Origin: Petroclostridium xylanilyticum
Lineage (GTDB): Bacteria; Bacillota; Clostridia; SK-Y3
Direction: 5' to 3'
DNA length: 64,000 nt
Assembly: GCF_002252565.1 (NCBI RefSeq)
Contig: NZ_NPML01000019.1
Location: forward strand, 496,001 to 560,000
Below are positions 1-64,000 of this stretch, one piece after another (the first letter of the stretch is position 1; every line of letters begins with the position of its first letter). Under the pieces are notes generated by a model. The model made no database searches, had not been told where the DNA came from, and worked only from the letters and a program-made list of their open reading frames with translations. A program made the position numbers and the translations under genes.

Positions 1-673
1 TTACTACACACGAACATAGGTTTTTCACTACGTTTCCTATCGTATCTAATACCTTCTGGTTAATAAAACTCCTTCCTAACTGGTTATTAATCTTTTCAGG
101 ATATCCATCCTTATTTAGAAATATTACCATACAGAATCCCAGATCAAATCTGATATCCAGAAGCTCTTCGTATTTTAAAGTTTTGATTTTTTCCGTATCT
201 CCAAAAATCATCGAATAAGCAAATTCAGATTCTATCAAAGGGATAATATTATTTAGCTTTTCTACCAGTTCCAGTTCCCGTTTCCTTTTTTTCCGTTCTT
301 CCTCAATCTGTTGAATCATTTGATTGATGGTGTTTACCAGTTTATCCCGTTTTACAGGCTTTAGCAGGTAATCTTCTACCCCCAATGCAATTGCTTGCTG
401 GGCAAAATTAAAATAGTCATAGGCAGATATAACAACAAACCTGGTGTTAGGAAAGGTCTTTACAATTTGTTCAATTGCTTCAATTCCATTAATACCGGGC
501 ATTTTTATATCCATCAGTACAATATCCGGCCTTAATTCATGGCATTTTTCTATTGCCTGTCTCCCATTCTCCGCTTCTTCAATTATACCTACACTGCCAA
601 TGTTTTTTTCTATGATTACTCTAAAAGCCTGCCGTTCTATAGGTTCATCATCGGCTATTAGTATCTTGTACAT
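1..673 (-). CDS. YesN-type response regulator (N-terminal part; C-terminus lies beyond the window)
   Basis: This is the receiver part of a two-component regulator that is expected to bind DNA and switch on sugar-uptake genes when phosphorylated. The start ATG has a GAGGTG ribosome-binding site four bases upstream. Residues 1-120 form a CheY-like receiver: acidic pocket D8-D9, phospho-acceptor D55 in LMDIKMPG, and the conserved lysine in DYLLKPVK near residue 105. A helical linker follows, and the frame stays open to base 1, so about 224 residues are visible. The family (YesN/AraC type) normally ends in an AraC helix-turn-helix; that part is not in the window, so the output domain is inferred. 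It follows a sensor kinase and a sugar-binding protein gene in the same orientation and is almost certainly their partner. Confidence 0.9.
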   Translation of the reverse strand, partial: MYKILIADDEPIERQAFRVIIEKNIGSVGIIEEAENGRQAIEKCHELRPDIVLMDIKMPGINGIEAIEQIVKTFPNTRFVVISAYDYFNFAQQAIALGVEDYLLKPVKRDKLVNTINQMIQQIEEERKKRKRELELVEKLNNIIPLIESEFAYSMIFGDTEKIKTLKYEELLDIRFDLGFCMVIFLNKDGYPEKINNQLGRSFINQKVLDTIGNVVKNLCSCVV

Positions 674-779
674 AATGCACCTCTTCACCTTCCTCTATTA
701 TTTCCCGGGAAATTATTACATTCGACATAAATCCCTTACTCCGTTATATCTTATAAGCTATATTTTTCAATGAACAATC

Positions 780-2258
780 TTAAATTGTTATCGCAGGTAA
801 CAGCAGAACTACCCTTGTCCCCTTTCCTTCTTCACTGTCTATCCTGATTACATCTTCTATACCATAAAAGATTCTTAACCTTTTTATGACATTTTCCATT
901 CCTATCCCTGTTTCTTTTATCCCTTTACAATTATTTTTTCTACTACATTCAAGTATTTTTCCTATAGTTTCCTTATTCATGCCCGGCCCATTGTCTGACA
1001 CTTCCACTTCAACTCTGTCACTCTTTTTAGCTATATTAATCGTTATTATTCCTCTTCCCTCCTTCCTTTCCACTCCGTGTATAAATGCATTTTCTACAAT
1101 GGGCTGAAGGATCAAGGAGGGTACTGCTAACTCTAACCCTCTCTCATCAATATTCATTTCAATTTGCACTCTTTCACCAAACCGGGCTTTTTGAATGTTG
1201 ATATACTCCTTAAGGTTATCTATCTCTTCCTGGAGAGTAACAGGGCGATCTATCTTTCTCAGATTGTACCGCAACAGGTCCGCTACTGACTCTATGAGAG
1301 AACAGGTTCTATCTGCACCTTCCAACATAGCTGTCTGTGCTACTGTACTTAAAGTATTAAACAAAAAATGGGGATTAATCTGTGATTGAAGCGTTTTCAA
1401 TTCTGCTTCCCTTAATAAACCGCTTATCCTTAGATTCTCTGCTTCCTGTTTATGTAGTTCAACCTCAATTTCCGCCTTATCCTTAATATCTTCAACCAGT
1501 CTTTTAATACTGGAACTCATGGCATAAAATGTCCTGCCTAAAATGTCTATTTCTTCTTCTCCCGTGTTGTCAATTTGCTCAATTTCAAAATCTCCTTGCG
1601 AAATTTTACCTGCTGCTCCTACCAGTCTGTTGATAGGTCTGACAATATTTTTGGTCGACCATAGTGCAAAAATCACACTGAATAATGCTGCGCTTAATAT
1701 GGATATAACTGTTAATCTTTCCGCATATTTTATTCTTTCCCTTAATCCCCTGTACAGCTCATTACTCTGGTTTAACTGGGCAAATATTAATGTCCTCATA
1801 TGTTCATCAATAAACCCGGCGATCTTGTCTGCCTCGTTAAAATGATAGATGTACTTTTCATAGTCTCTGGCACGATTGGACCATACTGCCGCATCAGCTT
1901 CTTCTGTATAGCTATTAACCATTCTCAAAATTTTATAAAAATTCAGTGCATACCGTTCATCTATAGCCTCAATGCCTTTTCCAGCAACATAACTGTATAA
2001 GGTAGAAAGACGTTGACTGTATTGGTTGTAATTTTTCTCGGATGGATCTGCCAGATAGGCTTCTAATGTATTGTTTAATTCTACAACACTATTAGACATG
2101 TCATTAAGATATATAATACTATTTAATACACTGCTAAAACGAATGGATGTCACCGATGCCACATAGTAGGATATTACGCTGATTATGCTCATAAACAAGA
2201 TAACCGCTATAAAGAATACTATTAATTTTGTCCTGATTGAATTAAGCCTTATTTTCAT
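780..2258 (-). CDS. Sensor histidine kinase, YesM/LytS type
   Basis: This membrane sensor kinase phosphorylates the adjacent response regulator. Residues 11-34 form the first membrane helix. An extracytoplasmic sensor loop of about 145 residues follows, then a second helix at 182-200 and a HAMP linker around 205-260. The His_kinase domain carries the phospho-acceptor H297 in NPHFLFNTL, and the C-terminal HATPase has an N-box (ENAFIHG) and G-box (DNGPGM). At 492 residues the length is normal for the group. GAGGAG lies five bases before the ATG. Its stop is two bases from the coding frame of the upstream sugar-binding protein, and the regulator follows after about 100 bp, so the three genes look like one operon. 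The ligand is not directly readable; sensing through the partner binding protein is inferred. Confidence 0.93.
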   Translation of the reverse strand: MKIRLNSIRTKLIVFFIAVILFMSIISVISYYVASVTSIRFSSVLNSIIYLNDMSNSVVELNNTLEAYLADPSEKNYNQYSQRLSTLYSYVAGKGIEAIDERYALNFYKILRMVNSYTEEADAAVWSNRARDYEKYIYHFNEADKIAGFIDEHMRTLIFAQLNQSNELYRGLRERIKYAERLTVISILSAALFSVIFALWSTKNIVRPINRLVGAAGKISQGDFEIEQIDNTGEEEIDILGRTFYAMSSSIKRLVEDIKDKAEIEVELHKQEAENLRISGLLREAELKTLQSQINPHFLFNTLSTVAQTAMLEGADRTCSLIESVADLLRYNLRKIDRPVTLQEEIDNLKEYINIQKARFGERVQIEMNIDERGLELAVPSLILQPIVENAFIHGVERKEGRGIITINIAKKSDRVEVEVSDNGPGMNKETIGKILECSRKNNCKGIKETGIGMENVIKRLRIFYGIEDVIRIDSEEGKGTRVVLLLPAITI

Positions 2259-2260
2259 TA

Positions 2261-3247
2261 TTACTCCTCAACCGTCTTTTGATAGTCTTGTACATTATGT
2301 TTTGTAATGGGTTCTACCGGCGTATGGATAGATGCTGGAATGCTTTTTCCCTTTTTAAAATCATACATTCTCTTTACCGCCTCATTGCCCATCTTATATG
2401 GTTGCTGTGCTAGCGTAGCATCTACTACTTCCTGCTTTATATATTCCAAAGTGTCCGGCAAATCGTCAAATCCCACAATTTTTACCCGCCCTTGCAGTCC
2501 TCTGCTTACTACTACCCTGGCTGCTCCTATAGGGTCTAACGAGCTAGTACAATATAGCGCATCAACATTATTATTTGCTAAAATAAACTGTGCTTTTTCA
2601 GTTGCACCTAATAAAGAGATATTGGAAGATTGAATATCTACTATATTTATATTTGGATATCTTTCCATTACACTCTTAAATCCATCTACTCTCTGTTTTA
2701 AATTAGCAGGCTCAAAATTACCTGTAATAATTCCTACATTACCTTTGCCTTTTAACAGCTGTGCTAAAATCTTTCCCGCCTGTGTGCCTGCGTCATAATT
2801 ATCCGTACCCACATAGGATATTCTCTTACTTTTAGGAGCATCGGTATCTATGGTTATTACAGGTATCCCTTTCTCTATCGCCTTGTTAATTACAGGCATA
2901 AATTGCTGCTCATCAAATACGTGGGTTATAATTCCGTCTACTTTTACTGCTATGGCAATTTCAATTAACCTTAACTCTTCTGTAAGGTTGCTTTCTGTCG
3001 GCCCGGTATATTCCAAAGTTACTCCTATTTCATTTGCTGCATCTTCTGCTCCTTTTCTCACCCGCTCCCAGTAGGGATTACCAAGAGAATGAGAAATTAA
3101 TGTAAAGTAATATCTTTCGTTAAACTTATTTAGATCATATTTCTTATTCTCAGTATTATTCTTATGAAAAGAAAAAAGAAAATTATATAAAAATATCAAT
3201 GCAACTAAAGGAAGTAATATTATAATTGAAAGAATTAACTTTTTCAC
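2261..3247 (-). CDS. Membrane-anchored sugar-binding protein of a three-component sensor (RbsB/XylFII-like)
   Basis: A type I periplasmic-binding-protein fold (Peripla_BP_4, ribose/xylose-binding group) lies behind one N-terminal membrane helix, residues 4-24 of the chosen start. Typical segments are visible: YYFTLISHSLGNPYW, the VDGIITHVFD loop, GIPVITIDTDAP and VGTDNYDAG. I chose the GTG start at 3247 because AGAGGGA lies ten bases upstream; an ATG at 3301 adds 18 residues without a good site. No permease or ATPase gene is next to it; a kinase and regulator are. This resembles the XylFII-LytS-YesN arrangement described in Clostridium, where the binding protein is a co-sensor and not a transport component. 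The sugar is unknown. Confidence 0.85.
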   Translation of the reverse strand: MKKLILSIIILLPLVALIFLYNFLFSFHKNNTENKKYDLNKFNERYYFTLISHSLGNPYWERVRKGAEDAANEIGVTLEYTGPTESNLTEELRLIEIAIAVKVDGIITHVFDEQQFMPVINKAIEKGIPVITIDTDAPKSKRISYVGTDNYDAGTQAGKILAQLLKGKGNVGIITGNFEPANLKQRVDGFKSVMERYPNINIVDIQSSNISLLGATEKAQFILANNNVDALYCTSSLDPIGAARVVVSRGLQGRVKIVGFDDLPDTLEYIKQEVVDATLAQQPYKMGNEAVKRMYDFKKGKSIPASIHTPVEPITKHNVQDYQKTVEE

Positions 3248-3419
3248 AACGCAACTGTCCCTCTTTATCGATACTATATACTGTAATAAATTGTTTACCA
3301 TTTAAGGATGCCCCACTGTGCTGCCTCTACAAATATGATTTATATTATATTTAGTTTTACTGTTGGACATCTATAGTATTCCCTAAAAATAAAATGACTA
3401 TAAAATAAAACAGACATTA

Positions 3420-4802
3420 CTATTCCATTTGTGGTTCGGCTGAATAGCCCTCCTGGTGCTTTTGTTCCAAATGCCTTAACTCCATAAAGAGCAAAATTCC
3501 TGTCAATACGGAAGAGCCAAGATCAGAAACCGGACCCGCAAGCAATATACCATTTAAGCCAAGATTAAAAATTCTGGGTAATATCAGCACTGCAGGAATT
3601 AAAATAATCACCTGCCTGGACAGACTTAAAAACATTGCTTTCTTTGGCTTTCCAACCGCCTGGAAGTAGTTAGCACCAACAATTTGGAAGCCGATAATGG
3701 GCAAAAATATCAAGAAAATCCGTAAAGCCCGGGCGCCTAATTTGATCAGTTCTTTGTCCGCCCGGTTAAATAAAGCAATCAGTTGTGCCGGAAATAATTG
3801 GATTACTACAAATCCTAAAGAAACCACTACTGTTGCGGCTATAATGGCTAATTTCAACGTTTCCTTCACCCGGTCAAACTTTTGAGCACCATAATTATAT
3901 CCAATAATTGGCTGAGCACCCTGATTTATTCCAAATATAGGCATCAATATCAACATTGTAACACTGTTCAGCACTCCCATGGCTGAAACTGCTACATCTC
4001 CGCCATAGTAAGTTAGGCTATTGTTTATAATAGCACTTAAAAGACTGGCAGCCAGCTGCATAGCAAAGGGGGCAGAACCAATGGCACAAATTTTGCCTAC
4101 AACAGGTAGCTGTAATTTCATATTCTTTACACGAATCTTTAATAAACTTTTACCGCCAAAGAAATAATAAAGTACCCATATTGCAGATACTGCCATGGAG
4201 ATAATAGTAGCAAGTGCCGCTCCCTGGATTCCCCAGTCAAAAATGAATATGAAGACAGGATCAAGAATGGTATTTAAGACAGCTCCAATTAACATGGTAA
4301 TCATGGCAATTTTAGGGTTACCTTCTGCACGAATAAAATTATTCATACCAAAGCCCACAGCCTGGAATACTGTTCCCCATAAAATAATGCGCATGTATTC
4401 TCTGGCATAAGGCAATACCACCTCACTGGCACCAAACAGCTGCAGCAAAGGATCAATAAAAATCAGTCCGACCACGGAAAGAATAGCCGCTGTACCGATT
4501 AATAGTATCATTCCATGGGCAGCAATTGTTTCTGCTTCCTCTTTCCTTTGTTCCCCTAATTTGATAGAAATCAAGGATGTAGAACCAATACCTATCAACA
4601 TTGCAAATGCCATTATAACAATCATAAAAGGAAATCCGATGGTGACTCCCGCAATCCCTAGAGAACCGACGCCATTTCCTATAAAAATTCTATCCACTAC
4701 ATTATATAGCGCATTTACCAGCATTCCGACTATTGCAGGAATAGAAAATTTCAATAATAACCTTGAAACTTTTTCTTCTCCCAGTTGTTTTGAACGGTCC
4801 AT
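3420..4802 (-). CDS. MATE family efflux transporter
   Basis: Multidrug and toxin extrusion pump exporting cationic compounds or drugs in exchange for Na+ or H+. About 460 residues with twelve predicted membrane helices arranged as two MatE repeats. The N-terminal half carries RIFIGNGVGSLGIAG after the first helix, and PIFGINQGAQPIIGYNYGA marks the second half, both typical of the MepA-like branch. Two ATG codons are adjacent at 4805 and 4802; the second is six bases from the GGAGG site and is preferred. It lies 11 bp downstream of a MarR repressor gene on the same strand, which strongly suggests a repressor-pump operon controlled by the palindrome at 5290-5326. The exported substrate cannot be told from sequence. 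Confidence 0.93.
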   Translation of the reverse strand: MDRSKQLGEEKVSRLLLKFSIPAIVGMLVNALYNVVDRIFIGNGVGSLGIAGVTIGFPFMIVIMAFAMLIGIGSTSLISIKLGEQRKEEAETIAAHGMILLIGTAAILSVVGLIFIDPLLQLFGASEVVLPYAREYMRIILWGTVFQAVGFGMNNFIRAEGNPKIAMITMLIGAVLNTILDPVFIFIFDWGIQGAALATIISMAVSAIWVLYYFFGGKSLLKIRVKNMKLQLPVVGKICAIGSAPFAMQLAASLLSAIINNSLTYYGGDVAVSAMGVLNSVTMLILMPIFGINQGAQPIIGYNYGAQKFDRVKETLKLAIIAATVVVSLGFVVIQLFPAQLIALFNRADKELIKLGARALRIFLIFLPIIGFQIVGANYFQAVGKPKKAMFLSLSRQVIILIPAVLILPRIFNLGLNGILLAGPVSDLGSSVLTGILLFMELRHLEQKHQEGYSAEPQME

Positions 4803-4813
4803 CATGTACCTCC

Positions 4814-5260
4814 TTACAATCTTTTTATTAAATCTACTACATACTTCAAGCTTTTTACTAATTCATCTACTTCCTCTTCAGGTATTGGTTCAAATAAGCG
4901 CATAAAATTACGCTCATATGCCTGTATTTTAAGGTCCAAATACTCCATACCTTCTTTTGTCAAAGATAACCATGTTTTTCTGCGGTCGTGGGGGTCCCGC
5001 TCTCTGCGAACCAAATTCATACCTTCCAGTGAATCAATTAATGTAGTAAGGCTTCCTTTACGCATATCCATACACTTTCCTAAATCAGTAGGCAATATTT
5101 TTTCCTTTTTTTTAATAATAAACATTGCTTTTATCTGACTTTTATTACATCTAGGCCGAATATTATCATCCTGGTGAAAACCGACTGCAAATTTTTGATG
5201 GTATAAAGGTATAAATTCAAAAAGCAGGCTATTTACTTCTTTCACTTTTTCATCCTTCAC
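4814..5260 (-). CDS. MarR family transcriptional regulator
   Basis: Winged-helix repressor of 148 residues. The recognition region is seen in KILPTDLGKCMDMRKGSLTTLIDSLEGMNLVRRERDPHD (given here only as positions about 61-100 for reading), followed by the basic wing RRKTWLSLTKEGMEYL. The start is GTG with AAGGTG five bases upstream. It is the first gene of a two-gene unit with the MATE pump, and a perfect inverted repeat overlaps its own promoter, so negative autoregulation relieved by an exported compound is the natural model. The function is inferred from family and context. Confidence 0.9.
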   Translation of the reverse strand: MKDEKVKEVNSLLFEFIPLYHQKFAVGFHQDDNIRPRCNKSQIKAMFIIKKKEKILPTDLGKCMDMRKGSLTTLIDSLEGMNLVRRERDPHDRRKTWLSLTKEGMEYLDLKIQAYERNFMRLFEPIPEEEVDELVKSLKYVVDLIKRL

Positions 5261-5289
5261 ATTTTCACCTTCAATCTAATGTTAAATAA

Positions 5290-5343
5290 ATTAGTTAGAA
5301 TTCTTACTATTAGAATTCTAACTAATAATATAAAAAAAATCAA
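5290..5343 (-). promoter_or_regulatory. marR promoter with overlapping palindromic operator
   Basis: Minus-strand promoter with -35 TTGATT (5338-5343), a 17-bp spacer and -10 TAGAAT (5315-5320). A perfect inverted repeat of 14-bp arms (5290-5303 and 5313-5326, core TTAGTTAGAATTC, 9-bp loop) covers the -10 element, and it also contains the self-complementary TTAGAATTCTAA. This is where a MarR dimer would be expected to bind and block the operon. Confidence 0.65.
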
Positions 5344-5380
5344 TATAAATTTTTAACAAATACTATTTTTTTATTACCTT

Positions 5381-5718
5381 TACTGAACTTACGCAAAAGA
5401 ATTTAAGATAAGGTATATCAGGACTTTGATACTTAAATAGGGTTGTAAAGGTTGTTGCAGTAGGATTTCCACTATTTGCAGATATGTTATGTATACCTGG
5501 TATGGTATATTTTTTGGTTAAACTTCTAATTTTTTACAGGACATCGTCCAAGTTAAGGTAAATAATGTTGTGTACATTATTAATGTATCATCAAAAGATG
5601 CTAAAAGTAAACAGGTAAATCATGTTACAAACCCAATAGCAACAACCATTTGGAATAAATTAAGTGTCTGATATATTTATTTTTCAAGGCTCTTAGAGTT
5701 TTGCGTGAGTACTGTTAG
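5381..5718. mobile_element. Degenerate insertion-sequence remnant
   Basis: The two ends are related inverted repeats: TACTGAACTTACGCAAAAG at 5381-5399 and, inverted, AGTACTCACGCAAAAC at about 5696-5715. A short open frame read on the plus strand stops at 5671 and could be the tail of a transposase, but it has no start. Only about 340 bp remain, so this would be an internally deleted copy. The IS family is not identified. Apart from this and the marR operator I see nothing else in the 600 bp between the two transporter genes. Confidence 0.35.
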
Positions 5719-5867
5719 TAAATAGTATATAATGGCCAAATTTACGCTGCATATTTTGTGGACTTTTTTGTTTTGTTTTGATGTAAATTTGCAGGAATAT
5801 TGTAATAATTGTAGAATATCTATTAAAGAAAGTATGAATCCTTGCAGTTAAATTCTATATAATTAAG

Positions 5868-7259
5868 GTGAAAAAATTGTATAGTCATATTGAGTCCTGC
5901 AAAACTAATGCAGATACAATTGAAATTGATAGGTCAACTATAAGAAAAAATATTATCTCCCTTGCATGGCCATCAGTAACTGAATTAATTCTGGTAACCC
6001 TATGTGAAATGATAGATATGATGATGGTAGGAAAGCTCGGACCTTATGCCATCACTGCCGTTGGGCTTACCAGCCAACCTAAATTTGTTATGCTTTCAGT
6101 GTTTCTGGCTTTAAATGTAGGCGTAACTGCCCTGGTAGCCAGACTTAAAGGTGAAAACAATGTCAAAGAAGCAAATGCTGTAGTACGCCAGGCTTTAGTT
6201 TTATCTCTTTTATTTGCTATTCTGGTATCTATATTAGGCGTTATTTTTTCAAAAAATATGATTGTCTTGATGGGAGGGGAACCGGATACTATCCAACCGG
6301 GTACAGATTATTTCAGAATCCTGATGGGTGGATTTATATTCACAGCCATTTCCTTATGTATCTCTGCTGCACTAAGGGGTGCAGGAAATACAAGAGCCGC
6401 TATGCGCTTTAACATTACTGCCAATGTCATAAACGTTGTATTCAATTACCTTTTGATTTATGGAAAATTCGGATTTCCAGCATTAGGTGTAAGCGGCGCT
6501 GCAATAGCTACAATAATCGGCTGGTCTGCAGCATCCATTATGGCATTAATCACTATAATCAGAGGAGATAACTATATTTTTATATCCCTTAAAGATAATT
6601 ATAAACCTAACCTGAAAATTATTAAAAGGATTGTAAGAATCGGATTACCGGCTGCAGGAGAGCAGTTTGCTCTCAGGGCAGGATTGTTACTATATGTAAG
6701 GACAGTATCAAGCCTTGGTACAGTTGTATATGCTACGCATCAAATATCTATAAATATACTTGGCCTTTCCTTTATGAATGGTCAGGCATTTGGTATTGCT
6801 GCAACATCCCTTATCGGTCAAAGCCTGGGGCAGAAACGACCTGACCTGGCAAAGACGTACGCGATTGAGACAAGACGCCTGGGTTCACTAGTATCTACCC
6901 TAATTGCTACCTGCTTCTTTTTCTTTGGTGAACAACTGGTTTCTCTATATACCAGTAATGCTGAAATAATAAAAAGTGGTGGTGTGGTATTAAAAATTGT
7001 AGCTTTACTCCAACCTTTCCAGTCTTCTTTCCTGATACTCTCCGGTGCATTAAGAGGTGCTGGAGATACTCGCTGGCCTGCAATTTCAACATTTATAGGA
7101 GTTTTAATCATCCGCCCCATCTTGTCTTTTATTTGTGTATTAATTTTTCATTGGGGACTGATCGGAGCATGGGTGGCATTGGTTAGTGACCAGTTATTAC
7201 GATTCGTATTGGTTTATTTCCGTTTCTTGTCGGGAAAATGGACTACAATTAAGGTATAG
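5868..7259 (+). CDS. MATE family efflux transporter (NorM-like)
   Basis: Second MATE pump, 463 residues, twelve membrane helices. The first helix region holds WPSVTELILVTLCEMIDMMMVGKLGP, which is the usual family entry segment at residues 33-58. The repeat signature ALRGAGNTRAAM occurs near residue 168 and its counterpart ALRGAGDTRWPA near 392, marking the internal duplication. The start is uncertain: GTG at 5868, or TTG at 5877, which has AGGTG six bases upstream. It is divergent from the marR operon and is a distant paralogue of the first pump, so the two may handle different compounds. A strong terminator follows at once, so it is transcribed alone. Confidence 0.92.
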   Translation: MKKLYSHIESCKTNADTIEIDRSTIRKNIISLAWPSVTELILVTLCEMIDMMMVGKLGPYAITAVGLTSQPKFVMLSVFLALNVGVTALVARLKGENNVKEANAVVRQALVLSLLFAILVSILGVIFSKNMIVLMGGEPDTIQPGTDYFRILMGGFIFTAISLCISAALRGAGNTRAAMRFNITANVINVVFNYLLIYGKFGFPALGVSGAAIATIIGWSAASIMALITIIRGDNYIFISLKDNYKPNLKIIKRIVRIGLPAAGEQFALRAGLLLYVRTVSSLGTVVYATHQISINILGLSFMNGQAFGIAATSLIGQSLGQKRPDLAKTYAIETRRLGSLVSTLIATCFFFFGEQLVSLYTSNAEIIKSGGVVLKIVALLQPFQSSFLILSGALRGAGDTRWPAISTFIGVLIIRPILSFICVLIFHWGLIGAWVALVSDQLLRFVLVYFRFLSGKWTTIKV

Positions 7260-7292
7260 ATATAGATTCAGATTTAGATTAAGGTTTGAGAT

Positions 7293-7328
7293 TGCTACTA
7301 CCTTGCAGGTAGTAGTAATTTTTTATTT
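7293..7328 (+). terminator. Rho-independent terminator of the second MATE gene
   Basis: Stem CTACTACC (7295-7302) pairs with GGTAGTAG (7308-7315) around TTGCA, followed by a T-rich run. It lies 36 bp after the stop codon. Confidence 0.85.
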
Positions 7329-7376
7329 GAAAAATCTTTAAATAAGTAAGTAATTTTAAATATTCTTTTGGAATAA

Positions 7377-7529
7377 TATATAAGTATTACTAAGTACTTT
7401 ACATTGTCTATTTTAGTTCACAGTTCACGGTCCACAGGATTTTCTTGGCTAATTTCTGTGAACTGAGAACTGTGAACCGTGAACAAAATAACAATAATGT
7501 AACATACTTAGTGTTATATATATATAGCA
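7377..7529. mobile_element. MITE-like palindromic element, copy 1
   Basis: This 153-bp element has long imperfect inverted arms. The left end TATATAAGTATTACTAAGTA is mirrored by a right end reading TATATATATAACACTAAGTA on the other strand, and the arms continue through GTTCAC/GTGAAC heptamers to a short central loop. A second copy at 54071-54221 differs by one substitution and a 2-bp indel in the terminal TA run. It contains no open frame. It fills most of the 326-bp gap between the MATE gene and the next gene. Confidence 0.7.
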
Positions 7530-7585
7530 CAAGAAGTTAATTTAATGTAACTGTAATAATTATATTAACTCCATGCCCCTTCCCT

Positions 7586-8242
7586 TTACCTGACGTACTT
7601 GTTCCAGTTTGTTGCTATGTGGAACAAATTAACTACATCCTGAAGGTTATAGTTTAAAATCTTGTCTATTTTTTCCTTACTTATTCGTTCGCCATACCCG
7701 GGTTCTTTTAAAATTCTTCCGAAGGTTTTTGCCAGGTTAGAACCACTTATCAATTCTCCATCCCTTTCAATTCCAAAAATCTTCTCCAGGTTTTTAAGTC
7801 CCGTTATAGCTCCCGTATACTTTAGATATTTTTTTTGCAAATCTACCAAGGAATAATTTTTTTCAATGTTAAATTTTATTTTATACTTTTTAAATAGAAA
7901 ATTAATAACTGAAAAATCATTTTCCCCTGCAAAAGTTATAATATATTTCTTTTGATTCGCTGTAAGTAAGTCCCTGGCTACATATAATATTTCACGGGCA
8001 TCTTGTTTATCCTGTATCATATACTGTATTGCTTCAATAGTATTTTTTTCTGAATTATACGTACAGGTTCCAAAAACACCGATACAAAGCGGTATTTTAT
8101 AGATAAAATGCTCCAAATCCAAATATAGTGCATTTTTAAATATATTTTTGTCTCCCTTTAGTTCGATGCAATGATCTATATCTATTTTTCCTGCATCCAG
8201 TGTCGTCTTGTTAATAATCATATCCAATCTCCATCTATTCAT
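7586..8242 (-). CDS. RNase H-like exonuclease domain protein (YprB-like, RNase_H_2)
   Basis: This 218-residue protein has the ribonuclease H-like fold of the YprB group, predicted 3'-5' exonucleases acting on nucleic acid with two metal ions. The acidic residues are in place: D and E in LYLDLEHF near residue 42, a conserved aspartate in FAGENDFSVINF, and the final aspartate in YNLQDVVNL near 205. The helical LKNLEKIFGI segment precedes the last motif, as in the family. I chose ATG 8242 because AGAAGG lies six bases upstream; an upstream in-frame GTG has no site. It stands alone between a repeat-filled gap and the rRNA operon terminator. The in vivo substrate is unknown. Confidence 0.8.
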   Translation of the reverse strand: MNRWRLDMIINKTTLDAGKIDIDHCIELKGDKNIFKNALYLDLEHFIYKIPLCIGVFGTCTYNSEKNTIEAIQYMIQDKQDAREILYVARDLLTANQKKYIITFAGENDFSVINFLFKKYKIKFNIEKNYSLVDLQKKYLKYTGAITGLKNLEKIFGIERDGELISGSNLAKTFGRILKEPGYGERISKEKIDKILNYNLQDVVNLFHIATNWNKYVR

Positions 8243-8332
8243 AGATTCCTTCTGCACTATTATATCATAAAAAATCTATTAACAAAGCCTCCCTGAAATA
8301 AGATTTTATTGTACATTAGATATGTACACAAC

Positions 8333-8366
8333 AAAAAGACATACCCAACTGGATATGTCTTTTTGA
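8333..8366 (-). terminator. rRNA operon terminator
   Basis: Stem AAAAAGACATA (8333-8343) pairs with TATGTCTTTTT (8354-8364). On the minus strand it ends in a T-run just after the 5S gene. Confidence 0.85.
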
Positions 8367-8370
8367 TCAG

Positions 8371-8487
8371 TTCCGGCAACGACCTACTTTCCCGGGAGGT
8401 CCCCCTCCAAGTATCATCGGCACGATGGAGCTTAACTACCGTGTTCGGAATGGGAACGGGTGTGTCCTCCATGTCATTGTCACCGGA
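8371..8487 (-). rRNA. rrf: 5S ribosomal RNA
   Basis: The minus strand begins TCCGGTGACAATGACATGG and carries the conserved CCGTTCCCATTCCGAACACG loop, ending with GTTGCCGGAA, giving a complete gene of about 117 nt. It is the last gene of the 16S-23S-5S operon. Small open frames on either strand here are artefacts. Confidence 0.95.
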
Positions 8488-8603
8488 TAATTCAACTGTG
8501 TTGATTTTTCGTTCACAGGTCACGGTTTGAATTCTTAACCTGCTCTTTTAATTGCCTCAGGTACTCTTTCTTGTTCACCAGCATGTTCCCCATTCACCTT
8601 TCT

Positions 8604-8635
8604 ACTGTGAACTGTGAACCATGAACTGTGAACTG
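8604..8635. repeat. YGTGAAC heptamer array in the 23S-5S spacer
   Basis: Four to five tandem heptamers of the form TGTGAAC or CATGAAC lie between the 5S and 23S genes. A short inverted partner (GTTCACAGGTCACGG) is at 8511-8525, so the transcript can fold back. Confidence 0.7.
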
Positions 8636-8756
8636 TTTCATGTACCTTCAAAATTAAACAATGCTTTGACATGAGGTTTTTGCAAAAACCTTCTTCATAT
8701 ATTCTTTCCCGCAATTAACCTCGTCCTTAATAATTATTCATTGTTAATTGCTTTCT

Positions 8757-11598
<2,842 letters not shown>

Positions 11599-11821
11599 CA
11601 TTTGTTTTAGTGTGGAGTGGGAAGTGGATAGTGGGGAGTTCCCTCCTCCAGTCCTTACTTCCTTATCCTTCACTTTTTGAACATTCTGGTGTTCTCCTGT
11701 TTTTAGAATTATATGAGTAAAGTTTTCCTTTGAAATTACAGTGTAATACAGTGTTCTCCACTGCAGTTACCCTATGATCTTTTCCTCATGTCTTTACATT
11801 GTTTAGTTTTCAAGGTACATT

Positions 11822-11898
<77 letters not shown>

Positions 11899-11901
11899 AT
11901 G

Positions 11902-11977
11902 TGGTGGAGATGAGGAGAATCGAACTCCTGACCCCCTGCTTGCAAGGCAGGTGCTCTCCCAGCTGAGCTACACCCCC
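11902..11977 (-). tRNA. tRNA-Ala (TGC)
   Basis: A 76-nt cloverleaf with anticodon TGC, 5' GGGGGTGTAGCTCAG and encoded CCA. It is the first tRNA after 16S, so the order is Ala then Ile. Confidence 0.97.
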
Positions 11978-12087
11978 ACAGTTATTGCGGTCAGTGACTT
12001 TGTCACTTAACCCTACATTAATTTAATTAATCATTAACAATTCTATTGAAAAACCTTTTATTAGCTTCATGCTTTCATGGGTAATGT

Positions 12088-12122
12088 TTTTTCCCCACTC
12101 CCCACTATTCACTGTCCACTAA
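12088..12122. repeat. GGGGAGT heptamer repeat in the 16S-tRNA spacer
   Basis: CCCCACTCCCCACT, followed by a degenerate CACTGTCCACT unit, lies in the transcribed spacer. A related degenerate GTGGGAAGTGG/GTGGGGAGT copy is in the tRNA-Ile to 23S spacer at 11609-11640, in the opposite orientation. Confidence 0.6.
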
Positions 12123-12249
12123 TGAATTGGTCTTTCAAAATTAAACAGCGTAAGCGTTCTCAGACATTACTTATCGTAATGTATCGACCATAGGATTCGT
12201 TCCTTACTTGAATAATTATTAATTATTAATTATTAATTGGAACTTCTCT

Positions 12250-13773
<1,524 letters not shown>

Positions 13774-13775
13774 AT

Positions 13776-13815
13776 GTTCACGGTTCACAGGTCACGGTTC
13801 ACTGTTCACTGAACC
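13776..13815. repeat. GTTCACGG heptamer array abutting the 16S 5' end
   Basis: About five units of GTTCACG/GTTCACA lie within a few bases of the mature 16S start in the rRNA leader. It is the inverted partner of the array at 13951-13980. Confidence 0.7.
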
Positions 13816-13950
13816 TCTTCTGTCAACCCAATCTGTTCCCCGTTATATATTAATCGTTCAATTTAGCTCATAAACTATTACTAACTTACTTTATTAAGTA
13901 CGCTAGGTTTACTCATTTTTTGTTCACACTTTCACTCTCACCGCTCACTT

Positions 13951-13980
13951 CTGTGAACTGTGAACCGTGAACTGTGAACT
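13951..13980. repeat. YGTGAAC heptamer array in the rRNA leader
   Basis: Four perfect alternating TGTGAAC/CGTGAAC units. Together with 13776-13815 they form inverted arms about 135 bp apart within the rRNA leader transcript. Confidence 0.7.
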
Positions 13981-14057
13981 ATAATCAACGAGAACCTCTT
14001 ACGCTGTTTACTTTTCAAAGACCAATTCCTTTACCGCTCTCTCAAGCGGCGAAACTC

Positions 14058-14086
14058 ATTATACCAAATCAAAGTTTGTTTGTCAA
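14058..14086 (-). promoter_or_regulatory. rRNA operon promoter P1 (proximal)
   Basis: Perfect consensus: -35 TTGACA (14081-14086), 17-bp spacer, -10 TATAAT (14058-14063), reading into the 16S leader. Confidence 0.9.
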
Positions 14087-14136
14087 CAACTTTTTTCTGA
14101 TATTTTTTATCACTTCTTACCGAAGCGACAAATGCT

Positions 14137-14165
14137 ATACTAACATAATCTTTTTAATCTGTCAA
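14137..14165 (-). promoter_or_regulatory. rRNA operon promoter P2
   Basis: -35 TTGACA (14160-14165), 17-bp spacer, -10 TAGTAT (14137-14142). It lies 79 bp upstream of P1. Confidence 0.8.
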
Positions 14166-14214
14166 CACCTTTTTTATTGGTATTTTTAACCGCTTTCCTT
14201 GGTGCGACTTTCAT

Positions 14215-14243
14215 ATATTAACATAATCTTTTATTCATGTCAA
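14215..14243 (-). promoter_or_regulatory. rRNA operon promoter P3 (distal)
   Basis: -35 TTGACA (14238-14243), 17-bp spacer, -10 TAATAT (14215-14220). It lies 78 bp upstream of P2. The P2 and P3 spacers share the segment AAAGATTATGT, so the promoters look duplicated from one another. The 14244-14440 stretch is AT-rich and I see nothing else in it. Confidence 0.8.
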
Positions 14244-14454
14244 TATATTTTTTAATATATTTTTTGTTGTTATTGCTGTTTTGCAACAGCTTTAATAATA
14301 TAACACATAACTACTATTTTATTCAAATGAAACTTAATCCTATTAAATGCGATAGATTAACATTATGTAAATTTATTTACTCTATGCTATTCTTTTTTCA
14401 CTTACGCTGCTTTATACATCTCTTTTGTTTAATATTGATTATAACGGTCTGAAA

Positions 14455-14660
14455 CTTTGTCGGCTTCTATCAAAGCTTTCCAAGACGCTTCAACGTCCAC
14501 ATCTCTGTTGACGCTGGTCTTTGACCCAAGCTCCTTGGTGGTTACTTGGACTGGACTTGCACCAGTTAGCGAATTACGGCTCCGCCGGGCACGCCCGAAA
14601 CTGCTGAAAAAATGCTTCTACTTATATTCAATTTTAGAAGCACGCAGCTATCTAATTCAT
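14455..14660 (-). other. Unidentified GC-richer structured segment, possibly a group II intron-like RNA remnant
   Basis: The base composition is clearly richer in G+C than the AT-rich DNA around it. Read on the minus strand it contains GGTGCAAGTCCAGTCC followed by AACCACCAAGGAGCTT. It also has a TGCTTCTA/TAGAAGCA hairpin with a T-run (14615-14645). The GCAAGTCC phrase recalls group II intron domain I, but no maturase and no intron 5' GTGCG end were found. The identity is a guess; an unrelated structured RNA is equally possible. Confidence 0.25.
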
Positions 14661-14704
14661 AACCCTTTTAAAATGGAATTTGGATAGAAAAAATCCTCAC
14701 AATC

Positions 14705-14746
14705 TAAAAAAGTAAAGACTGCTGACAAAATATGTATATCAGCAGC
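14705..14746 (-). terminator. Terminator of the stalk-domain gene
   Basis: Stem CTGCTGA (14719-14725) pairs with TCAGCAG (14739-14745). On the minus strand it runs into TCTTTACTTTTTT. Confidence 0.75.
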
Positions 14747-14818
14747 CTCAAAATTTTAATTCTTTTGATATCTATTTATTTTACATAATCTTTATTGATA
14801 TTATGTAAATTACCAGAT

Positions 14819-15828
14819 TTAGTTGGCACCTGTTTGTTCAGTTTGAGCTCCATCATTAGAAGTACTATTTACAGTATCCTCTGTTGTTCCAGCGTCCTGT
14901 TCTATTTCACTGTCTGTAGTTGTGGAATCAGATGTAGTTCCATCTACCTGAATGGCTCCCTCTACTGGAGCAGTACCTTCAGTTTGAGTAATTTCTCCAG
15001 TTGTTGTAGTTCCATCCGCTTGGGGACCTTCTTCTGTGGAAGCAATGTCAGAGTCGGAAGTGGGTTGCCCATCTTCCTCAGCTTCATCTTCAACAATTAC
15101 TGTACTGCTTTCTTCATCCCAATCCACTTTTAAACCAAAGGTTTCAGCTATAAATCTTAGAGGAACAATAGTCCTGCTGTCATTGATTTCTGCAGCACAA
15201 TCCAATTGAACTTCTTTTCCATCCACTGTAGCGATAGCACTATCAATTTGCAATTTAATTACCACCTGGGCAGTATTATTTGTCTCAGTGTTAGCAACTT
15301 CTTTTATAATGGTAACAGTTCTGGTTGCTTCATCCCATTCAACCTTTGCCCCCAGAGCATTTACAACAGCTCTTACAGGGATAAGAGTTCTGCCGCCCTT
15401 TATAACAGGCGGAACATCAAATTTCACATCTTTACCTCTTACGAACACACCTATCGTAGTGTCGTTGGCTTCCTTTTTCATTTTAGCAATTTCAGCAAGA
15501 ATTTCTTTTCTAGCTTCTTTATTGTTTCTTACTGCTTTAAACTGCTCTTTTACTGCTTCAATTTGATCTTTCAGATCTTTTATCCGGCTTTTCAATTCTA
15601 TAATTTTGGTTTTTATCTCTTCTCGGTTTTGAACTTTTATTTCTTGACCTTCATTAATATTTTCTTCAGTTGCTGTACCAGTTTCCAGAGTTTGTTCTAT
15701 TTGCACCTTACCACGTCCGTTAGTGCTATTTTAGTGCTATTGCTCTTTTCATTTCCCTTTGCCATTGCAATAGATGCATTTGCAGAAATCATCGCAGTTA
15801 CAATTAAAACACTTAATAGCTTCTTCAT
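14819..15828 (-). pseudogene. Stalk-domain (copper amine oxidase N-terminal-like) exported protein, signal peptide split off by a frameshift
   Basis: The gene encodes an exported protein with two stalk (Cu_amine_oxidN1-like) modules, at about residues 90-150 and 165-225 of the 295-residue main frame (14819-15706). A coiled-coil rich in K and E precedes them, and an acidic T/E-rich tail follows. The main frame lacks a signal peptide. Upstream, ATG 15828, with GGGGGT eight bases before it, starts a clear signal peptide (MKKLLSVLIVTAMISANASI) that stops at 15697 in another frame. An exact 11-bp tandem duplication (15720-15741) lies between the two. Removing one copy joins the signal peptide to the main frame without a stop, so the lesion looks recent and reversible. 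The mature part could still be made from GTG 15706, but it would not be exported. Confidence 0.8.
15720..15741. repeat. 11-bp tandem duplication causing the frameshift
   Basis: Two adjacent exact copies of TTAGTGCTATT (15720-15730 and 15731-15741). Eleven bases shift the frame; one copy restores it. Confidence 0.9.
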
Positions 15829-15909
15829 TACTAAATACCCCCTGTTTTTTATCTTTTTGTTTTGCATTATATATATTCGAATAATACAAAAGCTTTTTGG
15901 GGGTATTTT

Positions 15910-16527
15910 CTAAAATTTTTTGCTTTTTTGTCGCAATATATCCTTTAACTTTTTTATATCTTGAACATATATATCCTTTAGCCCCCTATTATAAATAATA
16001 CTAGCTGGATGATAAAGGGGAAAAAGATAATATTCAGTGTTTGATATTGATATCAATTCCGATTCACCATGGACCTCTCCAATACTGATATCATAATCAT
16101 CTGTTACGGCCCTTAATGGAACATTTCCTAAAGTCACGATATATGTAGGATTGATAATTATTATCTCTTTTAAAAGATATTCTCTATTCTGCCTGACTTC
16201 CTCCTGTGTTGCAGGTCTGTTAACAGTTCTTCCGGTTTTTGGGTTAATTTTTGAAAGCCTATATTTAATTGCATTGGTTATATAAATAGATTCTCTATCC
16301 ATCTCCAGCACTTCTAAAAACTCACTGAGATTTTTTCCCGCCATCCCCACAAAAGGTTTAGATAGCCTGACTTCATCCTTACCTGGAGCTTCTCCTATTA
16401 ATAACAACTGAGCATCAACATTACCGTCCCCAAAAACAATTTCCTTGTCTTCAAACTGCTCTTTGTAATTTTCATATAGCTTGCTCATTTGATCTTTTTT
16501 ATCCAATTTATAACTCTCCATTCTCAT
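15910..16527 (-). CDS. Uracil-DNA glycosylase superfamily protein lacking iron-sulphur cysteines
   Basis: A 205-residue member of the UDG superfamily, expected to remove uracil or a related damaged base from DNA. Motif A is GEAPGKDE (near 45-52), followed by PFVGMAGKNL. The motif 2 region is FPLYHPAS near 170. The protein contains no cysteine at all, so it cannot hold the 4Fe-4S cluster of family 4 enzymes, unlike its neighbour. The start is weakly defined: ATG 16527 has no strong site, while GGAGAG precedes an in-frame TTG seven codons later. It lies 50 bp downstream of the second UDG gene on the same strand and probably shares its transcript. The substrate preference is unknown. Confidence 0.82.
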   Translation of the reverse strand: MRMESYKLDKKDQMSKLYENYKEQFEDKEIVFGDGNVDAQLLLIGEAPGKDEVRLSKPFVGMAGKNLSEFLEVLEMDRESIYITNAIKYRLSKINPKTGRTVNRPATQEEVRQNREYLLKEIIIINPTYIVTLGNVPLRAVTDDYDISIGEVHGESELISISNTEYYLFPLYHPASIIYNRGLKDIYVQDIKKLKDILRQKSKKF

Positions 16528-16576
16528 CGGAAATACTTTTAATTCTTAATCTATTCTTTCCACTACTCCACATCTA
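16528..16576. repeat. Degenerate heptamer unit between the UDG genes
   Basis: CCACTACTCCACATCTACTATTCACT-like sequence (16559-16583) resembles decayed ACTCCCC units. Evidence is weak. Confidence 0.3.
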
Positions 16577-17143
16577 CTATTCACTATCCAATAATTCGAG
16601 CTTCTCCCTTACTTTTTTGAAATCCTCCCAAAAGGGAATCTTTTTAGACTCATCTCTAAGTAAGGCGGCCGGGTGAAAGGTGGGCATGAGCCAGTAACCC
16701 TTCCTCTCTATCCATTCTCCTCGTACCTTGCTAATTTGAGCCTGAGAGTCTATAATATATTTCATTGCGGTTGCTCCAAGACATACGATAATCTTTGGCT
16801 TTATTAACAGTACCTGATTCCGTAAATATTGAATACAGGTTTCCGCCTCGTCAGGAGCAGGCACTCTATTCCCTGGCGGCCTGCATTTGACAACATTGGC
16901 AATATATACATCTTCCCTTTTTAGCCCAATTGCTTCTATCGCTTTAGTCAACAGCTGTCCTGCCCTTCCTACAAAGGGTCTGCCGGTACTATCTTCATCC
17001 GCCCCCGGACCTTCTCCTACAAACATCAGTTTCGCCTTGGGATTACCTTCCCCAAAAACTACGTTATTCCTCTTCTGTGCCAAACTACATTTATGGCAAT
17101 TATAACATTGTTTTTTCAAACTATCCCAATCCATCCACTCCAA
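16577..17143 (-). CDS. Family 4 uracil-DNA glycosylase (4Fe-4S type)
   Basis: Excises uracil produced by cytosine deamination, starting base-excision repair. Cluster cysteines are visible: CHKC (C16, C19, with C13 nearby) and the pair C86 and C102 spaced by 15. Motif 1 is GEGPGADED (43-50), followed by GRPFVGRAGQLL. Motif 2 is PTFHPAALL near residue 160. At 188 residues the length is typical for the family. The start is TTG 17143, supported by GAGGTGA four bases upstream; the first internal ATG is too far from that site. It is first in a two-gene unit with the cysteine-free paralogue. Confidence 0.92.
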   Translation of the reverse strand: MEWMDWDSLKKQCYNCHKCSLAQKRNNVVFGEGNPKAKLMFVGEGPGADEDSTGRPFVGRAGQLLTKAIEAIGLKREDVYIANVVKCRPPGNRVPAPDEAETCIQYLRNQVLLIKPKIIVCLGATAMKYIIDSQAQISKVRGEWIERKGYWLMPTFHPAALLRDESKKIPFWEDFKKVREKLELLDSE

Positions 17144-17246
17144 GTTATCACCTCAAATACTTATACTTTACTTTTTTATTTATTATATCTATGACTATAA
17201 ACTCACGTCAATCTATCAGTAAACATTATGCATATTAATTTACATA

Positions 17247-17290
17247 GAAAAAAGACCATAAAAAGCTAATTTACTTTTCACAGTCTTTTT
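17247..17290 (-). terminator. Terminator downstream of the YdjM-like gene
   Basis: AAAAAGAC and AAAAG arms pair with CTTTTT and GGTCTTTTT. The hairpin has T-runs on both strands. Confidence 0.65.
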
Positions 17291-17304
17291 AAAATTCTTA
17301 ATTA

Positions 17305-18231
17305 TCATATAGGTATATCTACATTCCTCTTCATTGAATAAGGGTGAAACTTTTGGTCTATAACTTCGAAATCATCATTTACTTTTGCTGTAGCATGGTG
17401 TAAAAAGGTATTTCTTATATAATAACGTACATCTATAAATTTAAATACCTTTTTCCCATCATCCCATACAATATGGTAGCATGGAGTAAATTCGGCAAAG
17501 AATTTCGCTATTGGAGTCTTGATCACTTTATTCATTAACTGCTGTTCCAACATCTTTAATTCTTCTAAAATCTTAACATTTCTTTTAAATACATTTTTTT
17601 CACCAACGATAATCCTTTCAGACCTTCGCACAATAAAATGCCATTTAAATAACCCTAACATGGAAGGCATAATATTTACATCTTTCTTGGTTACATCAAA
17701 ATAAAGTTTAACTTTATGTCTAACACCATACAGCATAGATGCACGAATAACGATATAGGATACCAAACCAACTGACATAGCATTTGCAAGGGTACCCTCA
17801 AGTATTAGGTACAGAAAAAGAAGCAAGAAAACAATAGGGTCAAAGATAATGAAAAGCCCAAAGGCCAGCTTCTTTTTATAAAGCGGCCACAAAAATTGAA
17901 CTCCATAGGAATTAAGCATATCAATTCCACTATGGGATAAACAGCCTAAAAATGACCATAACCATACATTTAAAAAAACAAATTGCTTATAAAAGGGCAT
18001 CAGGCACAGGGTTATGATTCCTGCAAAAGCTGCCAGGCTCACAACCGAGTGGGATATTCCCCTATGATTTTTTAAATATACATAATCTCCCCATTTCTGC
18101 AGAACAATATCCAGATCAGGCGCCATAGAACCCAATACAGCTCCCACAAAAGCAGGATTATCCATGGACATTGGCTGTCCCCCCAATTTAGATATCCCCA
18201 TACCTATTAATGCATGAGTTACTGGATCCAT
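17305..18231 (-). CDS. YdjM-like membrane-bound metal-dependent hydrolase
   Basis: A 308-residue integral membrane protein of the YdjM (DUF457) group. The N-terminus MDPVTHALIG carries the first conserved histidine. GSMAPDLDI and NHRGISHS supply the aspartate and histidine cluster (residues about 34-62) presumed to bind metal. About four membrane helices follow up to residue 165. The C-terminal 140 residues are soluble and are not recognised. GAGGT precedes the ATG. It is flanked by its own terminator and by that of the LCP gene, so it is monocistronic. The reaction is unknown; family members in E. coli are linked to the SOS response, but no LexA box is seen here. Confidence 0.8.
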   Translation of the reverse strand: MDPVTHALIGMGISKLGGQPMSMDNPAFVGAVLGSMAPDLDIVLQKWGDYVYLKNHRGISHSVVSLAAFAGIITLCLMPFYKQFVFLNVWLWSFLGCLSHSGIDMLNSYGVQFLWPLYKKKLAFGLFIIFDPIVFLLLFLYLILEGTLANAMSVGLVSYIVIRASMLYGVRHKVKLYFDVTKKDVNIMPSMLGLFKWHFIVRRSERIIVGEKNVFKRNVKILEELKMLEQQLMNKVIKTPIAKFFAEFTPCYHIVWDDGKKVFKFIDVRYYIRNTFLHHATAKVNDDFEVIDQKFHPYSMKRNVDIPI

Positions 18232-18251
18232 AACCTCACCTCACAATCTAC

Positions 18252-18283
18252 AAAACAAAACCCGACACTTATGTCGGGTTCTT
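18252..18283 (-). terminator. Terminator of the LCP gene
   Basis: CCCGACA pairs with TGTCGGG around a 4-nt loop, followed on the minus strand by TTTTGTTTTG. Confidence 0.85.
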
Positions 18284-18348
18284 AAGCGCTTTTTACTAAT
18301 TATAACATAAACTAACCAGTTTTTTTAGTGTAAATATATTACAATCCC

Positions 18349-19251
18349 TTATTTTAAACTTAATTTGTACCCAAAACTTTCTTCTATTAATGATATGGTC
18401 TTTTGATCATCGGCAACAAAATAGGATGCACCGTTTATCATTTTAGGTTCACCGGGAAGTTGATACATCTGTATATTGTTAGAATTAAGGGCTTTTATCA
18501 TTGATAAATTTTTAGCAACGTCTGCAGCAGTAATATTTGTCTTAACATTTTCCTTAATTGCTTTAAATATGTCATTTGCTTTAGATAGATATTCCAATCT
18601 TAGTTTTTGTTCCAACAGTGCCTTTATAAATGCTTGTTGTGCCTTAATCCTGCCAATATCTCCTTCCGGATACTGTCTGTAACGTACAAACTGCTCTGCC
18701 TTTTTACCGTCTAGATGCTGCATACCTTTTTTCAGATGGATGTGTAAATCCTGAACCGGGTCATCATAGTTCATATTCACCGGTACATCAATATCAACAC
18801 CACCTAATATATCAATAATATTTCTAAATCCTTTAAAATTTACTGTTACATAATAGTGTATAGGCATGCCAGTGATTTCTTTAACTTTTCTTATTGCTAA
18901 TTCTTCTTTTCCTAACGTTAATGCAGCATTAATCTTCTGGTACTTATTGTTTATCTTCACCCTTGTATCTCTAGGGATGGAAAGCATATTTAATTTTTTA
19001 TTTTTAGAATCCAAACTTGCTACAATCATGACATCCGAACGCGCTTCACTGCCATCAGTGCCCATGATTAAAACATTAATCTTTTTACCTAGTTGAAAAG
19101 GCTGTGTTTTATCCAGCACATCAGGCTGAGCCTTATTATTCTCAGAAGTTTGAGATTGGAATGCAAGATTTGCTGCAATAATTCCCCCTGTAACTGCAAC
19201 AAAAACACTAACTATACTTAAAACAAGTATAATGTATTTTTTGACATTCAT
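18349..19251 (-). CDS. LytR-CpsA-Psr (LCP) family protein
   Basis: Membrane-anchored phosphotransferase that attaches teichoic acids or other glycopolymers to peptidoglycan on the outer face of the membrane. One membrane helix (residues 5-28) precedes the LCP domain. Key arginine and aspartate residues for the lipid pyrophosphate are in GTDGSEARSDVMIVAS (64-79), SIPRDTRV (92-99) and GDIGRIKAQQAF (200-211). At 300 residues it is of normal size and has no extra C-terminal LytR domain. GGAG lies about eight bases before the ATG. It is transcribed alone. Confidence 0.92.
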   Translation of the reverse strand: MNVKKYIILVLSIVSVFVAVTGGIIAANLAFQSQTSENNKAQPDVLDKTQPFQLGKKINVLIMGTDGSEARSDVMIVASLDSKNKKLNMLSIPRDTRVKINNKYQKINAALTLGKEELAIRKVKEITGMPIHYYVTVNFKGFRNIIDILGGVDIDVPVNMNYDDPVQDLHIHLKKGMQHLDGKKAEQFVRYRQYPEGDIGRIKAQQAFIKALLEQKLRLEYLSKANDIFKAIKENVKTNITAADVAKNLSMIKALNSNNIQMYQLPGEPKMINGASYFVADDQKTISLIEESFGYKLSLK

Positions 19252-19380
19252 TTTTAATCATCTCCTACTTTTAAAGATAACGTGCTTAAAGCAAAATTCG
19301 TTATCTGCAACCTCACATTTCTATATAATATTACCTCTAATAAATAAAAGATTCAACAGAAAAATACCCTTTTAAATAAA

Positions 19381-19818
19381 TTATTTTATTACCAGCCTGA
19401 CACCAATTAACATAAAAACAATCCCTAGTATTTTTAGTATTCCAATGGGTGAACGAGGTACTCCAAACATTCCAAAATGATCTATTAACACACCAATTAT
19501 TAGTTGGACTGCAACAAAAATGGATAGCGTTGTACCCGTGCCCAAAACCGGAATCACTTGAATAGTAAATAATACTATTACAACCCCTAAAAGTCCTCCT
19601 ATCCAGTAAATAGGATGTACTTTTATTATACTTGCATAAGCACCTAAATTTCTATAGAATATGTTAATTAAAAATAATACCACTGTTCCGGTCAGGAAGC
19701 TATGTAACGCAGCAACTCTTGGTGACACTACTTTCCCCAGACCGGCATTAACGGGTGGTTGAACTGCTAAAAATATGCCTACTGTTACTGCAAGAGCGAT
19801 CGCATTAAACTTACTCAT
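19381..19818 (-). CDS. Small DMT-superfamily transporter (YdcZ/DUF606)
   Basis: A 145-residue hydrophobic protein with five membrane helices that matches the DUF606/YdcZ group of half-size drug/metabolite transporters. Recognisable segments are QPPVNAGLGKVV, YWIGGLLGVVIV and the C-terminal GILKILGIVFMLIGV. Proteins of this size usually act as dimers. GAGGAG lies four bases before the ATG. The substrate is unknown. It stands between the LCP gene and the tRNA cluster without an obvious partner. Confidence 0.88.
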   Translation of the reverse strand: MSKFNAIALAVTVGIFLAVQPPVNAGLGKVVSPRVAALHSFLTGTVVLFLINIFYRNLGAYASIIKVHPIYWIGGLLGVVIVLFTIQVIPVLGTGTTLSIFVAVQLIIGVLIDHFGMFGVPRSPIGILKILGIVFMLIGVRLVIK

Positions 19819-19863
19819 TCTACTCCTCTTTTCCTGTTAATATAATACAAAATGCTGCAATAT

Positions 19864-19897
19864 TAAAAAAACTGTAGCTATATTAGCTACAGTTTTT
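19864..19897 (-). terminator. Terminator of the tRNA operon
   Basis: AAACTGTAGCTA pairs with TAGCTACAGTTT around a 3-nt loop, with T-runs on both strands. It begins two bases after the tRNA-Tyr CCA end. Confidence 0.85.
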
Positions 19898-19898
19898 G

Positions 19899-19984
19899 TG
19901 GTGGAGGGGGATGGATTCGAACCATCGAAGCTGTGAAGCAACAGATTTACAGTCTGCCCCCTTTGGCCACTCGGGAACCCCTCC
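19899..19984 (-). tRNA. tRNA-Tyr (GTA)
   Basis: An 86-nt class II tRNA with long variable arm, anticodon GTA and encoded CCA. It is the last gene of the four-tRNA cluster. Confidence 0.96.
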
Positions 19985-19991
19985 AGATAGA

Positions 19992-20067
19992 TGGAGCTGG
20001 CGAACGGAATCGAACCATCAACCTGCTGATTACAAGTCAGCTGCTCTGCCTATTGAGCTACGCCAGC
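19992..20067 (-). tRNA. tRNA-Thr (TGT)
   Basis: A 76-nt cloverleaf beginning GCTGGCGTAGCTCAATAGG, anticodon TGT, encoded CCA. Confidence 0.96.
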
Positions 20068-20098
20068 ACACATATTTATTTATATCTAATCTAATTTA

Positions 20099-20174
20099 TG
20101 GTGGGCACAATAGGGCTCGAACCTATGACCCCCTGCTTGTAAGGCAGGTGCTCTCCCAGCTGAGCTATGCGCCC
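20099..20174 (-). tRNA. tRNA-Val (TAC)
   Basis: A 76-nt cloverleaf beginning GGGCGCATAGCTCAG, anticodon TAC, encoded CCA. Confidence 0.96.
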
Positions 20175-20255
20175 ATAAAATTATGCTGCTTATACTGCGA
20201 GAAATATAATAGCACATCTCAAAACTTTAGTCAAACATTTTGATATGCCAATTAA

Positions 20256-20332
20256 TGGTCGGGGTTGAGGGACTTGAACCCCCGGCCCCATGGTCCCAAA
20301 CCATGTGCGCTACCAAACTGCGCTAAACCCCG
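20256..20332 (-). tRNA. tRNA-Pro (TGG)
   Basis: A 77-nt cloverleaf beginning CGGGGTTTAGCGCAG, anticodon TGG, encoded CCA. It is the first gene of the cluster. Confidence 0.96.
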
Positions 20333-20364
20333 CTACTTAGCGACTCTCACCGCGACACTTGTAT

Positions 20365-20393
20365 ATCTTAATATATTTTATGCTATTATTCAA
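20365..20393 (-). promoter_or_regulatory. Candidate tRNA operon promoter
   Basis: -35 TTGAAT (20388-20393), 17-bp spacer, -10 TAAGAT (20365-20370), about 33 bp before tRNA-Pro. The rest of the gap to 20649 shows only a GC-richer patch at 20520-20560 that I cannot identify. Confidence 0.5.
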
Positions 20394-20649
20394 AGTTTAA
20401 TTTACTCCATAACTATAATTTACATTATTATATCTCTTCTTTTCTTTATATATCTAATTATCTCTCATGTTTTTATTAAAACAGATTTGCTTTTTTACTA
20501 TTATGGTCAACCAAACAAAGCCATGCATGGGCCACTGCGGTGAGTGTGCCGAAGGACCTACTTAATCTCAAACTTTTTTTAGCAAATACGAATATTTTTT
20601 CATTTCAAGAATACATTTATTGCGTAATAAGTTTAAAGGAGCAGGTAAG

Positions 20650-21408
20650 ATGCATAAATGTATTCTTATTTATATTACCTGGAAAGGAATAATATGTGTG
20701 GCAGTTATTGCTGTTATTTTATTTTTACTGCCTGCTGCCGTTATCCGGGCAAATATAAAAAAAATACCTCATACCGGAGAATTATCAGGGAAAATTATCG
20801 TAGTCGATCCTGGACACGGTGGAGTAGATAGTGGTACGCACTATGAAGGAAAAGTACTTGAAAAAGATATCAATCTTGCAATTGGACTTAAACTTAAACA
20901 GCATTTAACAACAAAAGGGGCATCGGTGATTATGACCAGAGAAATCGATGATTCACTAGATGACCATAAAAAGAACGGCAGCCGCCACCGTGAAGACCTT
21001 AATGCGAGAGTAAATATAGTAAATAAAAGTCAGGCTGATGTTTTTATCAGTATTCACGCCAACTGCATAAGAAACAGTTCAAGTACACTGGGCCCAATGG
21101 TATTTTACCATGGTTCCAGTGAAAAAAGCAAATATCTTGCGGAGTGTATACAACAATCTTTAAATACCCTTTCAGCTTATGAAAATATAGGTGCAAAGGC
21201 CAAACATCTTGCTGCTAAAGGTGATTATGTGGTCCTACGTGAAACTTCTCCCCCGGGTGTAATTGTTGAGGCAGGTTTTATCTCAAATACTACTGATAGA
21301 ACATTACTGCAAAAAGAAAGTCACCAGCATGAAATTGCTGAATTAATTGTACAGGGAGTTATTAAGTATTTTAATTACGAGAAGTCAGAAGTAGAGACTA
21401 AAGATTAA
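20650..21408 (+). CDS. cwlD: N-acetylmuramoyl-L-alanine amidase, CwlD-like
   Basis: Zinc amidase (Amidase_3) that cleaves the bond between N-acetylmuramic acid and the stem peptide. CwlD in spore formers makes the muramic-delta-lactam of cortex needed for germination. A signal anchor lies at residues 8-32. Zinc ligands are H in VDPGHGG (about 56-62), E in KVLEKDIN, and H in SIHAN. The catalytic glutamate is in VEAGFISN. I chose ATG 20650 because GGAG lies eight bases upstream; ten extra in-frame codons before it have no site. At 252 residues it fits CwlD. Assignment to CwlD and not another Amidase_3 rests on size and simple architecture. Confidence 0.85.
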   Translation: MHKCILIYITWKGIICVAVIAVILFLLPAAVIRANIKKIPHTGELSGKIIVVDPGHGGVDSGTHYEGKVLEKDINLAIGLKLKQHLTTKGASVIMTREIDDSLDDHKKNGSRHREDLNARVNIVNKSQADVFISIHANCIRNSSSTLGPMVFYHGSSEKSKYLAECIQQSLNTLSAYENIGAKAKHLAAKGDYVVLRETSPPGVIVEAGFISNTTDRTLLQKESHQHEIAELIVQGVIKYFNYEKSEVETKD

Positions 21409-21415
21409 GACCACT

Positions 21416-21451
21416 GAAAAAGTGCCTCTAGAATCAGGGGCACTTTTTCAA
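21416..21451. terminator. Bidirectional terminator between amidase and phoH
   Basis: GAAAAAGTGCC pairs with GGCACTTTTTC. It lies between two convergent genes and has T-runs on both strands. Confidence 0.85.
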
Positions 21452-21513
21452 TGGTTTCGGATAAAGATTCCGCATCCCGGCCAAACCTGCTGCAACCCTT
21501 GGTTATGGTTTAT

Positions 21514-22890
21514 TTACATCCTTGTCGCCGCCTCATAAGCCAGCGGTGATCTTTCACATTCATTTTCCGTCAATGTGATCTGGCAGCACAGCTTGCTTCC
21601 TTTCATTTTTTCTGCTGCGTAGCATAACCCGTTGGTACGCTCATCCAAAAATGGATGGTCTATTTGATGGGGATCACCTAAAAGTATAATTTTTGTTCCC
21701 ATTCCCGCCCTGGTGATAATACCTTTTACCTGTTTGGGCGTTAGGTTTTGAGCTTCATCTATGATTACCCAGTGACGGTTGATTGACCTCCCTCTAAGGT
21801 AAGCAATTGCCTCACTGGTGATAATTTTTCTGTCAAATAATTCATCTACTTTGTCCTTTAGTTCCTTTTCGTTATAATACCTGCGTTCATCGTCATTATC
21901 AATTAATATCTCCAGATTATCCCGAATTGGGCGCATAAAGGGTGCAATCTTTTCTTCCTCTGTTCCAGGTAAAAATCCAAGTTCTTCATCCATCATGACA
22001 TTTGGGCGGAGAATCAGGATCTTTCTATACATTTTAGTCCTTTCTTCAAGAATTTTATGTAATCCTACAGCCAGGGCATAAAAGGTTTTTGCTGTTCCTG
22101 CCGGTCCCTTAACTATTACCAGAGGGACTGAATCTGTATCGGCAAAGAGTGCTTCCTGCATGAATTTCTGCCCGGCATTTCTCGGGGTAACTCCAAAAGG
22201 ATTAATATTTAAATAATTTAAAGGTACAATTTCTTTACCGTTAAATCTCCCTAGAGCCGTTTGTTTAGAATTATTAAACGAATGGATTATCAGGAATTGG
22301 TTAATCTCCAATTCGGGTATTACAGGTATATCATTCTCTTGATAGACTGCAACATCTTCAAGTTTTATCGGTTTATGATTGCTATAAAATTCATTGATTT
22401 TATCTGGATGGGCATATACTTCAATTCTTCCCGTATACTGTTCTTCATATTTGGGGACCTGTTCACTGAAGAAATCCTGTGCTATTACATCAACGATATC
22501 TCCTTTTATCCTTTCAAAAATATCCTTTGTAATTAAAAATACGGAATAACCATCTTCTTTTAATCCCTTACAGACCTGGAGTATCCTATTATCACATGAA
22601 TATTTATCCCAGCTTTTTGGGAGCTTTACATTATAATGGTTCATTTCTACCCTTAATGTTCCGCCATTATCCAGGGGTACCCCCTCGTTTAACCTCCCTT
22701 TTTCTCTCAGTTTATCAAGATAACGTGCCACATACCTTGCATTCGCACCCAATTCCCCAGGTTCTTTTTTAAACTTATCCAGTTCCTCTAAAACCACTTC
22801 CGGCAAAACAACAATGTTATCGCCAAAGGATAGGAGTGCTTGTGGTGATTGAAGTAATACATTGGTGTCAAGTACATAGATTTTCTTCAA
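21514..22890 (-). CDS. PhoH2-type protein: PIN ribonuclease plus PhoH ATPase
   Basis: Two-domain RNA helicase/ribonuclease of the PhoH2 (YlaK) type. The N-terminal PIN domain begins at KKIYVLDTNVLLQ with its first acidic residue at D8. LEELDKFKK and further acidic positions (to about residue 130) follow. The PhoH ATPase has Walker A GPAGTAKT near 258 and Walker B WVIIDEAQN near 370. Sequence context favours TTG 22890, with GGAGAG six bases upstream and the usual family N-terminus MKKIYVLDTN. ATG 22908 would add six residues. At 458 residues the length is normal. It is transcribed toward the amidase and ends at the shared terminator. Confidence 0.92.
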   Translation of the reverse strand: MKKIYVLDTNVLLQSPQALLSFGDNIVVLPEVVLEELDKFKKEPGELGANARYVARYLDKLREKGRLNEGVPLDNGGTLRVEMNHYNVKLPKSWDKYSCDNRILQVCKGLKEDGYSVFLITKDIFERIKGDIVDVIAQDFFSEQVPKYEEQYTGRIEVYAHPDKINEFYSNHKPIKLEDVAVYQENDIPVIPELEINQFLIIHSFNNSKQTALGRFNGKEIVPLNYLNINPFGVTPRNAGQKFMQEALFADTDSVPLVIVKGPAGTAKTFYALAVGLHKILEERTKMYRKILILRPNVMMDEELGFLPGTEEEKIAPFMRPIRDNLEILIDNDDERRYYNEKELKDKVDELFDRKIITSEAIAYLRGRSINRHWVIIDEAQNLTPKQVKGIITRAGMGTKIILLGDPHQIDHPFLDERTNGLCYAAEKMKGSKLCCQITLTENECERSPLAYEAATRM

Positions 22891-23075
22891 TTGTATCTCT
22901 CCATTCATTACCTTACTATATCTTTCCTCTTATTGCCTTATATTTAAAAAGTGCTTTTCTACTCCTTTCTTTAGCCAGTTATTAATATTTTGTTTGCCGG
23001 CAAAACAGGTAAGATTAGCAAGATATTTTTTTGTGCTATATTAAATATATATTTGCCATTCAAGTTGGATATGCT

Positions 23076-23190
23076 ACCGGGTACATCGGGCGTATATTTT
23101 ATTTTTGAAGAATATTATTCTAGGCTCTAAGCCTTTCCGCAACGTTCTTTCCATAATATTCTTCAAGAATATTAAATGCGCCCGGGTATA
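23076..23190. repeat. Long intergenic hairpin element
   Basis: Inverted arms of about 32 nt: CGGGCG ... TTGAAGAATATTAT (23088-23118) against ATAATATTCTTCAA ... GCGCCCG (23152-23185). A small AGGC/GCCT hairpin lies in the loop. It fills most of the 330-bp gap upstream of phoH. No open frame or T-run was seen. Confidence 0.6.
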
Positions 23191-23236
23191 TATCGATCTG
23201 CATCATGAGTTGCACCAAAGGTACCAGGCTTTACTT

Positions 23237-24292
23237 TTAATGCCTGGAAATCAATATTTTTATACCGTCAAATAACGTAACAACAGCCATAAACAATCCT
23301 AGATATCCAAAAAATGAATATAACCCTTTTACCAGATTTGAAAAACCCATATGTGCAAAAGGAATAGATAATATACAAAAAGTAAAAACGCAAAGTGTTT
23401 TGTTTATTCCGGTCCATTGGATTACTCTATTCATAAAACCGTAGCCATTTGACACTGCTGTAGTAAACATGGCACTAAATAAAATAAATGTATAGATTAA
23501 TTCTATTATCCTGCCTTTTTTCATTGCTATATGTAAGAATGGAATTTCGTAAGGTAATATTTCTGAGTAAAACATTTGCATTACTGCCCATAATATAAAA
23601 GCCATTACCCCTAATGAAATTCCTCCAAGTATTCCACCCATTATAGCTACTTTTCTTTTGGTAAGCAAAGGACATAACGCCGTTAGAATTACAACAATTG
23701 TAAGCGTATTATAACTGACATATATCAATGCAGATGAAAACCAGTTATGAGTTACCTTTTGGACAACATATATAAACGACATCACACCTGTATCCTTGAA
23801 TATCAATATATAGCTTCCCAGAAATGCTATTCCTATTATCATTACCGGTGTTAATATCTCGTTTACCGCTACCACTCCTTTAATATCATTAAGGAAAACA
23901 ATTATGCATAAGCCGACCATCACTATAATTCCTATTTCCCTGCTTATACCAAATCCTTCATCAAATATCGCACCACTACCGGCTACCATTACACAAAAAC
24001 CGGACAGCATAAACAAAGATACTACCAATTCAACGAAATGTCCTAACCCCTTTCCAATCAAAGGGATGACATATTGGTCGTAGCTGCGGATTTTATTTGA
24101 ATATATCTTATTCAGGACAACTGCGCCAATAAGAGCAAATAATATTCCCGATAGTATGATCCCATATATACTTTGATACCCATATACAATAAAGAATTGT
24201 TTTATCTCCTGTCCCGAAGCAAACCCAGCTCCCAAAATTGTCCCGGTGTATACGCTCGCTATTTTAAACGTATTTTTTAAATCATTACTCAC
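23237..24292 (-). CDS. YkvI-like membrane protein (amino-acid transporter superfamily)
   Basis: A 351-residue protein with ten predicted membrane helices that matches the YkvI group, distantly related to the APC/NSS transporters. The first helix holds GTILGAGFASGQEIKQFF (residues 17-34), the signature of the group, with an unwound glycine-rich stretch typical of substrate binding. The start is GTG with GGAGG seven bases upstream. The substrate is unknown. It lies downstream of the giant surface protein on the same strand, separated by a 240-bp gap with a repeat hairpin, so it is probably independent. Confidence 0.85.
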   Translation of the reverse strand: MSNDLKNTFKIASVYTGTILGAGFASGQEIKQFFIVYGYQSIYGIILSGILFALIGAVVLNKIYSNKIRSYDQYVIPLIGKGLGHFVELVVSLFMLSGFCVMVAGSGAIFDEGFGISREIGIIVMVGLCIIVFLNDIKGVVAVNEILTPVMIIGIAFLGSYILIFKDTGVMSFIYVVQKVTHNWFSSALIYVSYNTLTIVVILTALCPLLTKRKVAIMGGILGGISLGVMAFILWAVMQMFYSEILPYEIPFLHIAMKKGRIIELIYTFILFSAMFTTAVSNGYGFMNRVIQWTGINKTLCVFTFCILSIPFAHMGFSNLVKGLYSFFGYLGLFMAVVTLFDGIKILISRH

Positions 24293-24375
24293 ACTTTAAC
24301 CTCCTGAAAGTTTGTTTAGTACATCATATTAGAATGGTGGATTGTCCTATTAATTTTTTTAAGAGGTTAATAGGT

Positions 24376-24430
24376 AAACTGTGCCGAGTTTGACCGGCGT
24401 GACAGTTAATATCAAAATTATAAATAAATT
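24376..24430. repeat. GTGCCG-CCGGCGTG hairpin repeat, copy 1
   Basis: Hairpin AACTGT-GCCG/CGGC-ACAGTT followed by CAGTTAATATCAAA and TTCGACAT. It is a diverged relative of the segment at 62793-62856. Confidence 0.5.
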
Positions 24431-24533
24431 CGACATCCATCTCCCCTACTAAAAGAATTCATGAATGCCGAATTCAATATAGCATCATATGCTATTTAAT
24501 TATTGGTTATACATATGAAGCCTTTTTATATTA

Positions 24534-27500
24534 CTAATCTATGAGTTTATATAAACCAAATAATATTTTTGCTGCTTGTGCCCTGGTTGAATTTTCCTTT
24601 GGGGCAAACCTGTTGTCTCCTACTCCGCTTATAATATTCTCTTTTTGCATTACCGCTATTGCTTCCGTTGCATAACTGCTGATCTGCGATTTATCGGCAA
24701 ATGTTAATTCTCTATTGATAGTATTAATTTTAGCTCCTGCAGCCTTTAAAGCCCTGTATGCCATTGTTGCCATGTCCTGTCTGGTAATGCTGCTTCCCAC
24801 ACCAAACTTATTACCTCCTATACCATCTACAATACCAGCTTTGTAGGCAGATGCAACATATTTGTAGTACCATGCATTTGGAGTTACATCGTCAAAAGTT
24901 GCTGTTGCAGTATCATCTACAAACCCAAAGGCTTCTACAAGCATTTTAATAAACTGTTCTCTTGTTACTTTTGCTTCAGGTTCAAACTTATTATTTCCCG
25001 TACCGCTGATTATTTCCCTTCCAGCCAGCGCTTCAATATAGTCTTTTGCCCATGTCACAGATGCAATGTCTTCAAAAGTAACATTAGACTGCATTGCGGC
25101 ATATTTGCTAAAGTGATTGGTAGTAAAAGTCACTTTACCTGTAGTCACATTGTATTTACAATTTTTCATAGCTTTAAATTGTCCATTATCATCGATATGA
25201 TATACAACAATTTTATCCGGTACTTCTCCTTTTATAAGACTATAGTCAATAGTAATCCTTACCGCCTTTTTACCATTAAAGCTGCTTACCTTATTTCCAT
25301 CCACAAAGGCGTTAAAATCATATACCGGTTTGTTAGAAATTTTATCCAAAACATTTTCTGGTAATGTGGTTTTATCCACATTAACAACAGACAATTCTAC
25401 ATATTGTACAGCTTTATTGCTGTCATCTTTAAAGGCATCGGGTGTAATGGCAACCGTTGCAAGCCCTGTGTTCACTGCTATCCTGTCAATGCCATTTGAT
25501 TTTGCCAGCGTTAATAGGTTAGCTGGAAGTTTTGCTGCTATTTCTTTCAACCCTTCAATATTTTCAATTTCAATATTTACTATTTTTTCAACCTTTACTT
25601 CAATACCTATTTCTTTTGTCTTTTGCTCTAATTCCTTCCATACTGCAACTACGTTTTCTATTGCTCCTTTTAATACATTTTCTTTTACTTCTATCTCCGC
25701 TTTCTGCCCTTGTACTTTTACTTGGGTATTGTCTAAAACTACGGTACCAGCTTCTTTTATGGCTTTTCTAATCATATTCTCAACTTCCAAATTCCTTGCA
25801 CTGTCAACTTTTCCGGCTAATTTTTCAAGCTCTTTGCTGATATCTTGAATTATTTTTTCAGCCGTTTTTGTTTCGGTAGTAGTTTCTGTATTTTGGCCGG
25901 AACTGTCACCGCTTTCATCGTTATTAGAACCACAGATTTCATATACTGCAAGTGTTCCAGTTATTTCATGGGCTGCAAGTAAAAGCGGTCTTCCATTGGG
26001 ACTCTTGTCTCCCGGAATAAACATGAGTCCTTCTGGTCCACTGTCGCCTGCAACTTGATCGTCATTTGAAAAATCTCTGCTTGTATAATAAGTTACAAAT
26101 TTTGCTTGGCTTGGATTAGTGATATCATATACCATAATCCCTCCGACACGTTCCAAGCCGACAAAAGCATAATATTTGTTCCCAATTTTCCCAACTCTCA
26201 CATCTTCGGGTTCTGGCCCTTTATTATCACTTCTATCATCAAAAACATTTTCATCATTGGTTGTGTTAAAGTATTGTGGAAGCCTTTGTGCAATGACTTT
26301 TTCAAACTCATTTCCACTGTCATAAACAAGGCTAAAATCGCTGGCATCCCATATTGAAAAAGATCTTGCCCCAAATGTATACAAGGCTTCATACTTGCCA
26401 TCGGAATTTACTCCCATTTCACTTGAAACCTTCAGATTACCCATTTGAGACTCTTTTACTATATCCGACAGCATATTGTCCAATTGTTCTTGTGTATATC
26501 CGTCAAAATATTCAGCTTTTAACGCCAATTTTGAAGAAAGTTTGCTTACCTTAGTCTCATTTGTGTATCTGCCGTATTCTCTCCCATCACCTTCATTCGG
26601 AGTGAGAATATATGTTTTCCCATCTTTTTCGAATATTTCTATTCCATCGGGCATATACATCCCTAATACGGGCCACGGTTTGATGTTTATTCCTCCATCC
26701 TTATCTGATGCATCTAGTCCGCTTATTGAGAAGTCCTTAAATCCCAGCCCATGTACATGTGTAAATTGCTTGCTGCCAAGGTCAAGTTTTGCAATTGCAT
26801 TATTTTCCTGCAGTGCAACATAAGCAGTTTTGCTGTCTCTGTCTACAACAATATATTCAGGTTCAAGGTCATATTTAGGCTGTGTACCGGCTTTGATAAT
26901 TACATCACTATCCATAGTAACATTTTCAAAACCTACTGTTATAACATCATCCTGCGTTACACTATAAATACCTTTCGCTACATCAATAATGGATACGCTT
27001 CCTTCGGGATCAGCTTCATAGTTGTCTATAGGTTCGCCTTCATTTGCAACCAGCAGCATTTTGCCATCAGGAGTAAAGATTAGATGATCGGGCAGGAATC
27101 CTACCGTTACATAGCCGATATACTCGCCTTCTATGCTGAAGAATGCCACCCTGCCTGCTTTTGTTTTGTCTTGTTCAGGCACTGTTACGGCAAAATAACT
27201 TCCGTCCGGATGAATAGCAACACTTGTAATATCTCCAATATTAAAGTTTCCATTAGTAAAATCGGTAATGATATCTAACTGGATACGACTTTCTCTTGGT
27301 ATATCCACTGTTGAACCGTAGTTATTAAGCAAGCTTGTTAATTTAACAATATCGACTGCTCTTGCTGCTCCATTTACAATAAATGCTTTTTGTGTACGGT
27401 AATCGTATTTTACAATTTCTGATCCTGTTTGGCCATTACCACTGGTGTAACGTCCAAGCAATTTTAAAGAAATTTCATCTTCAATATAGCTATTATTATC

Positions 27501-30500
27501 CACCGCATTGCCGGTTGCCATATCAATTATGATATGATTGTCTCCCGGTATTGGGTCGTTATAAAGATTGTCTAGTGAACTTCCCAACATTTGATACAGT
27601 GGGTCGGTTGATTCAAGCATACTACTGATAAATGCTTTTATTTGGTCATCAGCACTTTCATCTCCTTGGTAGTGTGCAACCATAGCATTTACAATCAGAT
27701 CTTTCACTGTACCTAGTTCTGCCACTTTCTGCTCCGCTTGCTGTTGAGTCATTCCTTGCTGCATTAACATTCCAACCAGCATTTTAGGTACCAAGCCATT
27801 TAAGCCTTGCATAAGGAAATTTCTTGCATATTCTTGGAAACCTTTCCCTTCAGTATCATAATCAATATCCATAATTTTCTTGGTAGTTACTATCAGCTTG
27901 TTGTCCTTCATTTCAACAATTCTATAAGGAATGGGTGAAGTTACCAGAGATCCTGTTTCAATGTCATATATATATTTCCCATTAGCTGTTTCTTTTTTAA
28001 CAATATCTTGTGCATGGAAATGTCCTGTAAAAACTGCCTTCATTCCCATATTCGCTAATTCTTCCGAAACACTTTCCCAGTTATCTACTATATATTCTCC
28101 AAATAAGTCTTTCTGTCCATTAAAATGTTCCACAACTCCGTGATGCATCATGCCTATTACTGTTTTGCCCCGTGCTTCTGCTTCTTTTAGCTGTTGTCTA
28201 ATCCAATCCAGCCTTTGGTCTGGGAATCCTCCATTTGTAACCGGTTTCCCAATTGTTTCATTTGCCTTATAGTCACAGGAATCCATTGCAATAATCCATA
28301 GTCCTGGAACTGGTTCTGCTACATAGGATAACGAATTTGGATCTTTTGCAATTGCTTCTTCATAGCCAAAATCTTTATATACTGTTTTAAATTCTTCAGG
28401 ATTTACATTCAGTACCCTAATGGTGTTAGTACCATTATAGCTGTATGCATGGGGGTTGTTTATATCGTGGTTCCCGTTAATAATATATACTTTCTTTCCG
28501 GCTGCCTCCAGTTCTGCCAACAGTGATGCAAACTGCTCATGAGACAATTTTTCTCCATCTTTGGTAAGGTCTCCGGGGACAAGTACAAATTCCACATCGC
28601 TTTCTTTAATCTTATCGACTGCTGCACGTGTAATTGCACTGCTTTGGGCAATCAATTTCCTGTCTTGGGCAATGTACTCTTCAAAAGCTGCACCATTTGT
28701 CCCCAGTTCAGGCGCAAAGTAATGAGGATCCGAAAATACAGCTATCTTGGTTTGCAACGGTGCTCTTGTTATTCTTCCGTCTTTCTTGGCATTTGCCGTT
28801 CCGTTATTTTTGATATACTCGGCTACAACTTCATCCAATGCAGGAAATTCTCCTATAATTGCATCATCGGCAAACATTGTGTAATTGTCGCCGCCTGCTG
28901 CCAAGAAATCATTGGTGGCAAGCCTATATGTTTTATTGATATCTAAAGGTTCTTGTCCTATAGTCACTTCTACTACCCTGCTTCCAGGTGCTCTTAACGG
29001 GTCAAACACTACTCTCATTCCTGAGATATGCGGAAAACCTCCATTTGCAGCAGGATATACAGATAATCCGTGTTCCAATGCTGCCAGTATATCTGAACCT
29101 TTTACTTCTTTTAATACTACATAGTTTCCAAACGGAAGTACTTCTATCAGTTTCCCTTTTGTAATATCTCCCACACTAATGGAAGCTCTTATTCCCCCTC
29201 CATTAGTCAATGCAACATCAGCCTCTGCCACATCTCTCATGGCATCTGCTATTAGATTCCCAAGATTGGTTTCATTTGTTCTTACGTGATTTCTTTCTCC
29301 ATCCAAAGTAACCTCAGTATTTCCGACAACAACTGAAGTAATCTGCTCATTTTCTTCTTCAATTTGAGCAATTAGGTTATTTAATTCTGTATCTTCCGTA
29401 ATAGTTTCAGCGTCTGCTTTTGTGATCAGCTGAGCAGTAGAATTCACACTTCCGTCAGCGCTAACCGTCATGTCCACCAAGCCGATATTCTTATCGTATT
29501 CTCCCGCCTGTACAATCAATGTACCATTGACCAATTTACCTTGGGTAAGTTCAGTATGGCTATGTCCATCTACAATTAAGTCAATACCTGCAACTGCGTT
29601 TGCAATATCCTCACTTGTCACTTCGCTGCTCTCATCCAGCCCAAGATGAGTTAATGCGATAATTACATCGGATTTATCCTTCAATTCATTCACCATTTCC
29701 TGCGCAACTGTCACAGGGTCTTTGAAGGTTAGCCCCTCAACATTTTTAGGATGTGTTTTATAGGTTGTTTCAGGGGTTGCAAGACCAAAGATTGCTACTT
29801 TTATACCATCTATGTCTTTAATGATATAAGGAGCAAGAAATGGTGTCTCATCTTGGTTTGCAATGTTTGCAGCTAAAATTGGGAAGTCCGCCATTCCCTC
29901 TAATTCTTTGAGTCTTTCTTTTCCGTAGTTGAAATCATGATTTCCCGGCACCATCGCGTCATATCCCATCAGATTCATGATATCCACCATGCTTTTCCCT
30001 TTGGAAAGCGTTACAATTGGCTGTCCGTGGAAAGTATCTCCCGCATCAAGTACTAATACACGTCCGGGATTTTGAGCTTCCAATTCCTTGATTTTTGCAG
30101 CTACCTTTGCAAGGCCCATACCATCATAAGTTCCTGGTTTTACCCTACCGTGTATGTCATTGGTATGCACAATAGTAATATGTTTGTTATCCTGGCTTAC
30201 AGAGCGTATATCTTCCCTAAATCTGACTCTTATTCTTGGTCCCGCAGCACCCACCGAAGCTATACCAATTACTTCTACCTGATCGCCTTCTTTAAAACGG
30301 CTCATGTCGACTCCGGTGTACCCGTCCACGTGGATATATGCTTCTCCGCTGCCATCATCCACTTTGAAATAGCTGCCCTGTTCATTGTGCTCGGTAATCC
30401 TGCCTGCTGTTTTTACTAGCATTCCGGTGTACTGAGGAAGCTTTGACTCATGCGTGGATAATGTCAACGGCTGTTTTGCCTGTACAGGTCCTACATACAG

Positions 30501-33500
30501 CATTTGATAACCAAAACTATCATAGGCTATTTCCATTTCACCTTCAAAATATTGAACAACACCGGTTGCAATAATTTCTGTACCAATAGGCAAATCTTTT
30601 TTATCCTGATAGTTTCCATATAAGCTAACTCCCGACGTCTCATCCTGGATATAGATGACATCATAGAAAGTTTCATCAGGTACTGTCACAGTCCCTTTGA
30701 CCGTTACGATTTCGCCCTCTTTGGCATTTTTTCTTACATCTTCTATCGTCCTTATTCTATTGTATCCCGCCAGCCAATCTATAAGTTTTAAAGTTAACGC
30801 CGTATTGCTTACGTCATTTACAATTTCAAAATCGGAATAAAAATGTCTGCCTGCTGCAACAATCTTGCCTTGTCCAACATTTTCTTTAGCAATAATAGGT
30901 ATGCTTTCTCCGTTTAGTTGCCCTTTTTCATTATATACATATGCATTTGCACCAGGATTTGCATTGTAAGATGTGTCATTGCCACCTAGCAATATCTCCA
31001 GTCCGGTTTCCGCATTATTTACCAGCGGGCCATTTTGTGCGTTAACCAACGAGCATCCGCTAAAAATCCTGATGGCTTCCATGTTTTCATTCAGTTTGCT
31101 TTCGGTCTCGGGAAGATTGTAGCTATACACCGACCATACCATGCCGCCGCTGTACTTGTCGGAATCTTCCGGTTCATATACATTGTCATTATTAAACCTT
31201 ATATTTGTACCTATGGCTTCCATCAAACTGTTCATTAATGTACTATCATTGCCATAGTTTGACTTGGATGCAATCATGACAGAACCACCACTGCGCACCC
31301 ATTGCCCTATCGCCTCTTCTTCGTCCGCAGTAAAATCTTTGCTGCTTCCGCTCGGTGTATTGATAACCAATACATCTACATTGGCAAGGGTTTGCACCGT
31401 GATTGGGCTTTCGTTTAGAATTACATTGTAACCATATCTTCTCAACAGTTCCATGAAATTTACCATTGTTCCTGGAACATCGGCATTTTCATGAGCTTTA
31501 TCAAGCAAGACAGTCTTTCGGATAGAAGGAACAATGTTAACTTGCCGCTCGATTTCTGTAACCGTTGTTACTCTCGGTATATCCGTCAACTTTGCAATTA
31601 TTTTTACCGAACTCGATGCAGTCGCTATCCATTCAGTCTCTAAAACTCCCGATTCACCGGCACCCAAAAATTGCAGTGTATCCGAGCCTATAAAATTGTC
31701 TTCACTGATGCTATCTTTATAGAATTTTACTTCTATATTTTGTACATCTCTTATTCCCATATTGGTTACTGTGGCCTGTAATGTTGTGTTAGTACCTTCA
31801 AGAGTCGGGTTTGGATCAACTACCAAATTATTTATTTTAACATCATTTTCTGCTGCCGGCGTGAAAATTGGCGATGCAGTCCCCCATTTTCCGTTTGTAT
31901 GGATAACTTTTACCACATACCACTGGGCACCTGTCCCTGCTGTTATTTGAGGATTCCACTGAGCCTCGTTGACACCATCAAAAGTTTGTTCCTGTATAAT
32001 CGTTCCTCCATTGCTGATGAGCTGAAGCTTTTCTATTGGAACCTGGCTGTCCCTGGCCACAATTTCAAAATTTAACGTTTCACCCGGCTGGGTATCGATA
32101 ACGCTCCCCATCCAATGTCCGTTTGCCTTTACCGTCAATTCAAGCGTTCTGGTTTCTGTGGAATATACCCGTCTGTTTCTTAAAGCTTCTAAAAAGCTTT
32201 CTTTAGTAAGATCTTCTGCAATTACAACCGTCAGATTGTCAGGGTCTCCCCAATTCCAGCTGTGGTTGTCCTGGGCATTTATAGCCCCTACATGCCATCC
32301 GTTATCTAAAGCTTTAAAATAGTGTTCTTCCGAACGGGTATAGCTGTAAGGCGGAGCTCCATTTCCCACCTCAATCAAAGACATTTTTCTATCCAATTCC
32401 GGTACATAAGCCAGATTGTTAAACGAATCATCAGGCCAGTTTGGATGATTGAAAGCTGCAATCGCATTATCCTGCTTGTTGACCCAATCATAGAATTTTG
32501 ATAAACTGGTCATCTGATTTTTGGCTTCTACATAAGAATCGCTGTTAATTACATTACTGTGTCCCACAGTGCTGAAAGTCATCTCAAATCCTCTCAACGC
32601 CAAGAAATCACCATGTTGCGCATTAAACTGTTCTGCCTGTATTCTTGTCTTATACCATTCAGAATCTTGGACTTCTTCATATTGATCGGTACTTGCATTG
32701 TATTCATAATTAGGTGTCTTCCCTTCTCCCTGAACCCCGTCAAACCAATTGGAATGATCCGTAATAATCAGGAAGTCCAATCCGTTATTTCTTGCATATT
32801 CAAAAGCATCAGCCGGAGTCCCTTTGCCGTCAGAATAGGATGTATGGGCATGGGGAATGCCGTAATAGAAATTATAGCTTGCATTCCGGTTGGATACAAC
32901 AAAATACCACTCGGCTGTTTTTGTGCCTCCGCCGACATCGGTTACTTCCAATCTAACATCATGTTCGCCAAAATTTAAATCTGTACCGGGAGTATAGCTT
33001 ACCGTCATTCCTGTTAAAGTATGATTTACTAATTGATTATCTACGTACAGTTTTATGCCGTTTGTATCAATATCATAAACGGTCTTTTCAATGGCAACGG
33101 ATATTTCAGGTCTGGTACTAAACGTGGAAGCCATATTTGCCGGTTTAAAACCGTATATAAGAGGAAGTTTTGCGTTTTTATCTTCAACGGTTGATTTGAC
33201 AATATCAGAAGTATTATTGACATGAAGCTGGTAAGTACCCTTATATTCGGTCACAAAAGCTGTAACATCCACCCTGTTCCCTTGCAAAATTCCGCTTAAT
33301 GCCGGAACCTTATAGATGTTGATGGTTTTTCCATTGTCATCGGTCAATAATGTATTGCCATTTGTATTAATAGCTCCAATGATGACATTTTCCAGTTTTA
33401 TTTTTTTTGATTCCCATTCTTCCCCAATTTGGTCGATGGTCAATACTACCGGTGCCGGTACTTGTCCTCCTGCAGACACTACTTCTACGGTGAAATTCGT

Positions 33501-34646
33501 TATTTCCAACAGACCGTTATAATCGTCGATCACCCCTGTTACCTTGATGGTATCTCCTTCTGCATAACTGACACTGTCTGCTTGTCTATACAGGTTAATT
33601 GCGGCCGTCTCATCCTGGATAAATATCTTGCTGCCTTTTCCTGTTACTATCCCCTGTACGGTTACTGTCTCATTTTCTGCTTTTGTTCTTGCTTCTGCTA
33701 TTGTAATCACATCTGTCGGCTGATTTAACTGTATTGTATATGCAGCAGTAACCGAAGTTTTTCCTTTGGAATCGACAGCCGAAATATAGTACTGTACAGC
33801 TTCTTGTCCAACATGAATCGTCGCACTATAGAGGCCTGTATCAGCACCATAAACCGCTTCCTGTACCGTATATTCTGCTGCACTTTGTGCTTTGGAATAT
33901 ACTTTTGCTGTTACGGTTTCATCTTCATCGTTAATTCGGAAGCTTACTGTAACATCAGAATTGGCATCGGCGTTTGTAACCGGGTTTGGATAGATTATCT
34001 GCGGCGCTTGGTTGGCAGGTTCTTGTCCGCTGCCAAAACCGTCCATGGTGTGGCTGCCCAAATAGTCAAAAGTATCCTGTGGATAACTAATCCACTCTAC
34101 TGACGGGTTGAAACTGTCTGAAGGATTTGTATCTCCTCCGGTAATGCTGCTTTTTCGAACCAAAGTATGCTCTGCAGTTGTAAAGTCTCCACTTCCCCAT
34201 GCAGTTCCCGGATCTTCTCCTATTTTTCCAATGACATCTATTATATTGCCATTGTGCTTTAATACTAATGCATCATCCCCGTTAAAAAAAGTAACGTCAT
34301 GTGTTATATTGGCTTTATTTAATATTGCCTGATCTGACGAAGCATGTGCAATGACATATACCTTTCCGCTTTCTAAGTTACCTGAAAGGGTAAGTGTTTT
34401 GCCAGCACTTGTTGACCCATTGCTGTACAGTTCAACGGTATATTCGGATAAATTTACCGTATTTTCTGTGCCATTATAAATCTCTAACGCTTTGTTATTA
34501 CTACTGCCTTCTATATATTCGGAAAAGAATAAATCAGCAGCGTATACTGCCCTTGCAGTACCAGGTGTTACAAAAGAAATCAAATTGGTTAAAATCATGG
34601 CCAGTACAAGCACCATGCTTATACTTTTTTTTAAATTCTTTTTCAA
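24534..34646 (-). CDS. Giant SLH-anchored multidomain phosphoesterase (LTD, OB-fold, PHP, 5'-nucleotidase, calcineurin-like, choice-of-anchor I, SLH x3)
   Basis: A 3,370-residue exoprotein likely fixed to the S-layer that degrades nucleotides and related phosphoesters outside the cell. The start is TTG with AGGGGAG seven bases upstream, followed by a signal peptide (1-36). In order: lamin-tail domain (about 37-200); a YhcR-like OB-fold (315-400); PHP phosphoesterase with GIPHAHTSYSDG near 595; a ThuA/DUF4350-like region (about 1070-1290); a second OB-fold pair (1290-1480). Next come a 5'-nucleotidase with VHTNDIHG near 1490 and GNHDFNYG (to about 1960), and a calcineurin-like phosphatase with FSDPHYF, NGNHDINN and TGHFHAQD (1967-2250). 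A choice-of-anchor I propeller (about 2400-2900), a helical linker and three SLH repeats (3188-3370) close the protein. The set resembles B. subtilis YhcR plus extra modules. Substrates are inferred. Confidence 0.92.
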   Translation of the reverse strand: MKKNLKKSISMVLVLAMILTNLISFVTPGTARAVYAADLFFSEYIEGSSNNKALEIYNGTENTVNLSEYTVELYSNGSTSAGKTLTLSGNLESGKVYVIAHASSDQAILNKANITHDVTFFNGDDALVLKHNGNIIDVIGKIGEDPGTAWGSGDFTTAEHTLVRKSSITGGDTNPSDSFNPSVEWISYPQDTFDYLGSHTMDGFGSGQEPANQAPQIIYPNPVTNADANSDVTVSFRINDEDETVTAKVYSKAQSAAEYTVQEAVYGADTGLYSATIHVGQEAVQYYISAVDSKGKTSVTAAYTIQLNQPTDVITIAEARTKAENETVTVQGIVTGKGSKIFIQDETAAINLYRQADSVSYAEGDTIKVTGVIDDYNGLLEITNFTVEVVSAGGQVPAPVVLTIDQIGEEWESKKIKLENVIIGAINTNGNTLLTDDNGKTINIYKVPALSGILQGNRVDVTAFVTEYKGTYQLHVNNTSDIVKSTVEDKNAKLPLIYGFKPANMASTFSTRPEISVAIEKTVYDIDTNGIKLYVDNQLVNHTLTGMTVSYTPGTDLNFGEHDVRLEVTDVGGGTKTAEWYFVVSNRNASYNFYYGIPHAHTSYSDGKGTPADAFEYARNNGLDFLIITDHSNWFDGVQGEGKTPNYEYNASTDQYEEVQDSEWYKTRIQAEQFNAQHGDFLALRGFEMTFSTVGHSNVINSDSYVEAKNQMTSLSKFYDWVNKQDNAIAAFNHPNWPDDSFNNLAYVPELDRKMSLIEVGNGAPPYSYTRSEEHYFKALDNGWHVGAINAQDNHSWNWGDPDNLTVVIAEDLTKESFLEALRNRRVYSTETRTLELTVKANGHWMGSVIDTQPGETLNFEIVARDSQVPIEKLQLISNGGTIIQEQTFDGVNEAQWNPQITAGTGAQWYVVKVIHTNGKWGTASPIFTPAAENDVKINNLVVDPNPTLEGTNTTLQATVTNMGIRDVQNIEVKFYKDSISEDNFIGSDTLQFLGAGESGVLETEWIATASSSVKIIAKLTDIPRVTTVTEIERQVNIVPSIRKTVLLDKAHENADVPGTMVNFMELLRRYGYNVILNESPITVQTLANVDVLVINTPSGSSKDFTADEEEAIGQWVRSGGSVMIASKSNYGNDSTLMNSLMEAIGTNIRFNNDNVYEPEDSDKYSGGMVWSVYSYNLPETESKLNENMEAIRIFSGCSLVNAQNGPLVNNAETGLEILLGGNDTSYNANPGANAYVYNEKGQLNGESIPIIAKENVGQGKIVAAGRHFYSDFEIVNDVSNTALTLKLIDWLAGYNRIRTIEDVRKNAKEGEIVTVKGTVTVPDETFYDVIYIQDETSGVSLYGNYQDKKDLPIGTEIIATGVVQYFEGEMEIAYDSFGYQMLYVGPVQAKQPLTLSTHESKLPQYTGMLVKTAGRITEHNEQGSYFKVDDGSGEAYIHVDGYTGVDMSRFKEGDQVEVIGIASVGAAGPRIRVRFREDIRSVSQDNKHITIVHTNDIHGRVKPGTYDGMGLAKVAAKIKELEAQNPGRVLVLDAGDTFHGQPIVTLSKGKSMVDIMNLMGYDAMVPGNHDFNYGKERLKELEGMADFPILAANIANQDETPFLAPYIIKDIDGIKVAIFGLATPETTYKTHPKNVEGLTFKDPVTVAQEMVNELKDKSDVIIALTHLGLDESSEVTSEDIANAVAGIDLIVDGHSHTELTQGKLVNGTLIVQAGEYDKNIGLVDMTVSADGSVNSTAQLITKADAETITEDTELNNLIAQIEEENEQITSVVVGNTEVTLDGERNHVRTNETNLGNLIADAMRDVAEADVALTNGGGIRASISVGDITKGKLIEVLPFGNYVVLKEVKGSDILAALEHGLSVYPAANGGFPHISGMRVVFDPLRAPGSRVVEVTIGQEPLDINKTYRLATNDFLAAGGDNYTMFADDAIIGEFPALDEVVAEYIKNNGTANAKKDGRITRAPLQTKIAVFSDPHYFAPELGTNGAAFEEYIAQDRKLIAQSSAITRAAVDKIKESDVEFVLVPGDLTKDGEKLSHEQFASLLAELEAAGKKVYIINGNHDINNPHAYSYNGTNTIRVLNVNPEEFKTVYKDFGYEEAIAKDPNSLSYVAEPVPGLWIIAMDSCDYKANETIGKPVTNGGFPDQRLDWIRQQLKEAEARGKTVIGMMHHGVVEHFNGQKDLFGEYIVDNWESVSEELANMGMKAVFTGHFHAQDIVKKETANGKYIYDIETGSLVTSPIPYRIVEMKDNKLIVTTKKIMDIDYDTEGKGFQEYARNFLMQGLNGLVPKMLVGMLMQQGMTQQQAEQKVAELGTVKDLIVNAMVAHYQGDESADDQIKAFISSMLESTDPLYQMLGSSLDNLYNDPIPGDNHIIIDMATGNAVDNNSYIEDEISLKLLGRYTSGNGQTGSEIVKYDYRTQKAFIVNGAARAVDIVKLTSLLNNYGSTVDIPRESRIQLDIITDFTNGNFNIGDITSVAIHPDGSYFAVTVPEQDKTKAGRVAFFSIEGEYIGYVTVGFLPDHLIFTPDGKMLLVANEGEPIDNYEADPEGSVSIIDVAKGIYSVTQDDVITVGFENVTMDSDVIIKAGTQPKYDLEPEYIVVDRDSKTAYVALQENNAIAKLDLGSKQFTHVHGLGFKDFSISGLDASDKDGGINIKPWPVLGMYMPDGIEIFEKDGKTYILTPNEGDGREYGRYTNETKVSKLSSKLALKAEYFDGYTQEQLDNMLSDIVKESQMGNLKVSSEMGVNSDGKYEALYTFGARSFSIWDASDFSLVYDSGNEFEKVIAQRLPQYFNTTNDENVFDDRSDNKGPEPEDVRVGKIGNKYYAFVGLERVGGIMVYDITNPSQAKFVTYYTSRDFSNDDQVAGDSGPEGLMFIPGDKSPNGRPLLLAAHEITGTLAVYEICGSNNDESGDSSGQNTETTTETKTAEKIIQDISKELEKLAGKVDSARNLEVENMIRKAIKEAGTVVLDNTQVKVQGQKAEIEVKENVLKGAIENVVAVWKELEQKTKEIGIEVKVEKIVNIEIENIEGLKEIAAKLPANLLTLAKSNGIDRIAVNTGLATVAITPDAFKDDSNKAVQYVELSVVNVDKTTLPENVLDKISNKPVYDFNAFVDGNKVSSFNGKKAVRITIDYSLIKGEVPDKIVVYHIDDNGQFKAMKNCKYNVTTGKVTFTTNHFSKYAAMQSNVTFEDIASVTWAKDYIEALAGREIISGTGNNKFEPEAKVTREQFIKMLVEAFGFVDDTATATFDDVTPNAWYYKYVASAYKAGIVDGIGGNKFGVGSSITRQDMATMAYRALKAAGAKINTINRELTFADKSQISSYATEAIAVMQKENIISGVGDNRFAPKENSTRAQAAKILFGLYKLID

Positions 34647-34782
34647 AATAGAACTCCCCTTTCCATGATGATGTCAAATTAAGATTGTGTTTTAAAGTTG
34701 ATGATTTCAAAAAAGAATTTTTTGCTTTCACCTCACCGTTTCTATATAGTATTTATATATTTAGGCTAAGTATATGTACTGC

Positions 34783-35199
34783 CTAATTAATATACTCAAG
34801 TACATATTTCTTAAAATGTTTGAAATCACTTACTATCTCGTCCAGCCAATTATACACTTGCGCCTTATTAATATCTTTTAAGCAATCTTCTTGGGAAAAG
34901 AAAGAGATGCATTCAACTTTATCTGTTAAACGTATTGCCAGCCATGGCGGAAGTATTTTATGTTTTTCTAAAATTTTAATATACTTACTTACTTCATAGG
35001 ATTTTTCAGAATAATACTTACCAATAACTAATTTACAAACTTTAAAGATTTGACCAAGCCCCAAAAGAATATACCGTTCTGCTCCCCCATATATAAGAGG
35101 ACTGTTTTCAAATTCTTCTTTTAAATATGCTGAGGCTGTAGAAATGATTTCTGCATATTCTTCCAAGAGGTTTAAACCTTGCCGGATATCATTTTCCAT
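34783..35199 (-). CDS. Hypothetical protein, weakly HepT/DUF86-like helical fold
   Basis: A 138-residue, mostly helical soluble protein. The segment from AERYILLGLGQIFKVCKLVIG resembles the start of HepT (DUF86) toxins, and the C-terminus has a similar helix spacing. The HepT catalytic RxxxxHxY motif is missing and no MNT nucleotidyltransferase partner is adjacent, so it is probably not an active toxin. I chose ATG 35199 (GGTG five bases upstream) over an ATG 18 codons earlier that has no site. Function unknown. It is separated from ferritin by a 280-bp AT-rich divergent intergenic region. Confidence 0.6.
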   Translation of the reverse strand: MENDIRQGLNLLEEYAEIISTASAYLKEEFENSPLIYGGAERYILLGLGQIFKVCKLVIGKYYSEKSYEVSKYIKILEKHKILPPWLAIRLTDKVECISFFSQEDCLKDINKAQVYNWLDEIVSDFKHFKKYVLEYIN

Positions 35200-35471
35200 G
35201 CTATCACCGTCATCTTTCGCTCTGTACATAACACTGCTTGTCATCATAATCAACTAACATATTTAGCGTTATAGATTAAATAAAAAATCTTTCAAATTAT
35301 CTAAAAAAACAACATATTTTCAACAAATCATATAGTACTATTTGTATGTTAATTAAATATTAAAAGCTTGTTAACAAGTATTAACGATATGTAAAAATAT
35401 AAATAATAAAAAATAAAAAACAGGCAAAGGTAGAAACTTGATATTTTATGTTTGAATATGTTCAACATGTG

Positions 35472-35485
35472 GTAATATATATTAC
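35472..35485. promoter_or_regulatory. 14-bp palindrome upstream of ferritin
   Basis: Perfect palindrome GTAATATATATTAC, 53 bp before the ferritin ATG. TTGAATATGTTCAA lies just upstream of it. It is a plausible operator for a Fur/PerR-type regulator, but AT-rich DNA makes chance palindromes common. Confidence 0.3.
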
Positions 35486-35537
35486 GAAATAACACTGCCA
35501 GCTTATGCAAGCATACTTATGAAGGAGGCATAAATAT

Positions 35538-36056
35538 ATGTTAAGTGAAAGATTAATACAGGAAATTAATAAGCAAATCAAGTTTGAATTGGATTCAGCA
35601 CATTTATATATGGCAATGGCTGCATATTGTGATTCAGAAGATTTACCCGGATTTGCCAACTTTTTTAAGGTTCAGGCAGAAGAAGAAAGATTCCACGCAT
35701 CAAAGTTTTATAATTTCTTGAATCAGATGGAGGCAAGAGTACTTATTTATGGATTGAATGAACCTAATAATGAATACAACTCCGTCCTAGATGCATTTAA
35801 ACAGGCTTATGCTCATGAAAAAGGTGTTACAAAAAGAATCTATACTTTAACAGACATTGCAACCGAAGAAAAAGAACATGCCACCATCAGTCTTTTGAAG
35901 TGGTTTATTGATGAACAGGTAGAAGAAGAGTCCATGTTTAGCAGCATCATTAAGAAGCTTGAGAGAATAGGTGATGACAGCCATGGTCTTTACATGCTAG
36001 ATGCTGAACTGGCCCAAAGAACCTTTACTCCTCCTGCAGCCGATGCTGCCAATTAA
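35538..36056 (+). CDS. ftnA: Non-haem ferritin
   Basis: Iron-storage ferritin that oxidises Fe(II) and stores it as ferric mineral in a 24-subunit shell in the cytoplasm. All ferroxidase-centre residues match the FtnA numbering: E17, Y24, E50, H53, E94, E126, Q127 and E130. At 172 residues it is of normal length, with a four-helix bundle and a short C-terminal tail ending in AADAAN. GGAGG lies about nine bases before the ATG. It is monocistronic and followed by a strong terminator. Confidence 0.96.
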   Translation: MLSERLIQEINKQIKFELDSAHLYMAMAAYCDSEDLPGFANFFKVQAEEERFHASKFYNFLNQMEARVLIYGLNEPNNEYNSVLDAFKQAYAHEKGVTKRIYTLTDIATEEKEHATISLLKWFIDEQVEEESMFSSIIKKLERIGDDSHGLYMLDAELAQRTFTPPAADAAN

Positions 36057-36086
36057 AAACAAAAGAGATAACGTGCATCCCTCTAT

Positions 36087-36121
36087 TAGGGCGAACTTAT
36101 ATGTTCGCCCATTTTATTTAT
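36087..36121 (+). terminator. Ferritin terminator
   Basis: GGGCGAAC (36089-36096) pairs with GTTCGCCC (36103-36110), followed by ATTTTATTTAT. Confidence 0.85.
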
Positions 36122-36195
36122 ACTTGCACACAAGAAAGGGCAGACATACGAATCTGACCCTACAATTGCTGTGAACCGTAAACTTAAACTGCTCA

Positions 36196-36960
36196 TTAGT
36201 CTCCTCCAAACAATCCCCCTAATAGGTCTCCTCCAAAACCACCTATTCCTTTTACTTCACCCTTATTATGAAATCGTGCTGCTGCAAAGATACGATCAGC
36301 CAAACGGGAGAAAGGAAGACTTTGTAAGTAGACAGTCCCAGGACCGGTTAGCCGGGCAAGGAATAATCCTTCACCACCAAATAGAGCATTTTTAAATCCT
36401 CCGATAAACTGAATATCATAATCTACCGTTGGAGAAAACGCTACCAGGCATCCGGTGTCTACACGTAGAACTTCACCGGGAGCAAGTTCTTTCTTGATAA
36501 TGGTTCCTCCGGCATGGATGAACGCCATTCCGTTTCCCTCCAGCCTCTGCAGGATAAATCCTTCACCGCCGAAGAAGCCCGCCCCAATTCTTTTAGTAAA
36601 AGCTATCTCCACCTCAATACCTTTAGCTGCACATAAAAAAGCATCCTTTTGGCATAGGAATCTTCCGCCAATCAGACCTAAATCAAGAGGAATAATTTTG
36701 CCTGGGTAAGGAGCTGCAAATGCAACATGGCTTTTTCCATGTCCACTGTTATAAAAGGTGGTGATAAAGAAGCTCTCCCCTGTAATCATTCGCTTGAATC
36801 CCTTAAACAGGCCACCTTCGGTAGAGGTCTGCATTTCAATCCCCTTCTCCATAAACATCATGGCTCCAGCTTCCGCCCTTACTCCTTCACCGGGGTCCAA
36901 CTCAATTTCTACCATTTGCATGTCGTCCCCATAAATCCTGTAATCAATAATATCCGCCAT
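36196..36960 (-). CDS. TIGR00266/AIM24 family protein
   Basis: A 254-residue protein of the AIM24 (DUF124, TIGR00266) family, a trimeric beta-sandwich fold of unknown biochemical role. Recognisable features are [15 protein letters not shown] near residue 30, [24 protein letters not shown] and [14 protein letters not shown], which are the internal repeats typical of the fold, and the glycine-rich tail [21 protein letters not shown] lies seven bases before the ATG. It converges on the ferritin gene; the two ends are 140 bp apart, with a decayed YGTGAAC unit (36170-36185). Confidence 0.9.
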
Positions 36961-37176
36961 CTAAATACCTCCCTATTTCTTAATTAATATTTAGTACGTA
37001 TTAATTTGATATTTGTATATATTTTTTACGTTCCTAACTGAAATATATTTAAAATTTTATATATTCATTATAAGTTTTTCAAGTTTATGTGTGTAAATTA
37101 TTTTTTAGAAACAAAAGGAGGTATAACCTACCTCCTTAAAAAAGTACATGTATTTAATGCACGTAGACCAATCCAA

Positions 37177-37422
37177 TTATCCTCCTGCTGCTATCTTAAG
37201 GTTATCTTTTCCGTAGTTATTCTTCTTAATAAATGACGCAGATAAGATGTTTTCCATTTTGAAGATTCTCAACTGATTTCTGAGATAACAAAAGGCCTTA
37301 ACCGTGTCATCTGTCATCTCCAGCACCTTGATGTTTCTGATAGTAATTTCATTCCCTTTTTGGTACATGATTGTTATTACCCGGTTACCGTTCATAGAAG
37401 TTTTTAGAATATACCTTACCAT
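37177..37422 (-). CDS. Small WYL-like protein under a LexA-box promoter
   Basis: An 81-residue protein. Residues 10-65 resemble a stand-alone WYL domain: ITIMYQKGNEITIRNIKVLE, then AFCYLRNQLRIFKMENIL, the usual arginine-rich end of WYL modules, which bind ligands or nucleic acid ends in DNA-damage and defence regulators. There is no helix-turn-helix. The leader is short: a consensus promoter with a perfect LexA-type palindrome in its spacer ends 33 bp upstream of the ATG. The GGTG site lies five bases before the start. SOS control is therefore likely. The function is not known. Confidence 0.7.
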   Translation of the reverse strand: MVRYILKTSMNGNRVITIMYQKGNEITIRNIKVLEMTDDTVKAFCYLRNQLRIFKMENILSASFIKKNNYGKDNLKIAAGG

Positions 37423-37454
37423 ACCATCACCACTTTAAAAAATATCTTATACAC

Positions 37455-37483
37455 AGTATATAAGAACATATGTTCGATGTCAA
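37455..37483 (-). promoter_or_regulatory. LexA-box promoter of the WYL-like gene
   Basis: -35 TTGACA (37478-37483), 17-bp spacer, -10 TATACT (37455-37460). The spacer contains the perfect palindrome GAACATATGTTC (37464-37475), which matches the Gram-positive LexA/DinR consensus GAAC-N4-GTTC. A repressor bound there would block RNA polymerase. Confidence 0.8.
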
Positions 37484-37536
37484 TGGTGGTAAATTGGTTT
37501 CTTTTATAAAAAGAAAAAAGGCTTAGGAAGTGAAAA
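37455..37536. repeat. 82-bp direct repeat, copy A
   Basis: Identical over 82 bp to 37822-37903. It contains the whole LexA-box promoter and a short hairpin around TTTCTTTTATAAAAAGAAA. Confidence 0.95.
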
Positions 37537-37753
37537 GGTGCGGGTCTTTGACAGTTGCAACTTTTCAAACAGTGCTCGAAGCCTTGAAAATAGCACATTT
37601 TTGTGTCAAATTTGATTTTCTAAAAGTGCGTACTTTCTAGTGATTTTATTATTTTAATCTTAATTTTCAAATCATATCTGCCGATTTATTAAATGACAGC
37701 AAATGCAGCATTAGCAAGGATTTTAAAAAAGTACGCAAATTTTTTATTTAATC

Positions 37754-37796
37754 AAAAGCCTGAAACCCTTTAATATCAAGCCTTATCAGGCTTTTT
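37754..37796. terminator. Hairpin between the two 82-bp repeats
   Basis: AAAAGCCTGA pairs with TCAGGCTTTT, with short T-runs on both strands. It would stop transcription from repeat copy B. Confidence 0.5.
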
Positions 37797-37821
37797 GTAT
37801 TCGCCAAGTGTCAAACTCGGG

Positions 37822-37903
37822 AGTATATAAGAACATATGTTCGATGTCAATGGTGGTAAATTGGTTTCTTTTATAAAAAGAAAAAAGGCTTAGGAAGTGA
37901 AAA
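37822..37903. repeat. 82-bp direct repeat, copy B (second LexA-box promoter)
   Basis: Exact second copy, with -10 at 37822-37827, palindrome at 37831-37842 and -35 at 37845-37850. It lies 10 bp after the stop of the propeller gene. Its transcript would enter a 285-bp stretch with no open frame and reach a hairpin at 37754-37796 within about 65 nt. Confidence 0.9.
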
Positions 37904-37913
37904 AGTGATAACT

Positions 37914-38801
37914 TTATTCTCTCTCTATCACATAATTTAAATCCGGATCAACTTTTAGCCAAACCGCATTTTCAGTAACTTGAATATCCGTCAATTTGGT
38001 TAAATCTGTTCCGTCAGATTTTATGCTGTACATTTGTCCGTCAACAAGATTATTAAAAACAATCTGGGTTCCATCAGGGGATAGAGATGGATTATCCACC
38101 AAGATAGCCTTATCTTTGAAAATCACTTTTTTATTCGTACCATCTTTTTCTATGGATATCACTTCATAATTTTGTCCGCAGTAAATAATTGTATTTCCAT
38201 CTCCTGACCAGCTTATTCCGTCACATATTTCATCTTTTGTCAGTTGTATTGTTTTTTTTGTATTAAGATCTATTACAAATATGTTTCCCTGTTTCACATA
38301 GGCAACTTTATCTTCTGCAGGTGAGAATATCGCTTCCCATACGTCGCCTCCAGAAACCAGCTTAGTTTCATCTGACCCGTCTATATTAGCTATATACAGT
38401 TCCTTCTCAATATACTTTTCAGCATCAGCATATCTTGTATAAAGTATCTTTTTACCATCAGGGGAAATACTGTAAACCTCTGCCTTCGAATCTAAAATAT
38501 TTTCTATTTTTCCAGATTCAAAATCTATTAATAGATTCCTATAGTTAGAATAATTACCTTTTCTATAAGCCATCACTTTACCATTATAAGAAACAACCGG
38601 ATTTGTTCCACCCGCACAGGTTAACTGCACTTCATTGGAGCCACTGCGGTCCATCATATAAATATTGTCTTTCATTCCTGCCGTTTTCATAAAAACAATT
38701 TTGTAATCAGGCAGCTTTTTTGAACTTACATTTTGAGCATAAATAGTAACATGTGAGGTACAAAAAAATATCATGATAGTAGTCAATAAAATACTTCTTT
38801 T
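37914..38801 (-). CDS. Exported TolB/PD40-type beta-propeller protein
   Basis: A 295-residue secreted protein. A signal peptide (1-22, ending TIYAQ) is followed by five or six WD40-like PD40 blades. Blade signatures include IYMMDRSGSNEVQLT, ISPDGKKILYTRY, LYIANIDGSDETKLV, FSPAEDKVAYV and LSPDGTQIVFNN. Such propellers bind partners or peptidoglycan-associated proteins; no catalytic residue is apparent. I chose TTG 38801 because GGAGGG lies seven bases upstream; ATG 38819 overlaps that site. It is transcribed alone, upstream of the repeat-flanked LexA region. Role unknown. Confidence 0.82.
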   Translation of the reverse strand, partial: KRSILLTTIMIFFCTSHVTIYAQNVSSKKLPDYKIVFMKTAGMKDNIYMMDRSGSNEVQLTCAGGTNPVVSYNGKVMAYRKGNYSNYRNLLIDFESGKIENILDSKAEVYSISPDGKKILYTRYADAEKYIEKELYIANIDGSDETKLVSGGDVWEAIFSPAEDKVAYVKQGNIFVIDLNTKKTIQLTKDEICDGISWSGDGNTIIYCGQNYEVISIEKDGTNKKVIFKDKAILVDNPSLSPDGTQIVFNNLVDGQMYSIKSDGTDLTKLTDIQVTENAVWLKVDPDLNYVIERE

Positions 38802-38929
38802 CAATATAATTCCCTCCAATGCAAAAATTACATTATATGTAAATTATATCACCTAGTTTTTGGTAAAACAATCCCTATTGGAATAATATTCTCCAAAAAT
38901 AAAATATATTCTCTTATCCTAATTGTACC

Positions 38930-38957
38930 TTGACAAAAATACAGCGTTTGATATTAT
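38930..38957 (+). promoter_or_regulatory. glyS promoter
   Basis: -35 TTGACA (38930-38935), 16-bp spacer, -10 TATTAT (38952-38957), about 100 bp before the T-box stem I. Confidence 0.6.
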
Positions 38958-38977
38958 ATTAATGAATAATGGGAAAT

Positions 38978-39030
38978 GAACAGGGAGGAGTAAAAAAACT
39001 AACTCCTCACTACTCTGTTATTTTTTTATG
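38978..39030 (+). terminator. Terminator-like hairpin upstream of the T-box
   Basis: AACAG-GGAGGAGT pairs with ACTCCTC-CTGTT around an A-rich loop, followed by ATTTTTTTATG. It lies between the promoter and stem I, so it could act as an extra attenuator. Confidence 0.45.
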
Positions 39031-39057
39031 ATTAGTAAGCAAAGTAAACAAATATTG

Positions 39058-39257
39058 TACGATGAATAGGAAAAGTAGCATAAATCACTGCTGGCAGCGA
39101 TCTGGGGATGGTGGAAGCCTGGAAGTATATTTATGTGAAGGGAGCCTTGGAGTACATTTTTACCTAAAGGTGGGCTTCATGCCAATAAGGGTGGAACCGC
39201 GGAAGAAACAACCTTTCGTCCCTTGATAATAATATCAAGGAATGAAGGGTTTTATTT
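39058..39257 (+). promoter_or_regulatory. T-box leader of glyS (glycine)
   Basis: Antitermination leader that senses uncharged tRNA-Gly. Stem I carries the GGTGGAAGCC distal bulge, and a GGA glycine codon (39141-39143) sits in the specifier position before CCTTGGAGT. The T-box sequence AAGGGTGGAACCGCGG is at 39187-39202. The competing terminator (CCTTTCGTCCCTTGAT with ATCAAGGAATGAAGGG and a T-run) ends near 39257. The specifier position is my reading and could be off by one base. Confidence 0.92.
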
Positions 39258-39344
39258 TTCTCTATCTAAAAATGTCATTTTATTATTGCATCAAAGATGC
39301 ATGGACAATTAATAGAATTATAACTAAGACTAGGAGGTAAATTT

Positions 39345-40736
39345 ATGCAAAATACTGAAAAAAACATGGACAAAATCGTAGCCCTTTGTAAGGGCAGAGG
39401 TTTCGTATATTCCGGTTCAGAAATCTACGGAGGCTTGGCTAACACATGGGATTACGGACCTTTAGGTGTAGAGTTTAAAAATAATGTCAAAAGAGCCTGG
39501 TGGAAAAAATTCGTACAGGAGTCTCCATACAATGTAGGTTTGGATTCCGCTATCCTTATGAATCCTCAAACATGGGTAGCTTCAGGACATGTGGGCGGCT
39601 TCAGTGATCCTTTGATGGATTGTAAGGAATGCAAATCCCGCTATAGAGCTGATAAGCTCATTGAGGATGCAGCAAAAGAAAAAGGTGAAATTGTTACTGT
39701 TGACGGCTGGGATAACGAAAAAATGCTGGAATACATAAAAGAGAATAATATCGCCTGCCCTAAATGCGGCGCGAAAAACTTTACTGACATTCGAAAGTTT
39801 AACCTCATGTTTAAGACTTTTCAGGGAGTTACGGAGGATTCCAAGGCGGAAATATATCTTCGTCCTGAAACCGCCCAGGGTATTTTCGTAAACTTTAAAA
39901 ATATTCAAAGAACTTCCAGAAAGAAAATTCCTTTTGGTGTGGGTCAGATTGGTAAATCCTTCAGAAATGAAATCACTCCCGGCAACTTTACATTTAGAAC
40001 CCGGGAATTTGAACAAATGGAACTTGAATTTTTCTGCAAGCCTGGTGAAGACCTGAAATGGTTCGCTTACTGGAAAGAGTTCTGCAAAAACTGGCTGTTA
40101 AACCTTGGTATCAAGGAAGAAAATATCCGCTTGAGAGATCACAGCCCGGAAGAACTGTCCCACTACAGTAACGCTACCACCGATATTGAATTTCTTTTCC
40201 CGTTTGGCTGGGGTGAATTATGGGGTATTGCGGATAGAACTGATTTTGATTTAAGGCAGCATAGTGAGCATTCGGGGGAAACACTGGACTATCTGGACCC
40301 CGTGACCAATGAAAGGTATATACCTTATTGCATTGAGCCTTCTCTCGGCGCAGACCGCGTAGCCCTTGCGTTTCTGGTAGATGCTTATGATGAAGAAGAA
40401 CTGGAAGGTGGAGATTCCCGTGTAGTACTAAGGCTTCATCCTGCCCTTGCCCCCATCAAGGCAGCTATCCTTCCTCTCACCAAAAAATTAGGAGATGAGG
40501 CATATAAGCTTTACGAAAAATTATCCAAAAAATTCATGTGCGAATATGATGAAACAGGAAGCATTGGTAAGAGATACAGGAGACAGGATGAAATCGGTAC
40601 ACCTTTCTGTATTACTTTTGACTTTGACTCTCTTGAAGATCATAGTGTTACAGTAAGAAATAGAGATAGCATGGATCAGATAAGAATTAAGATTGATGAG
40701 TTAGAACAATTCTTAAGTGAGAAAATTGAATTTTAA
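39345..40736 (+). CDS. glyS: Glycine--tRNA ligase, homodimeric class II type
   Basis: Charges tRNA-Gly with glycine in an ATP-dependent reaction. At 463 residues this is the single-chain alpha2 type, not the alpha2beta2 GlyQS type. Class II motifs are seen: motif 2 in [25 protein letters not shown] (about 207-230) and motif 3 in [10 protein letters not shown] near 348. An insertion with zinc-type cysteines (CKECKSRY near 88 and CPKCGAKN near 139) matches this class. The C-terminal anticodon-binding domain follows ([10 protein letters not shown] to the end). GGAGG lies about nine bases before the ATG. Expression is controlled by the upstream T-box. A weak hairpin without T-run follows at 40760-40802. 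Confidence 0.97.
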
Positions 40737-40838
40737 ATAATAAATTTCTTCACTCAGACATACGCCTATCTGGCACTATGCCAATGTGTCAGATAAGCGT
40801 ATCTGCCTTATTAGCCCGATTGCTTTCTTCTATAGCTC

Positions 40839-41828
40839 CTACAATCCGATTGATTTCACCCTGTCCTCTGTAAATGTTTTTCTAACCGCTTTTCCATTTA
40901 AGTAGTTAAAACTCTTTCCCTGATAACTGTCTCTTTTCTCCATTTCTTCCTCTATCCTGTCCCGTATCTTCCACCAACTGGTGTTCCAGTTTACAAACAG
41001 GGTATTTCCCTCCGGCGCTCTTCCGATAAGGCGTTGAATAGCAATATGAGGAGCCAGGTACTCTAAAAATGTTATTACACGGTCCACATATTGTTCCACA
41101 GGAATAATAGTAAACTCCCCATTTTGGTACATATCTCCCATGACAGTGCCTTTCACAATGTAAAGGGAATGAAGTTTGACCTGTTTTATTCCAAGGGAAG
41201 ATATAATTTTTGCATTTTCAACCACATCATCCATCGTATCCCATGGAAGGTTTAATATGAGATGTACACAAGTATCAAAATTGAATCTATTGATTCTTAA
41301 AACAGCATCAATAAATTCTGCCAGGGTGTGGCCCCTATTAATTTTTTTCAGCGAGTGGTAATTGACTGTTTGGAGACCCAGTTCGATACTTATTTCTACC
41401 CCTTGTTTCTGTCTCACATCATTTAGAAACATAAGGTATTTTTCATTTATGCAATCAGGGCGGGTGGATATGCCAATCTCTACAATTTCAGGTTTGCATG
41501 CTTCCAATATGTGTGTTTTAAAATCTTCAAGAGGCAAGTAGGTATTGGTAAAGTTCTGGAAGTAGGCTATAAACTTATGGGCATTGTACTTTTCTTTGAT
41601 ATACTGCATATTGGTTTCAATTTGCTCACTTACAGACATGTAACTAGGAAGATTCTCAAAACCAGCCCCTTCTTCTCCACAAAAAATACACCCCCCGCAG
41701 CCTACCGTCCCATCTCGATTAGGACAGGTTACAGGGAGATTTATAGGCAACTTGTATACTTTTTCGCCATATTTGTTTTTTAAATATTGAGAATAAACGT
41801 TATATCGTCTATTGGTTACATCTGACAT
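40839..41828 (-). CDS. TIGR01212 family radical SAM protein (YhcC-like)
   Basis: Radical SAM enzyme with the unusual extended motif of the YhcC group: CPNRDGTVGCGGCIFC near residues 30-48 supplies the 4Fe-4S cysteines. The core TIM barrel continues with the glutamate of EIGISTRPDC and the repeat-like HSLYIVKGT segment. At 329 residues it is of normal size. GGGGGG lies six bases before the ATG. The substrate is not established for the family; a tRNA or nucleic-acid-related modification is often suggested. Monocistronic. Confidence 0.9.
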   Translation of the reverse strand: MSDVTNRRYNVYSQYLKNKYGEKVYKLPINLPVTCPNRDGTVGCGGCIFCGEEGAGFENLPSYMSVSEQIETNMQYIKEKYNAHKFIAYFQNFTNTYLPLEDFKTHILEACKPEIVEIGISTRPDCINEKYLMFLNDVRQKQGVEISIELGLQTVNYHSLKKINRGHTLAEFIDAVLRINRFNFDTCVHLILNLPWDTMDDVVENAKIISSLGIKQVKLHSLYIVKGTVMGDMYQNGEFTIIPVEQYVDRVITFLEYLAPHIAIQRLIGRAPEGNTLFVNWNTSWWKIRDRIEEEMEKRDSYQGKSFNYLNGKAVRKTFTEDRVKSIGL

Positions 41829-41862
41829 AACATACCCCCCAATTTTTAATACAAGATTATCA

Positions 41863-42058
41863 GTTTACAGTTCACGGTTCACAGATTACTGCAAAATTAA
41901 TTAAAGACACATTGCAAATACTTCTTATTTAGCTTAATATGCTGCGCTATATATAACGCGATAATGATTTTGCACTGAAGTTGCAATTAGTTCAGGGTTC
42001 GAAGTTTGGAGTTCCGAGTTAGAAATTACATAAATGAGAATCTCCGAACTCCGAACTG
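41863..42058. repeat. Heptamer repeats in the YhcC-pfkA gap
   Basis: CAGTTCACGGTTCACAG (41868-41885) is a YGTGAAC unit pair. At 41998-42058 a different family appears: degenerate TTCGGAG units and the inverted CTCCGAA-CTCCGAA arms form a hairpin. The gap 41829-42198 holds nothing else I recognise. Confidence 0.65.
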
Positions 42059-42198
42059 AAACACTACTGCAATTGTTATGCACATGCAAAATTCAAAAGT
42101 TAATGTAAGATCTTTAGTTCGTTCAATATAGTTTAAATACTATTTCAAAAACTAAGCTACAAAGCTTGGAGCCTGTAAACCATGAACTATGAATCTAT

Positions 42199-43293
42199 TT
42201 AATCCCCGAAAGAAATTCCAATACCTTTAGCTGTCCTTACAAGTTCCCCTTCCGGATCTACATTTTTTAGCTTTCCTATTACATTTTCCAACGAGTCATA
42301 GGACATATCATTGCCTTTCAGTGTAACCATATTACCAAATTTTCCTTCCATAATCAATTCCACTGCTGCCATTCCATAGCGTGTAGATAATATCCTATCG
42401 TAAGCAGTAGGTGTACCACCTCTTTGCAGGTGTCCAAGAATAGTTGCTCTCGCTTCCAGTCCAACAATCATTTCCAAATCATGAGCTATTTTCGCCCCTA
42501 TTCCTCCTAACCGTATCGGATCAGGACTATTTTCTACAACCTTGCTTACTACCATTTCTCCATCTTTGGATTTTGCACCTTCTGCAACTACAACAAGACT
42601 AAAGTCTTTCCCATCATGTCTTCTGTCATTGATTTTTTCTGCAACCTTTTCAATATCATAGGGTATTTCGGGTATTAAAATGGCATCTGCTCCCCCGGCG
42701 ATTCCTGCTTCAAGGGCAATCCATCCTGCATATCTTCCCATTACTTCCAAACACATAATCCTATGGTGAGATTCTGCTGTAGTATGTAGCCTGTCCAGTG
42801 CTTCAGTAGCAACTGCAACTGCAGTATCAAAGCCAAAAGTCACATCAGTAGATGCCAGGTCATTATCTATGGTTTTAGGAACACCAATTACATTAACTCC
42901 TTTTCTTGCAAAATCCCTGGCGCTTGTAAGCGTACCGTCTCCGCCAATAATAATTATGGCATCAATACCGGCATCCTTTAGGTTTTTTATTCCAACATCG
43001 GATACATCCCTATATACCGTCTTTCCCTCCTCTTCAAAGGGATACTGGAATAGATTGTCTTTATTCGACGTATATAGAATTGTCCCGCCTCTGGGAAGTA
43101 TCCCGGATATCGCATCCATGTCCAGCTTCATTGTTTGTCCAAGATAAAGTCCTCTATAGCCATTTTTGATGCCGACAACTTCCAACCCGTATTTTAAAAT
43201 TGCTGTGCGTGTAGCTGCTCTTATCACCGCATTCAGCCCGGGGGCGTCTCCTCCTCCAGTTAGAATACCTATCTTTTTAATTTTTTTGTTCAT
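42199..43293 (-). CDS. pfkA: 6-phosphofructokinase, ATP-type signature
   Basis: Phosphorylates fructose 6-phosphate to the 1,6-bisphosphate in glycolysis. The 364-residue protein has ILTGGGDAPGLNAVIR at the N-terminus, the phosphate-donor loop IIGGDGTLTSA, PKTIDNDL and the catalytic TVTFGFDTA region. The residue equivalent to E. coli position 104 is glycine, which favours ATP; position 124 is lysine, as in PPi enzymes and plant ATP enzymes, so the signature is mixed. It is longer than the allosteric Bacillus enzyme. I chose ATG 43293, with GGAGGAG upstream, over ATG 43305, which lies inside that site. Another PFK of PPi type occurs at 58654. Confidence 0.88.
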   Translation of the reverse strand: MNKKIKKIGILTGGGDAPGLNAVIRAATRTAILKYGLEVVGIKNGYRGLYLGQTMKLDMDAISGILPRGGTILYTSNKDNLFQYPFEEEGKTVYRDVSDVGIKNLKDAGIDAIIIIGGDGTLTSARDFARKGVNVIGVPKTIDNDLASTDVTFGFDTAVAVATEALDRLHTTAESHHRIMCLEVMGRYAGWIALEAGIAGGADAILIPEIPYDIEKVAEKINDRRHDGKDFSLVVVAEGAKSKDGEMVVSKVVENSPDPIRLGGIGAKIAHDLEMIVGLEARATILGHLQRGGTPTAYDRILSTRYGMAAVELIMEGKFGNMVTLKGNDMSYDSLENVIGKLKNVDPEGELVRTAKGIGISFGD

Positions 43294-43483
43294 AATCTCC
43301 TCCAATGAAATATTTTGTCTTGAATTTTATTTTTAACTTTAATATTGGTTATCGATATTATTAGTTTATCCAATATTATTTTAAAAATAATAGAAGTACA
43401 GACTTTCGTACAGTTTTTGGGTTGTATAAAGAGCTATTGAATGTGAAATGATATAAATGAAATCTCATTAAGGAGGTTTTTTC

Positions 43484-43657
43484 ATGAAGGTACGAGAAGG
43501 ATTAATTCCAACTGTGCTGGGAAGTGCCGTTACTGTTGGCGGAATTGCTTTACGTAATGTAAATCCGTTACTTGGATGGGGAATAGCCGGATTTGGATTG
43601 GCTCATGTAGTATTAGGAGCAATAGACCTAGTTGAACATCGGGCAGTAAGAGACTAA
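43484..43657 (+). CDS. Small hydrophobic hypothetical protein (57 aa)
   Basis: A 57-residue protein starting MKVREGLIPTVLGSAV. AAGGAGG lies about nine bases before the ATG, which makes translation likely. Two short hydrophobic, glycine-rich stretches (about 7-22 and 29-48) suggest membrane association, with a charged C-terminus. I do not recognise the family. It is divergent from pfkA and convergent with the SDR gene; its 3' side is a long AGATTA-repeat hairpin that would stop transcription. Confidence 0.65.
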   Translation: MKVREGLIPTVLGSAVTVGGIALRNVNPLLGWGIAGFGLAHVVLGAIDLVEHRAVRD

Positions 43658-43659
43658 AA

Positions 43660-43736
43660 TTCAGATTCAGACTTAGATTAAGATTGAGGTAAACCCCATT
43701 AAATTAGCCTCTATCTTAATCTTAGTCTTAATCTCA
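43660..43736. repeat. AGATTA hexamer inverted repeat (bidirectional terminator-like)
   Basis: Arms built from AGATTA/AGACTTA units (43665-43692) pair with the complementary CTTAATCT units (43713-43732) around AGG-CCT. The hairpin lies exactly between two convergent genes. Confidence 0.7.
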
Positions 43737-44504
43737 TTCTTCATATATCATTTTAATAGTCATTCCTCCATCAATAACTAAATTCGTTCCTGTGATGAAT
43801 CCTGCCTCCTCTGAACATAAAAACAAACATGCCGCTGCTATGTCTTCAGGATTTCCTACTCTGCCAACGGGGTGCTGAAGGTGGTCTCTTTCGGTCAATT
43901 GGACTTGCTCCCTTTTAGATTGCTTTTTCCAACCGGTTACATCAATCCAACCCGGGCTGATTGCGTTAACTCTGATTTTATCCGGTCCCAGGCTTACTGC
44001 CAGAGAATGTGTCAGTGCAAGTATCCCTCCTTTGGAAGCCGAGTAAGGCTCAGTATTGGGTTCAGACATAAGTGCCCTAGTGGAAGCAATATTGATGACG
44101 GCCCCTCCTCCGTTTTTTTTGATATAAGGAGCGCAATACTTTGTGCACATGAAAGGGCCTCTTAAATTGATTCCCAGAATTCTATCCCATTCTTCCATAG
44201 ATCTTTCATAAATAGATTTATTTCCACCTATTCCTGCATTATTGATTAAAATATTGACTCCACCATAATGTGATACTGCTTCCTGTACCATATTTTTTAC
44301 GCTTTCTTCAGAGGCTACATCTACTTGTACATATATACACTCTCCACCATTTTCACGCATGTATAGCTCATTTTCTTTTCCTGCTTCCTGGTCAATATCT
44401 GCAATTACTACCTTCGCTCCCTCCCGGGCAAAACTTCTGGTAATTGCCATACCTATCCCCTGTGCGCCTCCTGTTACAATCACAACTTTTTCTTTAAATC
44501 TCAT
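43734..44504 (-). CDS. SDR family NAD(P)-dependent oxidoreductase
   Basis: Classical short-chain dehydrogenase of 256 residues. The Rossmann glycine motif is TGGAQGIG (11-18). NNAG is near 88 and catalytic serine-tyrosine-lysine are in STRALMSEPNTEPYSASKGG. Proline-glycine PGWID follows, and ITGTNLVIDGGM ends the fold. D36-type acid in IADID suggests NAD preference. The substrate is unknown; it resembles glucose 1-dehydrogenase or 3-oxoacyl reductase-like enzymes. The ATG now has only GGAATTCAC upstream. Its natural AAAGGAGG site and extended -10 promoter are 1.84 kb away on the other side of an IS607-type element (see that feature), so expression may be reduced or depend on the element. Confidence 0.9.
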   Translation of the reverse strand: MRFKEKVVIVTGGAQGIGMAITRSFAREGAKVVIADIDQEAGKENELYMRENGGECIYVQVDVASEESVKNMVQEAVSHYGGVNILINNAGIGGNKSIYERSMEEWDRILGINLRGPFMCTKYCAPYIKKNGGGAVINIASTRALMSEPNTEPYSASKGGILALTHSLAVSLGPDKIRVNAISPGWIDVTGWKKQSKREQVQLTERDHLQHPVGRVGNPEDIAAACLFLCSEEAGFITGTNLVIDGGMTIKMIYEE

Positions 44505-44513
44505 GTGAATTCC

Positions 44514-44677
44514 GTTATAAGAAACTTATAAAAAGTTATAAATTTTATAACTTTTATGTTCTTTTCCTTATTCATAGAGTCCGCTTTCGGAATCCTACTT
44601 GCGTTTGGTATGACTCTCCAAAGGCTTAAATTCCGATGTAACGACACCGTACATACCAACATAATTCGTTAAGTGAA
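44514..44677 (-). ncRNA. Candidate TnpB guide RNA (reRNA/omegaRNA) region
   Basis: The 164 bp between the tnpB stop and the element end is non-coding, GC-richer and has hairpin potential (GAGTC ... GACTC around 44580-44620). In IS605 and IS607 elements this position encodes the RNA that guides TnpB, whose guide runs past the element end into the flanking gene. Presence is inferred from position only. Confidence 0.4.
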
Positions 44678-45892
44678 TTATGCTGATTTTCCATATTTCA
44701 TTAGATTTATAGCTGCATTTATATCTCTGTCATGCATTATTCCACATTCAGGACACACCCATTTTCTTGTTGATAAAGACATCTTATCTAAAATATATCC
44801 ACATTCACTACATGTCTTGCTTGATGGATAATACCTGTCTGCTACTATAAACCTAATATGATTCCATTTACATTTATATTCCATTATTCTACGAAACTCG
44901 CTAAACATTTGTTCTTGTACGGATTTTGCTAATTTATGGTTTTTAACCATACCTTTAATATTTAAATTTTCCATACACACAAACTCTGGCTTGGCTTTCA
45001 CCAGTTTAGCAGTTTCTTGATGTAAATAATTTGTACGAATGTCTTTTATTTTTTTATGGACTTTACGAATAAGGCACTCCAACTTAATAATGTTTTTAGT
45101 TTTCTTATAACGGTTTACACCTCCTTCTTTTTGTTTTTCATATTTTCTTGATAATTTACGTTGGAGTCTTTTTAATTTTTTATTTAATCTTCTTATTTCT
45201 TGACTCTTATTAATATTAGGTATTTTTCTACCATCATTAATTACTGCTAAATCTTTAACTCCTAAGTCAATGCCTATTCCATCTGAATACTTTTGGTTGT
45301 TGGTAGGTTTATAATCAATACTTACGGTTATAAACCAATTAAAACCATCAAATTTTATTCTTGGATTATAAAATTTTTCCGCTGTTTGTAATTCGATTCT
45401 ATTTTCAGATAGTTTAATCCATCCTATCTTTTCAAGTTTTACTTTATCACCTTTAAATTTTAAATGTCCTAAATCTTCTCTGTGATAAAACCCTTGTTGT
45501 ACATCTTTTTTGCTTTTAAATTTTGGATGTCCTTCTAAATCATAAACTGTCAATTGTCTACCTTGTCTTAATGCTTTTTTCTTAGTTTTTTCAGAATAAT
45601 GTTTATTTTCTATTCTGAAAAAGTTTTTATAAGCTATGCATAAATCCTTTATTGCTTGTTTTGGTATTTGTGCTGAAACTTCATTTAACCAATTATATTC
45701 AGGATTTTTCTTTAGTTGTGTTAGTTCCTTTCTTAACTCTTCATCGTTTATAAACTTGCCACCGTTTTTAAAATTTTCTAATTGCTTAGATAAAGCCCAA
45801 TTATAAGCCCATCGTGCTACATCTGCACATTTCTTTAATAAAGTCTTTTGTTTATTGTTAGGTAATAATTGTACTCTAATTGTCTTTATCAT
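44678..45892 (-). CDS. tnpB: TnpB RNA-guided nuclease-type transposon protein (OrfB)
   Basis: RuvC-type nuclease of IS605/IS607 elements, ancestor-like to Cas12. It is of full length (404 residues). An N-terminal helical DNA-binding region (1-100) is followed by the RuvC triad D209 (GIDLGVKD), E308 (VCMENLNIKG) and D390 (HDRDINAA), all present. The zinc ribbon has C361, C364, C380 and C383. GAGGAG lies ten bases before the ATG. The start overlaps the end of tnpA by 17 bp. Cleavage activity and retention of the element at the donor site are known for the family; activity here is inferred from the intact residues. Confidence 0.93.
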   Translation of the reverse strand: MIKTIRVQLLPNNKQKTLLKKCADVARWAYNWALSKQLENFKNGGKFINDEELRKELTQLKKNPEYNWLNEVSAQIPKQAIKDLCIAYKNFFRIENKHYSEKTKKKALRQGRQLTVYDLEGHPKFKSKKDVQQGFYHREDLGHLKFKGDKVKLEKIGWIKLSENRIELQTAEKFYNPRIKFDGFNWFITVSIDYKPTNNQKYSDGIGIDLGVKDLAVINDGRKIPNINKSQEIRRLNKKLKRLQRKLSRKYEKQKEGGVNRYKKTKNIIKLECLIRKVHKKIKDIRTNYLHQETAKLVKAKPEFVCMENLNIKGMVKNHKLAKSVQEQMFSEFRRIMEYKCKWNHIRFIVADRYYPSSKTCSECGYILDKMSLSTRKWVCPECGIMHDRDINAAINLMKYGKSA

Positions 45893-46262
45893 CTTCGGTC
45901 AACTCCTCAATCATTTTACGTGCTTTGTTTGCTCTTTTACCTTGAAGTTTACAAGAAAATACAGTTATTATTTGCACTAAATCTTCAACAAGTTCTTGTT
46001 GTTCAGTTTTTTCTGTACTATCTATTACTTCAATTTCACATCCATACAGATTAGATATATATTCCACCAATTCAAAACCAAATCTTAACAATCTATCTTT
46101 TTTAATATTTAATACTTGTTTTAATTGGTCATGCGAATAATATCTATATCCATTAGCACCTGTATGATGTGGAATAAGTAATCCTTTTTTGTCCCAGTTT
46201 CTTAATGTTTGAGGAGTTTTTCCAACTAATTTAGAAAACTCATGTATAGTATAATACTTCAC
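45876..46262 (-). CDS. tnpA: IS607 TnpA serine recombinase with internal deletion of the catalytic core
   Basis: Only 128 residues remain of about 200. Residues 1-54 are the MerR-type helix-turn-helix of IS607 TnpA (MKYYTIHEF, TLRNWDKKG). Directly after LNIK the chain continues with KDRLLRFGFELVEY and the C-terminal dimer helix (VFSCKLQGKRANKARKM). The stretch between, which includes the active serine and the CRVSS-like strand, is absent with the frame kept. It may still bind DNA. I chose GTG 46262, with GAGG six to eight bases upstream and the standard MKYY start. A promoter lies at the element edge. Confidence 0.85.
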   Translation of the reverse strand: MKYYTIHEFSKLVGKTPQTLRNWDKKGLLIPHHTGANGYRYYSHDQLKQVLNIKKDRLLRFGFELVEYISNLYGCEIEVIDSTEKTEQQELVEDLVQIITVFSCKLQGKRANKARKMIEELTEDDKDN

Positions 46263-46326
46263 ATTAACCACCTCTAATTGTATTAGACTATACTAAATTA
46301 TAAATGTCAACATTAATTTATGACTT

Positions 46327-46354
46327 TTTATAACTTTTTATTAACTGTTGTCAA
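46327..46354 (-). promoter_or_regulatory. IS607 tnpA promoter at the element edge
   Basis: -35 TTGACA (46349-46354) starts with the first base inside the element. A 16-bp spacer and -10 TATAAA (46327-46332) follow. A second TTGACA lies about 60 bp further in. Confidence 0.55.
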
Positions 46355-46407
46355 CCTCCTTTGGTTTAATGGGAAGTTTTGCATTCTAACATATCAACAT
46401 TATATCA
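46355..46407 (-). promoter_or_regulatory. Stranded promoter and Shine-Dalgarno of the SDR gene
   Basis: Extended -10 TGA-TATAAT (46399-46407) and, 37 bp on, AAAGGAGG (46355-46362). Without the IS these would lead directly to the SDR ATG. Confidence 0.65.
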
Positions 46408-46470
46408 CATATTCACACTAAATATATTTCTGCAAAAAACTATTTATAAAAATATTAAAATATTATTATA

Positions 46471-46533
46471 TGGTTCACAGTAGTAAACGATTTAATAGCT
46501 TTTACTGTGAACCGTGAACTGTGAACCGTGAAC
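46471..46533. repeat. YGTGAAC heptamer inverted repeat
   Basis: TGGTTCACAGTA (46471-46482) pairs with TACTGTGAACC (46503-46513); three more heptamers follow. The remaining AT-rich DNA up to the riboswitch promoter shows nothing I recognise. Confidence 0.7.
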
Positions 46534-46802
46534 TTATTTACTTGATCTGCCATGTAAAATCATTATCAGTAAATATATAGATACTTTTTATGAACTTCTA
46601 TCGATATAGTATCAGTTTAATGCGGTTTATATACTAGCTATATGCTCTTCTCTATTTCAAATTATTACGAAATTATTACAAAAACATTACGGAATTTATT
46701 GGAATCTACTATTATTACGTAATAAATCTGTAAAATCTATTGAGTGCTCAATATATATTAAGAAATTCACCTCCTACGCTTATTATTATGTCAACTTTAT
46801 TT

Positions 46803-46832
46803 TTGACGCGTTCCCTATCTATACACTATAAT
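46803..46832 (+). promoter_or_regulatory. Promoter of the riboswitch-hydrolase transcript
   Basis: -35 TTGACG (46803-46808), 18-bp spacer, -10 TATAAT (46827-46832). Confidence 0.7.
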
Positions 46833-46844
46833 ACTAGCAATGTA

Positions 46845-46990
46845 AAAGTTAGCACACATGGCTGAATCCCTTATATAGGGGTACGGAGGAACCAATAATC
46901 AGGGGTGAATCTACGCTTTTGCGTGGTAGGTATACCTTCTTTACCAAACCCGTCAGCTAACTCCGGAAGCAAATTTACTACGGAAGGAGT
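46845..46990 (+). promoter_or_regulatory. Cyclic di-AMP riboswitch (ydaO/yuaA)
   Basis: The conserved core is visible: GGGGTACGGAGGAACCAATA, then GGGGTGAATCTACGC and the closing CCGTCAGCTAACTCCG. The class commonly controls cell-wall hydrolases and ion transport. No terminator is seen after the aptamer. ACTCC in its 3' strand can pair with the GGAGT of the Shine-Dalgarno sequence, so translational control is suggested. Confidence 0.88.
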
Positions 46991-46997
46991 GTGTTTT

Positions 46998-47876
46998 ATG
47001 AAATTTTCATTAAAATTGACAGCATGTACTTTTGCAATAGCAGCAGGGATAATATTATCTTCCTCCGCTACCTTTGCTGCAACTCTTTTAAAAACCGGGT
47101 CACAAGGTAGCGAAGTATCAAAACTGCAGCAGGCATTAAAAAACGAGGGTTATTATTCTTATCATGTAACAGGCTACTATGGTTCTATTACCCAAAATGC
47201 CGTAATGTCGTTCCAAAAAGCAAATGGACTTATAACAGATGGAATTGCAGGACCTCAAACTTTAGCACAACTATATAATATCGTTTTAAAAATAGGCAGC
47301 TCCGGCAATGAAGTAACCCAACTGCAACAAACCCTTAGATCCAAAGGGTACTTTAACGGACCTGTAACAGGGTACTACGGTTCTATTACCCAAAATGCTG
47401 TTATTGTTTTTCAGCGTGACCACGGATTGACTGTAGACGGTATTGCAGGACCTCAAACCCTTGGTAAACTATATGGCAAAAATACTGCATCAACTAATAA
47501 TCGTAATATGTCAGAAGATATATACTGGCTTGCCAGAATCATTCAGGCCGAAGCAGGCGGAGAATCTTATAAGGGTAAAGTAGCAGTAGGGAATGTTGTT
47601 ATGAACAGGGTAAAATCATCCCTTTTTCCTAATACGGTAAAAGGAGTTATCTTTGAATACTATAAGGGTATCCCTATGTTTAGCCCTGTTGCAGACGGTA
47701 CCATTTATAACACACCAAGCCAGGAAAGTATTGATGCGGCCTATGCTGCTTATAACGGCGAAAAACCGGTAGGCAACGCAACTTATTTCTTTAATCCTGA
47801 TAAAGCTGCCGGCTCATGGATTGTAAAAAATAAAACCTATGTTGGCCGAATCGGCGGACATGCTTTCTACGCATAA
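46998..47876 (+). CDS. SleB-like cell-wall hydrolase with two peptidoglycan-binding domains
   Basis: An exported wall hydrolase of 292 residues. A signal peptide (1-28, SSATFAA) is followed by two PG_binding_1 repeats (about 34-90 and 98-155) that share YYGSITQNAV and DGIAGPQTL. A Hydrolase_2/SleB domain (168-292) begins ARIIQAEAGGE, with the catalytic glutamate in that motif. SleB cleaves spore cortex; vegetative relatives act in growth. I chose ATG 46998, with GGAAGGAG eight bases upstream. The longer in-frame reading from 46905 lies inside the riboswitch. Expression is expected to follow cyclic di-AMP, linking wall turnover to turgor signalling. Confidence 0.92.
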   Translation: MKFSLKLTACTFAIAAGIILSSSATFAATLLKTGSQGSEVSKLQQALKNEGYYSYHVTGYYGSITQNAVMSFQKANGLITDGIAGPQTLAQLYNIVLKIGSSGNEVTQLQQTLRSKGYFNGPVTGYYGSITQNAVIVFQRDHGLTVDGIAGPQTLGKLYGKNTASTNNRNMSEDIYWLARIIQAEAGGESYKGKVAVGNVVMNRVKSSLFPNTVKGVIFEYYKGIPMFSPVADGTIYNTPSQESIDAAYAAYNGEKPVGNATYFFNPDKAAGSWIVKNKTYVGRIGGHAFYA

Positions 47877-47887
47877 TGCATTTCATG

Positions 47888-47957
47888 CATTATGCAGATT
47901 GAGATTAAGATTGAGATTAAGCATTTTTACTGCTTAATCTCAATCTTAATCTTTTTT
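47888..47957 (+). terminator. Terminator built from AGATTA/AGATTG hexamers
   Basis: Units of AGATTG and AGATTA (47891-47920) pair with TGCTTAATCTC and CTTAATCT (47931-47952), ending in TTTTTT. Here the repeat family supplies the terminator. A further TTAGTCTCAATCTC copy is at 48010-48040. Confidence 0.7.
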
Positions 47958-48018
47958 ATTGCCTGCATTTCTCCATGATATACACAAATTGAGTATAGTT
48001 TTGATTTTGGTCTTAGTC

Positions 48019-48618
48019 TCAATCTCTATCTAAATCTTTTATAACTTTCTTATATTGTGCATAGTTATATAATTTATTAAGCACATCCACCAGGGCATTG
48101 GTAGAAATTCTAGAAGGCAGGCTTAACCTGTCAGTCAACTTTTTCCTTAATTCGCAGCTATTTGTTTTACCTATTAATCCATCATCATAAAGGTCCACCT
48201 TGGTAATCCTCCTGCCTTCAGGAGTAATTTCATCTTCATCTTCCACAACACAGCCTGCATTCTTTAATGCTTCCCGGATAAGCATGCTTTTTACGCCTTC
48301 GACGCCCAGCAGTCCTTCTTTTCCCGGAATAGTCTTTCTTTTCTCTATACCTTTTATTTCCGGAATGTAGGCGTGTTTTACATATTGGGCCGGTATACAT
48401 TGTTTTATATAATTTCTAATCATAAAACCTGCACGGTCAGAATCAGTAAGAACGACAATCCCTGTTTTTTCTGCAAGCTTTTTAATAAGTTCCATCTTGC
48501 TTCTGTCCTTGAATATGCTGAAACCGTTGGTAGTAATAATGGTTGCATCTACTATCTGCCCTAGCTTTATTTTGTCATAAGTTCCTTCAACAATAATGGC
48601 TTCTTTTATTTTAATCAT
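48019..48618 (-). CDS. Toprim/DUF4093 protein, ribonuclease M5-like
   Basis: A 199-residue protein with an N-terminal Toprim domain. The glutamate is in AIIVEGTYDKIKL (8-20) and the DxD-type pair in VLTDSDRAG (57-65). The C-terminal DUF4093 domain has GLIGKTNSCELRKKL, seen also in RNase M5, which matures 5S rRNA in Firmicutes. The EGTYDK variant replaces the EGRDD of the Bacillus enzyme. Classical rnmV lies between yabE and ksgA; those two genes occur at the right end of this window without it, so this may be the functional counterpart. The start has only a weak site. Confidence 0.75.
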   Translation of the reverse strand: MIKIKEAIIVEGTYDKIKLGQIVDATIITTNGFSIFKDRSKMELIKKLAEKTGIVVLTDSDRAGFMIRNYIKQCIPAQYVKHAYIPEIKGIEKRKTIPGKEGLLGVEGVKSMLIREALKNAGCVVEDEDEITPEGRRITKVDLYDDGLIGKTNSCELRKKLTDRLSLPSRISTNALVDVLNKLYNYAQYKKVIKDLDRD

Positions 48619-48621
48619 ATT

Positions 48622-48664
48622 TTAATGGAGGATAAATATCTCCCCACTCCTCACTCCCCACTAT
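48622..48664. repeat. GGGGAGT heptamer repeat
   Basis: Complement of GTGGGGAGTGAGGAGTGGGGAG, in the 54-bp gap between deoB and the Toprim gene. Confidence 0.65.
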
Positions 48665-48672
48665 TTTTACCA

Positions 48673-49848
48673 CTAATTTTTGATTGCATTTAGAAAGCTT
48701 GTTGCTCCAAAATCATGCCGGATATTAAATACCTCCGCAATGGTCGCTGCCATATCTGAAAAAGTCTTTCGTGTCCCTATATTAACTCCTGCTTTTATAC
48801 TTTTCCCATATAATAATACAGGTACATATTCCCTGGAATGGTCGGTGCTTTCGGTAGTTGGATCGCAGCCGTGGTCTGCAGTAATGATTAAAAGATCCGT
48901 ATCTTTCATCACCTGCATGATTTCCGGCAACCGGTTATCTACCGATTCCAATGCTTCTTTATATCCTTCCGCATTGTTCCTGTGGCCGTACACCATATCA
49001 AAATCTACAAGATTGGTAAAAATAAGTCCTCTGTTGTCTTCTTTTATTAACCGCAGTGTTTGGTCTATTCCATCCATATTATCTGATGTATGCACAGCAT
49101 AGGTAATACCTTTGCCTGCAAAAATATCTTCAATTTTACCTACTGCCATTACATCATAGCCTGCTTCCTTCAGTTTATCCAGTATAGTTGTCCCGGTAGG
49201 CTCAAGTGAGAAATCCTTTCTATTTTTGGTCCTTGTAAAATTACCCGGTTCTCCCACAAAGGGCCTCGCAATAACCCTGCCTACCGCATGTGGTCCTTTT
49301 AATATTTTCCTTGCTATTTCACATATTTTATAAAGCCTATCCACCGGTATAACTTCTTCATGAGCTGCAATTTGAAATACACTGTCTGCAGAAGTGTATA
49401 CAATAGGGTACCCGGTCTGCATGTGTTTTTCTCCCAGCTCTTTTATAATCTCGGTACCTGAAGCCGGATAATTACCCAGTATCTCTGTTTCTATCTGCTT
49501 TTTAAATTCGTTTATAACTTCCGGCGGGAAGCCTTGAGGATATATGGGAAATTCCTGTTCCAGCCTTATGCCGGAGATTTCCCAGTGCCCGGTTGTTGTA
49601 TCCTTACCCTTTGAAAGCTCTGCCATCCTGCCAAAACTGCCTTTGATGTCCTTAGGTACCGGCAAATAGTCTATACCTTCTATCTTCCCCATTCCCAATT
49701 CACACATATTAGGAATATTGATTCCATTAAAGGCTTTCACTATATTTCCTACTGTATTACTTCCCACATCACCGTAGTCTGCAGCATCGGGAAGTTCACC
49801 AATTCCTACACTGTCGAGGACGATTAGTACTACTCGATTGATACTCAT
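48673..49848 (-). CDS. deoB: Phosphopentomutase
   Basis: Interconverts ribose 1-phosphate (or deoxyribose 1-phosphate) and the 5-phosphate in nucleoside salvage. Alkaline-phosphatase superfamily metal ligands are seen: [16 protein letters not shown] at the start, the phospho-acceptor threonine in [11 protein letters not shown] (near 85), and [10 protein letters not shown] and [10 protein letters not shown] near the end. The length of about 391-394 residues is standard. AAGG lies about nine bases before ATG 49848; ATG 49857 is directly on that site. It is in the same orientation as the cupin gene just upstream and the Toprim gene downstream. Confidence 0.96.
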
Positions 49849-49871
49849 TTTGTTCATCCTTTCGTCACAAA

Positions 49872-50153
49872 CTATTCAATGCTAAAATTAAAGGTATACG
49901 CTTTTTTGATAGTCTTCCTTACTTCCCAGGTACATTTTAGTCCTTTAGGAAAGGATACAAGCATTCCATTTGTAATATGTACCTCCTGATCAGACGTCTT
50001 TACAATGACATCTCCTTCAAATACATATGCTGTTTCCTGTTCGGGATACTGCCAATCAAATATGCTGGGTTCACATTCCCAACGATTCCAGGAATCAATA
50101 CCAAGTTTTTTGGCTTCCTCAAGACTCATCGTTTTGGTAATAATTTTATTCAT
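49872..50153 (-). CDS. Small cupin-domain protein (DUF861-like)
   Basis: A 93-residue single-domain cupin. The beta-barrel strands are seen in [38 protein letters not shown] at about residues 38-77 (cited for location). The motif resembles the ethanolamine/ureidoglycolate-type DUF861 cupins. No full metal-histidine set is apparent. GGAGGG lies six bases before the ATG. It ends 15 bp before deoB and probably shares the transcript. Its ligand is unknown. Confidence 0.82.
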
Positions 50154-50265
50154 TGCATACCCTCCAATACTGTCATAAAATAATTTCCATCTTAAATTAT
50201 ATCATTAAAACATATTTTGGGATAAGTTACTTTTATTTTACACAACAAGCACATATGCAAAAAAG

Positions 50266-50967
50266 TCATCTCCTGCTTACATCACGGTAGAACATTAAAA
50301 AGCACCCTGCTGTTGTCTTTTCAGCTAATGGGAGTGCGTATTTGGTTATGCGGAAAAATCTTTCTCTGTCCTGGGGAACACAGTGGAATTTTTTATATAC
50401 CTTTATAGCTATTTTGGCATTGTATCTTATAAATTCTTCTACACTTCTAAGATATACTCCTCCCTCCGTAGCTTTAAATATATCTGCTTCATTATAAACC
50501 TTTTGTACAAATTTCTCATATTGATGGTGATTGTCCAAAAGCCGGATATTTGCATGCTGGGGTATGGTCATATCCTGGATAAGATGGACAGTTGCTCCAA
50601 GATAAAACATTGCCTTGTTGATATCATTTTGTTTCCAGTATTTTTTTGCCTTTTCGTAATAACCTTCCGCTAATGATAACGCATTACGTTGTCCATACAA
50701 ACCCCGTTCCTTCAAAGGACTGTAGAAATGTCCGATACTTTTAAGGTCCTGGTCTGCCCACACGACACCTTTATTTAAGTCAACAGCATAGTCGGAAAAA
50801 AAATAATATGCATCTTCAAAATTATCATTTTTAAGTATCTCTAACGCCTGCATATTAATAAATATGTGCACCTTGCATTGAGTTTTAATGATTGTTTTTT
50901 TAAAAGGATTGATAATCATTAACGTAAATCTGACCAGGTTGCCATATGTTTTTTCTACTACACTCAT
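50266..50967 (-). CDS. Zinc-dependent phospholipase C family protein
   Basis: A 233-residue protein of the zinc phospholipase C/S1-P1 nuclease-like fold that includes the C. perfringens alpha-toxin catalytic domain. Metal ligands are visible: H and D in CKVHIFINMQAL, D in VWADQDLKS, H in IGHFYSP, and the strong HLIQDMTIPQHANI helix. No signal peptide is seen, unlike toxins, so an intracellular or sporulation role is more likely. I chose ATG 50967 because AGGTGAT lies four bases upstream and this length fits close homologues. The frame is open for 73 more codons upstream, described separately. Confidence 0.82.
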   Translation of the reverse strand: MSVVEKTYGNLVRFTLMIINPFKKTIIKTQCKVHIFINMQALEILKNDNFEDAYYFFSDYAVDLNKGVVWADQDLKSIGHFYSPLKERGLYGQRNALSLAEGYYEKAKKYWKQNDINKAMFYLGATVHLIQDMTIPQHANIRLLDNHHQYEKFVQKVYNEADIFKATEGGVYLRSVEEFIRYNAKIAIKVYKKFHCVPQDRERFFRITKYALPLAEKTTAGCFLMFYRDVSRR

Positions 50968-51228
50968 TACATCACCTACTTTTATCAATACCTTTACATA
51001 GTATGCCCTGTAAAAAAGTATTATAACTATTCCTGAACTGATGGTTTCGTCTACCTCTGCACTCCAGGGGTATACTGATATGGCAATAGGAAATGTAATC
51101 GATTCTACCATTTGTAATATTGGCTTTATCCTTGGAATATGCAATCTTATTTCTCCTGTTGTCTCTATATTGCACATATCTTGCAATACTAGTCCATTTA
51201 TTCTTATAGTTTTCTTTTGTATGAATAC
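50968..51228 (-). pseudogene. Possible DUF3794/SPOCS-like fragment in frame upstream of the phospholipase
   Basis: The frame in front of the phospholipase is open from a TAG near 51229, with TTG 51186 as the only plausible start and no ribosome site. The segment IRLHIPRIKPILQMVESI, followed by GIVIILFYRAYYVKVLIKV, resembles a SPOCS (DUF3794) module (P-x-x-KP, then a G-strand and Y-strand), found in spore-coat proteins. It may be a decayed gene, the 5' part of a fusion, or coincidence. Confidence 0.35.
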
Positions 51229-51312
51229 TATTCGCTAATTGCCAATCTTGTTATGATTATGTTATAATTTGTCATATATAATGCTGGATTTTTTATCGTA
51301 AGGAGTATACAT

Positions 51313-52653
51313 ATGAGGGACCACTATGAGAAATTATTAAAACAGGCTCACCATTCTCTTTCGAGAATAACGATATACAGAAATATTATGCAGGATGAAG
51401 CAGTTAGGGTATTTTCCCAACTCATTAATGAATTAAGCAGTGCAAATCCTATTTATGAAAATCTTATTGAAAAATATCATCTTCTTTCATCACAATTAAT
51501 AAGCCTTTATGGAATGAATAACCGGATTGTAGGAGACTTATGGCAGCATCATATTGTAAATCTTATTATAAATGATGAAAACATCTTTAGCCTGACCTGC
51601 GAAAGAGGTAATATTCAAAATATCCCTGAACCTATTCTTACTGTCGTGCAATATGATCTTAAGTATATGCAGCTGCTATTTAATATTAATGGCAGAATAC
51701 TTCAGGAAGCACTAAAAGATAAAACTTCTATAGAAGTCTGGCCCTCCTGGGAAATTAGTACTGATACCAAACTGCAGCTATCTATAGGAACTATTCTTTT
51801 AAATTCTGAAAGTTGGGAAAATACATTAGAAGAGCTGGCACATTACTATTCAGAAAACGGGTGTGGTATCTTTAACAAATTTAAAGCTTTCCGGTGGATT
51901 AAAAAGGGTCATTTTGGCTCTCTTATGGGAATAAGCAGTCCGGACCCGGTCAGGTTTGCTAATTTAATCGGATATGAACGGGAGCGCTCCAGCGTGATAG
52001 AAAATACACTGCAATTTATTCACGGGTTTCCGGCAAACAATGTTCTCCTCTACGGAGATAGAGGGACAGGTAAATCATCTACAGTAAAAGCATTATTAAA
52101 TGAGTATTCATCTAAAGGATTGAGGCTTATAGAAGTATCAAAATATCATCTCAATGACCTGCCGGAAATTTTGGAGATACTTCAAAATCGAGGATTAAAA
52201 TTTATTATCTTTGTAGATGATCTGTCTTTCGAAAGTGACGAAAGCCAATACCGTGAACTGAAATCAATCCTGGAGGGCGGAATAGAAATCAGGCCTCAAA
52301 ATGTTTTGATATATGCAACCTCTAACCGACGACATCTAATAAAAGAATATTTTAGTGAACGATCCACCAGCGATGAGATTAGCAGCCAGGATACTTTACA
52401 GGAAAAACTATCGCTAGCCGACAGATTTGGGATTACAGTCACATTTATTTCTCCTGACCAGGAAAGATATTTAAAAATAGTAGAAGAACTAGCCAGACAG
52501 CGCAACCTGGAAATTGATAAAGATGTATTACGGAATTCAGCACTAAAATGGGAAATAAAGCATAATGGACGGACACCCCGGACAGCCAGACAATTTATCG
52601 ATCATCTGGAAGGACAGTTGAAGTTACAAGACGTAAAAAATGCACTGCGTTAG
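51313..52653 (+). CDS. DUF815 AAA-type ATP-binding protein
   Basis: A 446-residue P-loop ATPase of the DUF815 family, which belongs to the AAA+ class. Residues 1-200 are helical and less conserved. Walker A is GDRGTGKSS near 252, Walker B is FIIFVDDLSFE near 298, a sensor asparagine lies in YATSNRRHL near 335, and an arginine-containing LADRFGITVTF segment follows. The role is unknown; the fold suggests remodelling of a protein or nucleic acid. AAGGAG lies seven bases before the ATG. The stop codon is inside the loop of a strong terminator hairpin. Confidence 0.92.
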   Translation: MRDHYEKLLKQAHHSLSRITIYRNIMQDEAVRVFSQLINELSSANPIYENLIEKYHLLSSQLISLYGMNNRIVGDLWQHHIVNLIINDENIFSLTCERGNIQNIPEPILTVVQYDLKYMQLLFNINGRILQEALKDKTSIEVWPSWEISTDTKLQLSIGTILLNSESWENTLEELAHYYSENGCGIFNKFKAFRWIKKGHFGSLMGISSPDPVRFANLIGYERERSSVIENTLQFIHGFPANNVLLYGDRGTGKSSTVKALLNEYSSKGLRLIEVSKYHLNDLPEILEILQNRGLKFIIFVDDLSFESDESQYRELKSILEGGIEIRPQNVLIYATSNRRHLIKEYFSERSTSDEISSQDTLQEKLSLADRFGITVTFISPDQERYLKIVEELARQRNLEIDKDVLRNSALKWEIKHNGRTPRTARQFIDHLEGQLKLQDVKNALR

Positions 52654-52676
52654 CAGTGCGTCTTTTACGTCTTACC
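52635..52676. terminator. Bidirectional terminator overlapping a stop codon
   Basis: GCACTGC and GCAGTGC pair around GTTA, which contains the TAG stop of the DUF815 gene. Outer arms GACGTAAAA and TTTTACGTC extend the stem. The convergent rubredoxin-like gene ends inside the same structure. Confidence 0.85.
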
Positions 52677-53007
52677 ATTTCCCTTTCTTCATATGCCCCT
52701 CAATCTCTGCTTTACATCTCTGCTTAATTACCCACGCTTCATCCTTTGCCTTTGTAAATGCCGCTACACAAGCTGGATCTAAATTAAGCTTTATACCTTC
52801 TTCACACAATTGGGCAATCTTTCTGGCCAGTAGAATGATTTCCATATGTATGTCATTTGTCCTGTCAGAGTTATAAATTTTATCAGCATCTTCCTTACTG
52901 AGTTCTACAAATTTTTCTTGAGGTGCACCGCACTTTGGACAAACTTCAGCCGCTTCTTCTCCCTCATGGACATATCCGCAAACAGCACACTTAAATAATT
53001 TTTTCAT
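52672..53007 (-). CDS. Rubredoxin-like domain protein
   Basis: A 111-residue protein. The N-terminus MKKLFKCAVCGYVHEGEEA, with CPKCGAP at 23-29, is a rubredoxin-like iron site (two CxxC pairs). The remaining 75 residues are helical and resemble a linker or partner-binding domain, with two further cysteines. Rubrerythrin-associated electron carriers of anaerobes look like this; it probably passes electrons in oxidative-stress defence. GGAGG lies about nine bases before the ATG. It is convergent with the DUF815 gene. Confidence 0.85.
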   Translation of the reverse strand: MKKLFKCAVCGYVHEGEEAAEVCPKCGAPQEKFVELSKEDADKIYNSDRTNDIHMEIILLARKIAQLCEEGIKLNLDPACVAAFTKAKDEAWVIKQRCKAEIEGHMKKGKW

Positions 53008-53125
53008 TAATAATCATCCTCCTAAGTATAATATTTATAGCACCAAAATTTTTAAAATCTTATCCTGCTTCTTATTTACCCATGGAAATTATATAGTAAA
53101 CAAAAATTTATACAATTATCATATA

Positions 53126-53371
53126 TCACATATGCCTTGATAATCTCCTTATAGCAAATTGCATTTTTTTTGATGCAGTTTTTACAATCCATTGGGAGTC
53201 TACGCTCCTCTTTCCTTTTGCTGCTTTTACTCTAGGCTTTTTTAATCTTGTTCGCTTTAGTGTATTATCTACCTCTTCCATCTTAACATCCAGATATTCT
53301 TCAATTTCATTTAAACCCTTTTTGATTTTTTGTATTGAAAAAAGATTTTTTATATATTTGGAAAATGTCAT
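53126..53371 (-). CDS. Small basic hypothetical protein
   Basis: An 81-residue protein with a predicted helix (KIKKGLNEIEEYLDVKMEEVDN, cited as residues 15-36) and a strongly basic C-terminal half (KRTRLKKPRVKAAKGKR). I do not recognise the family. I chose ATG 53371 because GGAGG lies seven bases upstream. Its charge pattern would allow nucleic-acid or membrane binding, but this is only a description. Confidence 0.6.
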   Translation of the reverse strand: MTFSKYIKNLFSIQKIKKGLNEIEEYLDVKMEEVDNTLKRTRLKKPRVKAAKGKRSVDSQWIVKTASKKMQFAIRRLSRHM

Positions 53372-53494
53372 TTTATCGCCTCCGGAATTACTCTTACACA
53401 ACTATATTTATATACTACAGTATATGCATAGGTGCGACATAATGTACAAAATTGTTGCAGGGCAATATAAAAGTAATGTAAAATAAAAAAGGCA

Positions 53495-53580
53495 TAAAAA
53501 AAGTCGCGGTAGATAATTCTACCGCCAGATAAGTAAAGGGGGTCTCAATGTATTTTGTGAGGTCATTATTAATGATGCCC
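53495..53580 (-). ncRNA. Candidate small RNA, twin copy 1
   Basis: On the minus strand an AATAAT box (53564-53572) precedes GACCTCAC, a first hairpin (GACCTCA with TGAGACC, G-U pairs allowed), a 20-nt spacer, and a second hairpin GCGGTAGA/TCTACCGC (53506-53525) followed by GACTTTTTTT, a perfect intrinsic terminator. It is about 75 nt long and has no open frame. A sister copy follows at 53704-53790; 50 bases are identical between them. Confidence 0.5.
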
Positions 53581-53703
53581 GGTTTTGCTTTTTATTATAC
53601 ATACTGTACAAAAAATTTTTAAAGTTTTTCATAAAATCGAGATTAAGATTAAGAACGTATTTTACCTTACCATTAGCAAGTAATTTCAAAGCAAAATTTC
53701 CTG

Positions 53704-53790
53704 TATAAAAAAAGAGGGCGGCAGATAACCTACCGCCAGATAAGTAAAGGGGGTCTCAATGTATTTTGTGAGGTCATTATAAAGTATACC
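53704..53790 (-). ncRNA. Candidate small RNA, twin copy 2
   Basis: Same layout, 211 bp away: TATAAT box, GACCTCAC hairpin, spacer, GGCGGTAG/CTGCCGCC hairpin and CTCTTTTTTT. Its one stem change is a G-U pair on the minus strand but a C-A mismatch on the plus strand, which favours a minus-strand RNA. Confidence 0.5.
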
Positions 53791-54070
53791 CGCTTTGACA
53801 ACTTCTATACACAAATATGAGACCTTTTTAAAATTTTTATACCGATAACCAATATTAAAAGCTAAAAATAAATTAATGTAGTTATCGATGAAATTCGCGA
53901 AGTTTGTATTAAGGAAATATTGAATTTTAAACTTCGCTCATTATAAGACTAAAGTTTGAGATTCAGATTAAGGCTGAAATTAAGAGTAGATTATAAGCCA
54001 TATACAATAAAATTTAACAATAAAACCGATAGAACATGGAAATAATTCTATACAAATACCTTTCAATGGC

Positions 54071-54221
54071 TATATAAGTATTACTAAGTACTTTACATTG
54101 TCTATTTTAGTTCACAGTTCACGGTTCACAGGATTTTCTTGGCTAATTTCTGTGAACTGAGAACTGTGAACCGTGAACAAAATAACAATAATGTAACATA
54201 CTTAGTGTTATATATATAGCA
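54071..54221. mobile_element. MITE-like palindromic element, copy 2
   Basis: The 151-bp twin of 7377-7529, with a single substitution and a 2-bp shorter TA run. It lies upstream of murT in a gene-free stretch (53800-54330) that otherwise contains only AGATTA units (53948-53990). Confidence 0.7.
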
Positions 54222-54334
54222 AGTAAATTATATTGTAAAATCCTGCTATTTATAATTTATGGTTTACTATTTAACAACTAGCAGTTAATATTATATCTGT
54301 GGACTGTGAACTCAAAAAGAAAAAGGTGATATTT

Positions 54335-55696
54335 ATGAATTACATACGAAAATTGTTTGCAATATGGGCCGCAAAAGCTGCAATTATAGCAAGCAAATTG
54401 TTGGGTAAAAAAGGTTCTTCCGGCCCGGGAAATATTGCACTTAAAATATATCCAAATATTCTAAAGGATTTAGCCTCAAGGGTAAAAAAAGAAATACTGA
54501 TTGTTTGTGGAACCAATGGAAAAACCACGACAAACAACATGGTATATAACTTATTAACTGCCAATGGCTACAGCGTAGTATGCAACAGGGTAGGCGCCAA
54601 TATGCTGGAAGGGATTGTTACAGCCTTTGTTAATTCCGCTACCCTATGGGGTAGTCTGGATGCAGATTATGCATCTATTGAGGTGGACGAAGCATCGGCG
54701 GTGAAAATTTTTGACCACCTTTCTCCTTCAAAAATCATCATTACAAATTTATTTAGAGATCAACTGGACCGATATGGCGAAATAGATATCACAATAAAGC
54801 TCTTGAATCAAGCTTTAAAAAAAGTTCCGGAAGCCAGCCTTATATTAAATGGAGATGATCCTCTTACAGCCCGTTTTGGTCATAATACTGATAGAAAGTG
54901 TTACTTTTTTGGGATAGATCAGAATTTGAATATTAGTCTGAATGAAACAAAAGAAGGCCGCTTTTGTACCTTTTGTGGTGAAGAGCTACAGTACAACTAC
55001 TACCACTACAGCCAACTGGGTGACTTTTTTTGTCCTTCCTGCGGTTTTAAACGTCCTTCCCTTGACTTTAAGGCCTTCGACGTGCATCTTGAGGACGGGC
55101 TGCAGTTTGAAGTAGCTTATGATTGCTCTACTGCTTCGTTTAACTTGAATTATAAGGGATTTTATAATATATATAATATCCTTGCATCCATGTCGGCAGC
55201 AACCTTACTTGGTATTGATATTCATACCATCAACAATGTATTAAGCCGCTATAAACCGCAGATAGGCCGTATGGAAACCTTTCACCTGGGTAAACCGGTT
55301 ATATTTAACCTGTCTAAAAACCCTGCAGGTTTTAATCAGGCTATTTCCGCCGTACTCCAGGACCCTCGTACAAAAGATATAATGGTGGTTATCAATGACA
55401 ATGCCCAGGATGGTAAAGATATCTCATGGATATGGGATGTAGATTTTGAAAGGTTTGTAACACCAAACATTAAAAGCTATATTGCCTCAGGAATCAGAAA
55501 GGAAGATGTAGCAGTACGGTTTAAGTATGCAGGCATTGATGAAGATAATGTTACGATACAAGGAGATATAAGGTCGGCAATTATTGATCTAGTGAACCGC
55601 AGTGGTGAAGTATGCTATATATTGGTAAATTATACTGCCCTTTTTAGTACGCAGAATATATTGAAATCCCTTGAGAAAAGTGGAGAATATAAGTAA
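54335..55696 (+). CDS. murT: Lipid II isoglutaminyl synthase, MurT subunit
   Basis: With GatD it amidates the D-glutamate of lipid II to isoglutamine, which is needed for cross-linking of Gram-positive wall. The 453-residue Mur ligase-like protein has a P-loop VCGTNGKTTTNN near 55-66 and a central domain with a zinc ribbon (CTFCGEEL near 209, CPSCGF near 229). The C-terminal MurT domain has NDNAQDGKDISWIWD near 365, which holds the catalytic aspartate. I chose ATG 54335, with AAGGTGAT five bases upstream. A GTG at 54299 lies in a repeat. gatD follows after a 126-bp repeat-filled gap. Confidence 0.95.
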   Translation: MNYIRKLFAIWAAKAAIIASKLLGKKGSSGPGNIALKIYPNILKDLASRVKKEILIVCGTNGKTTTNNMVYNLLTANGYSVVCNRVGANMLEGIVTAFVNSATLWGSLDADYASIEVDEASAVKIFDHLSPSKIIITNLFRDQLDRYGEIDITIKLLNQALKKVPEASLILNGDDPLTARFGHNTDRKCYFFGIDQNLNISLNETKEGRFCTFCGEELQYNYYHYSQLGDFFCPSCGFKRPSLDFKAFDVHLEDGLQFEVAYDCSTASFNLNYKGFYNIYNILASMSAATLLGIDIHTINNVLSRYKPQIGRMETFHLGKPVIFNLSKNPAGFNQAISAVLQDPRTKDIMVVINDNAQDGKDISWIWDVDFERFVTPNIKSYIASGIRKEDVAVRFKYAGIDEDNVTIQGDIRSAIIDLVNRSGEVCYILVNYTALFSTQNILKSLEKSGEYK

Positions 55697-55723
55697 AAGA
55701 TTAAGGTTGAGATTCTAAAACTA

Positions 55724-55798
55724 AGTTCATAGTTCACGGTTCACAATAATTGAGATAACTATTAAAATCTGTGAACCGTGAACTGTTAACTGTGAACT
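55724..55798. repeat. YGTGAAC heptamer inverted repeat inside the murT-gatD operon
   Basis: CATAGTTCACGGTTCAC pairs with GTGAACCGTGAACTG across about 30 bp. AGATTA-type units (55697-55713) precede it. Confidence 0.7.
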
Positions 55799-55822
55799 AC
55801 TATACAACGGAGATGATAACAA

Positions 55823-56563
55823 ATGAGTAACTTTAAATTAACCATCGGGCATCTATATCCCGATCTACTTAATTTATATGGTGATAGAGGAAACATCATC
55901 GCCCTGAAAAAAAGATGTGAATGGCGTGGAATAGACGTTGAAATAAAAGAGTTTAAACTTCATGATGATATTGACTTCGGTACACTTAATATTGTATTTT
56001 TAGGCGGCGGCTCAGATAGGGAGCAGCTGCTGGTATGTAACCGTTTGAAAGAGATTAAAGCTGATATCAACCGCTATGTTGATGATAATGGAGTAATAGT
56101 TGCCATTTGTGGAGGATACCAGCTGTTAGGACATTATTATAAACTAAAGAACGAAACGATTGAAGGCCTGTCTGTATTGGACATCTATACCGAGATAGGC
56201 AATACCCGGCTCATAGGTAATGTTGTCATCGAATGTAACTTCCTGGGGGAACCTGTTAAGGTTGTAGGTTTTGAAAATCACGGCGGAAGGACCCATATTA
56301 ATGCACACCAACCTTTTGGTTCTGTGAAATATGGATATGGCAATAATGGTATTGACGGATATGAGGGTGTAATCTATAAAAATGTAATTGGGACTTATCT
56401 TCATGGCCCCTTGTTTCCAAAAAATCCAACATTAACTGACTTCATTTTATCTAAGGCACTAAAAAGGGCTTATCCGAATACCTTTACCCGGTTACAGCCT
56501 CTGGATGATTCTGTAGAAATAAGGGCCAGGGATTATATTGTCAATAGATTTCTATCCAAATAA
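55823..56563 (+). CDS. gatD: Lipid II isoglutaminyl synthase, GatD glutaminase subunit
   Basis: Class I glutamine amidotransferase that releases ammonia from glutamine and passes it to MurT. At 246 residues, the nucleophilic cysteine is in AICGGYQLLG (near 95), and the catalytic histidine is in GTYLHGPLFPKNP (near 193). The cobyric-acid-synthase-like flavour of the fold is typical. CGGAG precedes the ATG. It is second in the murT-gatD unit and is followed by a strong terminator. Confidence 0.95.
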   Translation: MSNFKLTIGHLYPDLLNLYGDRGNIIALKKRCEWRGIDVEIKEFKLHDDIDFGTLNIVFLGGGSDREQLLVCNRLKEIKADINRYVDDNGVIVAICGGYQLLGHYYKLKNETIEGLSVLDIYTEIGNTRLIGNVVIECNFLGEPVKVVGFENHGGRTHINAHQPFGSVKYGYGNNGIDGYEGVIYKNVIGTYLHGPLFPKNPTLTDFILSKALKRAYPNTFTRLQPLDDSVEIRARDYIVNRFLSK

Positions 56564-56570
56564 ATTTGAA

Positions 56571-56613
56571 GGGGTAGATCTTTAGCATTTTTAAGATCTA
56601 CCCACCCCGCTTT
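56571..56613 (+). terminator. Terminator of murT-gatD
   Basis: GGGTAGATCTT pairs with AAGATCTACCC, with a T-rich tail. Confidence 0.85.
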
Positions 56614-56635
56614 TATCTTAATTTCAAATTAAATA

Positions 56636-57568
56636 TTATTTCTTTATATACTTACTTACGATGGCTTTAATCTCTCCTTCATCATTTGAAGGCACAGGTA
56701 CATCGGCGAATATTTCCCATTCTTCAATATGTTCAACGGTTTCACCGGGGGCAGTACGTTTTAATTCCCCAAGTGACTCAATTTCAAGCATAAATTTATT
56801 TGTATAGGTTTCATAGGATACTCCAAAGTCAGGATATACGCCGTCTTTATTATGTTTATAATATTTTACAAACATGTTGTTATGATTAAAATATGCTGCC
56901 CAGCCATCTTCATTGGTAAGCCCAAATTTGAAAGGCCCTTCAGCGTTTGGATCTTGTTGAAGTGTAATGAATTTATCTCCCCAGTATACACGTTTGTCAT
57001 TCATTTTTGTATAGGGCCAAAGTGCAAGTATTCTATTCCCCAGCAAGCCGGTGTCTCTCTGCGGCTGCGGTACAATCTCCTTACCGCCCGGTGCCATTAC
57101 AGACAGTGCCCATGGTGCAAATTCTACATCCCATGCCCCGGTATTTGTTATTCTATGAATAACCTTTACTTTTGCTGATTCCGGACTCATAATAATCTCA
57201 ATTTCCTTTTGCATTTGATTCCATTTTTCTTCCTCCGGGCGCAGTTTAATCCCATTTTCTACTTCAGTCCAAGAAACTTTGCTGTTATCAGGATAATAAG
57301 AGCGTGGACTAGCCTCCGGGCTATGCCATAACCTGTGTCCGCCATAAATATGCCATTCTCCTCCACCAAATACATTAAACTGCTCTCCACCCTGGGTGAG
57401 TTCCAGTTCTTTATCTTCAAAAAACTCATTTTCCCTGCCTACAAGACCAAATCTTATAATTCTTGGACCAAAGTCCAGGGTTGCTATCAGATCAATAATA
57501 CCATTTGATACTTCTATGCAATTCCCCCACTGTCCATATGTAATTTCTTTAACAGTTACCTTTCCCAT
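56636..57568 (-). CDS. DUF4380-like/aldose-epimerase-fold protein
   Basis: A 310-residue cytosolic protein with a galactose-mutarotase-like beta-sandwich. Features are NGIIDLIATLDFGPRIIRFG near 22-41, GGEWHIYGGHRLWHSPE near 70-86 (histidine and arginine typical of sugar-binding sites), and EFAPWALSVMAPGG. No closer function can be read; it may be an epimerase or carbohydrate sensor. GGAGG lies eight bases before the ATG. It is convergent with gatD and divergent from the CcpN-like regulator. Confidence 0.75.
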   Translation of the reverse strand: MGKVTVKEITYGQWGNCIEVSNGIIDLIATLDFGPRIIRFGLVGRENEFFEDKELELTQGGEQFNVFGGGEWHIYGGHRLWHSPEASPRSYYPDNSKVSWTEVENGIKLRPEEEKWNQMQKEIEIIMSPESAKVKVIHRITNTGAWDVEFAPWALSVMAPGGKEIVPQPQRDTGLLGNRILALWPYTKMNDKRVYWGDKFITLQQDPNAEGPFKFGLTNEDGWAAYFNHNNMFVKYYKHNKDGVYPDFGVSYETYTNKFMLEIESLGELKRTAPGETVEHIEEWEIFADVPVPSNDEGEIKAIVSKYIKK

Positions 57569-57762
57569 CTTATTTACCTCCTATATAAATTTACATTATA
57601 TGTCCTATACATATTATTCTACAACTTTTTATAAAATCCTTCCTACTATATAAATTGCATTAAAGATTTTACATAACCGCAATATACCTTCTTTTTTCTT
57701 TATATTATCGTTAAATACTGATATAATAATATTAAATTAAATTTATTAAGTAGGTGTTTGCA

Positions 57763-58416
57763 TTGAATCTTACTGAGCGACAGATGAAAATTATTGAAAT
57801 AGTACAAAAGCATCAACCTATTACAGGAAATGATATTGCTGATAGACTGGGATGTACGAAACCAACCATCCGGGCTGACCTAAGTTTACTAACCCGTTCA
57901 GGTATCCTGGATGCCAAGCCTAATGTGGGATATATTTTAAATCATAAACCGGCAGATAATCCTCATGATTTTAGTTTATTTCGTGCAAAAGTTAAGGATG
58001 TAAAATCTCCGGCCGTTTATGTGGAAGAGGAGTGTTCCATACACGATGCAATTGTAAAAATATTTTTAAAAGACGCAGGCACTATTTTTGTAGTAAATGC
58101 TAACGGGTATCTGAGCGGTGTAGTTTCCCGGAAAGATTTCCTGAAAAGTATAATGGGCAATATGAATATCCACAACGTTCCTGTAGGCGTCATCATGACC
58201 AGAATGCCTAATATCATACATACACATGATGAGGAAACAGTGCTGCAAGCAGCAATGAAAATAATGGAGCATAAAATTGACAGCATGCCGGTTGTTGAAG
58301 AAGTAGGAAACAATTTATATAAAATTACAGGTAGAATATCCAAAACCACTATATCGAAAGTATTTGTTGAAATAGGAAAAAATAGTGGGGAGTGGGGAGT
58401 GGGGAGTGAGGAGTAA
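57763..58416 (+). CDS. ccpN: CcpN-like regulator: HTH plus CBS domain pair
   Basis: Repressor of gluconeogenesis in its B. subtilis relative. A helix-turn-helix occupies about residues 1-55 (GNDIADRLGCTKPTIRADLSLL), and two CBS domains (about 75-130 and 140-200) would bind adenine nucleotides. I chose TTG 57763 because AGGTG lies six bases upstream; GTG 57754 lies inside that site. It is next to PPi-PFK and near PEPCK, fitting targets. The last ten residues (SGEWGVGSEE) are translated from the GGGGAGT repeat, so the natural C-terminus was replaced or extended. Confidence 0.85.
   Translation: MNLTERQMKIIEIVQKHQPITGNDIADRLGCTKPTIRADLSLLTRSGILDAKPNVGYILNHKPADNPHDFSLFRAKVKDVKSPAVYVEEECSIHDAIVKIFLKDAGTIFVVNANGYLSGVVSRKDFLKSIMGNMNIHNVPVGVIMTRMPNIIHTHDEETVLQAAMKIMEHKIDSMPVVEEVGNNLYKITGRISKTTISKVFVEIGKNSGEWGVGSEE
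58384..58416 (+). repeat. GGGGAGT heptamer repeat inside the CcpN-like reading frame
   Basis: AGTGGGGAGTGGGGAGTG and one GAGGAG unit form the 3' end of the gene. A complementary ACTCCCACTCCCC copy is at 58617-58634 in the downstream gap. Confidence 0.75.
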
Positions 58417-58474
58417 TTATGTAGTTGTGAATGCGTTTTTGTGCTATTAGTACATCACAAATAAGAATTTTATT

Positions 58475-58505
58475 AAAAAACACATTTTTTATGTGTTTTT
58501 TTATT
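58475..58505 (+). terminator. Terminator after the CcpN-like gene
   Basis: AAAAAACACAT pairs with ATGTGTTTTTT around TTTTT, with a T-run. Confidence 0.75.
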
Positions 58506-58653
58506 GATTTTTATTTAATTATGATGTATTATTTAATTATTAATCAATATTATGACGTATCAATTATAATTAATAATACAATTAAGAGTGAGAAGTTAGC
58601 CATTTTATTCTTACTTCTAACTCCCACTCCCCATTAATCAAGGAGGAATTATC

Positions 58654-59925
58654 ATGTATCAGTTATCCGGCAACTGTCTAATCGGGCAATCCGGAGGACC
58701 GACTTCGGCAATTAATGCCAGTTTATGCGGCATCGTAGAGCAAGCTCTTAAAAGTAAAGTCATCAAAAGCGTATATGGTGCTATTAATGGCATCGAAGGG
58801 GTTTTGAAAAGACAGATATTTGACTTTGGTTCACAGGTTAAAACCCAGGAGGATTTCAAACTTTTGAAAACTACTCCTGCTGCGTATCTCGGTTCATGCC
58901 GTTACAAACTGCCTGCAGTGAATGCAGATGCAGAAATTTATGAAAGGATATTTGAAGTTTTTACTGAATATGATATTCGTTATTTCTTCTACATAGGCGG
59001 AAATGATTCTATGGATACGGTAATGAAACTTTCGGAATATGCAAAAAAGATATCCTACCCAATCAACATCATTGGTGTTCCTAAAACAATAGATAACGAC
59101 CTGGTAGGTACGGATCACACTCCTGGCTTTGGGTCTGCAGCTAAGTTCATTGCTACAACGGTTTTGGAAATTGCCCGGGATAGCAATGTATATGACCTTG
59201 ATTCTGTAACAATCATAGAAATCATGGGTAGAAATGCAGGATGGCTTACAGCTGCTTCTGCACTTGCACGTTCTGAATACAACTCAAGTCCTGATCTAAT
59301 ATATTTACCTGAAGTACCTTTTTCTATTGATAATTTTATTGAAGACATTAAAATTGTCCAAAAGCAAAAACGAAACGTTATTATTGCTGTATCTGAAGGG
59401 ATAAAAAATGTTTTTGGCGAGTATATTTGTGAAGCTGTAAGCAATGGTTTAACGGATGTATTTGGACATAAATCCCTGGGAGGAACTGCAAAGGTTCTGG
59501 AAAACTGTGTAAGAAACAGACTTCGCTGTAAAGTTCGATCTATCGAATTGAATATTCTTCAAAGATGTGCTATGCATATGGCATCCAAAACAGACCTGGA
59601 TGAAGCCTATCAAATAGGACAGGAAGCAGTAAAGGCAGCAGAAAACGGCTGTACCGGCAAAATGATGGTATTTAAAAGGGATATGGGGCCGGAATATAAA
59701 ATTTCTATTGATAGTATAGACATTCATAAAATTGCAAATGCAGAAAAAAAAGTTCCCAGAGAGTGGATAAGTGAACAGGGAAATGATATTAGCCAGGAAT
59801 TAATAAATTATATCAAACCACTCATCGTCGGAGAACCTGAACTAACAATGCGTGATGGACTTCCGGTATACCTTGTGTTAGATACTACTCCGTTTAGTCC
59901 TAAAGAAAGGGAAAAGGCAGTATAA
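58654..59925 (+). CDS. pfp: Pyrophosphate-type phosphofructokinase
   Basis: Reversible PPi:fructose-6-phosphate phosphotransferase of glycolysis and gluconeogenesis. The 423-residue protein has IGQSGGPTSAINAS near 11-24, YIGGNDSMDTV near 108, where the donor position equivalent to E. coli 104 is aspartate, and PKTIDNDLVGTDHTPGFGSAA near 140-160 with lysine at the position-124 equivalent. These two residues are those known to select PPi over ATP. MGRNAGWLTA near 193 is the catalytic helix. GGAGG precedes the ATG. It is flanked by the CcpN-like gene and PEPCK. Confidence 0.9.
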   Translation: MYQLSGNCLIGQSGGPTSAINASLCGIVEQALKSKVIKSVYGAINGIEGVLKRQIFDFGSQVKTQEDFKLLKTTPAAYLGSCRYKLPAVNADAEIYERIFEVFTEYDIRYFFYIGGNDSMDTVMKLSEYAKKISYPINIIGVPKTIDNDLVGTDHTPGFGSAAKFIATTVLEIARDSNVYDLDSVTIIEIMGRNAGWLTAASALARSEYNSSPDLIYLPEVPFSIDNFIEDIKIVQKQKRNVIIAVSEGIKNVFGEYICEAVSNGLTDVFGHKSLGGTAKVLENCVRNRLRCKVRSIELNILQRCAMHMASKTDLDEAYQIGQEAVKAAENGCTGKMMVFKRDMGPEYKISIDSIDIHKIANAEKKVPREWISEQGNDISQELINYIKPLIVGEPELTMRDGLPVYLVLDTTPFSPKEREKAV

Positions 59926-59954
59926 AAAATGGGTTGCGTTGCAACCCATTTTTT
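59924..59954. terminator. Bidirectional terminator between PPi-PFK and pckG
   Basis: AAAATGGGTTGC pairs with GCAACCCATTTT around GTT, with T-runs on both strands. Confidence 0.9.
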
Positions 59955-59962
59955 ATATATCA

Positions 59963-61714
59963 TTATTTGCTTAATCTTTCTTCCAAAGCTTTTAATTCAT
60001 CTTTGATAGCCTGTGGCAATCTGTCGCCAAACTTTTCAAAGAATTCTTTTTGACCTTTAACATCTTCCATCCATACACTCTTATCTACCTTCAGAAGCTC
60101 TTTCATAACTTCTTCTGAGATGTCAAGTCCTTCAGTATTGATAGCATCAACAGTTGGGAGGTAACCGATAGGTGTTTCAACAGCTTCAACCTTGCCTTCA
60201 CATCTGTCGATAATCCAGTTCAATACGCGGAGGTTGTCACCGAATCCAGGCCAGATGAATTTACCGTTTTCATCCAAACGGAACCAGTTAACATGGAATA
60301 TCTTTGGTGCCTTTGGAATCTTTTTACCCATTTCAAGCCAGTGTCCAAAATAGTCAGCCATGTTATAGCCGCAGAATGGAATCATAGCCATGGGGTCACG
60401 TCTTACAACCCCTACAGCACCTATAGCAGCAGCTGTTGTTTCGGATGCCATGGTAGCTCCTACGAATACACCGTGCTGCCAGTTAAATGCTTCATATACC
60501 AATGGAGCAGTTTTGGCCCTACGTCCGCCGAATACGATCGCAGAGATTGGTACTCCCTGCGGGCTTTCCCATTCAGGAGAAATGCATGGGCATTGTCTTG
60601 CCGGAGCTGTAAATCTGGAGTTTGGATGCGCCCCCTTAACGCCACTTTCAGGAGTCCATGGGTTGCCCTTCCAGTCGATACCTTCCTTTGGAGGCTCTCC
60701 ATCAAGCCCTTCCCACCATACAGTTCCTTCAGGAGTCATTACAACGTTAGTAAAGATAGTATTCTTTTGAACGGTTGCCAGTGCATTTGGATTGGTCTTG
60801 GAGCTGGTTCCAGGAGCGACACCAAAGAAACCTGCTTCAGGGTTGATAGCCCAAAGACGTCCGTCCTCACCAACTCGGAGCCAAGCAATATCATCACCAA
60901 CGGTCCATACCTTATAGCCTTTTAATTCTTCAGGAGGAATTAACATAGCCAGATTGGTCTTACCGCAGGCACTTGGGAATGCAGCAGCTATGTATTTTAC
61001 TTCACCCTGTGGATTTTCCAAGCCAAGGATCAGCATATGTTCTGCCATCCAGCCTTCTTGTTTACCCTGGTAGCTTGCTATTCTGAGTGCAAAGCACTTC
61101 TTGCTTAAAAGAACGTTTCCGCCGTAGCCTGAGTTAATACTCCAGATAGTATTGTCCTGAGGGAAATGAACGATATAACGATTTTCCGGATCGATGTCTT
61201 TTCTGGCATGTAAGCATTTAACGAAATCCGGTGAATCTCCCAATTCATCCAATACTTTCTTGCCTACCCTGGTCATGATATCCATGTTCAATACAACATA
61301 GATGCTGTCTGTAAGCTCAATACCTATCTTGCTGAAGGGTGAGCCGAAAGGTCCCATCATGAAAGGAATAACATACATCGTTCTGCCTTTCATAGAACCG
61401 TCAAAGAGTTTTGTTAATCTTTCATACATTTCTTTTGGATCCACCCAGTTGTTGGTTGGACCTGCCTCTTCCTTGGTAGGAGTACAAATAAATGTTCTGT
61501 CTTCTACTCTTGCAACGTCATTTTCTGCGGTACGGTGAAGATAGCAGCCAGGAAGTTTTTCCTGGTTAAGCTCTATAATTTCACCTGTTGCTAAAGCTTC
61601 CTTTCTTAGCTGATCCTTTTGTTCTTCAGACCCGTCAATCCATACGACTTTGTCGGGCTTGGTCAATTTAACCATTTCGTCAAGCCATTGTAGTACAACC
61701 TTATTGTTAGTCAT
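59963..61714 (-). CDS. pckG: Phosphoenolpyruvate carboxykinase (GTP)
   Basis: Converts oxaloacetate and GTP to PEP and CO2, or the reverse in fermentation. The 583-residue protein has the GTP-class kinase-1 motif [13 protein letters not shown] near 252-264 with its reactive cysteine, the metal-binding VGDDIAW near 278, and [14 protein letters not shown] near 293. Anaerobes of this group use it in malate or succinate branches. AAAGGAG lies seven bases before the ATG. It is convergent with PPi-PFK, with which it forms a phosphate-donor-flexible carbon node. Confidence 0.97.
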
Positions 61715-61904
61715 GGTTTTTCTCCTTTCATTTCGTTGCTTTGGGTTTTTGTGAGAAGGGAGGTAACGTCATATTGTTATACTTTTAACAATCGCAACCG
61801 GAACTACAAAATCAAAATCCTCTCCCTAATTCTATTTATATTCTACATTATACTCTAAATTCCTTCTTAAATAAAGAAAAATTTTTAAAAATTTTAAAAC
61901 TTTT

Positions 61905-62762
61905 TTAAAAAATTGCATTTGCGAGTTCTGCAAATTGCATAATTGATAATGTTTCTCCTCTTTGATCTTCTCTAATCCCAATACTTATGAGCATTTCCTT
62001 TATTTGCTCTTTTGACATGGTGAATAATCCTGAGTTCGATAATGCATTCACCAGTGTCTTTCTTCTTTGCCCAAACGCAGCTTTTACGACATTGAAAAAC
62101 TTTTTTTCATCTTCCACCTCAACAGGAGGTTGTCTAAGTATATCAAGCTTTATTACTACTGATTCCACCTTTGGCTGCGGCATGAAACAATGGGGAGGCA
62201 CTGTGGCAATAATACAAGGTTTTGTAAAATACTGCACAGCAACACTTAATGCTCCATAGTCTTTTTCCCCTGCTTTCGCTGCCATCCTCTCGGCAACTTC
62301 CTTTTGTACCATCACAATAATACTATCTATGTTTAGCTTTTTTTCCAATAGTCCCATAATAATTGGTGTAGTGATATAATACGGTAAATTAGCCGCCACT
62401 TTTACATCCATATTGGGAAATTCATTATTTATTATTGCATTCATATCTACTTTCAATGCGTCAGCATTTATTATTTTCACATTTTTATATTCACCAAGCG
62501 TTTCGTTTAAAATAGGTAAAAGGTGAGAATCCAATTCTATCGCTACCACTTTTCCAGCTTTTTCCGCAAGCGCCTGCGTTAGAACACCTATCCCTGGCCC
62601 AATCTCTATAACGCCGGTATTTTCTCCTATTTCTGCCGAACTTACAATTTTATCAAGGACATTTGAATCTATAAGAAAATTTTGCCCCAGGTTTTTATTA
62701 AAACGAAAACCGTATTTAGTGATAATTTCTTTTAGAACTTTTGGTGATGAAAGTTTATCCAT
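61905..62762 (-). CDS. rsmA: 16S rRNA dimethyladenosine transferase
   Basis: KsgA dimethylates A1518 and A1519 in helix 45 of 16S rRNA, using SAM. At 285 residues the signature NFLIDSNVLDKIV (about 28-40) leads to motif I EIGPGIGVLT (52-61), and the catalytic NLPYYITTPI lies near 124-133. The length is normal. GGAGG lies eight bases before the ATG. It shows the usual Firmicute pairing with a YabE-like gene upstream, but the RNase M5 gene that normally sits between is missing. Confidence 0.97.
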   Translation of the reverse strand: MDKLSSPKVLKEIITKYGFRFNKNLGQNFLIDSNVLDKIVSSAEIGENTGVIEIGPGIGVLTQALAEKAGKVVAIELDSHLLPILNETLGEYKNVKIINADALKVDMNAIINNEFPNMDVKVAANLPYYITTPIIMGLLEKKLNIDSIIVMVQKEVAERMAAKAGEKDYGALSVAVQYFTKPCIIATVPPHCFMPQPKVESVVIKLDILRQPPVEVEDEKKFFNVVKAAFGQRRKTLVNALSNSGLFTMSKEQIKEMLISIGIREDQRGETLSIMQFAELANAIF

Positions 62763-62792
62763 ATATAAAACCTCCTTTGCATTATTTTTTGT

Positions 62793-62856
62793 GCCGGGAC
62801 TATCCGGCGTGGCAGTTAGTATGAAAGTAGCGTTGATTGGTCAGGGCTTCGACATG
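62793..62856. repeat. GTGCCG-CCGGCGTG hairpin repeat, copy 2
   Basis: GTGCCGG and CCGGCGTG arms are followed by GCAGTTAGTATGAAA and TTCGACATG, matching 24376-24430. A third, shorter relative (GTGCCCGGCGTGG, GTTAATAA) is at 63079-63100. Confidence 0.5.
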
Positions 62857-62908
62857 GGGACAGTTCCTCAGTCGCATGAAAACCACATGCGACAGACGAA
62901 CCGTCCCC
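62856..62908. repeat. REP-like palindrome
   Basis: GGGGAC-GTTC-GTCGCATG arms pair with CATGCGAC-GAAC-GTCCCC, giving a 53-bp cruciform. Palindromes of this GGGGACGGTTC type are dispersed in many clostridial genomes. Together with 62793-62856 it fills part of the 400-bp ksgA-yabE gap. I see no gene in the rest of that gap (62909-63120). Confidence 0.7.
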
Positions 62909-63121
62909 AAGCCGCATCCCTTCTACCTGCTAAATCGGATGTTTAGAGCGGCGAAAGAGAGTGAGACTTGTGGCCATTCCACGCCGAAAAGCACTATTTG
63001 CGAGGTTTGCACTAACAAGTGGTGTGTTCCCATGTCTCGCCCGAACAACCAAGCGCATTTTCATCATTATTTGTGCTGGATGTGCCCGGCGTGGGGGTTA
63101 ATAAGAAAATGCTCCAAACTA

Positions 63122-63149
63122 AATATAAAACGCCGGGCAGAACCCGGCG
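63122..63149 (-). terminator. Terminator of the YabE-like gene
   Basis: CGCCGGG (63131-63137) pairs with CCCGGCG (63143-63149). The minus-strand tail is TTTTATATTT. Confidence 0.85.
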
Positions 63150-63160
63150 ACCTTGGTACT

Positions 63161-64000
63161 CTATTCTAATATGTACACTTTAACTTTCCTTATTCCAAAC
63201 TTTTTAACAAAAGCAGGATCATCATAGAAAAGGTCTATAATATCACCTTTGACTCCTCCTCCTATGTCGCCTGCCACAGCAAACCCATAGGACCAGGAGC
63301 CGTTAGCTCCTTCTATATATAACCTTGAATACAGCGGTATAGTCTTGGGGTCAACAGCAACTACCCCATGCCTTGCTTTCATTCCCGTATAGGTAACACC
63401 ATAATTGGGATCTCCAGGATTTTTACCACAACTTTCATAGGACAGGTCATAAGCAGTAGCTCTCATATTTAATACTTTTCTATATCTAAAGCTTTCTCCA
63501 CGGGAAGTCTTGTGCATTGCTACTGTACCGTATTCGTTAATTTGATCTACAGGTTGTGATACAATATTATCACTAATAAGCTTTCTTGAAACTTCTTTTC
63601 CGTCATGTAGCACTACAGCATATTTCTTCTCTCTTGTGCCTTCAACACCCTGCTGTACAATTCTGTTTTTCCCTTTATCCATTTTTTCACTTGCACGATT
63701 TACTGTTTTAAATGGGATTTTTTCTTTGATAGTTTCTATATTTTCTACGACTCTTACAATAGAAATTTGCATTTGGGCGGATATTTGATCAGTTAGATTG
63801 TAATTTACCATATCTTTCTCATTTAGTTGAATATTTGCTTGTTCTAAAACCTCTTTTACAGTATCTTTAACAGTTTTTAAAGCTACTTCATTCCCATCAA
63901 CCAGTACTGTCACAGGCACTGCCCTCTTAATGGTAATTTCCTGATGCTTGCTAAGCTTTGTTTCAGGCGAAGGCTGTATTTCATCTCCATCGTATAACTG
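63161..64000 (-). CDS. YabE-like 3D-domain wall hydrolase (N-terminus lies beyond the window)
   Basis: C-terminal 279 residues of a resuscitation-factor/YabE-like exported protein. A DUF348-type domain at the edge (VTVLVDGNEVALKTVKDTVKEVL, about residues 29-51) and a G5-like stretch (IPFKTV ... GTREKKYAVVLHDGKEV) precede a 3D domain (YDLSYESCGKNPGDPNYGVTYTG, near 190). The 3D aspartates (VAVDPKTIPLYSRLYI, AGDIGGGVKGDIIDLFYDD) are complete; this fold is seen in lytic transglycosylases. The frame is open to base 64000. Position next to ksgA supports YabE. Confidence 0.9.
   Translation of the reverse strand, partial: QLYDGDEIQPSPETKLSKHQEITIKRAVPVTVLVDGNEVALKTVKDTVKEVLEQANIQLNEKDMVNYNLTDQISAQMQISIVRVVENIETIKEKIPFKTVNRASEKMDKGKNRIVQQGVEGTREKKYAVVLHDGKEVSRKLISDNIVSQPVDQINEYGTVAMHKTSRGESFRYRKVLNMRATAYDLSYESCGKNPGDPNYGVTYTGMKARHGVVAVDPKTIPLYSRLYIEGANGSWSYGFAVAGDIGGGVKGDIIDLFYDDPAFVKKFGIRKVKVYILE

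Follow-up and report, generated by a model that had tools for sequence, protein, structure and literature searches.

Two short, nearly identical units lie close together on the minus strand of the 64-kb stretch of DNA analyzed here (the window), at positions 53496-53600 and 53707-53810, and they raise the question of whether they are genes for a small RNA and, if so, where and on what such an RNA would act. A first-pass annotation of the sequence had proposed twin small-RNA genes, and several of its observations were recovered exactly. The copies are spaced by 211 bp (53519-53585 versus 53730-53796; 67 nt, 93% identity) and share an identical run of 50 bases, reading TAATGACC...GGCGGTAG on the minus strand (full run: TAATGACCTCACAAAATACATTGAGACCCCCTTTACTTATCTGGCGGTAG). 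Divergence of the two copies begins after this run, in the loop and arm of the terminator, in agreement with the reported divergence of the stems. The changed stem position in copy 2 is present as described: its bases pair as U-G in RNA read from the minus strand and are mismatched when the plus strand is read. A consensus terminator scan likewise confirmed a separate terminator for each unit, with two intrinsic terminators found on the minus strand only (GCGGTAGA/TCTACCGC and GGCGGTAG/CTGCCGCC; 0.2 in shuffled sequences). A 31-nt probe matched only these two sites in the window, with none expected by chance. The annotation had missed a third copy in the same genome (C4:244731-244804), as well as the forespore-type promoter and the class-wide conservation described below.

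The layout of both copies suggests RNA genes on the minus strand, each equipped with a separate promoter and terminator. In copy 1, a -35 element GTATA (53596-53600) and a sigma F/G-like -10 element, GGGCATCATTA (53570-53580), with a profile common to spoVT promoters, precede a predicted small RNA of ~70 nt (53496-53568; boundaries from the terminator scan and family alignment A1, start placed to ±3 nt). This RNA would contain the invariant core GACCTCACAAAATACATTGAGACCCCCTTTAC (53533-53564), delimited by family comparison, and a terminator stem-loop (53506-53525) followed by a T-run (53496-53502). Copy 2 has the same arrangement on the same strand, with the conserved family promoter represented by GTATA (53806-53810) and GGGTATACTTTA (53780-53791), followed by a predicted ~70-nt RNA (53707-53779), a core of identical sequence (53744-53775), a terminator stem-loop with one U-G pair (53717-53737) and a T-run (53707-53713). 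We infer that the ~70-nt RNA starts near AAUGACCUC. The AT-rich box directly 5' of GACC, previously taken for the -10 element, lies beside the core and is probably the RNA start; the conserved GTATA / GGnnAnAHTA promoter sits further upstream.

Our preferred reading, held with moderate confidence, is that each unit would be a gene for a ~70-nt non-coding RNA that has a forespore promoter and serves as a trans-acting regulator in spore formation. The sequence data support an RNA gene family that is non-coding, has a forespore-like promoter and occurs in spore-formers, whereas transcription itself, the compartment, base-pairing and targets are what we infer. In the proposed mechanism, the minus strand would be transcribed in the forespore from the sigma-F/sigma-G-type promoter, the intrinsic terminator would end the RNA at ~70 nt, the C-rich parts of the core would pair in trans with purine-rich ribosome-binding sites, perhaps with assistance from Hfq, and the translation of a set of forespore mRNAs would be lowered.

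BLASTN of copy 1 against 60 relatives retrieved close matches to a core of ~36 nt from many families of the class, with the identity of the core extending well past what the remaining sequence showed. A gapped-pattern scan of 84,980 species (one genome each) yielded 91 stretches, nearly all clostridial, and a sequence-only model (R1) had matches in 107 of 391 Clostridia genomes; a carrier has one to four copies. In a sample of 299 spanning the phylum, matches occurred only in the window's own genome and in three members of a single genus that falls outside Clostridia. Carriers include Petroclostridium sp. X23, Ruminiclostridium cellobioparum, R. papyrosolvens, R. sufflavum, Acetivibrio straminisolvens, A. 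mesophilus, A. alkalicellulosi, Thermoanaerobacterium saccharolyticum, Lutispora thermophila and Anaerosolibacter carboniphilus. Two non-Clostridia matches (L058 and L088) were without the flanking architecture and look like chance matches; a match labelled Calditrichales (L056) had the complete flanking architecture and may be a mislabelled contig. The viral collection contained one contig, with an element identical to one on a MAG contig, and searches of the phage and plasmid collections gave no match. For the units, no Rfam 15 covariance model matched in the window at gathering level or at the locus up to an E-value of 10, in line with the annotation's own failure to place them in a known family. 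A text search of the literature for the core sequence returned none; the original CsfG paper or the 2011 mBio survey of clostridial sRNAs may mention single members. The units belong to a candidate small-RNA family that is absent from Rfam.

The spore protease GPR was encoded in 103 of the 107 carriers versus 174 of 284 non-carriers (p = 6e-14 by Fisher's test, with no correction for kinship); one of the four carriers lacking GPR was a weak match and the rest were fragmented assemblies. Because 174 GPR-bearing Clostridia genomes have no match, sporulation in general does not require the RNA.

Members of the family have a fixed order of promoter, near-invariant core and terminator. The core follows the formula GACCTCACAAAATACATT(GA/TT)GACCCCCTTTAC and comprises 32 nt, mostly unpaired, with GACCTCACAAAATACATT as part A (GACCUCACAAAAUACAUU) and GACCCCCTTTAC as part B (GACCCCCUUUAC). 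Among 104 members, the form ACATTGAGACCCCC was found in 50 and ACATTTTGACCCCC in 41. In the 92 ungapped cores, all positions other than GA/TT were invariant save for one substitution, and the AU-rich middle was as invariant as the remainder. The mean unpaired probability was 0.92 for part B and 0.70 for part A. Four members carry an extra hairpin inserted exactly between the two parts (L027:1435-1528, L028:1431-1525, L085:4984-5107 and L097:6730-6854), which suggests that A and B are separate modules.

A terminator followed the core in 103 of the 104 members, and its stems, built of standard pairs, had 77 different 5' arms. These pairs were derived from single-sequence folding, which shows that a stem always exists and not that it covaries column by column; persistence of the stem while its sequence turns over comes close to compensatory evidence, for the terminator only. 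RNAalifold on a MAFFT alignment gave zero consensus pairs because terminators of different length misalign, and the stems were therefore inspected singly and model R1 was built on sequence only. The compensatory conservation anticipated for the stems did not extend to the 5' hairpin GACCTCA/TGAGACC, which has only four contiguous pairs and is disrupted, without compensation or covariation, in 27-28 of 61 homologues; being lost in nearly half of the homologues, it was ruled out as a conserved element. The different terminators of the two copies, suggested to be a special regulatory feature, lose that significance because terminator sequence varies freely across the whole family. The idea of minus-strand RNA genes is largely borne out, with promoter, core and paired terminator kept in homologues, and its 5' hairpin, -10 position and special terminators were given up.

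Because the core is unpaired, invariant, C-rich and complementary to Shine-Dalgarno-like sequences, it would be suited to base-pairing with mRNAs, and Hfq was encoded in 23 of 23 carriers tested. A search for pairing of the spacer with ribosome-binding sites had been proposed at the outset; complementary sites before start codons were present in every genome examined, but on differing genes. In 22 genomes, searching upstream of start codons for TAAAGGGGGT and TTTGTGAGGT returned mostly unrelated genes and a shared transposase. No conserved target gene recurred among the complementary start regions, and shuffled cores of the same composition paired with start regions about as well as the real core. 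It is possible, if doubtful, that the RNA is a real forespore RNA with a core that serves as a decoy or scaffold for some protein, such as Hfq or an RNA-binding protein of the spore, and does not pair with mRNA. The invariance of the whole core would fit this, as would the missing conserved mRNA partners, and the conserved AU-rich middle, for which Shine-Dalgarno pairing gives no reason, would be compatible with protein binding. However, part B is C-rich and unpaired, as are the corresponding stretches in RoxS, FsrA and CsfG (PMC4409812), and hairpins are tolerated between parts A and B. We regard as unlikely a further variant, that the core mimics the anti-Shine-Dalgarno end of 16S rRNA (ACCUC, ACCCCCUUU) and makes the RNA a class-wide general silencer; if true, it would act on forespore translation generally and not on a few chosen mRNAs.

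The proposed forespore setting of the regulation depends on the promoter, whose positions were counted relative to ACCTCACA. Anchored on the core, a -35 element G[TAC]ATA was present at -35 to -37, the same distance as in copy 1, in 83 of 87 non-redundant upstream regions (68 GTATA, 10 GAATA and 5 GCATA). In the -10 region of the same 87 sequences, G prevailed at -17/-16 (66/75%), A at -10 (87%), T at -8 and A at -7, and G occurred in none at -9, the H of AHTA. The Bacillus sigma-F/G consensus is approximately GYATA + GGNNANAHTR, and the family promoter has the same form. In C. difficile, the upstream G of the -10 element marks the sigma F regulon and the downstream A that of sigma G, with spoVT having both (PMC3789822); like spoVT, the sRNA promoters of the family combine the two features. 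The sRNA promoters were then used to train a weight matrix, which was run upstream of other genes in the same genomes. For spoVT, 17 of 22 upstream regions scored above the 95% shuffle level (p = 5e-14), with TGTATAAAACACCAATAAATTAATAATACTAA found in the window's own genome. The gpr upstream regions were also enriched (p = 1e-4 relative to shuffles, p = 0.001 relative to neighbour genes), and only 1 of 22 exceeded the level for the mother-cell control ylbJ (TIGR02871 query). For SASP genes, the strict promoter pattern was found upstream in only 3 of 26 cases, and gpr and spoVT were therefore taken as the forespore yardstick. The match to spoVT without a match to the mother-cell gene points to the forespore sigma factors F and G, and because the promoter is sigma F/G-like, transcription would take place in the forespore. 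Expression of the small RNA under another sigma factor, of housekeeping or stress type and not specific to the forespore, seems improbable: a weak sigma-70-like pair does lie upstream of copy 1 (10/12), but pairs like it abound in shuffled DNA (2.7 expected), and the GTATA/GGnnAnAHTA promoter is found family-wide, anchored on the core, and matches spoVT in the same genomes.

The sRNA genes are intergenic and have recurrent neighbours, namely ispH-rpsA upstream with cheR downstream, speD upstream with cheR or ndk, aroK upstream (TT form) and, in the window, a divergent murT. The latter (54299-55696, plus strand) was named by Pfam (MurT_C + Mur_ligase_M), and within the family copies of this type keep it as their neighbour (L009-L011); the other neighbour names were read by eye from the protein sequences. 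Directly downstream of copy 1 lies a 91-aa basic ORF on the minus strand (53126-53401) with no Pfam match, and ORFs of like start and size occupy the equivalent place in L009, L010 and L012. The window has 19 occurrences, at ≤3 mismatches and with none expected by chance, of a repeat with 7-nt periodicity (GTTCACAGTTCACGGTTCAC and variants) that is often arranged in inverted pairs (7416-7484, 8607-8633, 13776-13979, 41863-41882, 46507-46533, 54110-54178 and 55725-55797), and one inverted pair of it lies between the sRNA copies and murT. The window also contains a RAGATH-18 RNA (RF03064; 44564-44624, minus strand, 69.3 bits), a c-di-AMP (ydaO/yuaA) riboswitch (46850-46987, plus strand, 89.2 bits) and a Group II intron fragment (group-II-D1D4-4; 14437-14568, minus strand) near the rRNA operon at 8371-13774.

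Because 87 of 104 members have an NTG before the core and many have cheR downstream, the units might be thought to encode a leaderless mini-ORF (MTSQNT...) or to be the leader of the downstream gene, which we consider very improbable. In 42 members the frame stops after 7 codons, in the others it continues for varying lengths, indels of 1-2 nt break it in several, third codon positions are invariant, and the downstream genes vary or sit on the opposite strand. The predicted family RNA is non-coding, its reading frame not being conserved. Were the units mobile or repetitive DNA, or DNA sites bound by a protein, the high sequence conservation and the several copies per genome would be accounted for, but this reading is highly unlikely given the fixed promoter-core-terminator order, the paired stems of changing sequence, the recurrent neighbourhoods, the limit of one to four copies per genome and the single viral contig with its MAG-identical element.

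The two neighbouring copies represent an unnamed family, present in more than 100 spore-forming clostridia, that would probably regulate mRNAs in the forespore. Few regulatory RNAs of the developing spore are known, and the forespore ones described so far come from Bacillus. Small RNAs usually diverge fast, which makes a 32-nt core that has barely changed across many clostridial families an unusual case. If expressed as predicted, the family would offer the anaerobe side of the spore-formers for testing forespore RNA regulation, with cultivable carriers in Thermoanaerobacterium, Ruminiclostridium and Acetivibrio.

An independent promoter and an intrinsic terminator in an intergenic location are general traits of trans-acting sRNAs that the family shares. 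RoxS/RsaE and FsrA have unpaired C-rich stretches, with ribosome-binding sites as their presumed pairing partners (PMC4409812), but they are expressed under other conditions, whereas the present family has a single C-rich stretch within a long invariant core; neither their models nor any other Rfam 15 covariance model gave a match. Bvs196 / S547 of Bacillus is an sRNA of the forespore, also under sigma F/G, and deleting it changes the resistance of the spores (PMC9147052); it is set apart by description, with 294 nt and a hinT-ecsA locus, and is known only from Bacillus. CsfG of Bacillus is a highly conserved forespore sRNA under sigma F and sigma G, with unpaired C/CU-rich stretches and an intrinsic terminator (PMC9147052, PMC3574147, PMC4409812), and its target was still unidentified in 2022 (PMC9147052). 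Its Rfam model (RF00516, 'ylbH', annotated on the opposite strand) had no match in the window, at the locus (E to 10) or in the own genome, and the present core is absent from the RF00516 consensus as shown. One sub-threshold RF00516 match (L038:1501-1582, minus strand, 27.6 bits) coincides in part with a tRNA predicted on the opposite strand and is probably due to chance. CsfG lies at ylbG-ylbH and has 136 nt with several hairpins bearing CU-rich loops, whereas the present ~70-nt RNA lies beside murT, ispH-rpsA/cheR, speD or aroK and conserves only the terminator hairpin. Membership in CsfG was ruled out by the RF00516 model, locus, size and structure. CsfG is nonetheless the nearest in kind, as a forespore sRNA with CU-rich stretches, and its sigma F and sigma G promoter trait has a counterpart here in the promoter profile and the comparison with spoVT and gpr.
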